A stretch of DNA of 40,362 bases from Candidatus Acetothermia bacterium (GTDB lineage Bacteria > Bipolaricaulota > Bipolaricaulia > Bipolaricaulales > Bipolaricaulaceae): the NCBI GenBank assembly GCA_003566155.1, contig PXEP01000169.1, forward strand, positions 1-40,362, in the 5' to 3' direction. The notes beneath the pieces are model-generated. The model made no database searches, was not told where the DNA came from, and saw nothing but the letters and a program-made list of their open reading frames with translations. The position numbers and the translations under genes were made by a program. Positions 1 through 40,362 of this stretch are shown here, one piece after another; the first letter of the stretch is position 1, and each line of letters begins with the position of its first letter.

Positions 1-15
1 AAGGAGGAGCTGGCC

Positions 16-1065
16 ATGGGAGAGCAACGACTTCGCATAGAGCGACTGGACCCGTACACGGAGGACACGGGGATCCTGTCCCAGGTGCACGCGTTGCTCG
101 CGCGCCGGCATGCTGAGGCCTGGCCAGAGGATCCAGCGACAACCTATGACGAGGTCGTGCGCGACCTGCGCAGTACGCCCGCCTTTGTTGGGAAGAGACG
201 GTGGGTAGCGTGGAAGGGTGCCCGCGTCGTGGGCTATGCAAGCGTGGCGCTACCGGAGACCCAAGACAACCGCCACTTGGCCGATGGCAGCTTGTATGTC
301 CTTCCCGAAGAGCGCAGGAAGGGTGTTGGCAGTAGACTCCTCACCGAAATCGCCACTGCAGCCCGTGCCGACGGCAGGCGGCTGCTTTTGGACGGCACCG
401 ATGCCGATATCCCGGCGGGCGAGGCGTTCGCCAAGGCTGTGGAGGCAAAGCCGGGGTTGAAATTGTCCATCAGCCAACTGGAGCTCGCGCAGGTAGACCG
501 AGACCTGATTCGAAGGTGGATCGAACAGGCGCCGACGCAAGCGTTCGAGCTGGGCGTATGGCTTGGTCCGTACCCGGAGGAAGACCTTCCGGCGATCATC
601 GCCCTGCGCGAGGTGATGAACACAGCGCCGCGCGAGGACTTGGATGTGGAGGACTTCCACTGGACCCCCGAGCACCTGCGGCAGGTTGAACAGGCACTGG
701 CCGACGCCGGCGAAGAGCGATGGACCCTCTACTGTCGCCATAAGCCAAGCGGCGAGCTGGCCGGGTATACAGAAGTCTACTGGAGCCCAGAACACCCAGA
801 GCGTCTGGGGCAGGGCGACACGGGGGTCATGCCCGCCTACCGGCGGCGCGGGCTGGGCAAGTGGCTCAAGGCAGCCATGCTGGAGCGGGTGTTCGCCGAG
901 CGGCCACAGGTCGAGCGCATCCGCACAGGGAACGCTGGTTCCAACGCACCGATGCTCAAGATCAACCGTGAACTCGGCTTCCGCGAACGCAAGCGGATCA
1001 CTGTCTGGCAAGCGGAGCTTGGCACAGTCGAAGCACGCTTGAACGGCGAGCGCGCCCCGAGCTAA
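16..1065 (+). CDS. Tandem GNAT-family N-acetyltransferase
   Basis: This 349-residue protein carries two GNAT folds in tandem. Each has an acetyl-CoA pyrophosphate-binding motif A: RRKGVG near residues 100-105 and RRRGLG near 276-281. The family transfers an acetyl group from acetyl-CoA to an amine; the substrate cannot be read here. The layout resembles mycothiol synthase and other double-GNAT enzymes, but I see no thiol-biosynthesis neighbours. The start is set by AAGGAGG at positions 1-7, eight bases before the ATG. The window begins just upstream, so its operon partners are unknown. It converges on the flavodoxin gene, and the 106-nt gap holds only a weak 6-bp inverted repeat. No signal peptide or membrane segment is visible, so it should be cytoplasmic. 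Confidence 0.85.
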   Translation: MGEQRLRIERLDPYTEDTGILSQVHALLARRHAEAWPEDPATTYDEVVRDLRSTPAFVGKRRWVAWKGARVVGYASVALPETQDNRHLADGSLYVLPEERRKGVGSRLLTEIATAARADGRRLLLDGTDADIPAGEAFAKAVEAKPGLKLSISQLELAQVDRDLIRRWIEQAPTQAFELGVWLGPYPEEDLPAIIALREVMNTAPREDLDVEDFHWTPEHLRQVEQALADAGEERWTLYCRHKPSGELAGYTEVYWSPEHPERLGQGDTGVMPAYRRRGLGKWLKAAMLERVFAERPQVERIRTGNAGSNAPMLKINRELGFRERKRITVWQAELGTVEARLNGERAPS

Positions 1066-1171
1066 ATCCCAACAGGCGGGGTCCATGGCCACGCCGCAGA
1101 ACCGTGGCAAACAGCTCCACGACTAGCATTGGGCTGTAATGCTTCCAGGATCACGCTTCCCGTGTCGGCGG

Positions 1172-1654
1172 CTAGCCAAGCAGCTTCTTGGCTGTCGCGG
1201 CCACCCGCGCGCCGAGTTTGCGGGCCGCCTCTTGCGTGTGTTCGTCCGGGGTCCCGGCACACGCGACGCCGTAATGCCCTCCCACTTCCAACGGATCCCC
1301 CAGAACAATCATTCCGTAGATCAGCATCGCCTGGAGGATGGCGATCATCGTGGTTTCCTTGCCGCCGGTGTGGTGGGCGGAGGTGGCAAACGCTGCGCCG
1401 ACCTTGCCCTCCATATGCTTGCGCACCTTGATGAAATTGTCGAATACCTTCTTGATCTCAGCTGCCGGGCCTCCATAGTAGACCGGCGACCCGGCAATCA
1501 CAGCGTGGCTTTCTTTGAACTCATCTATGGTGATGTCCTCCGTGCTCCGCACAAGTACGTCCACCCCTTCCACCTGCCTCGCCCCCTCGGCGACCGCTTG
1601 GGCAAGGAGTTTCGTGTTCCCGCTCCGTGAATGGTATAGAACCAGAACTTGCAT
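1172..1654 (-). CDS. Flavodoxin / NAD(P)H-dependent FMN reductase-like protein
   Basis: This 160-residue protein has the flavodoxin FMN phosphate loop at the N-terminus (LYHSRSGNTKLLA, residues 5-17). A second flavin-contacting segment follows (GSPVYYGGPAAEIKKVFD, mid-protein) and then TSAHHTGGKETT. This pattern is closest to the WrbA and flavodoxin family, which carries FMN and passes electrons to or from quinones or redox partners. It is a little shorter than WrbA (about 200 residues), so a simple flavodoxin or flavoprotein oxidoreductase is the safer name. GGGGAGG sits six bases before the ATG. It lies downstream of the MFS transporter and the small Cys-rich ORF on the same strand and may be cotranscribed with them. 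Physiological partners are unknown. Confidence 0.85.
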   Translation of the reverse strand: MQVLVLYHSRSGNTKLLAQAVAEGARQVEGVDVLVRSTEDITIDEFKESHAVIAGSPVYYGGPAAEIKKVFDNFIKVRKHMEGKVGAAFATSAHHTGGKETTMIAILQAMLIYGMIVLGDPLEVGGHYGVACAGTPDEHTQEAARKLGARVAATAKKLLG

Positions 1655-1691
1655 CCTGAACCTCCCCTCTCCTCAGACTCTGGGTAGAATA

Positions 1692-1859
1692 CTAGCCCTC
1701 GGCGGCTAATCGGTCGAGGAACGCCTCCACCTCGTCTCCACACCCTGTGAACCAACCATTGACACAGCTCGGGCAAACTACGATCGGTTGACTGGCAACT
1801 GAGAGCCCAAAACAGCCGCAACCTCCTGCCCCAACTGGCGCCGGGGAGCTGGCTAGCAA
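1692..1859 (-). CDS. Possible 55-residue cysteine-rich small protein
   Basis: A short open frame between the MFS gene and the flavodoxin gene would start at a TTG that overlaps the MFS stop codon. A GGGGAG sequence lies eight bases upstream of it. The product would contain five cysteines, in CGC, CPSC and GCG settings at about residues 14, 16, 29, 32 and 40. It ends with an amphipathic acidic stretch (DEVEAFLDRLAAEG). The cysteine spacing suggests metal or thiol chemistry. The second half uses codons typical of coding DNA here. No family is recognised, and the start is uncertain because it relies on TTG. It may equally be a chance open frame in a 200-nt gap, so I hold this loosely. Confidence 0.35.
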   Translation of the reverse strand: MLASSPAPVGAGGCGCFGLSVASQPIVVCPSCVNGWFTGCGDEVEAFLDRLAAEG

Positions 1860-3157
1860 GAGCGCGGCTCCCCGGCGCTTTGCACTGCCGATCTGGCCGG
1901 GCGGACCCCTTTGCGCACAAAGTACATGTACATCAAAACCGACGCCGCTACGTAAGCCACACACGTCAGGGCGAATACCGGAGTGAACCCAGGGCCATCC
2001 TGGAGCTGCCCGCTGGCCCAAGAACTCACCGCCCAACTGCCCTGCCAGCTCATGATGAGCAAAGCGCTCGCCGTTGCCCGACGTTTGGCTTCCACCTCCT
2101 CCATAACGAACGCGAAATAGAGCGGGTTACCCAGGTTCATCAGCCCGGCGCGAATGAGAAACCCCACCACTGCAGGAGCAAGCACAGGAGAGAACCCCAG
2201 CGTTATGAGAAAGGGGATGGAAACCAACTGGGAAACAACAACGGCACGTGGCTTACCCAGGCGCTCGGCGAAAACCGGTCCCAGCAGAGTCGCCACGCCG
2301 ATGAATAGCGACTGCCCGGCAAATAGCGCCCCGAGCAGGCTGTCCGAAACATCGAACTTCGTCTTGAAGAACACGTTCAAGAACGGAATGAGCGCGCCCG
2401 CTCCCAGTCCTACCACCACATGTGGGATCACGAACCGCACCATGGGCCGAACCCCCCGCAAGACCTGGAGCGGGCTGGGCCGTTGCCCAGACGGTCGGGG
2501 ATGGACAGGTGAACTCCGGCGGGGAACGTCCAACCTAAGCAAAGGAAAGGCCGAAGCGAGGAACAACAACGCCCCCACCAGCAAGGTTCCCCGATACACG
2601 GCCGGGTCACCTCCCTCGACCTGTAGCAAGACGGCGAACAACGCCGGCAACCCTCCCGCAACCAGGGAGCCGAAGAATCCAGACAGTGTGCGAGCAGAAA
2701 ACTGGACGCTGAACAAGTGCGTCCGTTCTTCCTCCCCGCTGTGGGTGGCCATAAACGGCGCGTTCACCACTTCGATTAAGGTTCGGCTGAGTCCGAATCC
2801 CACCCCAAATGCAAGCAGCGCCGCTTGCGTGGGGGAGACCACGATGAGGGTCAGCGAAGCTGATACGATACCCAGCGCAGCAAACAGCAATTTACGGTGC
2901 CCCAGCCGATCGCCGAGCACCCCTGCAGGAACAGCACATATTGTGGCTACCAGCGCGGGAAGTCCGACAAGCACCCCCAGGAACGACGGTTCGTAGCCCA
3001 AGGAGAGTACGTACAGGTTGAAGAACAAGCGGTACACGGCAAACCCAAGCCCGCTAAGAAACGTATAGCCGAGGTAAAGCCGTGCGTTCCGGCCGAACTG
3101 CCTTAGCCTGTCGCGGTACGCGCGGATCGGTCCCATGGCCGGGCATTGTAGACGCAA
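1853..3157 (-). CDS. Major facilitator superfamily (MFS) transporter
   Basis: This 434-residue integral membrane protein has about twelve hydrophobic segments. It has the MFS loop 2-3 signature in the form GVLGDRLGHRK (around residues 80-90), with a short cytoplasmic loop rich in Arg and Pro in the middle. Such proteins move small solutes or drugs using an ion gradient. The closest style is multidrug or sugar efflux, but the substrate is unknown. The frame begins with TTG at 3157, and a GAGGTGAT element lies about twelve bases upstream. An in-frame ATG at 3136 is an alternative: it has no Shine-Dalgarno site, but TACAAT lies eight bases upstream, which would suit a leaderless transcript. It probably heads a group with the small ORF and flavodoxin. 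Confidence 0.88.
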   Translation of the reverse strand: MRLQCPAMGPIRAYRDRLRQFGRNARLYLGYTFLSGLGFAVYRLFFNLYVLSLGYEPSFLGVLVGLPALVATICAVPAGVLGDRLGHRKLLFAALGIVSASLTLIVVSPTQAALLAFGVGFGLSRTLIEVVNAPFMATHSGEEERTHLFSVQFSARTLSGFFGSLVAGGLPALFAVLLQVEGGDPAVYRGTLLVGALLFLASAFPLLRLDVPRRSSPVHPRPSGQRPSPLQVLRGVRPMVRFVIPHVVVGLGAGALIPFLNVFFKTKFDVSDSLLGALFAGQSLFIGVATLLGPVFAERLGKPRAVVVSQLVSIPFLITLGFSPVLAPAVVGFLIRAGLMNLGNPLYFAFVMEEVEAKRRATASALLIMSWQGSWAVSSWASGQLQDGPGFTPVFALTCVAYVAASVLMYMYFVRKGVRPARSAVQSAGEPRSC

Positions 3158-3254
3158 GGTGTCGGCTGATCACCTCTACGCCACAGCAGCATACGGCGAC
3201 CCATAGCACCAGGCATTCACTTGCATCGGACGGTGTTTGGAGCGGACAGATAGC

Positions 3255-3285
3255 AAAAAGGGGCGACCCGTACGCGGATCGCCCC
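3255..3285 (-). terminator. Rho-independent terminator of the small lipoprotein gene
   Basis: Read on the minus strand, a GGGGCGA / TCGCCCC stem has one internal mismatch, then a CCG/CGG extension closing a four-base loop. It is followed at once by five T residues. It begins 37 bases after the stop codon of the lipoprotein gene, which supports that small gene being a real transcription unit. Confidence 0.85.
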
Positions 3286-3321
3286 GTCAAGAGTTTTCGG
3301 ATTGTTGGTTTGCCTGCAACC

Positions 3322-3459
3322 CTACGGCACGCTGTTCACTGGCGGCGGTTCATCGAAGTCGTCGTCGACATCGATGTCCTCACAGCCCATAAGGGTAATA
3401 AGCGCAGGTACCACCACGAGCACGAGCAGCAACCACCTAAAACGGCGGAGCTTTCGCAT
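3322..3459 (-). CDS. Tiny acidic lipoprotein (45 residues)
   Basis: This very short gene encodes a complete lipoprotein precursor. It has a basic N-terminus (MRKLRRFR), a hydrophobic stretch of about 15 residues and a lipobox LMGC with the acylated cysteine at residue 26. The mature part would be only 20 residues, with eight acidic ones (run DIDVDDDFDE) and then a proline-rich tail. A strong Shine-Dalgarno sequence, AGGGGGTGAT, lies just upstream of the ATG. A promoter-like pair lies upstream and a clear T-tailed terminator downstream, so it is probably a monocistronic unit. It is too short for usual gene callers. The known role of a lipobox is membrane anchoring after signal peptidase II cleavage. 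The function of the acidic tail is unknown; metal binding or charge-based contact with a partner are guesses. Confidence 0.8.
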   Translation of the reverse strand: MRKLRRFRWLLLVLVVVPALITLMGCEDIDVDDDFDEPPPVNSVP

Positions 3460-3492
3460 CGTGGATCACCCCCTTTCGTCCCTGATAGATTC

Positions 3493-3521
3493 ATACTACT
3501 GTACCTGGCGTTCAAAGTCCA
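3493..3521 (-). promoter_or_regulatory. Sigma-70-type promoter for the small lipoprotein gene
   Basis: On the minus strand TGGACT (4 of 6 to the -35 consensus) and TAGTAT (4 of 6 to the -10 consensus) are separated by exactly 17 bases. The -10 lies 33 bases before the ATG. The rest of the interval to the dinB stop (3522-3698) shows no gene or strong hairpin. Confidence 0.5.
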
Positions 3522-3698
3522 GAATTGGGCACTCAGATATGCGATATGAAACCTAATTGCTTATAGTATGGACAGATGCTTAGTACGGTAGTAAACACGG
3601 TGGGGGGCGGTAGCTGAAGGCCTTGATTCTGTCCCTGTGCTCGCCTGGAGGAAGCAGAAAGCTGAAGAATGTGTACAGCTTGGCGGAGTTGCGTTCTA

Positions 3699-4949
3699 TT
3701 ACGATCGGCGATCGTCAGCTTGTCGATCCTGGGCGATCTCCTTTTGCCGTCCCATGCCCCCGGTGGCCTGCGTCAAAACCCGACAGGCGTACACCGAACC
3801 CCGCCACAGCGCGCTCTCCCCATAGCGGTTACGGATGTGATCCATAGCGTGCTCCAGTCGCTCACGTCGCCGTTGCTCGGGAAGAAGCGGTCGTGGAGCT
3901 TCCTTGCCGCTGATCACCGATCCTACCCGCACGCCAACCATGGTGGTCTGGCCGGGAAATCCTCCATGACTACGCACCAAATCGAGCGCTGTCTGAAAGA
4001 TGATCTCTTCGTCATCGGTCGGAACCTCCAGCGCACGCTGCCCGCCACGATGGTGCATGTTGGCATCACGCAGATCCAGGTGCACCACGCGACCGGCCAA
4101 CCCTTTGGACCGCAGGCGACGTCCCGTACGCTCGCACAGGTACAAAAGTACGCTACGCGCTCCCTCCGGATCACGCAGGGCCTTCGGCACAGCATGGGAG
4201 TGTCCCACGCTCTTTAGCTCTTCCTCCTGCCAATACGGAATCAACGGGCTGGGGTCCAGTCCCCGACCCCACATAGCCAGTACCGCTCCGTACACCCCGA
4301 ACCGGGCCCGCAGATAACCTTCCGGATAACGGCTCAGGTCGGCCAGATTCCAGATGCCCATGTGGGACAGGCGCCGGGCAATGCGGGGGCCAATACCGCA
4401 CACGTCCTCCACCGGGGTGCGAGCGAGCACCTGAGGTACGTCTTGGGGACATATCCGATGTACTCCGGCAGGTTTTGCCTTCTCCACAGCCAGCTTGGCC
4501 AAAAGTTTACTGGGGGCGATACCAATGGAGCAGGTAATCCACTCCCCCAACGTCGCGCGGAGGCGACGCTGTATCTCTCGCGCCAGGCACAGCGCCCCCC
4601 CATGCCGATCCGCCTCTTGCGTGACGTCCATGAACACCTCGTCGATGGAGTACACCTCCACCATAGGTGTGTAATCGACGAGTACATCCAAAAAGCGCCG
4701 GGTAATGGTTTCGTACTTATCGGGATCGCCGGGAACGAAGGTGAGGTGCGGACATAGTTTACGAGCTTCCCAAGTGGACATGCCCGCCCGGATCCCATAA
4801 GTCTTGGCCTCGCGGGAGGCGGCGGCCACTACCGAATGGATGTCCGGCCGGCCGGAGACCACGATGGGCTGGCCCCGGAGGGCGGGGTTGGCCTGCTGTT
4901 CCACCGAGGCGAAGTACGCGTCCATATCGATATGGAGGATGATCAACAT
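3699..4949 (-). CDS. dinB: DNA polymerase IV (Y-family translesion polymerase)
   Basis: From the chosen ATG at 4949 the protein has 416 residues. The palm carries the Y-family metal ligands in HIDMDAYFASVE (Asp8) and SIDE (Asp103, Glu104). The finger and thumb regions follow, including the helix-hairpin-helix VCGIGPRIARRLSHMGI, and the C-terminal third is the little-finger domain. The enzyme copies past damaged bases at replication forks. The open frame extends further upstream, but the ATG has GGGAGG placed correctly, and its protein begins exactly where the family begins. The start overlaps the stop of the upstream DUF6504-like gene by seven bases, so translation is likely coupled. No LexA-like box of the common types is visible. 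The Arg- and Asp-rich tail is unusual and may be a disordered end. Confidence 0.95.
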   Translation of the reverse strand: MLIILHIDMDAYFASVEQQANPALRGQPIVVSGRPDIHSVVAAASREAKTYGIRAGMSTWEARKLCPHLTFVPGDPDKYETITRRFLDVLVDYTPMVEVYSIDEVFMDVTQEADRHGGALCLAREIQRRLRATLGEWITCSIGIAPSKLLAKLAVEKAKPAGVHRICPQDVPQVLARTPVEDVCGIGPRIARRLSHMGIWNLADLSRYPEGYLRARFGVYGAVLAMWGRGLDPSPLIPYWQEEELKSVGHSHAVPKALRDPEGARSVLLYLCERTGRRLRSKGLAGRVVHLDLRDANMHHRGGQRALEVPTDDEEIIFQTALDLVRSHGGFPGQTTMVGVRVGSVISGKEAPRPLLPEQRRRERLEHAMDHIRNRYGESALWRGSVYACRVLTQATGGMGRQKEIAQDRQADDRRS

Positions 4950-5203
4950 TCCACCTCCCACTGCACTCCTTCCACAAACCAGCGCACCTTGGTCCCATCG
5001 AAACGAAGCCGAAGAAGGCTTCCCCCGGCGGTGACGGAGTAAAAGAGGAGGCGGGTGCTGCCTTCCCAACGCTCATGGATCAGGTGGATGTCCTCCACCG
5101 GGAAGGGGCGACCCTGCCACCGGAGCCGAAGGGGTGTGGGATAGGGGGCACGGGCCGGAAACAGGGCCTCCACGTCCACAGGGTCGTCCACCGGATGCAA
5201 CAC
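4943..5203 (-). CDS. DUF6504-like small protein coupled to dinB
   Basis: This 86-residue protein has the hallmark layout of the small DUF6504-type family: a short basic segment with WQGRPFPVEDI, a WEGSTRLLFYSV strand pair, then LRFDGTKVRWFVEGV. Members are often encoded beside error-prone polymerases, and this one overlaps the dinB start by seven bases. The start is GTG, with GAGGAGG five bases upstream. That Shine-Dalgarno sequence is inside a long palindrome. The molecular role of the family is not established. Its position suggests an accessory factor in translesion synthesis. The family name is from pattern memory and a profile search should confirm it. Confidence 0.75.
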   Translation of the reverse strand: MLHPVDDPVDVEALFPARAPYPTPLRLRWQGRPFPVEDIHLIHERWEGSTRLLFYSVTAGGSLLRLRFDGTKVRWFVEGVQWEVEC

Positions 5204-5208
5204 TGCCG

Positions 5209-5251
5209 CCTCCTCTCGACAAAGCGTACTCCTTTATCGAGAGGAGGTCAA
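5209..5251 (-). promoter_or_regulatory. Palindrome and promoter-like pair at the head of the dinB operon
   Basis: Positions 5209-5219 (CCTCCTCTCGA) and 5237-5247 (TCGAGAGGAGG) are perfect inverted repeats. In RNA the intervening bases add five more pairs (one G-U), giving about 16 base pairs and a seven-base loop. The 3' arm contains the Shine-Dalgarno site of the GTG at 5203, so folding would hide it. The same stretch also holds TTGACC (5246-5251) and TACGCT (5223-5228) spaced by 17 bases, a plausible promoter. If that promoter is used, the element acts as a DNA operator rather than an RNA hairpin. Both readings remain open. Confidence 0.6.
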
Positions 5252-5352
5252 CGAGACACCCGTGGCCGGCCGTGCGCAGCGTACAGCTCAGGGACAATGC
5301 CCAAACTCCCCTTCATGACCAAGGACAAGTCGCCGCAACCCCTACTTACCGC

Positions 5353-6174
5353 TTACCGCGGACTTCCAACCTGCGTGCTCACATCGCCGGCTGTTACATC
5401 GGGATGGTGATAGCGACGGCGCCTTCGCGTGCCCCTCCTGCGAACCTGGATCGCCGCCACCGGACAGAAGTGCACACAGGCAAAGCACTGTTCGCAGCGG
5501 CCCAGCCATTCCGGACGGCCGCCGGCAAGCTGCACGTTCTCCACCGGACATACCCGAGCGCACGTCCCACAGCTAATACAAGTCTCATCGACGGTGAAGC
5601 GCCTATCCCGGCTGCGACAGGTTCTGACAAACGCCCGCCCCCCAATCGCGAACACCGTCCTTCCCACAATCCTGGTACCCCAGGGCACCCGTTCGATCGA
5701 CCGGCGCTCCTCTCCAACGACCCCCACAATACGCGCTACCTCCCGCTCCATTCGCTCCTGCATGGTTTGCACGGCCTTCTCGCCGCCCACGTTGTACAGC
5801 GCAACGTAATTTCCAAGCATCTCGACCGTGAAAGCTGCATCCAACCTGGACCCGAGTCTGCGGAAACTCTCCGCAGCGTGTTCCACCACCACCCCCGGGA
5901 GTCCTCCTGTAGTAACGACGACGAATATGTAGCCTACGTCAGTCAGATCCAACCGCTGGATGAACTCCTGTACAAGGAGGGGCAAGGTGCAAAAGTAGAC
6001 AGGGCAGACGATCCCCATCCGACCGGGCGGCACTCGAACTTCCTTCTGGTCGCCGAACAAAGCGATCGGCCGGAGTTCCACATCCCCCAGACCAGCGGCA
6101 ATCGCTCGCCCGCAGGCAAGCGAATTTCCTGTGCCGGTGAAATAATAAAGCGTGGTGTGCTGTCCCTTGGTCAT
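5353..6174 (-). CDS. EFR1-type flavodoxin-ferredoxin protein
   Basis: This 273-residue protein fuses a flavodoxin fold to a two-cluster ferredoxin domain. The FMN loop is YYFTGTGNSLA (residues 10-20). The C-terminal part has two CxxCxxCxxxCP motifs, at Cys199-Cys209 and Cys227-Cys237, for two [4Fe-4S] clusters. EFR1 family proteins are soluble electron carriers of anaerobes whose partners are mostly unknown. The ATG at 6174 overlaps the TGA of the upstream regulator by four bases, so it is the last gene of a three-gene operon with STAS/ATPase regulators. It ends in an Arg-rich tail after the clusters. The assignment is firm at domain level; the electron donor and acceptor are unknown. Confidence 0.88.
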   Translation of the reverse strand: MTKGQHTTLYYFTGTGNSLACGRAIAAGLGDVELRPIALFGDQKEVRVPPGRMGIVCPVYFCTLPLLVQEFIQRLDLTDVGYIFVVVTTGGLPGVVVEHAAESFRRLGSRLDAAFTVEMLGNYVALYNVGGEKAVQTMQERMEREVARIVGVVGEERRSIERVPWGTRIVGRTVFAIGGRAFVRTCRSRDRRFTVDETCISCGTCARVCPVENVQLAGGRPEWLGRCEQCFACVHFCPVAAIQVRRRGTRRRRRYHHPDVTAGDVSTQVGSPR

Positions 6175-6797
6175 CTCGACTCCCCCCCGAAATCGTCCCT
6201 CTCATCGCCGGCCCGATCCTTCGTTTCGCTTGACGGAAGATCCGGCTGCAAGGCCATAGCCCGGTTCTGCCAGCCGCCCATGGGCCGGTTCTCCCGCTCC
6301 AGGTGCACGAGTCGCAGCCGAGCCAGCGTCGACAGGCGGACCGCCGCCCCTTGCACGGATACCCCCAGTTCCCCTGCCAACTGTTGGCTGGTGATTACCC
6401 CCTTAACGTGAACCACATCCAACGCCTGTTCCAGGTAAGGGGGCAGGTAGCCCAGCACACATAGGCCGTCCTCGAGCCGTGCCAACACGGCCAGTTTCCG
6501 CTGCGCCAGGCGCGCCCCGAGATCCTCCACCGCTTCCTGGTCCGACCCCTGCACCACAAGGTACCTTCCTGCGTCCCCACGCTCGGTCAACCAGGCGACA
6601 GCTTCCACCAGTGTCTCGTCGGCGAACGACCCGCTCAACACCTCCAAACCGCTCATATCTACCAGCAGGATTCCCCGCTCGGGCAAGCTCCGCAACGCTT
6701 CGATCAACTCATGGCGAACACGTTTGCCTTCCTGCCGAGTGCCCAGCCGCAGGCCGTAGGTGGCCAGCGGGAATGTTCTGGCCTTCATGTGTCCCAT
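6171..6797 (-). CDS. DUF4325-like STAS domain fused to a winged helix
   Basis: This 208-residue protein begins with a STAS-like DUF4325 region whose signature is VDMSGLEVLSGSFADETL (residues 46-63). It ends with a small helix-turn-helix at about residues 130-170 (VITSQQLAGELGVSVQGAAVRLSTLARLRLV, split here for reading), followed by a charged tail. DUF4325 proteins commonly pair with histidine-kinase-like ATPases, and here such an ATPase is encoded eight bases upstream. I infer a partner-switching regulator that binds DNA directly. Two ATGs are possible, at 6797 and 6788; AGGAGG lies three and twelve bases before them, so the exact start is uncertain. The downstream EFR1 gene overlaps by four bases and is a likely output of the switch. 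Confidence 0.7.
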   Translation of the reverse strand: MGHMKARTFPLATYGLRLGTRQEGKRVRHELIEALRSLPERGILLVDMSGLEVLSGSFADETLVEAVAWLTERGDAGRYLVVQGSDQEAVEDLGARLAQRKLAVLARLEDGLCVLGYLPPYLEQALDVVHVKGVITSQQLAGELGVSVQGAAVRLSTLARLRLVHLERENRPMGGWQNRAMALQPDLPSSETKDRAGDERDDFGGESR

Positions 6798-6804
6798 GTT
6801 CCTC

Positions 6805-7626
6805 CTATCCCTCAAACAGCGCTCGCGGCAGGCGAATGGAGAGTTGAACGCCGGGAAACGGCTGCACAGCTCCCACCGTCCACTCCACGCCCCGCTGCAA
6901 GAACGCGCCTCGCCCCGAGCGAACGTAGAACTCTCCCCCTTCTCGCAGCACCAGTTCCCGTATGCGCCGCAACGCTCCTCCCCGTCCCGGGTATTCCAGG
7001 CGGGAAACCCCATCCACCAACGCTGCCTCCAGTGCGCCGGCGTGATCCAATCCATCGCTGGGTCCAAGGCTTCCGAGAAAACCCACGCCCTTGTCGGCCA
7101 CCGCCAAGTGAATATGGTCCGGAAGCTCCTGCAACGCGCCCAACCCAAACGGGTCCAGCCTCGCCCCGCGCGGGTCGGCATGCTGGGGGATATTCTGAAA
7201 CAGCTCCAACATGGCCATGGCTAGCACCCGAACGCTGTGACCGGCCAATGGGAACCTGTTACAGAGGCGCTCCACCAGTTCGTCCACCAACCCCTGAATC
7301 TTGTGCTCCTCCGTTGCTCGGACCAACTCCAGAAGTCCTCCGCGCTTGCCCTCCCCCAGTTCTCCATCCAGCCATACCGCATTCTCCAACATGCGGAACG
7401 GATCGGCGGCCGCGAGAGCGGCGCGAGCCGCTCGGTGTTGGGGAAGGAGAACCCTCAGTCGACCGCCGGCCTCCTGACATCGACGCCCGACCAAAACGAG
7501 GATCAGCAGACCATAAGGATCGAACCGTTCCAGCGAAGTAAGCTCCACCAGCGGTCGAGGGAAGCCTCTCCTCCAAGAAGCAAGTGCCCACTCCACGGTA
7601 CCCACATCCAAGGCCTTCATAAACAT
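6805..7626 (-). CDS. STAS-HATPase regulator (anti-sigma-like ATPase)
   Basis: This protein of about 273 residues has an N-terminal STAS-like region (residues 1-85) and a C-terminal GHKL ATPase. The N-box is ELFQNIPQHA (Glu141, Asn145), the G1 box is VADKGVGF (Asp178) and the glycine-rich lid is YPGRGGALRRI (residues 212-222). No transmitter His domain or membrane segment is seen, so it is not a classical sensor kinase. Proteins of this class either phosphorylate or hold a STAS partner. It is followed after eight bases by the DUF4325-winged-helix gene. The start is uncertain: ATG at 7626 or 7620, with GGAGG about 16 bases upstream, unusually far. A 12-bp hairpin lies in the upstream region. 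Confidence 0.7.
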   Translation of the reverse strand: MFMKALDVGTVEWALASWRRGFPRPLVELTSLERFDPYGLLILVLVGRRCQEAGGRLRVLLPQHRAARAALAAADPFRMLENAVWLDGELGEGKRGGLLELVRATEEHKIQGLVDELVERLCNRFPLAGHSVRVLAMAMLELFQNIPQHADPRGARLDPFGLGALQELPDHIHLAVADKGVGFLGSLGPSDGLDHAGALEAALVDGVSRLEYPGRGGALRRIRELVLREGGEFYVRSGRGAFLQRGVEWTVGAVQPFPGVQLSIRLPRALFEG

Positions 7627-7664
7627 GATCGCTGCTTGCCATCCTCCTAGGCTGCCTGGCCCTA

Positions 7665-7695
7665 GCAAGCCCGCTCAGTGCAGTGAGCGGCTTGC
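7665..7695. promoter_or_regulatory. 12-bp hairpin in the divergent intergenic region
   Basis: GCAAGCCCGCTCA (7665-7677) pairs with TGAGCGGCTTGC (7684-7695) across a six-base loop, with one bulged C. It lies between two divergent genes, so it cannot terminate either of them from within. It sits about 20 bases upstream of the Shine-Dalgarno site of the minus-strand ATPase gene. An operator or a 5' leader hairpin are both possible. Confidence 0.5.
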
Positions 7696-7741
7696 GAGAA
7701 TTGCTGGACCCCGCGCCTGGCTCATTATAGAGGAGGCCGCT

Positions 7742-7772
7742 TGGTGGCTTGCACGCCACCAGTAGGTAGAAT
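7742..7772 (+). promoter_or_regulatory. Inverted repeat and -10-like site of the lipid kinase gene
   Basis: TGGTGGC (7742-7748) and GCCACCA (7755-7761) form a seven-base inverted repeat. TAGAAT (7767-7772, 4 of 6 to the -10 consensus) follows, and then just six bases to the ATG at 7779. There is no Shine-Dalgarno sequence, so a leaderless transcript is likely. The repeat would overlap the -35 region, where a regulator could act. No good -35 hexamer is visible. Confidence 0.4.
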
Positions 7773-7778
7773 GCGGGC

Positions 7779-8654
7779 ATGTCCAACGCCTACGTGGTTC
7801 TAAATCCGGCGGCCGATCGTGGTGGCGCCGGACAGAGACAAAGAGAGATTCGAGAGCTCCTTAGCTCTCTCGGGATGAACCCCACTGTGACCCGTACGTT
7901 GAAACCCGGCCATGGTGCCGAGCTGGCGGCCCAAGCCTCTCAGGAAGGCGCTCCGCTGGTGATCGCCGCTGGCGGCGACGGAACCATACATGAAGTGGCC
8001 CAGGGCATCGTGGGAACCGAAACCGCTTTGGGCATTCTTCCCTTGGGCTCGGGCAACGACTATATCAGAGTGCTCGGGATCCCCAAGGATCTGGTTGGCG
8101 CAGGGAAGGTGCTCGCCCGGGGCAGGACCCGGCAGGTCGATATCGGGCTGGCCGGAGATCGCTACTACTTGAACTCCTTGGGGATGGGTATCGATGGGCA
8201 AATCGCCCGGGACTACAAAGAAATCCGTTGGCTGAAGGGCGAACCAGGATATTACATGGCCGCTCTGTGGGAGATAGCCCGCTTCCGGCCGTTTCACGTA
8301 CACGCGCGGGCGGACGGCTGGAGTCACAGGGGACCGATGCTCGCTGTGTCCGTGATGAACGGCCCCTACGCGGGCGGAGGTTTTTTCCTTGCCCCTGGCG
8401 CCGTCGTAGACGATGGACGGCTGGACGTATCGTTCACCGGAAACTACCCCCGGGTCATGCGCCCGTTTATCCTGCCTAAGACCCGCGATGGTAGCTACCT
8501 GAAACTGTCCCGCATGCGATCGGAGCGCGCTCGGAGGATCACGATAGAGGCAAATCGCGCGGTGCCGGTACACTTGGATGGAGAACTCCTACCGTACCCT
8601 GTGAGGGCACTCTCCATCCAGGTGGTCCCAGCGGGTTTGACAGTAGTTGCCTGA
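7779..8654 (+). CDS. Diacylglycerol/lipid kinase family protein (YegS/DgkB-like)
   Basis: This 291-residue protein has the full kinase signature: NPAADRGGAG near the N-terminus, GGDGT (residues 65-69) for nucleotide binding, and LPLGSGNDY (87-95). The C-terminal beta-sandwich contains NGPYAGGGFFLAPGAVVDDG. The family phosphorylates diacylglycerol or related lipids with ATP at the inner face of the membrane, recycling headgroup-turnover products into phosphatidate. The length matches the family (about 290-310). The second residue onward matches family starts, so ATG 7779 is right even though no Shine-Dalgarno site is present. A TAGAAT box six bases upstream suggests leaderless expression. It converges on mutL with a 14-base gap and no obvious terminator. 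Confidence 0.9.
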   Translation: MSNAYVVLNPAADRGGAGQRQREIRELLSSLGMNPTVTRTLKPGHGAELAAQASQEGAPLVIAAGGDGTIHEVAQGIVGTETALGILPLGSGNDYIRVLGIPKDLVGAGKVLARGRTRQVDIGLAGDRYYLNSLGMGIDGQIARDYKEIRWLKGEPGYYMAALWEIARFRPFHVHARADGWSHRGPMLAVSVMNGPYAGGGFFLAPGAVVDDGRLDVSFTGNYPRVMRPFILPKTRDGSYLKLSRMRSERARRITIEANRAVPVHLDGELLPYPVRALSIQVVPAGLTVVA

Positions 8655-8668
8655 TTGGGAAGCTCAAC

Positions 8669-10342
8669 TCAGCGTCCTACCTTGCGGTCCAGTTCTGCGC
8701 GGGACAGGCAGATCGAAACAGGCCTACCGTGTGGACAACGTGCCGGCTCGCGGCAAGCCTTCCACTGGCGCACCAATGCCTCCTGTTCGGGTGGGGATAA
8801 CTCCTCCCCTACCTTTACCGCCGCAGTACAGGCAACTTCTCTCCACAGTTCCCGCAAGGGCGGCTCTCCTCCACTCAAATAGAGCTCTGCGGCGGCCAGA
8901 AGTGGCTCGCGAAACCCCAAAGCCGCCTGGCGTTCAGCGAGAGGTGCGGGCCAGCCGTGTAGGCGAAACGCATTCCCCCCGAACTCCTCCAACAGCACCC
9001 CCACCTGACAAAGCTGAGGGATCGCTTGACGGAGCGGCTCCACTCGATCGAACGGGACATCAATTTGGACTGGGACAAGGAACGACTGCATGGGTACTTC
9101 ATCGTCTACCTCGGCCCGCTCGAACAACACCCGTTCGTGAGCCGCATGCTGGTCGACGATCTCTACACCATCATCCGTCTCCACCACCAGGTACCCCCCG
9201 TGCAGTTGACCCAATACCCTCCACCCGGACCGCTCAGCAGAAGTGAACCGCGGGGAAAGACCAGCCGTTGGGACTTCCCCGGCATCGGCCACCCGCCAGG
9301 CTTGGCCGGCGGACTCGCGCACGCTCTCATATCCACCCAGGTCAGCCGCCGGATACGATTTCCCCCCCAGCGCACGCGTCGCGGCACGTCGGACGAAATC
9401 GACCATCGCCCCTTCGGCACGGAACCTGACCTCCTCCTTGCGCGGATGGACGTTCACATCCACAACCTCTGGGTCCACATCCAGATAAAGGAACCAAACT
9501 GGGTGTCGTCCGCGCGACAGATAGCGGGCGTAGGGTTGATAGAGGGCGCTCCCCAGCGGCCCTGGGCGCACGGGACGACCGGAGAGGAACAGGTGCTGCT
9601 CCCCCCGGGTAGCACGGGCTATCTCGGGGGGGCCGAAAAACCCCACCAGTGAAAGCCCCCCTTCCTCCATATCCACCCGCAACAACTGATCCGTCATGTC
9701 CGCTCCGTAGACCTGGGACAGGCGTCGGCCAGGCTCATCGGTCGGCGCTACGGATAGGACATTCCGGCCTTCGGAGCTGACGTTCCAACGGACCGCGGGG
9801 CGGGCCAGCACCAACCGGCGCAACATCCCCAACGTGTGACGCGCCTCGGTGGAGTGGGCCTGCAAGAACTTCCGGCGCGCCGGAACGTTGAAAAACAGGT
9901 CACTAAGCTCCACGGTCGTCCCCACCGCGCGAGCCGCTGGGGCCTCCTGGGTTACGGCCCCTCCCTCCACCACCATCCGGTAGGCTTCGTCTTCCCCGCG
10001 CGCCCGAGACACAAGTTCCGCCCGCGTCACCGAACAGACCGCGGCCAGCGCCTCCCCGCGAAACCCGAGCGTACGCACATGGCGGAGGTCCTCTTCCCAC
10101 ATGAGTTTGCTCGTCGTGTGGCGCTCCAGGGCCAACCGCATCTCATCGGGCGTCATCCCCTCCCCATCGTCCGCTACCCGCAGCTTGATCGCTCCCCCAC
10201 CCTCCAGTTCTACCTGCAGCGAGCCAGCAGCCGCATCCAGTGAGTTCTCCACCAGTTCTTTGGCCGCCGAAGCCGGCCTTTCCACCACTTCTCCGGCGGC
10301 GATCTGCCGTACCACTGTCTCTTCCAGACGCCGGATCCGCAT
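8669..10342 (-). CDS. mutL: DNA mismatch repair protein MutL (endonuclease type)
   Basis: This 557-residue protein is complete. The N-terminal GHKL ATPase has ELVENSLDA (residues 29-37), DDGEGM (58-63) and TLGFRGEALA (91-100). The C-terminal dimerisation domain has the endonuclease motif DQHAAHERVLFE (397-408, matching DQHA-x2-E-x4-E), plus ACTAAVK (near 504) and CPHGRP (near 536) for zinc and metal binding. MutL couples mismatch recognition by MutS to strand nicking, and such nicking MutLs are typical of bacteria without MutH. MutS is not in the window. The ATG has no Shine-Dalgarno site. TAGCCT lies six bases before it, again suggesting a leaderless message. The linker between domains is short, so the protein is at the small end of the family. 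Confidence 0.96.
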   Translation of the reverse strand: MRIRRLEETVVRQIAAGEVVERPASAAKELVENSLDAAAGSLQVELEGGGAIKLRVADDGEGMTPDEMRLALERHTTSKLMWEEDLRHVRTLGFRGEALAAVCSVTRAELVSRARGEDEAYRMVVEGGAVTQEAPAARAVGTTVELSDLFFNVPARRKFLQAHSTEARHTLGMLRRLVLARPAVRWNVSSEGRNVLSVAPTDEPGRRLSQVYGADMTDQLLRVDMEEGGLSLVGFFGPPEIARATRGEQHLFLSGRPVRPGPLGSALYQPYARYLSRGRHPVWFLYLDVDPEVVDVNVHPRKEEVRFRAEGAMVDFVRRAATRALGGKSYPAADLGGYESVRESAGQAWRVADAGEVPTAGLSPRFTSAERSGWRVLGQLHGGYLVVETDDGVEIVDQHAAHERVLFERAEVDDEVPMQSFLVPVQIDVPFDRVEPLRQAIPQLCQVGVLLEEFGGNAFRLHGWPAPLAERQAALGFREPLLAAAELYLSGGEPPLRELWREVACTAAVKVGEELSPPEQEALVRQWKACREPARCPHGRPVSICLSRAELDRKVGR

Positions 10343-10348
10343 ATGCTT

Positions 10349-10354
10349 AGGCTA
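10349..10354 (-). promoter_or_regulatory. -10-like box directly before mutL
   Basis: TAGCCT on the minus strand ends six bases before the mutL ATG, fitting a TANNNT-type leaderless promoter. No convincing -35 is present. The divergent interval to 10440 also has three repeats of CTTGCC spaced irregularly (within about 10370-10400), which could supply a -35 for the plus-strand gene. Confidence 0.3.
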
Positions 10355-10440
10355 TCCCCAACCCTCGCCGCTTGCCACTTGCCCCCACCCCACTTGCCAC
10401 GCTACCCTGCTACCAAACCGGACCAAAGGAGGCCTAACCT

Positions 10441-10902
10441 GTGTATACCGTGTCACAGCTGGCGGAGATACTCAACCTGGAAACCGAAAACCAAGCTCGA
10501 AACCGCATTAACGCCCTCCGTGACCAGCTCCAAGGCCACCTCCGTCGTGGACCCAACAATCAGCTACTGGTCACCGAGGCAGGGCTGGACCTCCTGCACT
10601 CCCTGCAGGCTCTATGCGAAACCGGCTATACCCTTAAGGATGCAGCGGCGCTTGTGCGACACGAGCAAGATGCACACGATGTTTCCCTTCGTTCACCTTG
10701 TTCCGCTGCCTCACCATACCAGACTAAACCGGGCGGAACCGGAAAGCTCGCCGGGGAGGAACAGACAGACCCCGCCGGATGGACGACGCTTGTCCAGTAC
10801 CTCGCCGAGCAAGTACGCACACTTGAGGCACGCGTAGCCGCTCTGGAAGCCAGAGCTGGCCGTCCTGACGGACAAACGCCCTGGTGGGAAAGGTGGCAAT
10901 AG
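10441..10902 (+). CDS. MerR-like helix-turn-helix protein with coiled coil
   Basis: The 153-residue product starts at GTG, with AAAGGAGG eight bases before it. Residues 1-75 form a MerR-like winged helix: YTVSQLAEILNLETENQARNR, then a NQLLVTEAGLDLL strand and helix, and YTLKDAAALVRHE. The middle is low-complexity (about 80-115). The C-terminal part (LAEQVRTLEARVAALEARA) is a short coiled coil that would dimerise it. No ligand-binding domain is present, so the signal it senses is unknown. It is 13 bases upstream of the HD phosphohydrolase gene, so the two are likely cotranscribed. It could be a local regulator or a nucleoid-associated protein. It is divergent from mutL. Confidence 0.65.
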   Translation: MYTVSQLAEILNLETENQARNRINALRDQLQGHLRRGPNNQLLVTEAGLDLLHSLQALCETGYTLKDAAALVRHEQDAHDVSLRSPCSAASPYQTKPGGTGKLAGEEQTDPAGWTTLVQYLAEQVRTLEARVAALEARAGRPDGQTPWWERWQ

Positions 10903-10915
10903 GGGATGATCAGTT

Positions 10916-11665
10916 ATGGCTCAAACGAAGCTTGACCAGGTCAAGGAACGTGTCGCGCAGTCCGGTCGCCTGCGCGCTCTGTGGGCTGCTTCCAATATTA
11001 CCGCCATAGACCGCATGCGGGTGAACGACCACGGGCCCGTTCACGTAAGAATCGTCACCCGGTTGGCCCTCAAACTACTGCGCTACCTGACGGAAGCGGG
11101 GGTCCAACCGGGGATCACCGACCACGGCGGCACCGTCCAGGAAGCGGAGGTGGTGGTGTTCCTTGCCTCAGCGCTCCATGACGTGGGTCATGCCATACAT
11201 CGAACCGAACACGAGCTTCTGTCCGTGGTGCTTTCGCCACAACTCCTTGACGACCTCCTCGAGGGAGTTTACGAGGAGCCACTCCGTACAGCGGTGTTAA
11301 TCGACACGATGCACGCCATCTATTCCCACCGACGTGAGGCCGAGCCGCTGACTGTGGAAGCGGGCATCATCAAGGTTGCCGATGCCCTGGATATGGAGAA
11401 AGGACGGGCGCGGATCCCATTCCGGGTGGGCGAGCCTACCATACATTCGGTGTCCGCCTTGGCGATCGAGAAAGTGGAAGTGAAAAAAGGGACCGACAAG
11501 CCCGTGCATATCCATGTGCGAATGTCCAACTCCGCAGGCATCTTCCAGCTGGACTCGCTGTTCAAGGAGAAGCTCAACCGCTCGGGGCTGGCCCGGTACA
11601 TAGACGTATCGGCAGAGATCGAGGGGGAGGAGACGAAGATCATCGAGAGGTACGCGATCGGGTGA
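10916..11665 (+). CDS. HD-domain metal-dependent phosphohydrolase
   Basis: This 249-residue protein has an HD fold: NDHGPVH with early histidines (His39, His43), LHDVGH with the HD pair at His88-Asp89, and a later KVADALDMEKGR segment giving the distal Asp. The C-terminal third is a beta-rich region (VEKVEVKKGTDKPVHIHVRM, 20 residues as read). HD enzymes hydrolyse phosphate esters or nucleotides with two bound metals, but the substrate is unknown here. Proteins of this layout also occur in archaea. The start is supported by AGGGGATGAT ahead of the ATG. It lies downstream of the MerR-like gene. The dif-like palindrome starts twelve bases after its stop. Confidence 0.8.
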   Translation: MAQTKLDQVKERVAQSGRLRALWAASNITAIDRMRVNDHGPVHVRIVTRLALKLLRYLTEAGVQPGITDHGGTVQEAEVVVFLASALHDVGHAIHRTEHELLSVVLSPQLLDDLLEGVYEEPLRTAVLIDTMHAIYSHRREAEPLTVEAGIIKVADALDMEKGRARIPFRVGEPTIHSVSALAIEKVEVKKGTDKPVHIHVRMSNSAGIFQLDSLFKEKLNRSGLARYIDVSAEIEGEETKIIERYAIG

Positions 11666-11677
11666 GGCGGATGACAT

Positions 11678-11705
11678 ACTTTACAAAAGTGCCCTTTTGT
11701 AAAGT
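11678..11705. promoter_or_regulatory. dif: dif-like 28-bp Xer recombination site (11-6-11 palindrome)
   Basis: ACTTTACAAAA (11678-11688), spacer GTGCCC, then TTTTGTAAAGT (11695-11705). The arms are perfect inverted repeats of 11 bases around a six-base spacer, the geometry and length of bacterial dif. From memory of the Bacillus subtilis dif site, the right arm matches 9 of 11 bases and the left arm 7 of 11; the spacer does not match. The site is 99 bases upstream of a tyrosine recombinase gene. Unlike normal dif, the arms are identical, which fits one recombinase acting alone. It is AT-rich with no T tract, so it makes a poor terminator. A repressor operator is the main alternative. Confidence 0.55.
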
Positions 11706-11758
11706 TGGCTCCTGCGGAACATCCCTGCAGCACAGCATCACAGCGATCGACTGTTCTA

Positions 11759-11788
11759 TTGTTAAATTCGTGGTTACCATAGTAAACT
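11759..11788 (+). promoter_or_regulatory. Probable promoter of the recombinase-Bat operon
   Basis: TTGTTA (11759-11764) and TAAACT (11783-11788), each 4 of 6 to consensus, are separated by 18 bases. The -10 lies 16 bases upstream of the recombinase ATG, with GAGGGGG between them. The region is AT-rich, unlike its surroundings. The downstream genes overlap one another, so this may drive the operon up to 21643. Confidence 0.45.
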
Positions 11789-11804
11789 GCTACGAGGGGG
11801 AAAC

Positions 11805-12422
11805 ATGGCCTTGGAGCTGACCCAAGAGGATTTCATGACCATGGCCCAGGTGCGACAGCTGAAGACCATGGCCCGCCGCGCGGCCGACGAGGCCCGCAAG
11901 AGAGGTCGAACCGGACCGGTAAGGGACTGGATGATCCTACACATCGCCCTCGACGCCGGGCTCCGGGTGTCGGAGATCGTCTCCCTGCGGATGGGCGACA
12001 TCCTCCTCGATCCCAGCCACGCAGCGATCATCGTGCGTAACGGCAAGGGTGGTCGTCAGCGGGGCGTGGACATCGGCCAGCCGCTGCGTGAGCATCTGCG
12101 TGAGTACATTGAGTGGAAGGAGGCGATCGGAGAGAGCACCGCCCCTGATGCATACCTCGTCCCTTCTCCCCAAGGAGGTGAGCTCACGCGCCAGGCCGTG
12201 TACCTGATGTTCAAACGTATGGCTGCCCGGGCAGACCTCCCCGAACGATTCACCATACATTCGTGCCGTCACACCTACGCCTCCATGCTCTACAGATCGT
12301 CGCGCTACAACCTACGGCTTGTGCAGAAGCAGCTCGGACATGCGTCGATCCGCACAACACAGGTGTACGCCGATGTACTGTCCGAGGACGCTTGGGAGGC
12401 GGTGAATAGCCTGCCGCAATGA
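11805..12422 (+). CDS. Short Xer/FimB-like tyrosine recombinase
   Basis: This 205-residue protein is a catalytic domain only. All active-site residues are present: Arg54 (GLRVSEI), Lys81 (NGKGGRQR), His152 and Arg155 (HSCRHTYAS), His179 (LGHASIRTT) and the nucleophile Tyr188 (QVYADV). It lacks the N-terminal core-binding domain of XerC/XerD (about 90 residues), like the FimB/FimE phase-variation enzymes. The family cuts and rejoins DNA at paired inverted-arm sites. A dif-like palindrome lies just upstream. The start has GAGGGGG four to five bases before the ATG. The stop overlaps the start of a secreted membrane-anchored protein gene by four bases, so it is translationally coupled to the MoxR/Bat operon, an unusual partner for a recombinase. 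Confidence 0.88.
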   Translation: MALELTQEDFMTMAQVRQLKTMARRAADEARKRGRTGPVRDWMILHIALDAGLRVSEIVSLRMGDILLDPSHAAIIVRNGKGGRQRGVDIGQPLREHLREYIEWKEAIGESTAPDAYLVPSPQGGELTRQAVYLMFKRMAARADLPERFTIHSCRHTYASMLYRSSRYNLRLVQKQLGHASIRTTQVYADVLSEDAWEAVNSLPQ

Positions 12423-13636
12423 GAGTTCTGTGTGTGCTGCTTGCAGTGGTGTCCCTCTCGGCCGGCGCTCAGGTGGCGTTGGAAGCTGAACTCGGTTGGG
12501 AAGGACACGCAACAGCCGGCGAGATAAACCCCCTGTGGTTGCGCATCACAAACGAATCACCCGCCACGGTAGTGGGAGAGTTGGTCGTCCGCCAGCACGT
12601 CGTCTCGCCGTGGCGCGGAGCAGGCCAGCGGGAGATGACAAAACCCCTGGCCCTCGGACCGGGGGGACATACCCGGCTTGTTCTGCCATGGCCACTTGCC
12701 CTGGGAGCCGAGGAACTCGTTGTCAGCTACTACGCCGACGGTGCACAGCTGTCCTCGGTGGAGGTAAAGGTGGAGTTGGCACCGCGGCCCGTAAGGTTGT
12801 ATGTGGGACGTCCGGCAGCCGGTGTTCAGCCCGGTACAGTGGTTTATGCCCCGGAGGACTTGCCCCGAGATCCGCTTGTCTACTCGAGTGTTTCGGCCAT
12901 TGAGGTCGCCCAAGGCGACACCCTCAGCCCCAGTCTACAACAGGCGCTCCATACATGGCGGATCCTGCTGTCCGAGAGCCAGGAAAACAGCTTTGCCCAC
13001 CCTTCCAGCGAGGAATTGCGCAACGCGCTACGCAGAGCCGAGTTCGAGGGCGAAGCATGGTGGTGGTACGTGTTGGCCACGATCCTGTATCTCGTAGCCG
13101 CCGGGGTGCTGCTGGGCCGCTGGGCACAGGGCAGACGTTGGGGGTTCGTTGGGTTGAGCTTGGTTTGTCTTGGTTTGAGCCTGTATGGTGCGGTTAGTCC
13201 CACCGTCCCGCTAAACACAATCCAATACCAATGGAGCGTAAGCCGCGATGACGGTGTCGAGGTAGATATGGTTTGGTCCGGTTTGTTCTCCAGGCGGGGA
13301 CAGAAGATCACGCTCGACGGCCTGTGGGCAGATGAACAGGTGGTCGACGAACCCGGCGCAGGGCGCGATGTGCATTGGGAGTGGGGGCCGGAGGGTTGGC
13401 GAACGCATGTGCGCTTTGGACAGGGGGACACATTGGTCCTGTGGACTTTGGACGAACGGGCCCCCACGGAGGGGTGGAAGGAAGTGCCTCCGAAACAGGC
13501 AGCACAAGACCCGATCTGGGAGAAGATCACCGCAGACGTTGATGTCCTGGGCGAACTTGCGTTTCGCGAGCAATCATCGGTGCGCAATGGCAAGAAGGAG
13601 GTGAATCATGTACTCCTTTGGCCCACGGACTCCTGA
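12419..13636 (+). CDS. Exported membrane-anchored protein at the head of the Bat gene set
   Basis: The 405-residue protein has a signal peptide (residues 1-17, ending SLSAGA) and a beta-rich extracytoplasmic domain to about residue 210. Two membrane segments follow (214-233 and 241-260), then a second extracytoplasmic domain rich in tryptophan. No specific family is recognised. Position and shape suggest an envelope protein working with the MoxR/DUF58/VWA proteins, similar in role to BatD or oxygen-independent chaperone partners. The ATG overlaps the recombinase stop by four bases. The next gene starts 29 bases inside its 3' end. Topology is inferred from hydrophobicity by eye. Confidence 0.7.
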   Translation: MRVLCVLLAVVSLSAGAQVALEAELGWEGHATAGEINPLWLRITNESPATVVGELVVRQHVVSPWRGAGQREMTKPLALGPGGHTRLVLPWPLALGAEELVVSYYADGAQLSSVEVKVELAPRPVRLYVGRPAAGVQPGTVVYAPEDLPRDPLVYSSVSAIEVAQGDTLSPSLQQALHTWRILLSESQENSFAHPSSEELRNALRRAEFEGEAWWWYVLATILYLVAAGVLLGRWAQGRRWGFVGLSLVCLGLSLYGAVSPTVPLNTIQYQWSVSRDDGVEVDMVWSGLFSRRGQKITLDGLWADEQVVDEPGAGRDVHWEWGPEGWRTHVRFGQGDTLVLWTLDERAPTEGWKEVPPKQAAQDPIWEKITADVDVLGELAFREQSSVRNGKKEVNHVLLWPTDS

Positions 13637-14321
13637 GCCGCTTGTGCCACCACGCCTAGTAGGCGCGCTGCGCCGTTTTCTGTTGCTTGCCGGGTTGGCT
13701 TTCGTCTTGGCCACCATGACCCCGGCCACTGTAGGAGACTATCGGGGCAGCATGGAAGGAGCCCATGGAGGAAGGCTCCTTCTGTACGTGCTGACGTTGC
13801 TTATGGGTGTCCTGGGGCTGCAGATGGGGGAGGACTCGGGGGGGCCGACAATCAGCCGACGTTCTTGGTTAGGGCAGGCCGGTCGCACGGTTGTGCTGGG
13901 GCTGGTCGCACTTGCTCTAGCCGCCCCTATGCTCTTTGCATATCGTGCCTGGACCGGTACTCCGTGGGATATGTGGGCCGTTACCTCCTGCTATCTGCTG
14001 TTTGCGTATGCATGCTGGGCGGTGGTTGGGGCCGGGATGATCACTATGATACAATCTGATCCGCTGAGGTTCGTAGCCAAGTACGCGCTGTTTGCACTCG
14101 TGATGTTCCTGCCACTGTTAGCGCCACTTCCTTTGACTCCCTTACTCGCTGTAGCCGAAGCTTGGGAAGGACAGGCCGCTGGCGGAATGCTCGGATGGGG
14201 ACCTTCCGCTACAGCTGCCGTATTGAGCTTGGGGGTGATGATATGGAAGGCGCGACGACCCGCCTACTCCGTCGGGCCGTTGTCTGGACAAGGGCAAAGC
14301 GAGCATTCCGCGGGGCGCTGA
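13608..14321 (+). CDS. Multi-pass membrane protein of the MoxR/Bat operon
   Basis: This 237-residue protein has about six hydrophobic segments (near residues 24-40, 55-72, 90-108, 122-140, 150-168 and 196-210) with short loops. No family motif is recognised. AAGGAGG lies just before the ATG, inside the upstream gene, giving a 29-base overlap. The 3' end overlaps the next gene by 79 bases in another frame. Location between envelope-protein genes suggests a membrane scaffold or channel part of the same complex. The GGQ- and SEHS-containing tail is probably disordered and lies within the overlap region. Confidence 0.65.
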   Translation: MYSFGPRTPEPLVPPRLVGALRRFLLLAGLAFVLATMTPATVGDYRGSMEGAHGGRLLLYVLTLLMGVLGLQMGEDSGGPTISRRSWLGQAGRTVVLGLVALALAAPMLFAYRAWTGTPWDMWAVTSCYLLFAYACWAVVGAGMITMIQSDPLRFVAKYALFALVMFLPLLAPLPLTPLLAVAEAWEGQAAGGMLGWGPSATAAVLSLGVMIWKARRPAYSVGPLSGQGQSEHSAGR

Positions 14322-15670
14322 CCGCTGCCCTGATCTGCGGCGCGGTCTTCGTAGGCGCCGGCTTCTGGAACTGGAGCCCTCCCGGCCCGCTGTGGGCGAT
14401 GGTAGCCGCAGGAGCGGCCTTGGGTTGGCTATGGCCTGCGGCAACCCAACGGGCGCTGCTGAGGTTAGGGCGCAGACTCGGGCTCGGTGAGAGGCTAGCA
14501 GCCCTGCATGCCATGGCCGATCGGGCCGATACAGGTGTAGGCACCTTACTTGCCTCCGAGGTGGCAGGTCGGCGCTGGAAACTGTGGCGGCTGGCCTCCG
14601 GTCGTTGGGAAGTGGGAGCACTACTCGTAGGTGTAGCGCTGGTTGGCGTTCTGTGGCTGCCCCCAAGCGGAGAGGCCCGCGTCCCGGAGGTCACAACAGT
14701 TGAAGACGAGCCCATCACAGAAGAAGAGCCTTCTGAAGAGAAAGGTGCAGACCCCACCGACGCGGAAGCCGATAGAGACTTGGCAGGACGAGAGACGGCC
14801 GGCTATACGCCATACTCGGACCTGTTCATCGCTGCGTTGGGCCTGGAGGCGGTCGACGAGCTGGGCGATGACCCGGACGCGCTGACCAGGGCGTTGGCCG
14901 AGCAGCACGGGCTCCTACGTGAGCTCGCCGAACGGTTGTCCGAGCTGGCAACGACGGGCGGCGGGCTGGATGTAGCCGACGAAGTATCCGACCTTGCTTC
15001 CGAGCTCGCCCGAGATGATCTGCGCGACATCGTCCTTGAGGCCGCAAGGAGCGGCGACGAACGGGATATCACGCATGCGGCCGAGGCCGTCGACAGCGCC
15101 CTAGAAGCACAACGCGAGCTAGCCCAGGACGAAGAGGTCGCGACCGGCCCAACGGAGACGGATGCCGATGGAGAGGCTGCTGCGGACGGCCCCGACAGGG
15201 CGCGCGACCAAGGACCGCCTGGGGACGGGGAGTTTGCCGGGGAGGACACGGGGCCAGCGTGGGATGAAGCCCTCCCCAACGGCATGCATGACCTGCTGGA
15301 GATGAACGGTGTTCCGGCCCGCCGGGCCGCAGGAGACGAGGATGACGCGGAAGACATCACCGATCCGCAGTATGGCGGGCCGCCGGGCGCAACGCATGTG
15401 GAACCCGACGACCACGACAAGGGCATGTTGCCCGGAGTGGACCCCGATGAGTCGCCGCTTCCGGTCGATGTCCGCTCGGGTGACGGTCAGGCACGGGCCT
15501 ATCTGGTGTTCGACGTTCCGGGAGAATCACCGGGCGAGGTGCCGGAGCCGCGCGAGCTGTCGCCGCAGGAGGTAGACCTGTTGCTTCGCAGTCGTGCAGT
15601 ACCCCCCGAACTACGAGACGTGGTGCAGCGATACTTCCAACACGTGAACACCCAAGGCGGAGGGGAATGA
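14243..15670 (+). CDS. Acidic membrane protein upstream of moxR
   Basis: From the chosen ATG at 14243 the protein has 475 residues. GGGGGTGAT precedes this ATG; an upstream ATG at 14162 has no ribosome site. Three N-terminal membrane segments (about 23-40, 49-66 and 122-138) precede a long, highly acidic region with helical stretches (such as LTRALAEQHGLLRELAERL). Low-complexity Gly/Asp/Glu runs and a conserved-looking end (LSPQEVDLLLRSRAVPPEL then VVQRYFQHV) follow. That end resembles the C-termini of DUF4175-type or other MoxR-linked membrane proteins, whose role is unknown. It overlaps the previous gene by 79 bases, and moxR begins at the very next base after its stop. The acidic region suggests calcium or partner binding, but this is inference. 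Confidence 0.6.
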   Translation: MEGATTRLLRRAVVWTRAKRAFRGALTAALICGAVFVGAGFWNWSPPGPLWAMVAAGAALGWLWPAATQRALLRLGRRLGLGERLAALHAMADRADTGVGTLLASEVAGRRWKLWRLASGRWEVGALLVGVALVGVLWLPPSGEARVPEVTTVEDEPITEEEPSEEKGADPTDAEADRDLAGRETAGYTPYSDLFIAALGLEAVDELGDDPDALTRALAEQHGLLRELAERLSELATTGGGLDVADEVSDLASELARDDLRDIVLEAARSGDERDITHAAEAVDSALEAQRELAQDEEVATGPTETDADGEAAADGPDRARDQGPPGDGEFAGEDTGPAWDEALPNGMHDLLEMNGVPARRAAGDEDDAEDITDPQYGGPPGATHVEPDDHDKGMLPGVDPDESPLPVDVRSGDGQARAYLVFDVPGESPGEVPEPRELSPQEVDLLLRSRAVPPELRDVVQRYFQHVNTQGGGE

Positions 15671-16645
15671 GTGATCAGTCAACACGATGTTGAGGCGACC
15701 CAGGAGTCCGTTGCCGCTCTTCGTTCGGAGGTAGCTCAGGTCATCGTGGGGCAGAAACACCTGGTGGACCTTACCCTCTCGGCACTGCTATGTGGGGGAC
15801 ACCTGCTGATCGAGGGCGTGCCCGGGCTGGGCAAGACACTTCTTGCCAGGACCGTGAGCGCCGCGATGGGCCTGTCGCACAGTCGTGTGCAGTGCACCCC
15901 CGATCTCATGCCGGCGGACATCGTTGGCACAAACGTGTTTTTGCCCGAAGAGGGAGCGTTTCGGTTCGTGCCGGGTCCACTGTTTGCCAATGCTGTGCTC
16001 GCCGACGAGGTGAACCGGGCGACCCCCAAGACGCAAGCGGCGTTGCTGGAGGCAATGCAAGAGCACCAGGTTACGGTGGCCGGTACCACCCATGAGCTGC
16101 ATCCCCCGTTCATCGTCCTGGCGACCCAGAACCCGATCGAGATGGAAGGAACCTACCCTCTTCCGGAAGCCCAAGTGGACCGCTTTTTGTTCAAGGCAGA
16201 AGTGAAGATGCCCCCGCGGGATGATCTCCTGGAGATCACCCGGCGGTACGGCGCACAGTCGACGCCCTCCGTGAATCCGGTCATGAGCAGAGAACAGGTG
16301 CTTCTGGCTCAACAAGTGGTGGCCAGCTATGCGGTCCCCGAACCGCTCATGGATTACGCCGTCCGTTTGGTGTTGGCAGCTCATCCACGTCGGTCAGGGA
16401 CACCCGAGCTGGTAAACGACTTCGTGCAGTATGGCCCCAGCCCACGGGGCACACTGGCCCTCGTCTGGTCGGCCAAGGCACAAGCGTTCCTTGATGGAAG
16501 ATATCACGTCACGGTGGATGATCTGCGGCGGGCCGTTCGCCCGGCGTTGGTTCACCGGGTATTGCTCAACTTCCGCGGAGAGGCGGAAGGGGTGACCCCG
16601 GCGGATGTGCTGGAATCGGTGGTGAGTTCAGTTCGCGCACCATGA
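15671..16645 (+). CDS. moxR: MoxR-type AAA+ ATPase
   Basis: This 324-residue ATPase has Walker A GVPGLGKT (49-56), Walker B VLADEVNR (109-116), sensor-1 ATQNPIE, and an arginine finger region near PEAQVDRF. MoxR proteins act as chaperone-like ATPases that insert or switch metal cofactors or VWA proteins, and are nearly always beside DUF58 and VWA genes, as here. The start is GTG, with GGAGGGG five bases upstream, and follows the previous stop directly. The last four bases overlap the DUF58 start (ATGA). Length fits the family (310-340). The target of this copy is likely the VWA proteins encoded downstream. Confidence 0.93.
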   Translation: MISQHDVEATQESVAALRSEVAQVIVGQKHLVDLTLSALLCGGHLLIEGVPGLGKTLLARTVSAAMGLSHSRVQCTPDLMPADIVGTNVFLPEEGAFRFVPGPLFANAVLADEVNRATPKTQAALLEAMQEHQVTVAGTTHELHPPFIVLATQNPIEMEGTYPLPEAQVDRFLFKAEVKMPPRDDLLEITRRYGAQSTPSVNPVMSREQVLLAQQVVASYAVPEPLMDYAVRLVLAAHPRRSGTPELVNDFVQYGPSPRGTLALVWSAKAQAFLDGRYHVTVDDLRRAVRPALVHRVLLNFRGEAEGVTPADVLESVVSSVRAP

Positions 16646-17514
16646 ACGATGTGTTGCTTACCGACGCAGAGCTTCGCGCCCTCGCGCGTGCCCGAGTACG
16701 CCTGGAGAAAGTACGGGGTACACTGCCCGGGCTGCACCCTTCTCCCTGGACAGGGCTGTCGCTGGAATTTGCGGATCATCGTCCCTACCAAGAAGGAGAT
16801 GACTATCGGCTCATCGACTGGACTGTCTATGCCAGGCTTGGCCGATTGGTAACCAAGGTGTTCTCCCAGGAAGCAGAGTCCCCCTTGTATCTGTTGCTGG
16901 ACACCAGTGCATCCATGGGCCAGGGGCACCCTTCCAAGCTGAGGACAGCCAGTCGCCTGGCGGCTGCCTTCGCGTTCATGGCCCATCGTAGCCAGGACCG
17001 CTTCTCCATCCACAGATTGGGCGAGGAGAGGGACGACCACCTATCTCCCCGCCGCGGTAAGGGTGCGCTTGTGGAATCGTTCCGCCTGCTCAATCACGTG
17101 CAGGCAGTAGGCAGCAGATCCCTCGACGAGGACCTGCTGCGCTGGGCCCGAGCCTCGCGCGCCCAGGGCACTTGCGTCGTCCTGTCGGATTTCCTATCCC
17201 CTGAGGGGTATGAGAAGGGCCTTACAGCCCTACAGCACCGGCCACACCAAGTACGGGCAGTGCAGCTTCTGGCCGAGGTCGATCTGGATCCTCCTCGATT
17301 AGGAGAAGTCCGTCTGTGGGATGTGGAGACGCGCCGTAGCCGACCGCTGGTTCTTGGGAGGGAGGCATGGCGGTCGTATCAATCTGCCCTACGCAAATGG
17401 AACGAAGGACTGAGTTCGGTGTGCCGCAAGCTGGGCGTCGAGCACTTCATGTTCCGCTCCGATGCCGCCCCGGTTGAAGCAGCACTGACCGTGTCGGCAA
17501 GGAGGTCGTTGTGA
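16642..17514 (+). CDS. DUF58 domain protein with intact VWA MIDAS
   Basis: This 290-residue protein has the DUF58 signature (HRPYQEGDDYRLIDW, residues 46-60) and a following VWA-like fold with an intact DTSAS (residues 87-91) for metal-dependent adhesion. It lacks a signal peptide, so it acts in the cytoplasm or at the membrane face. DUF58 proteins work with MoxR ATPases. The start overlaps moxR by four bases, and the stop overlaps the BatA-like start by four bases. A role in presenting or folding the VWA partners is inferred from the family context. Confidence 0.92.
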   Translation: MNDVLLTDAELRALARARVRLEKVRGTLPGLHPSPWTGLSLEFADHRPYQEGDDYRLIDWTVYARLGRLVTKVFSQEAESPLYLLLDTSASMGQGHPSKLRTASRLAAAFAFMAHRSQDRFSIHRLGEERDDHLSPRRGKGALVESFRLLNHVQAVGSRSLDEDLLRWARASRAQGTCVVLSDFLSPEGYEKGLTALQHRPHQVRAVQLLAEVDLDPPRLGEVRLWDVETRRSRPLVLGREAWRSYQSALRKWNEGLSSVCRKLGVEHFMFRSDAAPVEAALTVSARRSL

Positions 17515-19172
17515 GCCTGCTGGCTCCATGGGCGCTCGCTTGGGCGGCGGCCAATGCGGTCGTGGTGGTCTTGTATATGCTCCGGCGCCGCGAGCGGGAG
17601 TTGCCCGTCTCGGCACTGTTCTTGTGGGAGCAGGTGCCACCCGACGCGATGAGCAGAGTGGCGCGGTGGCTTCCCCGCACGGATCTACTCCTTTGGGCAC
17701 AAATCTTGACCGTGCTCGTAATGGCCTTAGCCCTCTCTTCTCCAGTGGTGACACAGACCCGACCGGCCGGAGCCACGGCAATCGTAGTGGATACATCCCT
17801 GAAGTCGGCCCCCGCGGGGCGTATGGAGGAGGCGCGACGCGTGGCCCGCGAAGTTGTGCAAGACTCGGCAGGTCCGTGGGCGCTCGTGTCGTGGGGTACT
17901 CCCCCCGAGCTAATCGTGGCACCCACCGACAGCAGCGAAGAGATCATGACCGGCATTGCCCAGCTTTCCTACAGGTTGGCAGCCCGCCCCCCGTTGGGGC
18001 AAGCGTTGGCACTCGCGCCCGATGGATGGGACAGGATCACCGTCATCACGGGTGCAGCGCCCGACGATGCACCTGTAGAGGTCATCGGGCTTTCCCCCGT
18101 GGACAACGTAGCCATCGATGCGTTCGCCGTGCGCGCTCAGCCCGACGACTCCGGCTACCAGGCCCTGGTGACCGTCCGCAACGACACCCGCGAGTACCAA
18201 GACGTGGTGGTCACAGTGCGGGACATCGAAGGCGGACGTGCCTTTCAGCAGGCGCGCCTTTTGGAACCAGACAGACAGGATACGTTCGCCTTCCCCTTGT
18301 GGGGAAGGGGGGGCCCGGCGTACGCCGCTGAACTAAACGTAGACGATGCCTTTCCTTACGACGACGTTCGCTATTACGCCCTGGACATGCCTGCCTCATT
18401 GCGCGTGCGCTGGATAGGAGATGAGGACCGTTACTTGTGGGCAGCCCTGCAGGCCACAGCCCCGGTGGAGCGTGCTGCCGAGCCCCCATGGGACCTTACC
18501 GTCGTTGTGCGCCGGGACATCGAGGAGGAAATCGACGGCCCGTGCCTATTGGTGGAAGGGGGGCTGCCCGAGGCACCGCGCGGAGAGCTGGTGCCCGCCA
18601 ACGGGTGGACCATGCATGAGGACATGCTGCTGGAACACGTCGATGTACAACCATGGTCGGCAGCGGCGGTGCATGAGTTGTCTCTCCCGGAGGAGGTTCG
18701 CGTCCCGCTTGAGCTTGGAGGTCTGCCGGCTCTCGCCCGCTGGAGCAACGCCGACGGCCGCCGTGTTGCACTTACAGTTCAGCTAGCCCGCTCCAACCTT
18801 CCCCTAACCGTCGGGTTTCCCGTGTTGCTGCGAAACGCTCTAGCCTGGCTGATCCCCGGGCCGGAAGGGTCTACGGTGACGGTAGGCGAGTCCATACAGC
18901 TGCCCCCCGACGCCGTGATGCACACGCCCCGCGCAGAGATGGCGGAAGCGTGGGTACCTCAGGAACCTGGCTTGTTCGAAATGAGAGACGGGGATCGCTT
19001 GCGCTATATCGCAGCGAACGTGCCTCGAGTGACGCTCAACACCCCGCCGGAAGAAACTGCAGCGTCGCGAGCCCCGACCGAGCATCAGGCCCCTATCTGG
19101 CCGTGGGTGGTGGCGGTGGGCCTTGTCCTGTTGGGCGGTGAGTGGTACCTGGCCAAAAGGAGCGGTGTGTGA
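17511..19172 (+). CDS. BatA-like membrane protein with degenerate VWA domain
   Basis: The 553-residue protein starts with a BatA/aerotolerance-type N-terminal region: a membrane segment, YMLRRRERELPVS, and a second segment at about 62-80. A VWA fold follows in which the MIDAS reads DTSLKS (from about residue 94), losing the second conserved Ser, so metal binding is doubtful. A long extracytoplasmic beta region and a C-terminal membrane segment (about 532-548) complete it. The start is GTG, with AGGAGG upstream, overlapping the DUF58 stop as GTGA. The next gene overlaps in the same way. It probably forms a membrane complex with the following double-VWA protein. Confidence 0.8.
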   Translation: MSLLAPWALAWAAANAVVVVLYMLRRRERELPVSALFLWEQVPPDAMSRVARWLPRTDLLLWAQILTVLVMALALSSPVVTQTRPAGATAIVVDTSLKSAPAGRMEEARRVAREVVQDSAGPWALVSWGTPPELIVAPTDSSEEIMTGIAQLSYRLAARPPLGQALALAPDGWDRITVITGAAPDDAPVEVIGLSPVDNVAIDAFAVRAQPDDSGYQALVTVRNDTREYQDVVVTVRDIEGGRAFQQARLLEPDRQDTFAFPLWGRGGPAYAAELNVDDAFPYDDVRYYALDMPASLRVRWIGDEDRYLWAALQATAPVERAAEPPWDLTVVVRRDIEEEIDGPCLLVEGGLPEAPRGELVPANGWTMHEDMLLEHVDVQPWSAAAVHELSLPEEVRVPLELGGLPALARWSNADGRRVALTVQLARSNLPLTVGFPVLLRNALAWLIPGPEGSTVTVGESIQLPPDAVMHTPRAEMAEAWVPQEPGLFEMRDGDRLRYIAANVPRVTLNTPPEETAASRAPTEHQAPIWPWVVAVGLVLLGGEWYLAKRSGV

Positions 19173-21643
19173 TCCGCCTACTCGCTCCATGGGCACTGCT
19201 CGCGCTCGTCCTTCCCTTGGGGGTGTTGGTGTTCTCCGGACGCAAAGCGCTATGGGGGAGGGCGTTGACCATGACTCTGCTTGTACTCGCCCTCGCCCAA
19301 CCCCAAGTGGCCCGCCACCAGGGCGACGCCCCCCTGTTTGTGCTGGTGGATCGCTCAGAGAGCGTGGCACACGCCGCTGAGGCCGCGTACCGTGACCTGC
19401 TCCCTCAGCTCAGAGATTACCCTGGTCCGGTGGGGCTGATCGAATTCGCCGCCACACCGCAGCTTTCCCGACCCCCAGGCCATGAGATCCCCCCGCTCTC
19501 TGCAGCGCGTCCCACGGGGGAAGCCCTGTCCACCGACATCGGCGCAGCGATAGACCTGGCTCTGGGCATGATTGGCGACTCCGGTGGGCAGATATTGCTA
19601 TTGTCCGATGCCCAAGCCACCACCGGCGACATGTGGGCCGCCGCATCCCGAGCGCGGGAGCGACGCGTACCGATATCGGTCCTCCCCGTGGGTGTGGAGG
19701 ACCCAATACGAGTGGCATCGCTCGAAGGCCCGCAACAAGCGCCTCTGGGCACGGTAGAGCTGCGCGGACGCATCGAGGTAACCACTCCTGTCGAGGCGGA
19801 GATCACCTGGCGCAGTGAAGGCCGGGTTATTGATCGCAGCACCGAGGAACTGTCTGTGGGGATCCACGAGACGAGCATTGCGGCAAGATTGGACGAGCCG
19901 GGGGCACATGCGTTCACGTTGGAGGTTGCAGTCGAGAACGATCCGATCCCTGGAAACAACCGGCTCGACTGGGTGGTACAAGCTGGAGAACCGACTAGTG
20001 CGTTGGTGGTTGGAGAGAACGAGACCGCCGCCCGCCTCGTGGAGGAGGCAGGCTTGGAAGCCATCTCAACCGAGAGTTTCTCCATTACCGATCTGGCAGG
20101 CGTGGAGCTGGTGGTGCTGGATAACTGGCCTCTGTCAGGGCTGAGCCGATCGGATGTCGATGCTTTGCGCACCTATGTGACCGGCGGAGGAGGGCTCCTC
20201 GTAATCCAGGGGCGAACTGCGGTTGAAGGCTACGCAGGGGCCCTGGAAGAGGTGCTTCCGGTTACCTACTCGGTCCCGGCACGACTGGAGGAGGGGGCCA
20301 CAGCGATCGTCTTCGTTCTGGACAGGTCGGCCTCCATGGTCGCCACCACCGCCGGAGCTCAACATATTGATCTCCTCAAGGAGGCAACCGCCGCCGCAGT
20401 GGAAGCCATGCACCCTGAGGACATGGTGGGCGCTATCGCATTTGACCGCTATCCCGCTTCGTTGATCGACCCCGGCCCGGTAGCAGAGGTGCAAGGGGAA
20501 CTCTATGAAAGCCTACGCGCCCTTACTCCCCTTGGGGGAACCGACTTGGTGCCGGCGGTCAGGAAGGCGCTCGAAGAGCTGGAAGACCTGGACGCTCGCA
20601 TCAGACACATGGTGGTCCTGTCGGACGGCAAGACATTGCCCCGGCCCGACCTGCCGGACCTGTACGAGGAGGTGCGCCGGTCCGGCGTTGGAGTAACGTC
20701 GATCGCCCTGGGCGCCGAAGCCGACTTGGGCGCCTTGGGGGAGCTGGCCCAGGCCGGACAAGGGGAGCTTCTGGTGGTGGAAGATGCCCGCGACCTCCGC
20801 CAGGTGTTCATCGGTGAGGCCAAGGAGGCTGCCCGTCCGAGGTTCAGACAGGGCGAATTCCCTGTTCATCTGGGACCAAACGCGGCGACCCTCGGGTTGG
20901 AGGACGTCGAGCTGCCCCCACTGGACGGCTATGTGCTGACCTTTCCCAAGGCTCTGGCCGAAGTAGCGTTCATCGCTCCGGAGGGCGACCCGCTCGTAGC
21001 CGCTTGGCAACTGGGACTCGGACGCGCTGCTGTGATGAACGTCGATCTGGACGGGCGTTGGTCGGGCCGGTGGCTGGAGTCACCTTCGCTGGGAGAACTG
21101 TGGGGAGCGCTTGTGGGCTGGCTATGGTCGCCCAAGGACGACGTCTTGCTTGATTGGGCCGTCGAAGACGAAATTGTGCGCATCCGGTTGGACGTCCAAG
21201 CGGATGGGCGCTGGGTAAGCGGGTTGGATTTCCGGGGCGAACTGGCAGGCCGAACTGACACCCACGATCTGGCCTTCCAGCCCTCCGCCCCAGGTCGGTA
21301 CGAGGCCCGAGCGCCGTTCACAGGTGCCGGACCGCACCTGCTAAGTGCAGGGGACACAACGGGGCAGTACGGAGGAGCATTCGGGATGGCCCTGCCCTAC
21401 GCACGAGAACTGGCTTCCCTGGGAGTCGATACGGAAGCGGTCGGGGCACTCACACAGCTGTCCGGCGGACAGGAGTTGTCCGAGGACGAGATCGACTTGG
21501 CCCCAGTGGCGGCAGGGGCGCGCAGTTGGCAGTCCCTGCATCGAACCCTGTTGTGGGCCGCTGCGGTCTTGTTCCTGGTCGACCTCGCTTTCCGCAAGTT
21601 CAGGCTTGACTTCCTGCGAGGTAGGCGCGCTGAGAAGGAGTAA
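19169..21643 (+). CDS. Large double-VWA membrane protein
   Basis: From the GTG at 19169 the protein has 824 residues. AAGGAG precedes this GTG and it overlaps the previous stop; an earlier in-frame GTG at 19142 has no such support. It has an N-terminal membrane pair (3-22 and 31-45) and a first VWA domain with DRSES (61-65). A glutamine-amidotransferase-like middle follows (YVTGGGGLLVIQGR), then a second VWA with DRSASM (385-390). A beta region and a C-terminal membrane helix (about 791-809) complete it. Both MIDAS motifs look intact. This resembles proteins beside MoxR that combine VWA and GATase-like folds. Its 3' end overlaps the convergent ahcY gene by 44 bases. It probably acts at the cell envelope as the effector of the operon. 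Confidence 0.85.
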   Translation: MIRLLAPWALLALVLPLGVLVFSGRKALWGRALTMTLLVLALAQPQVARHQGDAPLFVLVDRSESVAHAAEAAYRDLLPQLRDYPGPVGLIEFAATPQLSRPPGHEIPPLSAARPTGEALSTDIGAAIDLALGMIGDSGGQILLLSDAQATTGDMWAAASRARERRVPISVLPVGVEDPIRVASLEGPQQAPLGTVELRGRIEVTTPVEAEITWRSEGRVIDRSTEELSVGIHETSIAARLDEPGAHAFTLEVAVENDPIPGNNRLDWVVQAGEPTSALVVGENETAARLVEEAGLEAISTESFSITDLAGVELVVLDNWPLSGLSRSDVDALRTYVTGGGGLLVIQGRTAVEGYAGALEEVLPVTYSVPARLEEGATAIVFVLDRSASMVATTAGAQHIDLLKEATAAAVEAMHPEDMVGAIAFDRYPASLIDPGPVAEVQGELYESLRALTPLGGTDLVPAVRKALEELEDLDARIRHMVVLSDGKTLPRPDLPDLYEEVRRSGVGVTSIALGAEADLGALGELAQAGQGELLVVEDARDLRQVFIGEAKEAARPRFRQGEFPVHLGPNAATLGLEDVELPPLDGYVLTFPKALAEVAFIAPEGDPLVAAWQLGLGRAAVMNVDLDGRWSGRWLESPSLGELWGALVGWLWSPKDDVLLDWAVEDEIVRIRLDVQADGRWVSGLDFRGELAGRTDTHDLAFQPSAPGRYEARAPFTGAGPHLLSAGDTTGQYGGAFGMALPYARELASLGVDTEAVGALTQLSGGQELSEDEIDLAPVAAGARSWQSLHRTLLWAAAVLFLVDLAFRKFRLDFLRGRRAEKE

Positions 21644-22829
21644 GCTCGTCCAACTCCACTCCCCGGGCGCGAAGGTACAGCCTCGCAACGCGCTCATCGA
21701 TCTCTTCCGGCACAGCGTGCACCACAGGAGGCAGCGCGGCGGCGTGCCGCGCCAACCAGGCCAAGCAAAGCGCCTGCAACGAAAACGACAGGTCCATGAT
21801 TTCCACCGGGTGGCCGTCTCCGGCAACCAAGTTGACCAGTCGCCCCTCAGCCAGAAGATACACTGTCGGGCCCCCGGGGAGCGTATACGCGACGACATGC
21901 TCCCGCACGGGCTGAGGAGACGCGTGTTTCCGCAACCGGGCAACATCGATCTCTACGTCAAAGTGGCCGGCATTGGCCAACACCACCCCCGTCTTCGCCA
22001 GAGCGAGGTCGTCATAGGTGATCACATCACGACAACCAGTGGCTGTCACCGCGTAATCAGCCCGGGAGATCCCGCTCTCGACCCGCACCACCTCGAAGCC
22101 ATCCATCACTGCCTCCGCCGCCCGCACCGGATCGACTTCGCTGACCAACACCCTGGCGCCTAGCCCCCGTGCCCGTAAGGCGATCCCCCGCCCACACCAA
22201 CCGTATCCGACAACAAGCGCCACCTTCCCCGCTACCGACAGATTGGTGCTGCGCATGATCGCATCCCACGTCGATTGCCCGGTCCCATAACGGTTGTCGA
22301 ACAGGTACTTCATGCGGGCGTCGTTTACCGCCATCGCCGGAAAACGCAGCTCTCCCCGCTCCCAAAGGCCCCGCAGGCGGAGTACTCCGGTCGTGGTCTC
22401 CTCGCAAATGCCGATTAGCTCGCTGCCTCCTGCGGCCTGTGGCTGGTGAAGAAGGGCGCTAAGATCACCGCCGTCGTCGAGGACCAAATGCGGTTCGTGC
22501 CGTAAGACCTGCGCCAGATGCTCCCAGTAAGTGTGTTCATCGACGCCCCGGCGAGCGTAGACGGAAACCCCTGACTCGGACAGAGCACAGGCCACATCGT
22601 CTTGGGTGGAGAGAGGATTGGATCCGGTCACCGCGAGCTCAGCCCCAGCTGCGGCCAACGCCAAAGCCAACCGCGCCGTCTTGGCCTCCAGATGGACGGA
22701 CATTCCTATTCGCAGTCCCGCGAGGGCCCCCTCATCTGCCAGTTGCCGCTCCAGCTCATGCAGCACGGGCATGTGCTGCCGCGCCCACTCGATCTTCCTC
22801 TTCCCTTGTTCAAGAGCGGCTTCGCGCAT
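21600..22829 (-). CDS. ahcY: Adenosylhomocysteinase
   Basis: This protein of about 409 residues splits S-adenosylhomocysteine to adenosine and homocysteine, relieving product inhibition of methyltransferases. Catalytic signatures are present: EETTTGVLRLR, NDARMKYLFDNRYGTGQS with the essential Lys, Asp and Asn, and the NAD-binding GYGWCGRGIA. The short C-terminus without the KPDHYRY tail is the thermophile or archaeal style. GGGAGG sits six bases before the ATG at 22829; the open frame extends further but without ribosome site support. It begins three bases from the stop of the DMT exporter gene, so the two form an operon. The 3' end overlaps the double-VWA gene on the other strand. Confidence 0.95.
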   Translation of the reverse strand: MREAALEQGKRKIEWARQHMPVLHELERQLADEGALAGLRIGMSVHLEAKTARLALALAAAGAELAVTGSNPLSTQDDVACALSESGVSVYARRGVDEHTYWEHLAQVLRHEPHLVLDDGGDLSALLHQPQAAGGSELIGICEETTTGVLRLRGLWERGELRFPAMAVNDARMKYLFDNRYGTGQSTWDAIMRSTNLSVAGKVALVVGYGWCGRGIALRARGLGARVLVSEVDPVRAAEAVMDGFEVVRVESGISRADYAVTATGCRDVITYDDLALAKTGVVLANAGHFDVEIDVARLRKHASPQPVREHVVAYTLPGGPTVYLLAEGRLVNLVAGDGHPVEIMDLSFSLQALCLAWLARHAAALPPVVHAVPEEIDERVARLYLRARGVELDELTPSQRAYLAGSQA

Positions 22830-22831
22830 CG

Positions 22832-23698
22832 TCATCCTCCCATCACCGCCTCCGGTCTCCGCAACAGCGAGCGGAGGATACCACACAAGATGAACAGCAT
22901 CCCCACCCCTTGGACCAACCCTACGGGCTCACCAAACAGGACATAGGCCCACAGTGTCGCCGCCGCTGGTTCACCGAGCACAGCTACAGCCACCGCCGGG
23001 GCGGCCACCCGACGCAAGGCCCAGTTCACACTGGTATGCCCCATCAGCTGCGGACCAAGCGCAAGGAGGGCTATCCATAACCAGTTCATCCCATGGGGGA
23101 GCGCCGGTGCCGCAGCCCCAGCCGAGACAATCAACAGCACAACTGCCGCAACACTGTAGGCCACAGTAATGTAGGGAAGCAAAGGGCCATGCTGGCGCAT
23201 CAAGCGGCCGACGACAAAATAGCCCGCCGCAGCGATCCCGCCAACCAAGGCCAGCATGTCCCCAAAAAGCTCCGGGCCTCCCAGTCGCAGGTCACCCCAC
23301 CCTATCAGAACGCCCCCGGCCACCGCCAAGCCAATACCCTGCCATAGCGCGCGGTCGGATCTTTCTCCCAGCATCCACATGATCACCCCGACGAACATGG
23401 GGTGTGTGTTGACCAACACCGTGGAGCTGGCGACGGTGGTCAAGTGCACCGATTCGATCCATGCGGCAAAGTGCAGTGCCAGGAGCAACCCCGCCCCCCC
23501 GGCCAACGCCAGCCCGCGGGGGGATAGCCGCACACCCCTTTTCACCGCTATGGGAAGCAATACTGCAGAGGCGAACACCATTCGCCATGCAGCTACCGTG
23601 AGCGAGGGCACATCGGTCAGCCTGACCAGAATAGCTCCGAAGGAGATCACGGCGATCCCCAGCCCCAATACCAGGGGAACGCCCTTGGTGGAGTTCAT
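22832..23698 (-). CDS. DMT/EamA-family transporter
   Basis: This 288-residue protein has about ten membrane segments in two EamA repeats, for example GLGIAVISFGAILVRL at the start and VAVAVLGEPAAATLWAYVLFGE in part near residues 230-255. The E-P-x-x-A-x-L-W-A motif in the second repeat is typical. These proteins export or import metabolites such as amino acids; the substrate is unknown. It lies immediately upstream of ahcY in the same direction, so a link to homocysteine or methionine cycle metabolites is possible but not shown. The ATG lacks a clear Shine-Dalgarno site; TATAAC lies about 26 bases upstream. Confidence 0.88.
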   Translation of the reverse strand: MNSTKGVPLVLGLGIAVISFGAILVRLTDVPSLTVAAWRMVFASAVLLPIAVKRGVRLSPRGLALAGGAGLLLALHFAAWIESVHLTTVASSTVLVNTHPMFVGVIMWMLGERSDRALWQGIGLAVAGGVLIGWGDLRLGGPELFGDMLALVGGIAAAGYFVVGRLMRQHGPLLPYITVAYSVAAVVLLIVSAGAAAPALPHGMNWLWIALLALGPQLMGHTSVNWALRRVAAPAVAVAVLGEPAAATLWAYVLFGEPVGLVQGVGMLFILCGILRSLLRRPEAVMGG

Positions 23699-23826
23699 GT
23701 CACAGAAGGTCCGGCTGCAGACATGTTATACAAGCTACCACGTACGACCTTGGCTGTATCAAGCTCGCTAACCAACTTCTCAACGCCTGACCCCGACAGA
23801 CAAGCGGCATGATCCCGGCCCGGAAA

Positions 23827-23859
23827 CCCGGCACGCCCCCTTCTAGGCCACGCGCCGGG
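23827..23859 (-). other. GC-rich imperfect hairpin in the 23699-23887 gap
   Basis: Read on the minus strand, CCCGGCGCG can pair with CGTGCCGGG across a 15-base loop, with one G-U pair. It lies downstream of the ferredoxin terminator and upstream of the DMT transporter. No tRNA, SRP-type or other RNA consensus is recognised. The remaining part of the gap holds only TATAAC (23725-23730, minus) as a possible -10. Confidence 0.25.
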
Positions 23860-23887
23860 CCCAAGCCGCGCATTAACTCGGGGTAAC

Positions 23888-23920
23888 ACAAGGGCTGAGC
23901 CTGTGTCGCTCAGCCCTTGT
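23888..23920 (-). terminator. Terminator of the ferredoxin gene
   Basis: ACAAGGGCTGAGC and GCTCAGCCCTTGT form a perfect 13-bp stem with a seven-base loop, starting seven bases after the ferredoxin stop. On the minus strand it is followed by GTTAC rather than a T run, so it may act as a transcript-stabilising hairpin or a weak intrinsic terminator. Confidence 0.7.
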
Positions 23921-23927
23921 TCGGAAA

Positions 23928-24107
23928 TCAGCGACTGATCGCTCCTACGGGGCACTGATCAACGGATTCGTCTACGCAATCCTGGGATTCATCGCTCCCC
24001 GAGATCACGTGCGCGTAGCCGTCATCGCCCAACTCAAAGACATCAGGGCAGATCTGAGCGCACAGCCCGCAGCCCGTACACAGGTCCATATCTACTTTGA
24101 CAGCCAT
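23928..24107 (-). CDS. Single-cluster [4Fe-4S] ferredoxin
   Basis: This 59-residue ferredoxin binds one [4Fe-4S] cluster through Cys10, Cys13 and Cys16 (CTGCGLC) and Cys52 (QCPVGAI). Two more cysteines, Cys20 and Cys44, stand where thermophilic ferredoxins such as that of Thermotoga have a disulfide. It carries low-potential electrons, probably between enzymes such as pyruvate:ferredoxin oxidoreductase and the bifurcating hydrogenase encoded nearby. AGGAGG lies four bases before the ATG at 24107. The unit is monocistronic, with a 13-bp hairpin after the stop, and divergent from the TatT-like gene. Confidence 0.93.
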   Translation of the reverse strand: MAVKVDMDLCTGCGLCAQICPDVFELGDDGYAHVISGSDESQDCVDESVDQCPVGAISR

Positions 24108-24171
24108 GGCACCTCCTAAAAGCAGATCGGTATCGCGTGAGTTTACCAATAAGACCGTACCCGTGCCATAC

Positions 24172-24200
24172 TTGCCGCGCTCACCTAGAGCATCTATAGT
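24172..24200 (+). promoter_or_regulatory. Sigma-70-type promoter of the TatT-like gene
   Basis: TTGCCG (24172-24177, 4 of 6) and TATAGT (24195-24200, 5 of 6) are spaced by 17 bases. The -10 lies 29 bases before the GTG start at 24230, with GGAGGTG between them. This is the best promoter in the window. Confidence 0.7.
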
Positions 24201-24229
24201 CCAAGCGACCCACGCGGAGGTGGTGACAA

Positions 24230-25177
24230 GTGAGGCAAGCAATGGCTATTGTCCTTTGCGTTATCGGGGCTACGGTGCTGCAAGCTTCAGCTATGGATTT
24301 GGAGGAAGCCCTGGGCCTGGTCCCCGAGCACGACGTGATGATTAGCTATGACGAGGTGGGGCTGGAGCAGCTGGAAGACGCGATCGATGCCTTTCGCGAT
24401 GCACTAGGGATCCCCCCTCAGCTCAACGAACTGAACGAGCGTGCGGTAACCGAGTTTGCCGTAGCTCCAGAATTGAGGGACGTGGTGAACAGCCTATCCC
24501 AGTGCTACTACACCTTGGCCGATGCATTTCTGCCCGACGGAAGCCGCCAGGCGGAGGAGACTTACCTCAAGGGCAAGCACTGGGGACTTAGGAGCCTGCG
24601 GATGAACGAGCAGTTCGCTGAGTTAGAACCAGACTATCCAAAGGCTGTGCAGACCGAAACCGACGTGCCCGCAATGTACTGGGCCATGGCCAATTGGCTC
24701 CGGGCAGCCGAATTCGATGTGATGGGTGCGGTCACCGGCCGGGTTCCCCCCAAGGCGGAGGCACTGGCCCTTCGGATCCTTGAGCTCGAACCCAGCTACG
24801 TGAACTACGGGGTCTATCGTACCCTGGGCGCGTTCTGGAGCGGCTTGCCCAGTTCCCCCACCGAACGGGCCCTGGTTACCATGCTCGGCCTGGGAAGATA
24901 CGTACAGGACTTGAGCAGAACACTGGAGTATCTGTGCCATGTGGTGGATGAACCCCAGCTGTGTCCCCACGGGCCTATCGATCCCGTAGTGGACGAATAT
25001 TTCGAGAATCGCCTCTTCTTCGCCCAGTATTACCTTATGGAAAAGGGGTTGTGGGACGAGGCCGAGCGAGTGCTTACGAGCATCCTTGAAGATCCTGTAG
25101 GAGACAGTTATCCGCTATACAACGCCCTGACCCAAGAGCGAGCGGACAAGCTCTTATCGGAGATCCGGGACCGCTGA
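24230..25177 (+). CDS. TRAP transporter TatT-like periplasmic helical-repeat protein
   Basis: The 315-residue protein has a signal peptide (cleavage near ASA, residue 21) and then all-helical TPR-like repeats. Signature stretches include YYTLADAFLPD, YLKGKHWGLRSLRMNEQF, MYWAMANWLRAAEFD and YVNYGVYRTLGAFWSGLP, which match the TatT (T-component) family known from Treponema TRAP systems. TatT proteins form helical trimers with a central pore and are proposed to bind hydrophobic ligands beside a TRAP solute receptor. No receptor or membrane TRAP genes lie in this window, so it is an orphan here. The start is GTG with GGAGGTG upstream. The stop is two bases from the end of the convergent metallo-beta-lactamase gene. 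Confidence 0.75.
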   Translation: MRQAMAIVLCVIGATVLQASAMDLEEALGLVPEHDVMISYDEVGLEQLEDAIDAFRDALGIPPQLNELNERAVTEFAVAPELRDVVNSLSQCYYTLADAFLPDGSRQAEETYLKGKHWGLRSLRMNEQFAELEPDYPKAVQTETDVPAMYWAMANWLRAAEFDVMGAVTGRVPPKAEALALRILELEPSYVNYGVYRTLGAFWSGLPSSPTERALVTMLGLGRYVQDLSRTLEYLCHVVDEPQLCPHGPIDPVVDEYFENRLFFAQYYLMEKGLWDEAERVLTSILEDPVGDSYPLYNALTQERADKLLSEIRDR

Positions 25178-25179
25178 GC

Positions 25180-26511
25180 CTAGACGCTCACGGACTCCTG
25201 CCAGCGGGGGATTCTGCTGGCCACGCCATGGTCCGATAGCTTCTTGGCCAGCGTGGCCAGCCCCGCCTCTTCGCCATGGACCAGGTACACCTGCCCCGGG
25301 TCAGCGTTCAGCGCCCAGTCGGTCAGAATCGGCTGATCCGCGTGCGCGGATAGCCCGTCAATCTTCCAGATTCGACAGCGCACGGGTACGATCGAGCCCA
25401 TGACCTCTACCTTAAGCGCCCCCTCGGAGATCTCTCGGCCGAGGGTACCCACAGCTTGAAACCCCACGAACACCACCGAGGAGTTCGGCTGAGGGAGCTG
25501 TCTGCGCAAATGATGCAGTACCCGCCCGCCGGTACACATGCCCGAGCCGGCAATAATGATGCAGCGTCCATCATCCACCGGTATTCGCTTAGACGCCTGC
25601 CGGGTCAGCGTGTACTCGAGAAGCTCAAAGTCGAACGGATCGCGCTTCTTGCGGAATAGTTTCCTCGCCGGCTCTGGAAAGCGATCTGCGAATTTGTCGA
25701 AGATCTTGGTCGCCGCCGTGGCCAGCGGGGAGTCAAGGAAGATCCGACAGCGCGGCAGCTCTCCTTGCCGCCATAGCTTGAACAGTATGTACAGAACCTC
25801 CTGCGTCCGCTCCAAGGCGAACGAGGGAATGATCACATTTCCCCCGGCCTCGAACGTCTCCACCAACGCCTGGTGCAGCGCCTCCACCGACTCCTCCGCC
25901 GGGCGGTGGACCCGATCCCCGTAGGTAGACTCCAGCACCACAACATCCGCCTTCGGCGGGTAACTTGGATCCTCCACCAACGGTTTTCCTCGGTTGCCCA
26001 GGTCGCCGGAGAACACCAATGTCTTCCCCTCAACGCGAAGCTCGACAAACGCCGCACCGAGAATGTGTCCCGCATCGTGGAACACGGCCTCCATTCCGTT
26101 ACCCAATGGCAAGGTCTCCCCGTACTCTCCCGTCAGTTGGAAGCGATCCAGGGCAACCGTTGCATCGTCCGCTGTGTACAGGGGGCCGTTCTCCTCTTCC
26201 TCTTGCACCTTGGCCGCATCCATGAGCATGATCCGCGCGATCTCCTTGGTGGGCACTGTACTGGCGATCTTCCCCCGGAACCCCTCCCGCACCAAACGCG
26301 GGATCAGCCCCAGGTGATCGAGGTGGGCGTGTGAAAGAAGAACCCAGTCGATGTCCCGCGGCTCAAACGGAAACGGCTCGTAGTTACGCTCCTCCACCTC
26401 CGGGAGACCCTGGAACATCCCGCAGTCCACCAACACCTGTCGCCCGCCTGCCTCCACATGGAAGCACGAGCCGGTCACCATTTCCGCCGCACCGGCAAAC
26501 GTCAGCTTCAT
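25180..26511 (-). CDS. Beta-CASP metallo-beta-lactamase (RNA-processing type)
   Basis: This 443-residue enzyme has HAHLDH (61-66) and later metal-binding motifs (HDAGHILGAA and FSGDLG), then a beta-CASP region (IPSFALERTQEVLY, GSGMCTGGRVLHHL) and GLSAHADQ. This is the layout of the CPSF-like or exonuclease branch of the family, which cuts or trims RNA with two zinc ions. No KH domain is present. The ATG overlaps the stop of the second NuoF gene by four bases, making it the last gene of the hydrogenase operon, an unexpected position for an RNase. The overlap suggests real coupling rather than chance placement. Confidence 0.9.
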   Translation of the reverse strand: MKLTFAGAAEMVTGSCFHVEAGGRQVLVDCGMFQGLPEVEERNYEPFPFEPRDIDWVLLSHAHLDHLGLIPRLVREGFRGKIASTVPTKEIARIMLMDAAKVQEEEENGPLYTADDATVALDRFQLTGEYGETLPLGNGMEAVFHDAGHILGAAFVELRVEGKTLVFSGDLGNRGKPLVEDPSYPPKADVVVLESTYGDRVHRPAEESVEALHQALVETFEAGGNVIIPSFALERTQEVLYILFKLWRQGELPRCRIFLDSPLATAATKIFDKFADRFPEPARKLFRKKRDPFDFELLEYTLTRQASKRIPVDDGRCIIIAGSGMCTGGRVLHHLRRQLPQPNSSVVFVGFQAVGTLGREISEGALKVEVMGSIVPVRCRIWKIDGLSAHADQPILTDWALNADPGQVYLVHGEEAGLATLAKKLSDHGVASRIPRWQESVSV

Positions 26512-28124
26512 CTCGCAGCGACCTCCCCAACTCGCTCACAAACAGTACAACCGTCACCAGCCATGTGAGCAACGAACTCCTCTCGGAAACCTTGGATCGC
26601 AGTACGCAACGGAAGTATCACCGATTGCCCCAGAGGGCAGAGAGAAGCTACCTGCATTACGGAAGCCAATCGGTCCATCTCCTCCAGGGTGCCTGCCGGG
26701 GCCGATCCTCGCTGTATATGATGCAGGAGTTGCACAAGCCGGTCCGTACCCGCCCGGCAGGGCACACATTGGCCGCACGACTCGTGTCGGAAGAACCGGA
26801 GCACCGAGTCCAGCATGTCCACCATGCATGCCGATTCGTCCATCACCAGAATCGCCCCCGATCCCAGGGCAGCCGCCCATTCACGCAGTGACTCGTAATC
26901 CATCCGAACGTCAAGCGCCTGTGGGGAGATGAACGCCCCGGCAGCCCCTCCCACAAGCACAGCTTTCAACGTCTTCCCCTCGGGTAGTCCCCCTCCCAAG
27001 TCGTATACGAGAGTCCTCAAGGGAGTTCCCATCTCCACTTCTACCAGGCCGGGGAAGCGCACGTGGCCAAGGATCGTGTACACCTTCGTCCCGGTACACG
27101 CCGAAGTACCGAGGGATTTATACCAATCCGACCCACCCACAATGATCTCCGGCACGTTGGCCAGCGTCTCCACGTTGTTGAGCGCCGTCGGTTTGCCCCA
27201 TAGGCCATGGGTCACCGGGTACGGAGGACGCATCCGGGGCCACCCGCGCTTGCCTTCCAGCGATTCCAGAAGGGACGTTTCCTCCCCGCATACATAGGCT
27301 CCCGCGCCCGGGCGCACTTCCATGTCGAACGAAAGTCCGCTGCCCATAATGTCCTCCCCCAGCAGTCCGTACGCACGAGCCTGCCCGATGGCCCGTTCGA
27401 TTCTCTCAATGGACAGCGTGTACTCCCCCCTTATGTACACATACCCCTGTGACGCCCCGCATGCGTACCCACACAGGATCATGCTTTCCACCAACTTGTG
27501 CGGATCCCCCTCAAGGATGAGGCGATCCTTGAATGTGCCAGGCTCGCCTTCGTCCGCGTTGCACACAACGTACTTGGGCTCACCGGAGGCACGACGCACA
27601 AGCTCCCATTTCAACCCTGTCGGGAAGCCGGCCCCGCCTCGGCCACGGAGTCCCGAGTTCTTCACCTCGGACACCACCTGCCCTGGGCTCATCTCCGTCA
27701 ACGCCTTGCCCAAGGCCTCGTAACCGCCCGCGGCTACGTATTCGTCTATGTTTCCCGGGTCGATCAGCCCGCAGTTACGCAGCACTACTCGCCGCTGCCG
27801 CTCGTACACTTGCGCCGGGCGTACTGCGGGAGCAGCACTGGGCAGGCGCAGCGAATCAACCGGGCGACCCTTCAACAGGTGTTCCTCGACGATCGTCGGG
27901 ACAAGCTCCGGAGTCACATCCCCGTAGTAGATGCCTTCCGGGTAGATCACCAACACCACCCCGTGGCCGGAGACACCCAAGGTACCCGTCTCAACAAGCT
28001 GTACCTCTTCGCTCAGGTCTGCTTCTTCCAAGGCTGCCCTCATTCGGTGGATGACGTCTTCCACGCCGGCTAAGCGTGCCTCGTCATCCACTCCAATCAA
28101 CACATGGGCCCGTGCCAGTCTCAT
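26508..28124 (-). CDS. Second NuoF-like subunit with cluster-less N-terminal domain
   Basis: The 538-residue protein has the NuoF/HydB core: NADH and FMN sites GLRGRGGAGFPTG (158-170), VCNADEGEPGT (188-197) and GAGAYVCGEETSLLESLEGK (273-292). The N3-type [4Fe-4S] ligands are Cys450, Cys453, Cys456 and Cys496. The N-terminal thioredoxin-fold domain (residues 1-110) has no cysteine at all, so it cannot hold the usual [2Fe-2S] cluster. The C-terminal two-cluster ferredoxin domain is missing; only a CxxC (526-529) remains. It is a paralogue of the complete HydB encoded just upstream. It likely binds flavin and NAD(P)H but with a shorter electron chain. The start overlaps the NuoE-like stop by four bases. 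Confidence 0.88.
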   Translation of the reverse strand: MRLARAHVLIGVDDEARLAGVEDVIHRMRAALEEADLSEEVQLVETGTLGVSGHGVVLVIYPEGIYYGDVTPELVPTIVEEHLLKGRPVDSLRLPSAAPAVRPAQVYERQRRVVLRNCGLIDPGNIDEYVAAGGYEALGKALTEMSPGQVVSEVKNSGLRGRGGAGFPTGLKWELVRRASGEPKYVVCNADEGEPGTFKDRLILEGDPHKLVESMILCGYACGASQGYVYIRGEYTLSIERIERAIGQARAYGLLGEDIMGSGLSFDMEVRPGAGAYVCGEETSLLESLEGKRGWPRMRPPYPVTHGLWGKPTALNNVETLANVPEIIVGGSDWYKSLGTSACTGTKVYTILGHVRFPGLVEVEMGTPLRTLVYDLGGGLPEGKTLKAVLVGGAAGAFISPQALDVRMDYESLREWAAALGSGAILVMDESACMVDMLDSVLRFFRHESCGQCVPCRAGTDRLVQLLHHIQRGSAPAGTLEEMDRLASVMQVASLCPLGQSVILPLRTAIQGFREEFVAHMAGDGCTVCERVGEVAAR

Positions 28125-28582
28125 TGCCCCTCCCGGTACCTGTCGATCACCTGCCGCAACCTGTCCGGCGTAAGGTTACCCACCATCTCCTCGTCCACCA
28201 TCATCACTGGAGCCACACCGCACACCCCCAAGCAACTGGAAAGCTCCAGGGTAAAGAGCCCATCCTCGGTGGTCTCCCCCTCGCCGATCCCCAGTTGCCG
28301 CTTTAGTTCCTGCATCACCGACCATGCACCTTCCAGATGACAGTGAGGAGAGTCGCAGACGCGGATCAAATGGCGCCCTCGCGGTCGCAGGCTAAACATG
28401 GAGTAGAAGGTCACCGCGTCATGCACGCGGGACAGCGGCAACTCCAGGTGATCGGCCACCAAAGCCAGATCATCTCTGGTCAGCGAGTTGTCTGGACTGG
28501 CTTCCTGAAGATCATGCAAAATGGCCAGCAGCCGGTCCTCCGACCTCGGATGTCGTGACAGAATCTCTTGTTTGTCCGCCAT
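28121..28582 (-). CDS. hydC: NuoE/HydC-like [2Fe-2S] subunit
   Basis: From the ATG at 28582 this is a 153-residue protein. The [2Fe-2S] thioredoxin-fold ligands are Cys76 and Cys81 (CDSPHC) and Cys117 and Cys121 (CLGVC). The N-terminal three-helix region (HDLQEAS through DAVTFYSMF) is typical. It passes electrons between the flavin subunit and other clusters. It lies between the two NuoF-like genes; the overlap with the second NuoF gene is four bases. AAAGGGGTGAG precedes the ATG. It is one of two NuoE-type proteins in this operon, the other starting at 34839. By position it should serve HydB. Confidence 0.9.
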   Translation of the reverse strand: MADKQEILSRHPRSEDRLLAILHDLQEASPDNSLTRDDLALVADHLELPLSRVHDAVTFYSMFSLRPRGRHLIRVCDSPHCHLEGAWSVMQELKRQLGIGEGETTEDGLFTLELSSCLGVCGVAPVMMVDEEMVGNLTPDRLRQVIDRYREGQ

Positions 28583-28584
28583 GC

Positions 28585-30375
28585 TCACCCCTTTCGGCCC
28601 GGCTTCACGATGATTGCATCGAACGGACAGGCTTCCACGCACGCCCCGCAGCGGATGCATAGTTCGTCCTCGATGTGATACGGGGGTGTCCCCGGGGCGC
28701 CCTGAGCTGCGCCTGTGGGACACACCTGGCGACAACGGTCGCATGCGCGGCACTGATCGACCAACACCAGATAGTGAACCAGGTCGGGACATACGCCCGC
28801 CGGGCACGCCCTGTCCGCAATGTGTGCCTCGTACTCCTCCGGGAAATAACGCAGCGTTGATAGAACCGGGTTTGGAGCGGTTTGGCCCAGGCCACACAGC
28901 GAACCCATCTTTATTGACTCGGCCAGCTCCTTAAGTCGTGGAACGTCGGCCTCCGTACCCTGGCCGGCCACAATGCGGCTCAAGATGTCCAACATGGTGC
29001 TTGTCCCCACACGGCAAGGGACGCACTTGCCACACGACTCATCCGCAGTGAACTCCAAGAAGAACTTCGCCACGTTCACCATGCATGCCGTGTCGTCCAG
29101 CACGATCACGCCGCCCGAGCCCATGATCGCCCCGTGCTCGCCGAGCGACTCGTAATCCACAGGCACGTCCAGAAGCTTTTCCGGCAGGCATCCTCCGGAC
29201 GGTCCCCCAATCTGCACAGCCTTCAGGTTTCGCCCTTCGGGCACTCCCCCTCCAACTTCCATGACCAGCTCTCGCAGCGAAATCCCCATCGGGACCTCGA
29301 CCAGTCCAGTATTTCGAATCTGTCCCGCCAGGGCAAACACTTTGGTCCCCTTGCTGGTCTCGGTCCCCACCGAGGCGAACTTGTCCGCACCGCCGACCAC
29401 CACATGCCTGACACAGGCAAGCGTCTCCACATTGTTGATCATCGTGGGGCAGCCCCAAAGCCCCGACTCGGTAGGAAACGGTGGCCGCGGGCGAGGCTCG
29501 CCTCGCTTGCCCTCAATGGAAGCAATGAGCGCCGTTTCCTCGCCGCAGACGAACGCGCCGGCCCCCATGCGAAGCTCGATGTCGAACGAAAAGTCCGTCT
29601 CCAAGATACTGTCGCCCAACAACCCCATGCGCCGCGCCTGACCGACCGCCTCTTCCAGCCGGCTGATCGCCAATGGATATTCTGCTCGCACGTATACAAA
29701 ACCGCGTTGCGCCCCCACTGCGTAGGCTGCTACAGCCATACCCTCGATGACGGCGTGTGGATCGCCCTCCAGCACAGCCCGATCCATAAACGCTCCCGGG
29801 TCGCCTTCATCCGCGTTGCACACGATGTACTTAGGGCTGCCGTTGGCGTTGCGCATAAGCTCCCATTTCTTCCCCGCGGGAAAGCCGGCGCCGCCACGCC
29901 CTCGCAAGCCTGATGCACTCACTTCGCTGATTACTTGTTCCGGGCTCATCTCGCTGACAGCACGTGCCAGCGCTTCGTATCCCCCTCGCGCTATGTACTC
30001 CTCAATACGCTCGGGGTTGATGATCCCGCAGTTGGCCAGCACCAGCTTATGTTGCCGAGCAAAGAACGGCACTTCCTTCAGCGCCGGAGCTACGCCCTCC
30101 CAAAGGAGTCGTCGGACCGGCCTTCCTTTCAGGAAGTGCTCCTCCACGATCTCCTGTACATCATCGGGGCTCACCTTCACATAAAACGTGCCCTCGGGAT
30201 AGATCATCATCACCGGTCCCAACTCGCAGGGACCCATGCATCCTGTCTCCAAGATTCGGACCTCTGATCTGAGATCGGAGTCGGCCAGCGCTTGGGCCAG
30301 GCTTTCCTTGACCTCTGTGCTCCCGGACGAAACACAGGCTGTACCCGAGCACACCAGTACGTCCAGACGCCTCAT
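28585..30375 (-). CDS. hydB: HydB/NuoF-type flavin subunit with C-terminal ferredoxin domain
   Basis: From the ATG at 30375 this is a 596-residue protein with three modules. The N-terminal thioredoxin-like [2Fe-2S] domain carries Cys9, Cys14, Cys46 and Cys50. The FMN/NAD core has GLRGRGGAGFPAGKKW and GAGAFVCGEETALIASIEGK and the N3-type cluster at Cys448, Cys451, Cys454 and Cys494. The C-terminal ferredoxin domain has two [4Fe-4S] sites (Cys542-552 and Cys573-583), with an extra pair at Cys524 and Cys529. This is the layout of HydB in electron-bifurcating hydrogenases, where NADH and ferredoxin are both coupled to hydrogen. The longer open frame upstream has no ribosome site. The gene overlaps the maturation protease by four bases. 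Confidence 0.93.
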   Translation of the reverse strand: MRRLDVLVCSGTACVSSGSTEVKESLAQALADSDLRSEVRILETGCMGPCELGPVMMIYPEGTFYVKVSPDDVQEIVEEHFLKGRPVRRLLWEGVAPALKEVPFFARQHKLVLANCGIINPERIEEYIARGGYEALARAVSEMSPEQVISEVSASGLRGRGGAGFPAGKKWELMRNANGSPKYIVCNADEGDPGAFMDRAVLEGDPHAVIEGMAVAAYAVGAQRGFVYVRAEYPLAISRLEEAVGQARRMGLLGDSILETDFSFDIELRMGAGAFVCGEETALIASIEGKRGEPRPRPPFPTESGLWGCPTMINNVETLACVRHVVVGGADKFASVGTETSKGTKVFALAGQIRNTGLVEVPMGISLRELVMEVGGGVPEGRNLKAVQIGGPSGGCLPEKLLDVPVDYESLGEHGAIMGSGGVIVLDDTACMVNVAKFFLEFTADESCGKCVPCRVGTSTMLDILSRIVAGQGTEADVPRLKELAESIKMGSLCGLGQTAPNPVLSTLRYFPEEYEAHIADRACPAGVCPDLVHYLVLVDQCRACDRCRQVCPTGAAQGAPGTPPYHIEDELCIRCGACVEACPFDAIIVKPGRKG

Positions 30376-30803
30376 CCCTCGCCCCTTTCTGCTAAGTACG
30401 TTCTGATACGTTCTACCAGTCCGGAGGCAGCCCGGAACGTCCCCGGGCTCAATCCTTCTCCAATTCCGAAATCTTTGGCGGGGACCGTCACCAACCACGC
30501 CTCGGGATTTCTGCCGAACAACCTCTGCCCCCAAGCCAATAGGGCACCCGGGCTCAATGAGTGGGCCAATCCCGGAGGAGGGGTAGGGCGCAGTCTCTCC
30601 CAGCGCACAGGCCCCGTACCGGCTCTGGCATCCACGAACAGAACCAAGTCAGCTCCCGCCACCTTGGGGACCAATTCCGGCGTAAGCACCTGGCCTGATA
30701 CCACCTCGATCCCCTCGGTTCCCTCCAGGCGATTGGCTACCCAGAGGCCGACCCCATCATCGCGTCGCAGCGGGTGCCCGAACCCTACCAGCAGGACTTT
30801 CAC
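30372..30803 (-). CDS. [NiFe] hydrogenase maturation endopeptidase
   Basis: The 143-residue protein has the HyaD/HoxW/HycI signature [13 protein letters not shown] (7-19), with the nickel-sensing Asp, and a central VDARAG. The family clips the C-terminal peptide of the large subunit after the last His of the DPCxxCxxH motif once nickel is in place. The large subunit encoded upstream in this operon has such a peptide (25 residues), so it is the natural substrate. It overlaps both neighbours by four bases. No other Hyp maturation genes lie in the window. Confidence 0.93.
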
Positions 30804-32221
30804 CGCCGTCCCCGCTCGTCAATGACCCGGCCTTGCTCGTCCTCCAGTCGTACCGTCAGCGGCATCTGCCCCGCCGCATGTACTGAGCAAGACAAGCATG
30901 GATCGTACGCTCTGATCCCTCCCTCCAGCCGGTTCAGCAGCCCTTCGGTGACCGCCTTCCCGGAGAGATAGTGCCGACCGATTTGCTCCACCGTCCGGTT
31001 CATGGCCAGATTGTTGTGACCGGTGGAGACGATCAGGTTTGCCCACTCGATGATCCCGTCCTCATCCACCCGGTAGTGGTGAAGCAAAGTGCCACGTGGG
31101 GCCTCATGAACGCCGACTCCTTCCAGTTCGTTGATACCCGCGTCAGCACGCACGCGGTCGGACTGGAGTTCATCGTCGTCAAGGTACGACTCGATCCTTT
31201 CCAAAGAAGCCACGATTTCGATCAACCGCGCATAGTGATAGTGGAACGATCCGGTTACGGCCTTGCCGTCGGCAAGGGCACGGAATCTGCCCAAGGCCTC
31301 GTCGGCCAACGGCGTGCCCATATGGTCACAGCAGTTGAGCCGCGCCAGCGCTCCCACCCGGTACATACCCTCAGGATAGCCGGCTTCCTTCCAATAAGGG
31401 AATTTGAGATAGGACCAGCCTTCCACAGCCTCCCCGACATAATCGGCGTACCGTGCGGGGTCGATGTTCTCGGCCACCGGTTGCCTTTGCTCGTCCACAA
31501 CGCGCAATAGGCCATCGTGGTGCTCCCATACGTTGTCCGGCCCGACAAGCGACATGAAGAGGGATGGGAACTCGCCGAACACCTGGGCTTCTTCCTGCCA
31601 ATCAGGCAGTTGTTTCTCCAACAGTGCCAGTGCCTCCTCGGCCGTCCGGCGCGCTGCCGGGAGTTTGGCCAACAGTCGATCTCTGGCCTCGGCCGCAAGG
31701 GGAGCACGAACTCCACCGGGGACCGCCCATGCCGGATGCACGCGCTTGCCGCCCAATGATTCGATAATCTCCTGCCCATATGCCCGCAGGCGGATCCCCT
31801 CCAGGGCCAGCTCGGGTGCGTCAGCCGCCAGACCCAGAACGTTCCGCTTGGCGGGATCGGAATCCCATCCCAGCAGGAGATCCGGTGCCGACAGATGGAA
31901 GAACGACAAGGCATGTGATTGCACGTACTGGCCCAAGTTCATGAGCCTACGCAGCTTGTCCGCCGCCCGCGGGACGCGCACAGCCAAGATCGCGTCCCCG
32001 GCCTTAGCCGAGCACAGCAGGTGCGACGCAGGACAGATCCCGCAGATACGGGCCGTGATCCCGGGCATCTCCCACAGGGTCCGGCCGCGGCAGAACCGCT
32101 CGAATCCCCGCGCCTCGGTCACGTGAAACTTGGCATCGGCTACCTGTCCGCCGTCGTCCAACTTCAGCGTGATCAGCCCATGGCCCTCAACGCGGCTCAC
32201 CGGGATGCGTATTTTCTCCAT
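30800..32221 (-). CDS. hydL: [NiFe] hydrogenase large subunit (group 3, HydL/HoxH-like)
   Basis: The 473-residue protein binds the NiFe centre through two CxxC motifs: [10 protein letters not shown] (Cys60, Cys63, His67) and DPCLSCSVH (Cys442, Cys445, His448). The following AAGQMPL is typical of HoxH/MvhA/FrhA enzymes, and the 25-residue tail after His448 should be removed by the protease next door. The N-terminal RVEGHG is also conserved. It is cytoplasmic, with no twin-arginine or membrane part, so a soluble group 3 enzyme. The partner small subunit is encoded just upstream, 13 bases away. AGGAG precedes the ATG. Confidence 0.96.
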
Positions 32222-32234
32222 TAGGGACTCCTCC

Positions 32235-32768
32235 TCAGCCGAACCGAAGGTCTTCGCCTACCAGCTCCAGCTCCTCTCCCGCCAGCAGCTTTCGGACGAA
32301 CGTCCAGATCCGTTCCGCGGGAGGCGGACAGCCGTGGATATAGGCGTCCACCGGGACCACATTGTGCACAGGCACCGCTTGGGGAAGAAGCTTGGGGATA
32401 TCCCCCTCCTCCAAACCCGGAACATCACCTTTCCCGTACACCGCGCGCAGCACTTCCTCCGGCGCCAGCGAATTGCGCATTGAGGGGACGTTGCCTGTGA
32501 CCGCGCAATCCCCAAAGGACACCACCAGCTTTGACTTGCGCCGTATTTCCTTTATCAGTTCCAGATGCTCGCTGTTGCCTACTGCACCTTCCACCAAAGT
32601 AGCATCCACCCCCTCGGGAAACTCCTTGATATCCACTACCGGGGAGTAGACAAGATCGGCCTTGGCCGCCAGCTCCACCAGTCGCTCATCGAGGTCCAGA
32701 AGCGACATATGGCATCCGGAGCATCCGGAGAACCACACCGTAGCCAGTTTGACCTTACCGTCAGACAC
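32235..32768 (-). CDS. hydS: [NiFe] hydrogenase small subunit (HydS/HoxY-like)
   Basis: The 177-residue small subunit has only the proximal [4Fe-4S] ligands: Cys16, Cys19, Cys88 and Cys147 ([15 protein letters not shown] and IHGCPPPAE). This short form is typical of HoxY and MvhG-like proteins of soluble enzymes. It lacks a signal peptide. It transfers electrons from the large subunit to the HydA-type subunit. The start is GTG and overlaps the HydA stop by eight bases. Confidence 0.95.
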
Positions 32769-33462
32769 GGGGCCTCCTTTCGGTGACCTGCGACAGCACC
32801 TCAGGGTCCTTCTCCTGCTCGGCTACGCTGGTTCGCTTGTCCAGGAGGGCCCCGGTGGGACAGGCCTCCACGCACTTGCCGCATTCGGTGCAGGTCTTGG
32901 AGTCGACCCACGGACTGCCGACGTCGGTAGCCACCAGCGTATCGACTCCTCGACGGGAGAAGCCCCAGGTCATTGCCCCTTCCACTTCGGAGCAGGCGCG
33001 CACGCAGCGGCCGCAGAGGACGCATCGGTTGTGGTCCACCACGTACTTACCGTGAGACGCATCCATATTCAGCCCAGGGAACCTGTACGGATAGCGCACA
33101 TGGTCCATGCCCAACTCACATGCCAGATCCTGCAGCTCACAGCTTCCGTTGGACACGCACACTGCACAGATGTGGTTGCGCTCGGCGAATAGAAGCTCGA
33201 GGATCGTCCGCCGCAGTTCACGCAGCCGAGCCGAATGCGCCACCACCTTCATCCCCTCCTCGACGGATGTGGCACAGGAGGGAACCAACTTGCCTCGCCA
33301 CGTGGTGACTTCCACAAGACATATCCGGCACGCCCCGCGCGGGGACAACCCTTTGAGGTTGCACAACGTCGGGATATGGATCCCCGCGGACTCCGCCGCC
33401 TCGAGGATGGTTTGTCCGGGTTCCGCTTGCACCTGCCTGCCAGCGATCTCCAGGGTTATCAA
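32761..33462 (-). CDS. hydA: HydA/HoxU-like iron-sulfur subunit (NuoG N-terminal type)
   Basis: This 233-residue protein carries four cluster sites. The [2Fe-2S] site is Cys34, Cys45, Cys48 and Cys63. The His-Cys3 [4Fe-4S] site is His97, Cys99, Cys102 and Cys108. Two ferredoxin-type [4Fe-4S] sites are at Cys147-157 and Cys191-201. It lacks the H-cluster domain of [FeFe] HydA, so it acts as a wire joining HydB/HydC to the NiFe small subunit, like HydA of HydABCSL or HoxU. The start is TTG, overlapping the previous stop as TTGA, with GGGAGG upstream. A short Glu/Asp-rich tail follows the last cluster. Confidence 0.94.
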
Positions 33463-33827
33463 CCGTCCACCTCCCGCACCTCAAGCACGTGTTCCTCCAG
33501 CGGACGACCGTTTACCACGTGCTCGGAGACGATCCGGCGCGCCAGGTCGGTGTCGACGCCGCCGTACACTGTGACCCTGTCCCCCTCGTAGACCTCTACC
33601 ACCGGCTCATGAGAAGCAAGTCCTTTCTCGCCGGTTTGGCCCACCACAACATCCCCCAGCTCTCGGCGAGAGACTTCGTCCAAAATCGCCCGCAGCACTT
33701 GCCTGGCCCCGGCGGCAATACCGGATGTGCCCATCCCCACAACAATCCGTACTCGAGCAGAACCGCCGCGGAGCCGCAATTCGTCCTGGACCCGTTCTCG
33801 GATTTGGCGTAGCTCCTCCAGCTTCAT
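33459..33827 (-). CDS. Cysteine-free relative of the (2Fe-2S) thioredoxin-fold protein
   Basis: The 122-residue protein matches the small thioredoxin-fold [2Fe-2S] proteins placed beside NuoF in [FeFe] hydrogenase operons: an N-terminal helix (MKLEELRQIRERVQDEL), VVGMGTSGIAAGARQVL, then TGEKGLASHEPVVEVY and ARRIVSEHVVNG. The spots where relatives have cysteine read Ser, Glu and Ala, and the whole protein lacks cysteine. It cannot bind a cluster, so a structural or assembly role is inferred. It overlaps both neighbours by four bases and keeps the usual operon place. Confidence 0.75.
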   Translation of the reverse strand: MKLEELRQIRERVQDELRLRGGSARVRIVVGMGTSGIAAGARQVLRAILDEVSRRELGDVVVGQTGEKGLASHEPVVEVYEGDRVTVYGGVDTDLARRIVSEHVVNGRPLEEHVLEVREVDG

Positions 33828-34375
33828 GCTTCCTCCTTAAATCCGGTCAGCTCCAACCCATCACGAAACTGTTCCTCCAAAAAAGAAAGCACCTCACCGT
33901 GAGTGAGGGGCACCTCCCCCAGTTCAGCGCGAATCTCGCGGGTATCCAACTCCCATAACGCGTGATCATGCCGGAGCCGAACGGTAAATTCAACCCCGTC
34001 GCTTGTGACGATCAGCGGAAGCAGCGTATCTGTGGGGTTCCCTAGCGGAGGACGATCCGGATGTGCCCAGGGCAACTCGGCCGTCACCCACGTTCCACCC
34101 TCATCGCGCTGCTCCAACGAGAACGTACCGCCCACCTGCTCGGCGGTCTGGCACAGAAGCGGTAACCCCAACCCTGTCCGCTGGCCCGGTTTACTGGTAT
34201 AGAAAGGATCGCAGGCACGGCGGCGGCCGTCGGCCGTCAACCCTCCTCCATCGTCTGCGACCCCCAACCGCAACATATCCCCGTCGCGTTCCACAGCTAC
34301 CTCGACCCACCTCGCCCCCGCACGGATCGAGTTCTGCACGAGATCAGCCAGATGCATGCATAGGTCAGCGATCAT
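33824..34375 (-). CDS. HATPase (GHKL) protein of hydrogenase operons
   Basis: This 183-residue ATPase has an N-box LADLVQNSIRAGA, a G1 box VADDGGGL, and a lid GQRTGLGLPL. No dimerisation or His-phosphotransfer domain is present. The C-terminal 70 residues are a family-specific extension. It matches the ATP-binding protein encoded next to NuoE in [FeFe] hydrogenase operons. Its task is unknown; control of complex assembly or of a transcription regulator has been proposed for such proteins. Both ends overlap neighbours by four bases. Confidence 0.85.
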   Translation of the reverse strand: MIADLCMHLADLVQNSIRAGARWVEVAVERDGDMLRLGVADDGGGLTADGRRRACDPFYTSKPGQRTGLGLPLLCQTAEQVGGTFSLEQRDEGGTWVTAELPWAHPDRPPLGNPTDTLLPLIVTSDGVEFTVRLRHDHALWELDTREIRAELGEVPLTHGEVLSFLEEQFRDGLELTGFKEEA

Positions 34376-34839
34376 TCCTGATTGTCGCGATACTCCCGGA
34401 TCACGGTTCGCGCCTTGTTCGGATCCAGCCTACCATACACTTCGTCGTCCACCATCATCACTGGAGCCAAACCACAGGCTCCAAGGCACCGGACCCCCTC
34501 CAAGGTGAACATGCCGTCTTCACTACGCTCCCCCAGCCCGACCTTCAGCTCATCGGACAGGGCTTGCAGCACCCGATCCGCTCCTCGGACATGACAAGCC
34601 GTTCCCATACACAGTCGGATCACATGCTGCCCACAGGGCTCGGTCCGGAAGAAGTGGTAGAACGTAAGCACCCCGTAGACTTGGACGGGGGAGACCCCGA
34701 CGATCTCCGCCACTTCCTCCTGGGCATCCAGGGGAACGTAGCCCAGTTCGGACTGCACCCGGTGCAGCGCCTGGATCAACTCACCTGGCTTGCCGGCAAA
34801 CGGCTCCACCAGTTCGGCAATCTGCTTGGTATTGTTCAT
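34372..34839 (-). CDS. Second NuoE-like [2Fe-2S] subunit
   Basis: The 155-residue protein has ligands Cys77 and Cys82 (CMGTAC) and Cys118 and Cys122 (CLGAC). It looks fully functional. It has the classical NuoE sequence ELGYVPLDAQEEVAEIVGVS and YGVLTFYHFF. It is a paralogue of the HydC at 28121-28582 and sits in the position NuoE occupies in [FeFe] operons. AAGGAGGG precedes the ATG. Which NuoF it pairs with is not clear from order alone. Confidence 0.9.
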   Translation of the reverse strand: MNNTKQIAELVEPFAGKPGELIQALHRVQSELGYVPLDAQEEVAEIVGVSPVQVYGVLTFYHFFRTEPCGQHVIRLCMGTACHVRGADRVLQALSDELKVGLGERSEDGMFTLEGVRCLGACGLAPVMMVDDEVYGRLDPNKARTVIREYRDNQE

Positions 34840-35594
34840 CGACCCTCCTTACACGGTGGCCCCAGGCTAACCGATCGGCCTTCCACCCCCTGGACGGCGG
34901 CCCGCAGTTCAGCCAGCGAGGGCTCGGTTACCCGCAGTTCAGTCCATCCCCTCCCGACTTCATGCGGAAAGTGCGCATCCGAGGCCCGCAGTAGGGACAA
35001 TCTACCGAGCGCGGGCCATTGCTCAATCGTGTCGTTCGCGGAACTCCACGGGGACAGCTCCGCCGCCTCAGGCCAGTCCCCCTCGGGCAGCAAACCCAAC
35101 ACCGCGAGCAACCCGCCGGGAACTCGATCCACGTGAGCAGGCACCGACCATCCGCCGAGTTGGGCTACCCTGCGTACCACATCGGGCAGGGCCCACGGAA
35201 CCGGCGATATGAGGAGCTTCCGCACGGTACGGACGATGTTATCCTGCTCGTCGACAACCACTTGGTCCCCGAACAAATCCGGATCGCAATCGACGTCAGG
35301 GAGATCCTTGTACAGCTCCTCCTCCAACGTCAGACACGCCCACTCATCGTCGAACAACGCCAGGACCTCCACTTCTTCCTGCGACTGAATTTCCATTCCC
35401 AGCAACACAGCTGGGTTGCCCCGTGCGATGCGGCGCACGTAAGGCCCGTTGGCCGCTGCATTGTGGTCGGCGATGGCGATTAGAGCAAGCCCGGCCCTCC
35501 GAGCCTCGTGCACTACCCGCCGCGGGGACATACGCAGATCGGCGCAGGCCGAGAGAACAGTGTGTATATGTAGATCAGCCCGTAGGCGTTTCAT
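34836..35594 (-). CDS. PHP-domain metal-dependent phosphoesterase
   Basis: From the ATG at 35594 this is a 252-residue protein with PHP motifs: ADLHIHTVLS (residues 6-15), IADHNAA, PAHVDR and ASDAHFPHEVG. The family hydrolyses phosphoesters with three metals. Copies of this kind occur in hydrogenase operons of anaerobes, with unknown substrate. The longer open frame upstream lacks support. It overlaps the DRTGG gene by four bases and the NuoE gene by four bases. Confidence 0.85.
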   Translation of the reverse strand: MKRLRADLHIHTVLSACADLRMSPRRVVHEARRAGLALIAIADHNAAANGPYVRRIARGNPAVLLGMEIQSQEEVEVLALFDDEWACLTLEEELYKDLPDVDCDPDLFGDQVVVDEQDNIVRTVRKLLISPVPWALPDVVRRVAQLGGWSVPAHVDRVPGGLLAVLGLLPEGDWPEAAELSPWSSANDTIEQWPALGRLSLLRASDAHFPHEVGRGWTELRVTEPSLAELRAAVQGVEGRSVSLGPPCKEGR

Positions 35595-35923
35595 CCCGAG
35601 AGCAACCGATAGAGCTTCCCCGCAGCTTGAAATGCACTCTCCCCACTCATCAACAGGTTCACCCCTTCTGCTCTGGCCCGCTCCACCATCTGTTCGTTTG
35701 GGGCCGCACCGCGGACGATGACCACCGCGGCCACCTCCTTGAGTTTGGCCACAGCCACCACGTTCATATGTCGTTGGTGGGTGATCCACACATCACCGCC
35801 CCCGGCATGGGCCAGCACATCTGAGAGGAGATCAGAACAATAGCCGCCCGTTACCAGTGTGCTCAGGTCCCCTTCGGCCAACACATCAAGCGCCAGGTGT
35901 TCCACGACTCCCGCTACCGTCAC
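35591..35923 (-). CDS. DRTGG-domain protein (first copy)
   Basis: The 110-residue protein starts at GTG (35923), with AAAGGGGGG just upstream. It holds one DRTGG-type domain (YCSDLLSDVLAHAGGGDVWI and AAVVIVRGAAPNEQMVERA). DRTGG domains bind nucleotides or act in allosteric control. A related copy follows the anti-sigma-like gene at 36353-36742. It overlaps the HATPase gene by four bases (GTGA). Its mate is likely the anti-sigma-like ATPase between the two copies. Confidence 0.8.
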   Translation of the reverse strand: MTVAGVVEHLALDVLAEGDLSTLVTGGYCSDLLSDVLAHAGGGDVWITHQRHMNVVAVAKLKEVAAVVIVRGAAPNEQMVERARAEGVNLLMSGESAFQAAGKLYRLLSG

Positions 35924-36363
35924 TCTGCCCCCCTTTTGAACACCGCGCGGATTACAGTTCCCCCGTCCAGCCGAGACCGAATCTCCAACCGGTCGGACTG
36001 CCGTTCCATGTTCGGTATCCCCATACCGGCGCCGAAACCCATCTCCCTCGCCCAATCCGGAGCGGTGGAATATCCTGGGGTGCGAGCAAGTTCGATGTCC
36101 GGAATCCCAGGCCCCCGGTCGGAGAACAGAAGCTCCACCCGATCGTCCGCCACCAGGAGGATAATTCTTCCTCCCTGGCTGTACATGGCGATGTTCATCT
36201 CTCCTTCGAAGCACACGACGCCCGCCCGGCGGATGATGTCCTGCTCCACTCCCATAGCGGTTAGTTCCCGCCTTACATCCCCGGAAACGGATCCCGCTTC
36301 CTCCAGGTTCCCCGCCGGCAGCACAAATACCCGCCGGTGAAGCAAAGAATCCCTAGCGGACAT
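35920..36363 (-). CDS. RsbW-like anti-sigma/ATPase protein
   Basis: The 147-residue protein is a GHKL ATPase of the RsbW/SpoIIAB type: an N-box in FEGEMNIAMYSQ, a G1 box FSDRGPGIPDIELA and a lid GFGAGMGIPNMERQSD. RsbW-like proteins phosphorylate a STAS antagonist or bind a sigma factor. Here the DRTGG genes flank it on both sides, with overlaps of 4 and 11 bases, so they may be its partners. No STAS or sigma gene is in this operon. Confidence 0.85.
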   Translation of the reverse strand: MSARDSLLHRRVFVLPAGNLEEAGSVSGDVRRELTAMGVEQDIIRRAGVVCFEGEMNIAMYSQGGRIILLVADDRVELLFSDRGPGIPDIELARTPGYSTAPDWAREMGFGAGMGIPNMERQSDRLEIRSRLDGGTVIRAVFKRGAE

Positions 36364-36742
36364 TGTCTCGGGGAAAGCGTTTTCGTTGGGCGCCGCTCAC
36401 CCCCTCGGAATACAAGACGCCACAGGCCTCGAACATGCTGAGATCGGTCATCAAGATAGGCAGGCCTGCGTCACGCGCGTAGTCGCACATCGACTGATTG
36501 GGGCGTTTGCCCCGCACGAACAACAGCCCGCCCAAACCAAGGACTTCCGCAACCCGCAACACCTGGGGCGCCATGGATCCGGTAACCAGCAACACCCCCT
36601 CGTCCTGCACCAGCGCAAGCACATCGGACAGAAGATCGGCCGCACATGCCTGCGTAACCTGGCGTCCCAGTTGGTCCTCCCCGGTCAGCACTTGTGCCTC
36701 GGTCAACCGTGCTACATCTTCAAGCTTGAGGTCAATGTTCAT
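36353..36742 (-). CDS. DRTGG-domain protein (second copy)
   Basis: The 129-residue protein has a short N-terminal helix (LKLEDVARLTEAQVLTG) and then a DRTGG-type domain (AADLLSDVLALVQDEGVLLV and GLLFVRGKRPNQSMCDYAR). The extra N-terminus resembles the form that precedes hydrogenase operons of anaerobes. It overlaps the RsbW-like gene by 11 bases and apgM by four. Confidence 0.8.
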   Translation of the reverse strand: MNIDLKLEDVARLTEAQVLTGEDQLGRQVTQACAADLLSDVLALVQDEGVLLVTGSMAPQVLRVAEVLGLGGLLFVRGKRPNQSMCDYARDAGLPILMTDLSMFEACGVLYSEGVSGAQRKRFPRDNVR

Positions 36743-37977
36743 GCCCCGAATTTCCCCCCCAGATCACAATATCCCAGAAGCTGAGGGACCAAGCGCCCGG
36801 AGAACCTCCCCAGGCCTCCGGCCCCGGCAGCTATTTCGTCGAACTTCTCGCAGGCGTCCCTCCGTATCGGCGCCCCCCAAAACAGGGCCGGCACCGGATC
36901 GGCTGTATGTTCCCCCACCGCTGGTGGCGTGCTGTGGTCACCGGAGAAACAGAGCACCACGTCACCTCTGCTCAGACGATCGGCCAACCCACCGAAGAAC
37001 TCTTTGTCGATCCGCTCGATAAACCGCGACTTCTCCTCGGCTTCCCCATCATGCGCTGCGTTGTCCGTACCCTTGATGTGAACGAATACCAATTGAGAAG
37101 ACTCCAGCGCGCGTTCCGCTGCTTGAGCCTTTGCGGAAAGGTCTGTCTTGAGATCTCCTGTGACGCCGGGCACGTCGAGTACTGTAAGCCCTGCCGCCCC
37201 CGCGACGCCTTTGTAGAGCGCTCCCCCGGCGATGCAGCTTCCTTGTATCCTGTACTGTTCAGTGACCGCGTCGAGGTGGGGCATGACCGCGGCACCACGT
37301 AGCAGCAGAACGTTACCCTCAGGCTTCCCTTGTTGTCTGCGCGCACGGTTCACCGGGTGGTCCCGCAACAGCTCATACGCCCTGCGGGAAAACGCGTTCA
37401 CCAGCTCGGCTGTCCGGCGGGCCTCATCGGACTCCCTCTGCGGCTTACAGACAGCCACCGGCTTCCCTTCCTCGTGGGGGTCAGAGTCGGTCACTTCGGC
37501 GCTGAGCCCCGGACCACGCAACACCAACGCGCCACGATGCTCGGTCGATGCGCGGAAGGTGAACGACACATCTCCGTCGTTCAAGGTCAGTTCTTGCAGT
37601 GCCTCCGCCAACTCCTGCCCTTCGGCAAGCCGGCCCGCTCGCCGGTCACGCACAATCAGGTCCCCGCCAGTGTCCTCCACCGTAGCGAAGTTGGCTCGGA
37701 AACAAACATCTCCGCCCCGCACATTCAACCCGATCCCCAACGCCTCGAACGCCCCGCGACCTGTGTATACCTCTGCCGGGTCATATCCGAAGATGGAGAG
37801 ATGCGACGTGTCCGATCCAGGTCTAACCCCCGGCGCAATCGGGTCCATCAGTCCGAGCGCCCCTTCCCTAGCCAATCTATCCATGTGGGGTGTTTCCGCC
37901 TGTTCAAGGCATGTCGCCCCATTCCAATCGGTTGGGCGTCCCCCCAGTCCATCGGCGATCACAAGCATCGCTTTCAT
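36739..37977 (-). CDS. apgM: 2,3-bisphosphoglycerate-independent phosphoglycerate mutase (archaeal type)
   Basis: This 412-residue enzyme interconverts 3- and 2-phosphoglycerate in glycolysis and gluconeogenesis. Alkaline-phosphatase superfamily features are the N-terminal metal site IADGLGG (Asp9) with DTSHLS (metal-binding Ser), and later FIHIKGTDNAAHDG and SGDHSTPPAV. The archaeal-type ApgM is common in deep-branching bacteria. GAGGAGG lies four bases before the ATG. The stop overlaps the second DRTGG gene by four bases, so a glycolysis gene begins the hydrogenase operon. Confidence 0.94.
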   Translation of the reverse strand: MKAMLVIADGLGGRPTDWNGATCLEQAETPHMDRLAREGALGLMDPIAPGVRPGSDTSHLSIFGYDPAEVYTGRGAFEALGIGLNVRGGDVCFRANFATVEDTGGDLIVRDRRAGRLAEGQELAEALQELTLNDGDVSFTFRASTEHRGALVLRGPGLSAEVTDSDPHEEGKPVAVCKPQRESDEARRTAELVNAFSRRAYELLRDHPVNRARRQQGKPEGNVLLLRGAAVMPHLDAVTEQYRIQGSCIAGGALYKGVAGAAGLTVLDVPGVTGDLKTDLSAKAQAAERALESSQLVFVHIKGTDNAAHDGEAEEKSRFIERIDKEFFGGLADRLSRGDVVLCFSGDHSTPPAVGEHTADPVPALFWGAPIRRDACEKFDEIAAGAGGLGRFSGRLVPQLLGYCDLGGKFGA

Positions 37978-38017
37978 GCGCGCCTCCTCAGCTATAGAAC
38001 CTCATCGTATCGCACTG

Positions 38018-38046
38018 CCTGTAGCTGATGCAGCAAACGACGGCAA
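38018..38046 (-). promoter_or_regulatory. Possible promoter of the apgM-hydrogenase operon
   Basis: On the minus strand TTGCCG (38041-38046) and TACAGG (38018-38023) are 17 bases apart, 40 bases from the apgM ATG. The match is fair for the -35 and weak for the -10. The same TTGCCG occurs in the TatT-gene promoter. The 81-nt gap lacks a strong hairpin, so read-through from the stress operon is also possible. Confidence 0.35.
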
Positions 38047-38058
38047 GTCCCGCCGCGT

Positions 38059-38496
38059 TCAGTTCTCGGGAAGGAAGATTTCGTCGTACTCCCTTTCTAA
38101 GAGTTCCTTGTGCCGTCGTTCTTCGGCCTCCAGTCCGGAGAAGAGCTGCCCTGCTTTCCCACCCAGCGCGGCCATCCCGCGATATAGGGCGGCCGATGCC
38201 TCCTCCCTCTTCATCGCTACAACAAATGCTTCCTGCAAAGTCATATCGGGCGCCGCCTCGATGTCCACCAACAGCTCCGACAACCCCGATCCTGTGCTGG
38301 GGCTTTCCAAGGCCGCAACCTCCTCAGCGTTGATACTAGCCAACTTCTCTGCGTGCCCTTGCTCCCACGAGGCCAGCTGCGTGAACAGGGTCCGCACCCC
38401 CGGCTCGTCGGCCTTGGCTGCCCAGCTGCGGTAGAACGCCTCGGCCTCTCGTTCCTTCTCCACGGCGAAGTTCAGCGTCCGGCGTAGCTCATCCAT
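38059..38496 (-). CDS. Rubrerythrin-like ferritin-fold protein without rubredoxin domain
   Basis: The 145-residue protein has two helical pairs with diiron-type motifs: EREAEAFY with EQGHAEKL, and KREEASAALYRGM with EAEERRHKELLE. No CxxC rubredoxin ends are present. Such erythrin-type proteins reduce peroxide or store iron in anaerobes. It is the last of the stress gene set but separated from superoxide reductase by a 75-base gap with a GC-rich hairpin. Confidence 0.85.
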   Translation of the reverse strand: MDELRRTLNFAVEKEREAEAFYRSWAAKADEPGVRTLFTQLASWEQGHAEKLASINAEEVAALESPSTGSGLSELLVDIEAAPDMTLQEAFVVAMKREEASAALYRGMAALGGKAGQLFSGLEAEERRHKELLEREYDEIFLPEN

Positions 38497-38518
38497 AGTA
38501 CGCTCCCTTGGTCAGACA

Positions 38519-38545
38519 CGGGCCCCGCTGCGACGGCGGGGCCCG
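38519..38545 (-). terminator. GC-rich hairpin after the superoxide reductase gene
   Basis: CGGGCCCCGC and GCGGGGCCCG form a perfect ten-base stem with a seven-base loop, 26 bases after the superoxide reductase stop and 22 bases before the next ATG. No T run follows on either strand, so it may only lower read-through or stabilise the upstream message. Confidence 0.6.
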
Positions 38546-38571
38546 GCCACATAACCATCGTTAGGCTGTGG

Positions 38572-38964
38572 CTAGTCCACGCTCAGGTGCTTTTCCGACT
38601 CCCACAAGCCGTGGATATTGCAGTAGGCAACAGCGTGTAGCGTGCCCGGCCGATCAACCTTGAACGAGAATCCCGCTTCGTGATGCGTGTACACCGGGCC
38701 CTGATTTGCTCCTGCCACTGCCTCTCCATGGGCGGTGAATTCAAACCTCCCCAACTCATAAGTGAACTTGTCGTCGTCTGGGGAGAAGAGCACCTCAATC
38801 CAACGAATGTGGTGCTCGGTCGTGTTGGGGTGAGCGACTGCCTTGCCCAAGGTCACTTTGACCTGAGTCCATTCGCCCGCTGTGATCCGATCCGGACAAT
38901 CGATGACCGGCACGTGTTTTTCCTTCTGCCAGTCAGCCGACTGAATCTTGTCCGCGATAGCCAT
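38572..38964 (-). CDS. sor: Superoxide reductase (neelaredoxin class)
   Basis: The 130-residue enzyme reduces superoxide to peroxide at a ferrous His4-Cys site. It has EKHVP near the N-terminus, the two central histidines in TTEHHI, and CNIHGLWES at the C-terminus for Cys and His. There is no desulforedoxin domain, so it is the one-iron class. AGGAGG sits six bases before the ATG at 38964; another ATG lies three bases upstream. It follows the DPSL-like gene by a 36-base gap. Confidence 0.93.
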   Translation of the reverse strand: MAIADKIQSADWQKEKHVPVIDCPDRITAGEWTQVKVTLGKAVAHPNTTEHHIRWIEVLFSPDDDKFTYELGRFEFTAHGEAVAGANQGPVYTHHEAGFSFKVDRPGTLHAVAYCNIHGLWESEKHLSVD

Positions 38965-39000
38965 CATCAACCTCCTAGTTTGCGGTGGCAAAACCACCAA

Positions 39001-39474
39001 TCATAGCAGGTTCTCGAACGTATCCTCGTGTTCCAGTTCCTCCTCCAGAATGTGCTGGATAAGCTGGAACGTGACGTCGTCGGTGCCGCGAGTCATATCC
39101 ATGAGTTTCTTATACACGGAGATCGCGCACCTTTCTCCGTCTATCGTGTCCCTGATTACCTTGTCCAGATCCTTCGCATCGCGCGGCGGTTCCTTGTATC
39201 CACAGGTGGATTGTTCCGTCCACTGATTAGGGCTGCCCAGCGGGCGCCCACCCAGCTGGACAATCCGCTCGGCAAGTTCATCCGCATGCTCCAGCTCTTC
39301 TGTAGCCAGTCGCTTCAGTTCGCCTGCGACAAAGCCCGAATAGCGACCCTCCAACACCTTCGCCGTTACCCAATACTGGTAAAATGCGAGCCATTCATCC
39401 GCGTAGGCCTTGTTCAGTTCCTCCAAGACCCTCTCGACATCTGCTCCTGCCAATTCACGTGCCTTCTCTCCCAT
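39001..39474 (-). CDS. DPSL-like ferritin (thioferritin type)
   Basis: The 157-residue protein has ferritin helices with diiron motifs YADEWLAFYQYW, EELEHADELAERI and EEELEHEDTFENL. Two cysteines near the active site (in STCGYKEPP and ERCAISVY) match the Dps-like thioferritins, which use hydrogen peroxide to oxidise iron and store it in a protein shell. AAAGGAGGG precedes the ATG at 39474. It lies 14 bases after the rubrerythrin stop. Confidence 0.85.
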   Translation of the reverse strand: MGEKARELAGADVERVLEELNKAYADEWLAFYQYWVTAKVLEGRYSGFVAGELKRLATEELEHADELAERIVQLGGRPLGSPNQWTEQSTCGYKEPPRDAKDLDKVIRDTIDGERCAISVYKKLMDMTRGTDDVTFQLIQHILEEELEHEDTFENLL

Positions 39475-39488
39475 CGGTCCCTCCTTTG

Positions 39489-39992
39489 TTAGTATGCGAC
39501 GAACTTCCCCGTAGGTGCCCCACATACTGGGCAGTTGTCCGGGGCACCACCTTCTCCAGTGTACCCACACACCGAGCATATATGTAACTCGCCCAGCGTT
39601 AGGTCCTTTCCCCCTTTGAGCGCCGCCCTGGCCTGCTCGTACATGCCGGCGTGAATCCGTTCCGCCTCCAGCGCGTAATGAGTGGACCGCATGGCCCCGC
39701 GCTCATCCTGCAGTTCAGCCACCGCATGATAGGCGGGATACATCTCCTCGACCTCAAATGTCTCGCCTTCGATCGCTTCCTTCAGGTTGGCCAGGCTTTC
39801 GCCTAGCTCACCCAGTTCGCGCAGGTGGTTGGCTGCATGAACCCGTTCTGCAAATGCGATCGCCCGGAACAGTCGTGCCAGGTTGGGCTTGCCTTCTCCC
39901 TCTGCCACATCAGCGGACAACACATAGCGCATGTGCGCCTGTGATTCACCAGCAAACGCCATCCTGAGATTCTGTTCAGTCATCTTGCGCAT
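39489..39992 (-). CDS. rbr: Rubrerythrin
   Basis: The 167-residue protein has an N-terminal diiron four-helix domain (AGESQAHMRY and FAERVHAANHL) and a C-terminal rubredoxin domain, CSVCGYTGEG then CPVCGAP. It reduces hydrogen peroxide with electrons from rubredoxin or NADH systems. AAGGAG is eight bases before the ATG at 39992. The start overlaps the end of the Fur-family gene by 17 bases, so they are an operon. Confidence 0.95.
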   Translation of the reverse strand: MRKMTEQNLRMAFAGESQAHMRYVLSADVAEGEGKPNLARLFRAIAFAERVHAANHLRELGELGESLANLKEAIEGETFEVEEMYPAYHAVAELQDERGAMRSTHYALEAERIHAGMYEQARAALKGGKDLTLGELHICSVCGYTGEGGAPDNCPVCGAPTGKFVAY

Positions 39993-40362
39993 CAAGATCG
40001 CTCCTTCCCGCTTTGACGCAGTCCGGACATCTCCCAAGGAACAGAAGCACATGCTCCCCTACCTGGGCCCCTGCGTTGCGTGCAGCTTGGTCAACCGCGG
40101 TCTGGTAAGGTAGCTCCAGGTCCACCGTGCGGCGGCATGCATTGCAGACAATATGATAGTGGGCGTCCGTACGTGCATCGAACCGGTCTGCCCCAGGCCC
40201 ATGCAGGGCTCGCGCCAGTTCCTCTTGCTCCAGGGATCGCAACGTACGATACACCGTAGCTAAGCTTATAGGTTCACCTTGCGTACGCAGCTGCCCATAT
40301 AGGTCTTCCGCTGTGGGATGGTCGTCCCGCGCGGCCAGAACCTCCAGGACCTTTCTTCGTTG
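39976..40362 (-). CDS. Fur-family regulator, probably PerR-like (5' end missing)
   Basis: The reading frame runs off the right edge, so about 128 residues are visible. It shows the winged helix (HPTAEDLYGQL and ISLATVYRTLRSL) and a metal-binding C-terminal domain with DAHYHIVCNACRR and CPDC, giving two CxxC zinc ligands. Context with rubrerythrin, DPSL-like and superoxide reductase genes argues for peroxide sensing, as for PerR. The distinguishing metal-site residues need alignment. Overlap with rbr is 17 bases. Upstream regulatory sites lie outside the window. Confidence 0.92.
   Translation of the reverse strand, partial: QRRKVLEVLAARDDHPTAEDLYGQLRTQGEPISLATVYRTLRSLEQEELARALHGPGADRFDARTDAHYHIVCNACRRTVDLELPYQTAVDQAARNAGAQVGEHVLLFLGRCPDCVKAGRSDLDAQDD

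Follow-up and report, generated by a model that had tools for sequence, protein, structure and literature searches.

A predicted one-recombinase Xer/dif module in Bipolaricaulota, with a catalytic-domain-only enzyme and no detected FtsK

Judging from sequence comparisons, Bipolaricaulota very probably resolve chromosome dimers with a module that consists of one Xer recombinase, reduced to its catalytic domain, and a dif site, and that operates without FtsK. The gene and site described here lie within a 40,362-nt stretch of Candidatus Acetothermia DNA (contig PXEP01000169.1; hereafter the window); an initial annotation had read the pair as either a one-enzyme minimal Xer/dif system or a FimB-like switch. 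The first reading was supported by the conserved pairing of gene and site, by the failure to find a second Xer or a better site in two complete genomes, and by the position of the site in the terminus region of these two. The broader joint proposal, i.e., that the phylum resolves dimers through a Xer enzyme without a core-binding domain, without FtsK and at a symmetric site, with self-control through half-sites at the promoter, and that phages enter the terminus via copies of the site, is in our estimation only a little better than an even proposition. No paper joining Bipolaricaulota with tyrosine recombinases was found in the literature searched.

Results

Geometry and sequence of the palindromic site

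The predicted dif-like recombination site, ACTTTACAAAAGTGCCCTTTTGTAAAGT, occupies positions 11678-11705 (no strand assigned). As had been claimed for it, the 28-mer is a perfect inverted repeat with dif geometry, i.e., 11-nt arms (11678-11688 and 11695-11705) separated by a central 6 bp, GTGCCC (11689-11694), and the arms can even be lengthened to 12 nt, leaving a 4-nt spacer, without loss of complementarity. Perfect inverted repeats with 12-nt arms and a 3-8 nt spacer occurred twice in the window, compared with 0.017 expected per simulated window; the other one (23889-23919, 7-nt spacer, CAAGGGCTGAGCCTGTGTCGCTCAGCCCTTG) is G+C-rich. The right arm of the site, TTTTGTAAAGT, agreed at 10/11 positions with the published Geobacter sulfurreducens dif arm TTATGTAAAGT and at 8/11 with the published E. 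coli XerD arm TTATGTTAAAT (PMC2731167). A whole-genome search for further copies of the 28-mer, proposed in the initial annotation, returned a single copy in the host genome when up to 3 mismatches were allowed. The conserved element thereby has the properties by which a dif site is recognized: a length of about 28 bp, inverted arms, a 6-bp centre, one occurrence per chromosome and a non-coding location.

The recombinase P0001

The open reading frame for P0001, a catalytic-domain-only Xer-type tyrosine recombinase of 205 aa (11805-12422, + strand; PF00589, 1.4e-32), starts 99 nt downstream of the 28-mer, exactly as annotated; the site-to-start distance was 63-117 nt in most families. All six catalytic residues claimed earlier were present (R54, K81, H152, R155, H179, Y188) and were invariant across 27 orthologues, so that P0001 carries the R-K-H-R-H/W-Y set of a Xer-related tyrosine recombinase. 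The nearest solved structures by sequence were XerA and XerD, and the nearest folds found with Foldseek were XerA on top, with IntI4 and XerH also among them; the AlphaFold model of P0001 was of moderate quality (pLDDT 76), the C-terminal 40 residues being the weakest.

Xer enzymes grip DNA with a two-domain C-shaped clamp, and the usual Xer architecture, a core-binding plus a catalytic domain, was not found in P0001. Pfam detected PF00589 alone (residues 12-192). The NCBIfam XerA, XerD and XerC models each gave about 116 bits, under their curated equivalog cut-offs, and their alignments to P0001 began at model positions 98, 103 and 115, respectively, leaving the N-terminal third of the models uncovered; the missing core-binding domain noted earlier was thus seen with both kinds of model. 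P0001 appears from its sequence to be about two thirds of the usual enzyme size and to be without the DNA-clamping half. There is no space for an undetected core-binding domain, because the site itself lies only 99 nt before the start. To our knowledge every known dif recombinase has a core-binding domain, and the activity of P0001 without one is therefore a prediction. In a survey of tyrosine recombinases the simple ones were usually composed of core-binding and catalytic domains (PMC8138268).

We considered whether the core-binding domain could be supplied from elsewhere in the genome and rejected this: models PF02899 and PF13495 detected nothing in genomes G000, G005 and G015, which include the complete ones, and gave hits only in G042, away from the locus. 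In that genome, a core-binding open reading frame (132 aa) is followed by a catalytic one (213 aa) at G042:C2:55917-56722, so that a split or frameshift separates the two domains of this recombinase.

Conservation and co-occurrence of gene and site

The relatives named in these comparisons were Candidatus Bipolaricaulota/Acetothermia MAGs; the record labels "Thermotoga" (L039) and "Clostridia" (L069) were taken to be misassigned. Among 60 genomes compared, 36 contained a close orthologue of P0001 and 24 contained none. The site was present in 36/36 genomes with the orthologue, as the exact core ACAAAAGNNNNCTTTTGT in 30, as a variant core ACAAAAGGTATCTTATGT in five genomes of family f5, and with one mismatch in G007; the exact core was found in 0/24 genomes without the gene. 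The gene lay downstream of the site in 41/41 non-redundant loci. A palindrome not conserved in relatives carrying the gene would have spoken against the proposed pairing; instead, no orthologous locus lacked the site next to the gene. In a set of 100 genomes from the class, the exact core occurred in 54, in single copy in each except G012, and a reversed control pattern occurred in three. The single-copy orthologue with its adjoining site was kept across four families, the 3' end of an HD-domain gene lying upstream in the f1 loci. Some related families have neither gene nor site, and the system is therefore not universal in the class.

Tyrosine recombinases varied in number and size among the relatives. 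G053, G050 and G058 had 13-20 matches each, compared with one in most relatives, while no PF00589 protein was detected in G043 and G011 (estimated 90-96% complete). Full-length Xers were present in families f3 and f4, and weak open frames of 185-219 aa in genus g13. A partial PF00589 match within a 75-aa open frame in G000 (G000:C9:28412-28603, locus L003) is probably a decayed integrase.

Chromosomal position and FtsK

In the two single-contig complete genomes, G005 and G015, the orthologue was the sole PF00589 protein and, in the 90-93% of the sequence that was read, the site had no further match at 2 or fewer mismatches; neither a second Xer gene nor a better dif, named at the outset as findings that would count against a one-enzyme system, was found in them. 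Measured from dnaA, the site was at 47.1% of the circle in G005 and at 54.0% in G015. The GC-skew minimum of G015 coincided with dnaA, and 11 kb separated the site from the keto-skew maximum; in G005 the distance between site and skew maximum was 75-150 kb, and the best two-arm skew fit was 4-9% of the circle away. The comparison with GC skew suggested in the initial annotation accordingly places the site in the terminus region, with modest precision and in two genomes of one genus. Since the skew is weak and noisy and G005 and G015 share a genus, we take this placement as support, not as proof. KOPS-like motifs around the site had a weak strand bias at most.

Bacterial dimer resolution is usually timed by FtsK. 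The FtsK_SpoIIIE domain, searched for with the single Pfam model PF01580 (positive in 10/14 control genomes), gave no match above the cut-off in any of 15 genomes, the two complete ones among them, so that the FtsK translocase control typical of bacterial Xer/dif systems was not detected in these 15. Such control is not required of archaeal XerA, which acts without FtsK (PMC5357621, PMC8371274).

Half-sites at the promoter

A third half-site, CTATTGTTAAAT, in right-arm orientation (11756-11767, + strand), was located over the presumed promoter of the recombinase gene, in what was the top-scoring region of 25 family-f1 loci. It occupied -48 to -61 from the start in nearly all 25, and in each f1 locus no more than 0.5% of shuffles attained the top half-site score. 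L091 and L008 differed in that their downstream half-site copy outscored the upstream one. A weaker fourth half-site, CCATAGTAAACT (11777-11788, + strand), follows 21 nt after the third. Taken alone in this window the fourth was not significant (shuffle fraction 0.29); the 21-nt spacing was repeated wherever both were scored. The third half-site overlaps a -10-like TAAAGT/TAAAAT, with TTGACA/TTGACG at a distance of 17 nt in many loci, as judged by eye and weakly in the window. This arrangement suggests that the recombinase may repress its own gene.

Copies of the site on phage-like contigs

Three phage-like contigs had a copy of the site adjoining terminase genes. On a phage-like contig, 176 nt separated the second site copy of G012 from a terminase-like gene downstream of it, and the terminase of this contig had no relative among the viral contigs. 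When 2.9 million viral contigs were searched for CGCAACAAAAGNNNNCTTTTGT, only L247 and L248 were found, in each of which the site follows a terminase gene at a distance of up to about 420 nt; two Bipolaricaulota genomes contain relatives of the L247 terminase. L248 encodes a 222-aa Xer-like recombinase (L248:7496-8164), 35% identical to P0001, about 950 nt from its site copy. This contig also has a separate 340-aa integrase, and its terminase gene is apparently split into two overlapping open reading frames. A viral scan with TTNACAAAAGNNNNCTTTTGTNAA returned six AT-rich contigs (GC 0.25-0.38), which were judged to be chance matches, and the f5 site pattern gave zero matches among the viral contigs. 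Elements carrying dif mimics are known elsewhere (PMC9765430), and for this reason we regard the phage copies as independent evidence that the palindrome is a recombination site; phages may enter the chromosome via these copies.

Discussion

In the properties compared here, the module works like a Xer/dif system in most respects, and departs from one in the undetected core-binding domain and the undetected FtsK. In the mechanism we propose, four copies of the 205-aa P0001 would pair the two sites of sister chromosomes, with one protomer on each of the identical arms. Active protomer pairs would use Y188 to cut where the 6-bp centre meets the arms, and strands would be exchanged via a Holliday junction, converting dimers to monomers, with the asymmetric centre giving the reaction its direction. 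P0001 would hold the arms without the core-binding half of the clamp and, like archaeal XerA, would act without the FtsK motor; from the half-sites over the promoter it would also repress its own gene. For this module we infer that the enzyme binds and cleaves the site, resolves dimers and regulates its own gene, and that phages integrate at the site.

How the arms vary bears on whether the palindrome is kept as a DNA site or as RNA. It might serve only to regulate the recombinase gene or the HD-domain gene, as the operator of a transcription factor, an RNA hairpin or a terminator, and have no part in recombination; it is intergenic, it folds to a hairpin, and half-site copies lie over the promoter. 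The outer arms co-vary between families (TTNAC in f1, CGCAAC in f2/f7, TTTTTAAC in f5), remaining alike though their sequence differs, and the centre varies. However, one arm column in f1 was non-pairing in 12/25 loci whereas its neighbouring columns paired in 25/25, and in f5 an inner column was A/A in 5/5 loci, with flanking columns that paired throughout. These mismatch columns argue against conservation of an RNA stem; the pattern fits two putative protein half-sites with one free position. There is also no U-run after the palindrome, and an RNA hairpin or terminator was rejected on these two grounds. Neither a single copy, a terminus position nor phage copies beside terminase genes would be expected of an operator, and we consider a purely regulatory role unlikely. 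In the f2/f7 upstream regions (L030, L032, L051-L054, L094-L099) a second conserved element, roughly GACANNNGTC, directly follows the palindrome.

The pair might otherwise be an integrase with its att site, either a remnant of a mobile element or still in its service, with no housekeeping role; a hint in this direction is the recombinase 35% identical to P0001 on a phage-like contig that also carries the site. Against this, gene and adjoining site are single-copy and kept in four families, with the HD-gene 3' end upstream in f1; the orthologue of P0001 is the sole tyrosine recombinase in the two complete genomes; and the flanking site is not duplicated. We therefore hold a mobile-element origin to be very unlikely. 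A FimB/FimE-like inversion switch, in which a short recombinase turns over the DNA between two inverted sites close to the gene that encodes it, would suit the local site and the size of P0001, which falls in the class of the FimB/FimE-type models (198-200 positions). Such a switch needs an invertible segment with an inverted site on either side, whereas there is one site per genome and so no segment to invert. The FimB/FimE-type models gave 39-41 bits (curated cut-offs 221-222), about 75 bits behind the Xer models, and the site is near the terminus. This second reading of the initial annotation was rejected for want of a second site, and we regard it as extremely unlikely. A FimB-like switch, an RNA hairpin and a mobile-element remnant all fit worse than a one-recombinase Xer/dif system.

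A Xer module apparently without half of the clamp and without FtsK would reveal which components strand exchange cannot do without, would make it necessary to ask what gives the reaction its directionality without a motor, and would offer a well-defined minimal pair of enzyme and site for experiments. It would also inform chromosome segregation in a deep bacterial lineage and how the phages of this lineage may integrate.

Known single-recombinase systems share different parts of this arrangement. XerS/difSL of Streptococcus and Lactococcus likewise has a lone recombinase, with the site close to the terminus and adjoining the recombinase gene (PMC5357621, PMC2731167), but XerS is 356 aa, difSL (31 bp) has unequal arms around an 11-bp centre, and FtsK is used (PMC5357621). 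XerH/difH of Helicobacter and Campylobacter has a single recombinase, a site linked to it in most species and a variable 6-bp centre (PMC2731167); XerH is a structural match to P0001, but is 354-362 aa with a core-binding domain. XerL/dif of the Legionellales has a single recombinase and a site mimic on a mobile element (PMC9765430), whereas XerL is large (catalytic tyrosine Y387) and of proteobacterial lineage. The FimB/FimE invertases resemble P0001 in being about 200 aa with only the catalytic domain, but are a far weaker sequence match and invert DNA between two sites. The best match in both sequence and fold is archaeal XerA, also a single FtsK-independent recombinase (PMC5357621, PMC8371274), which differs in having a core-binding domain (P0001 matches from residue 115 of 292 in 4a8e) and a variable gene location.
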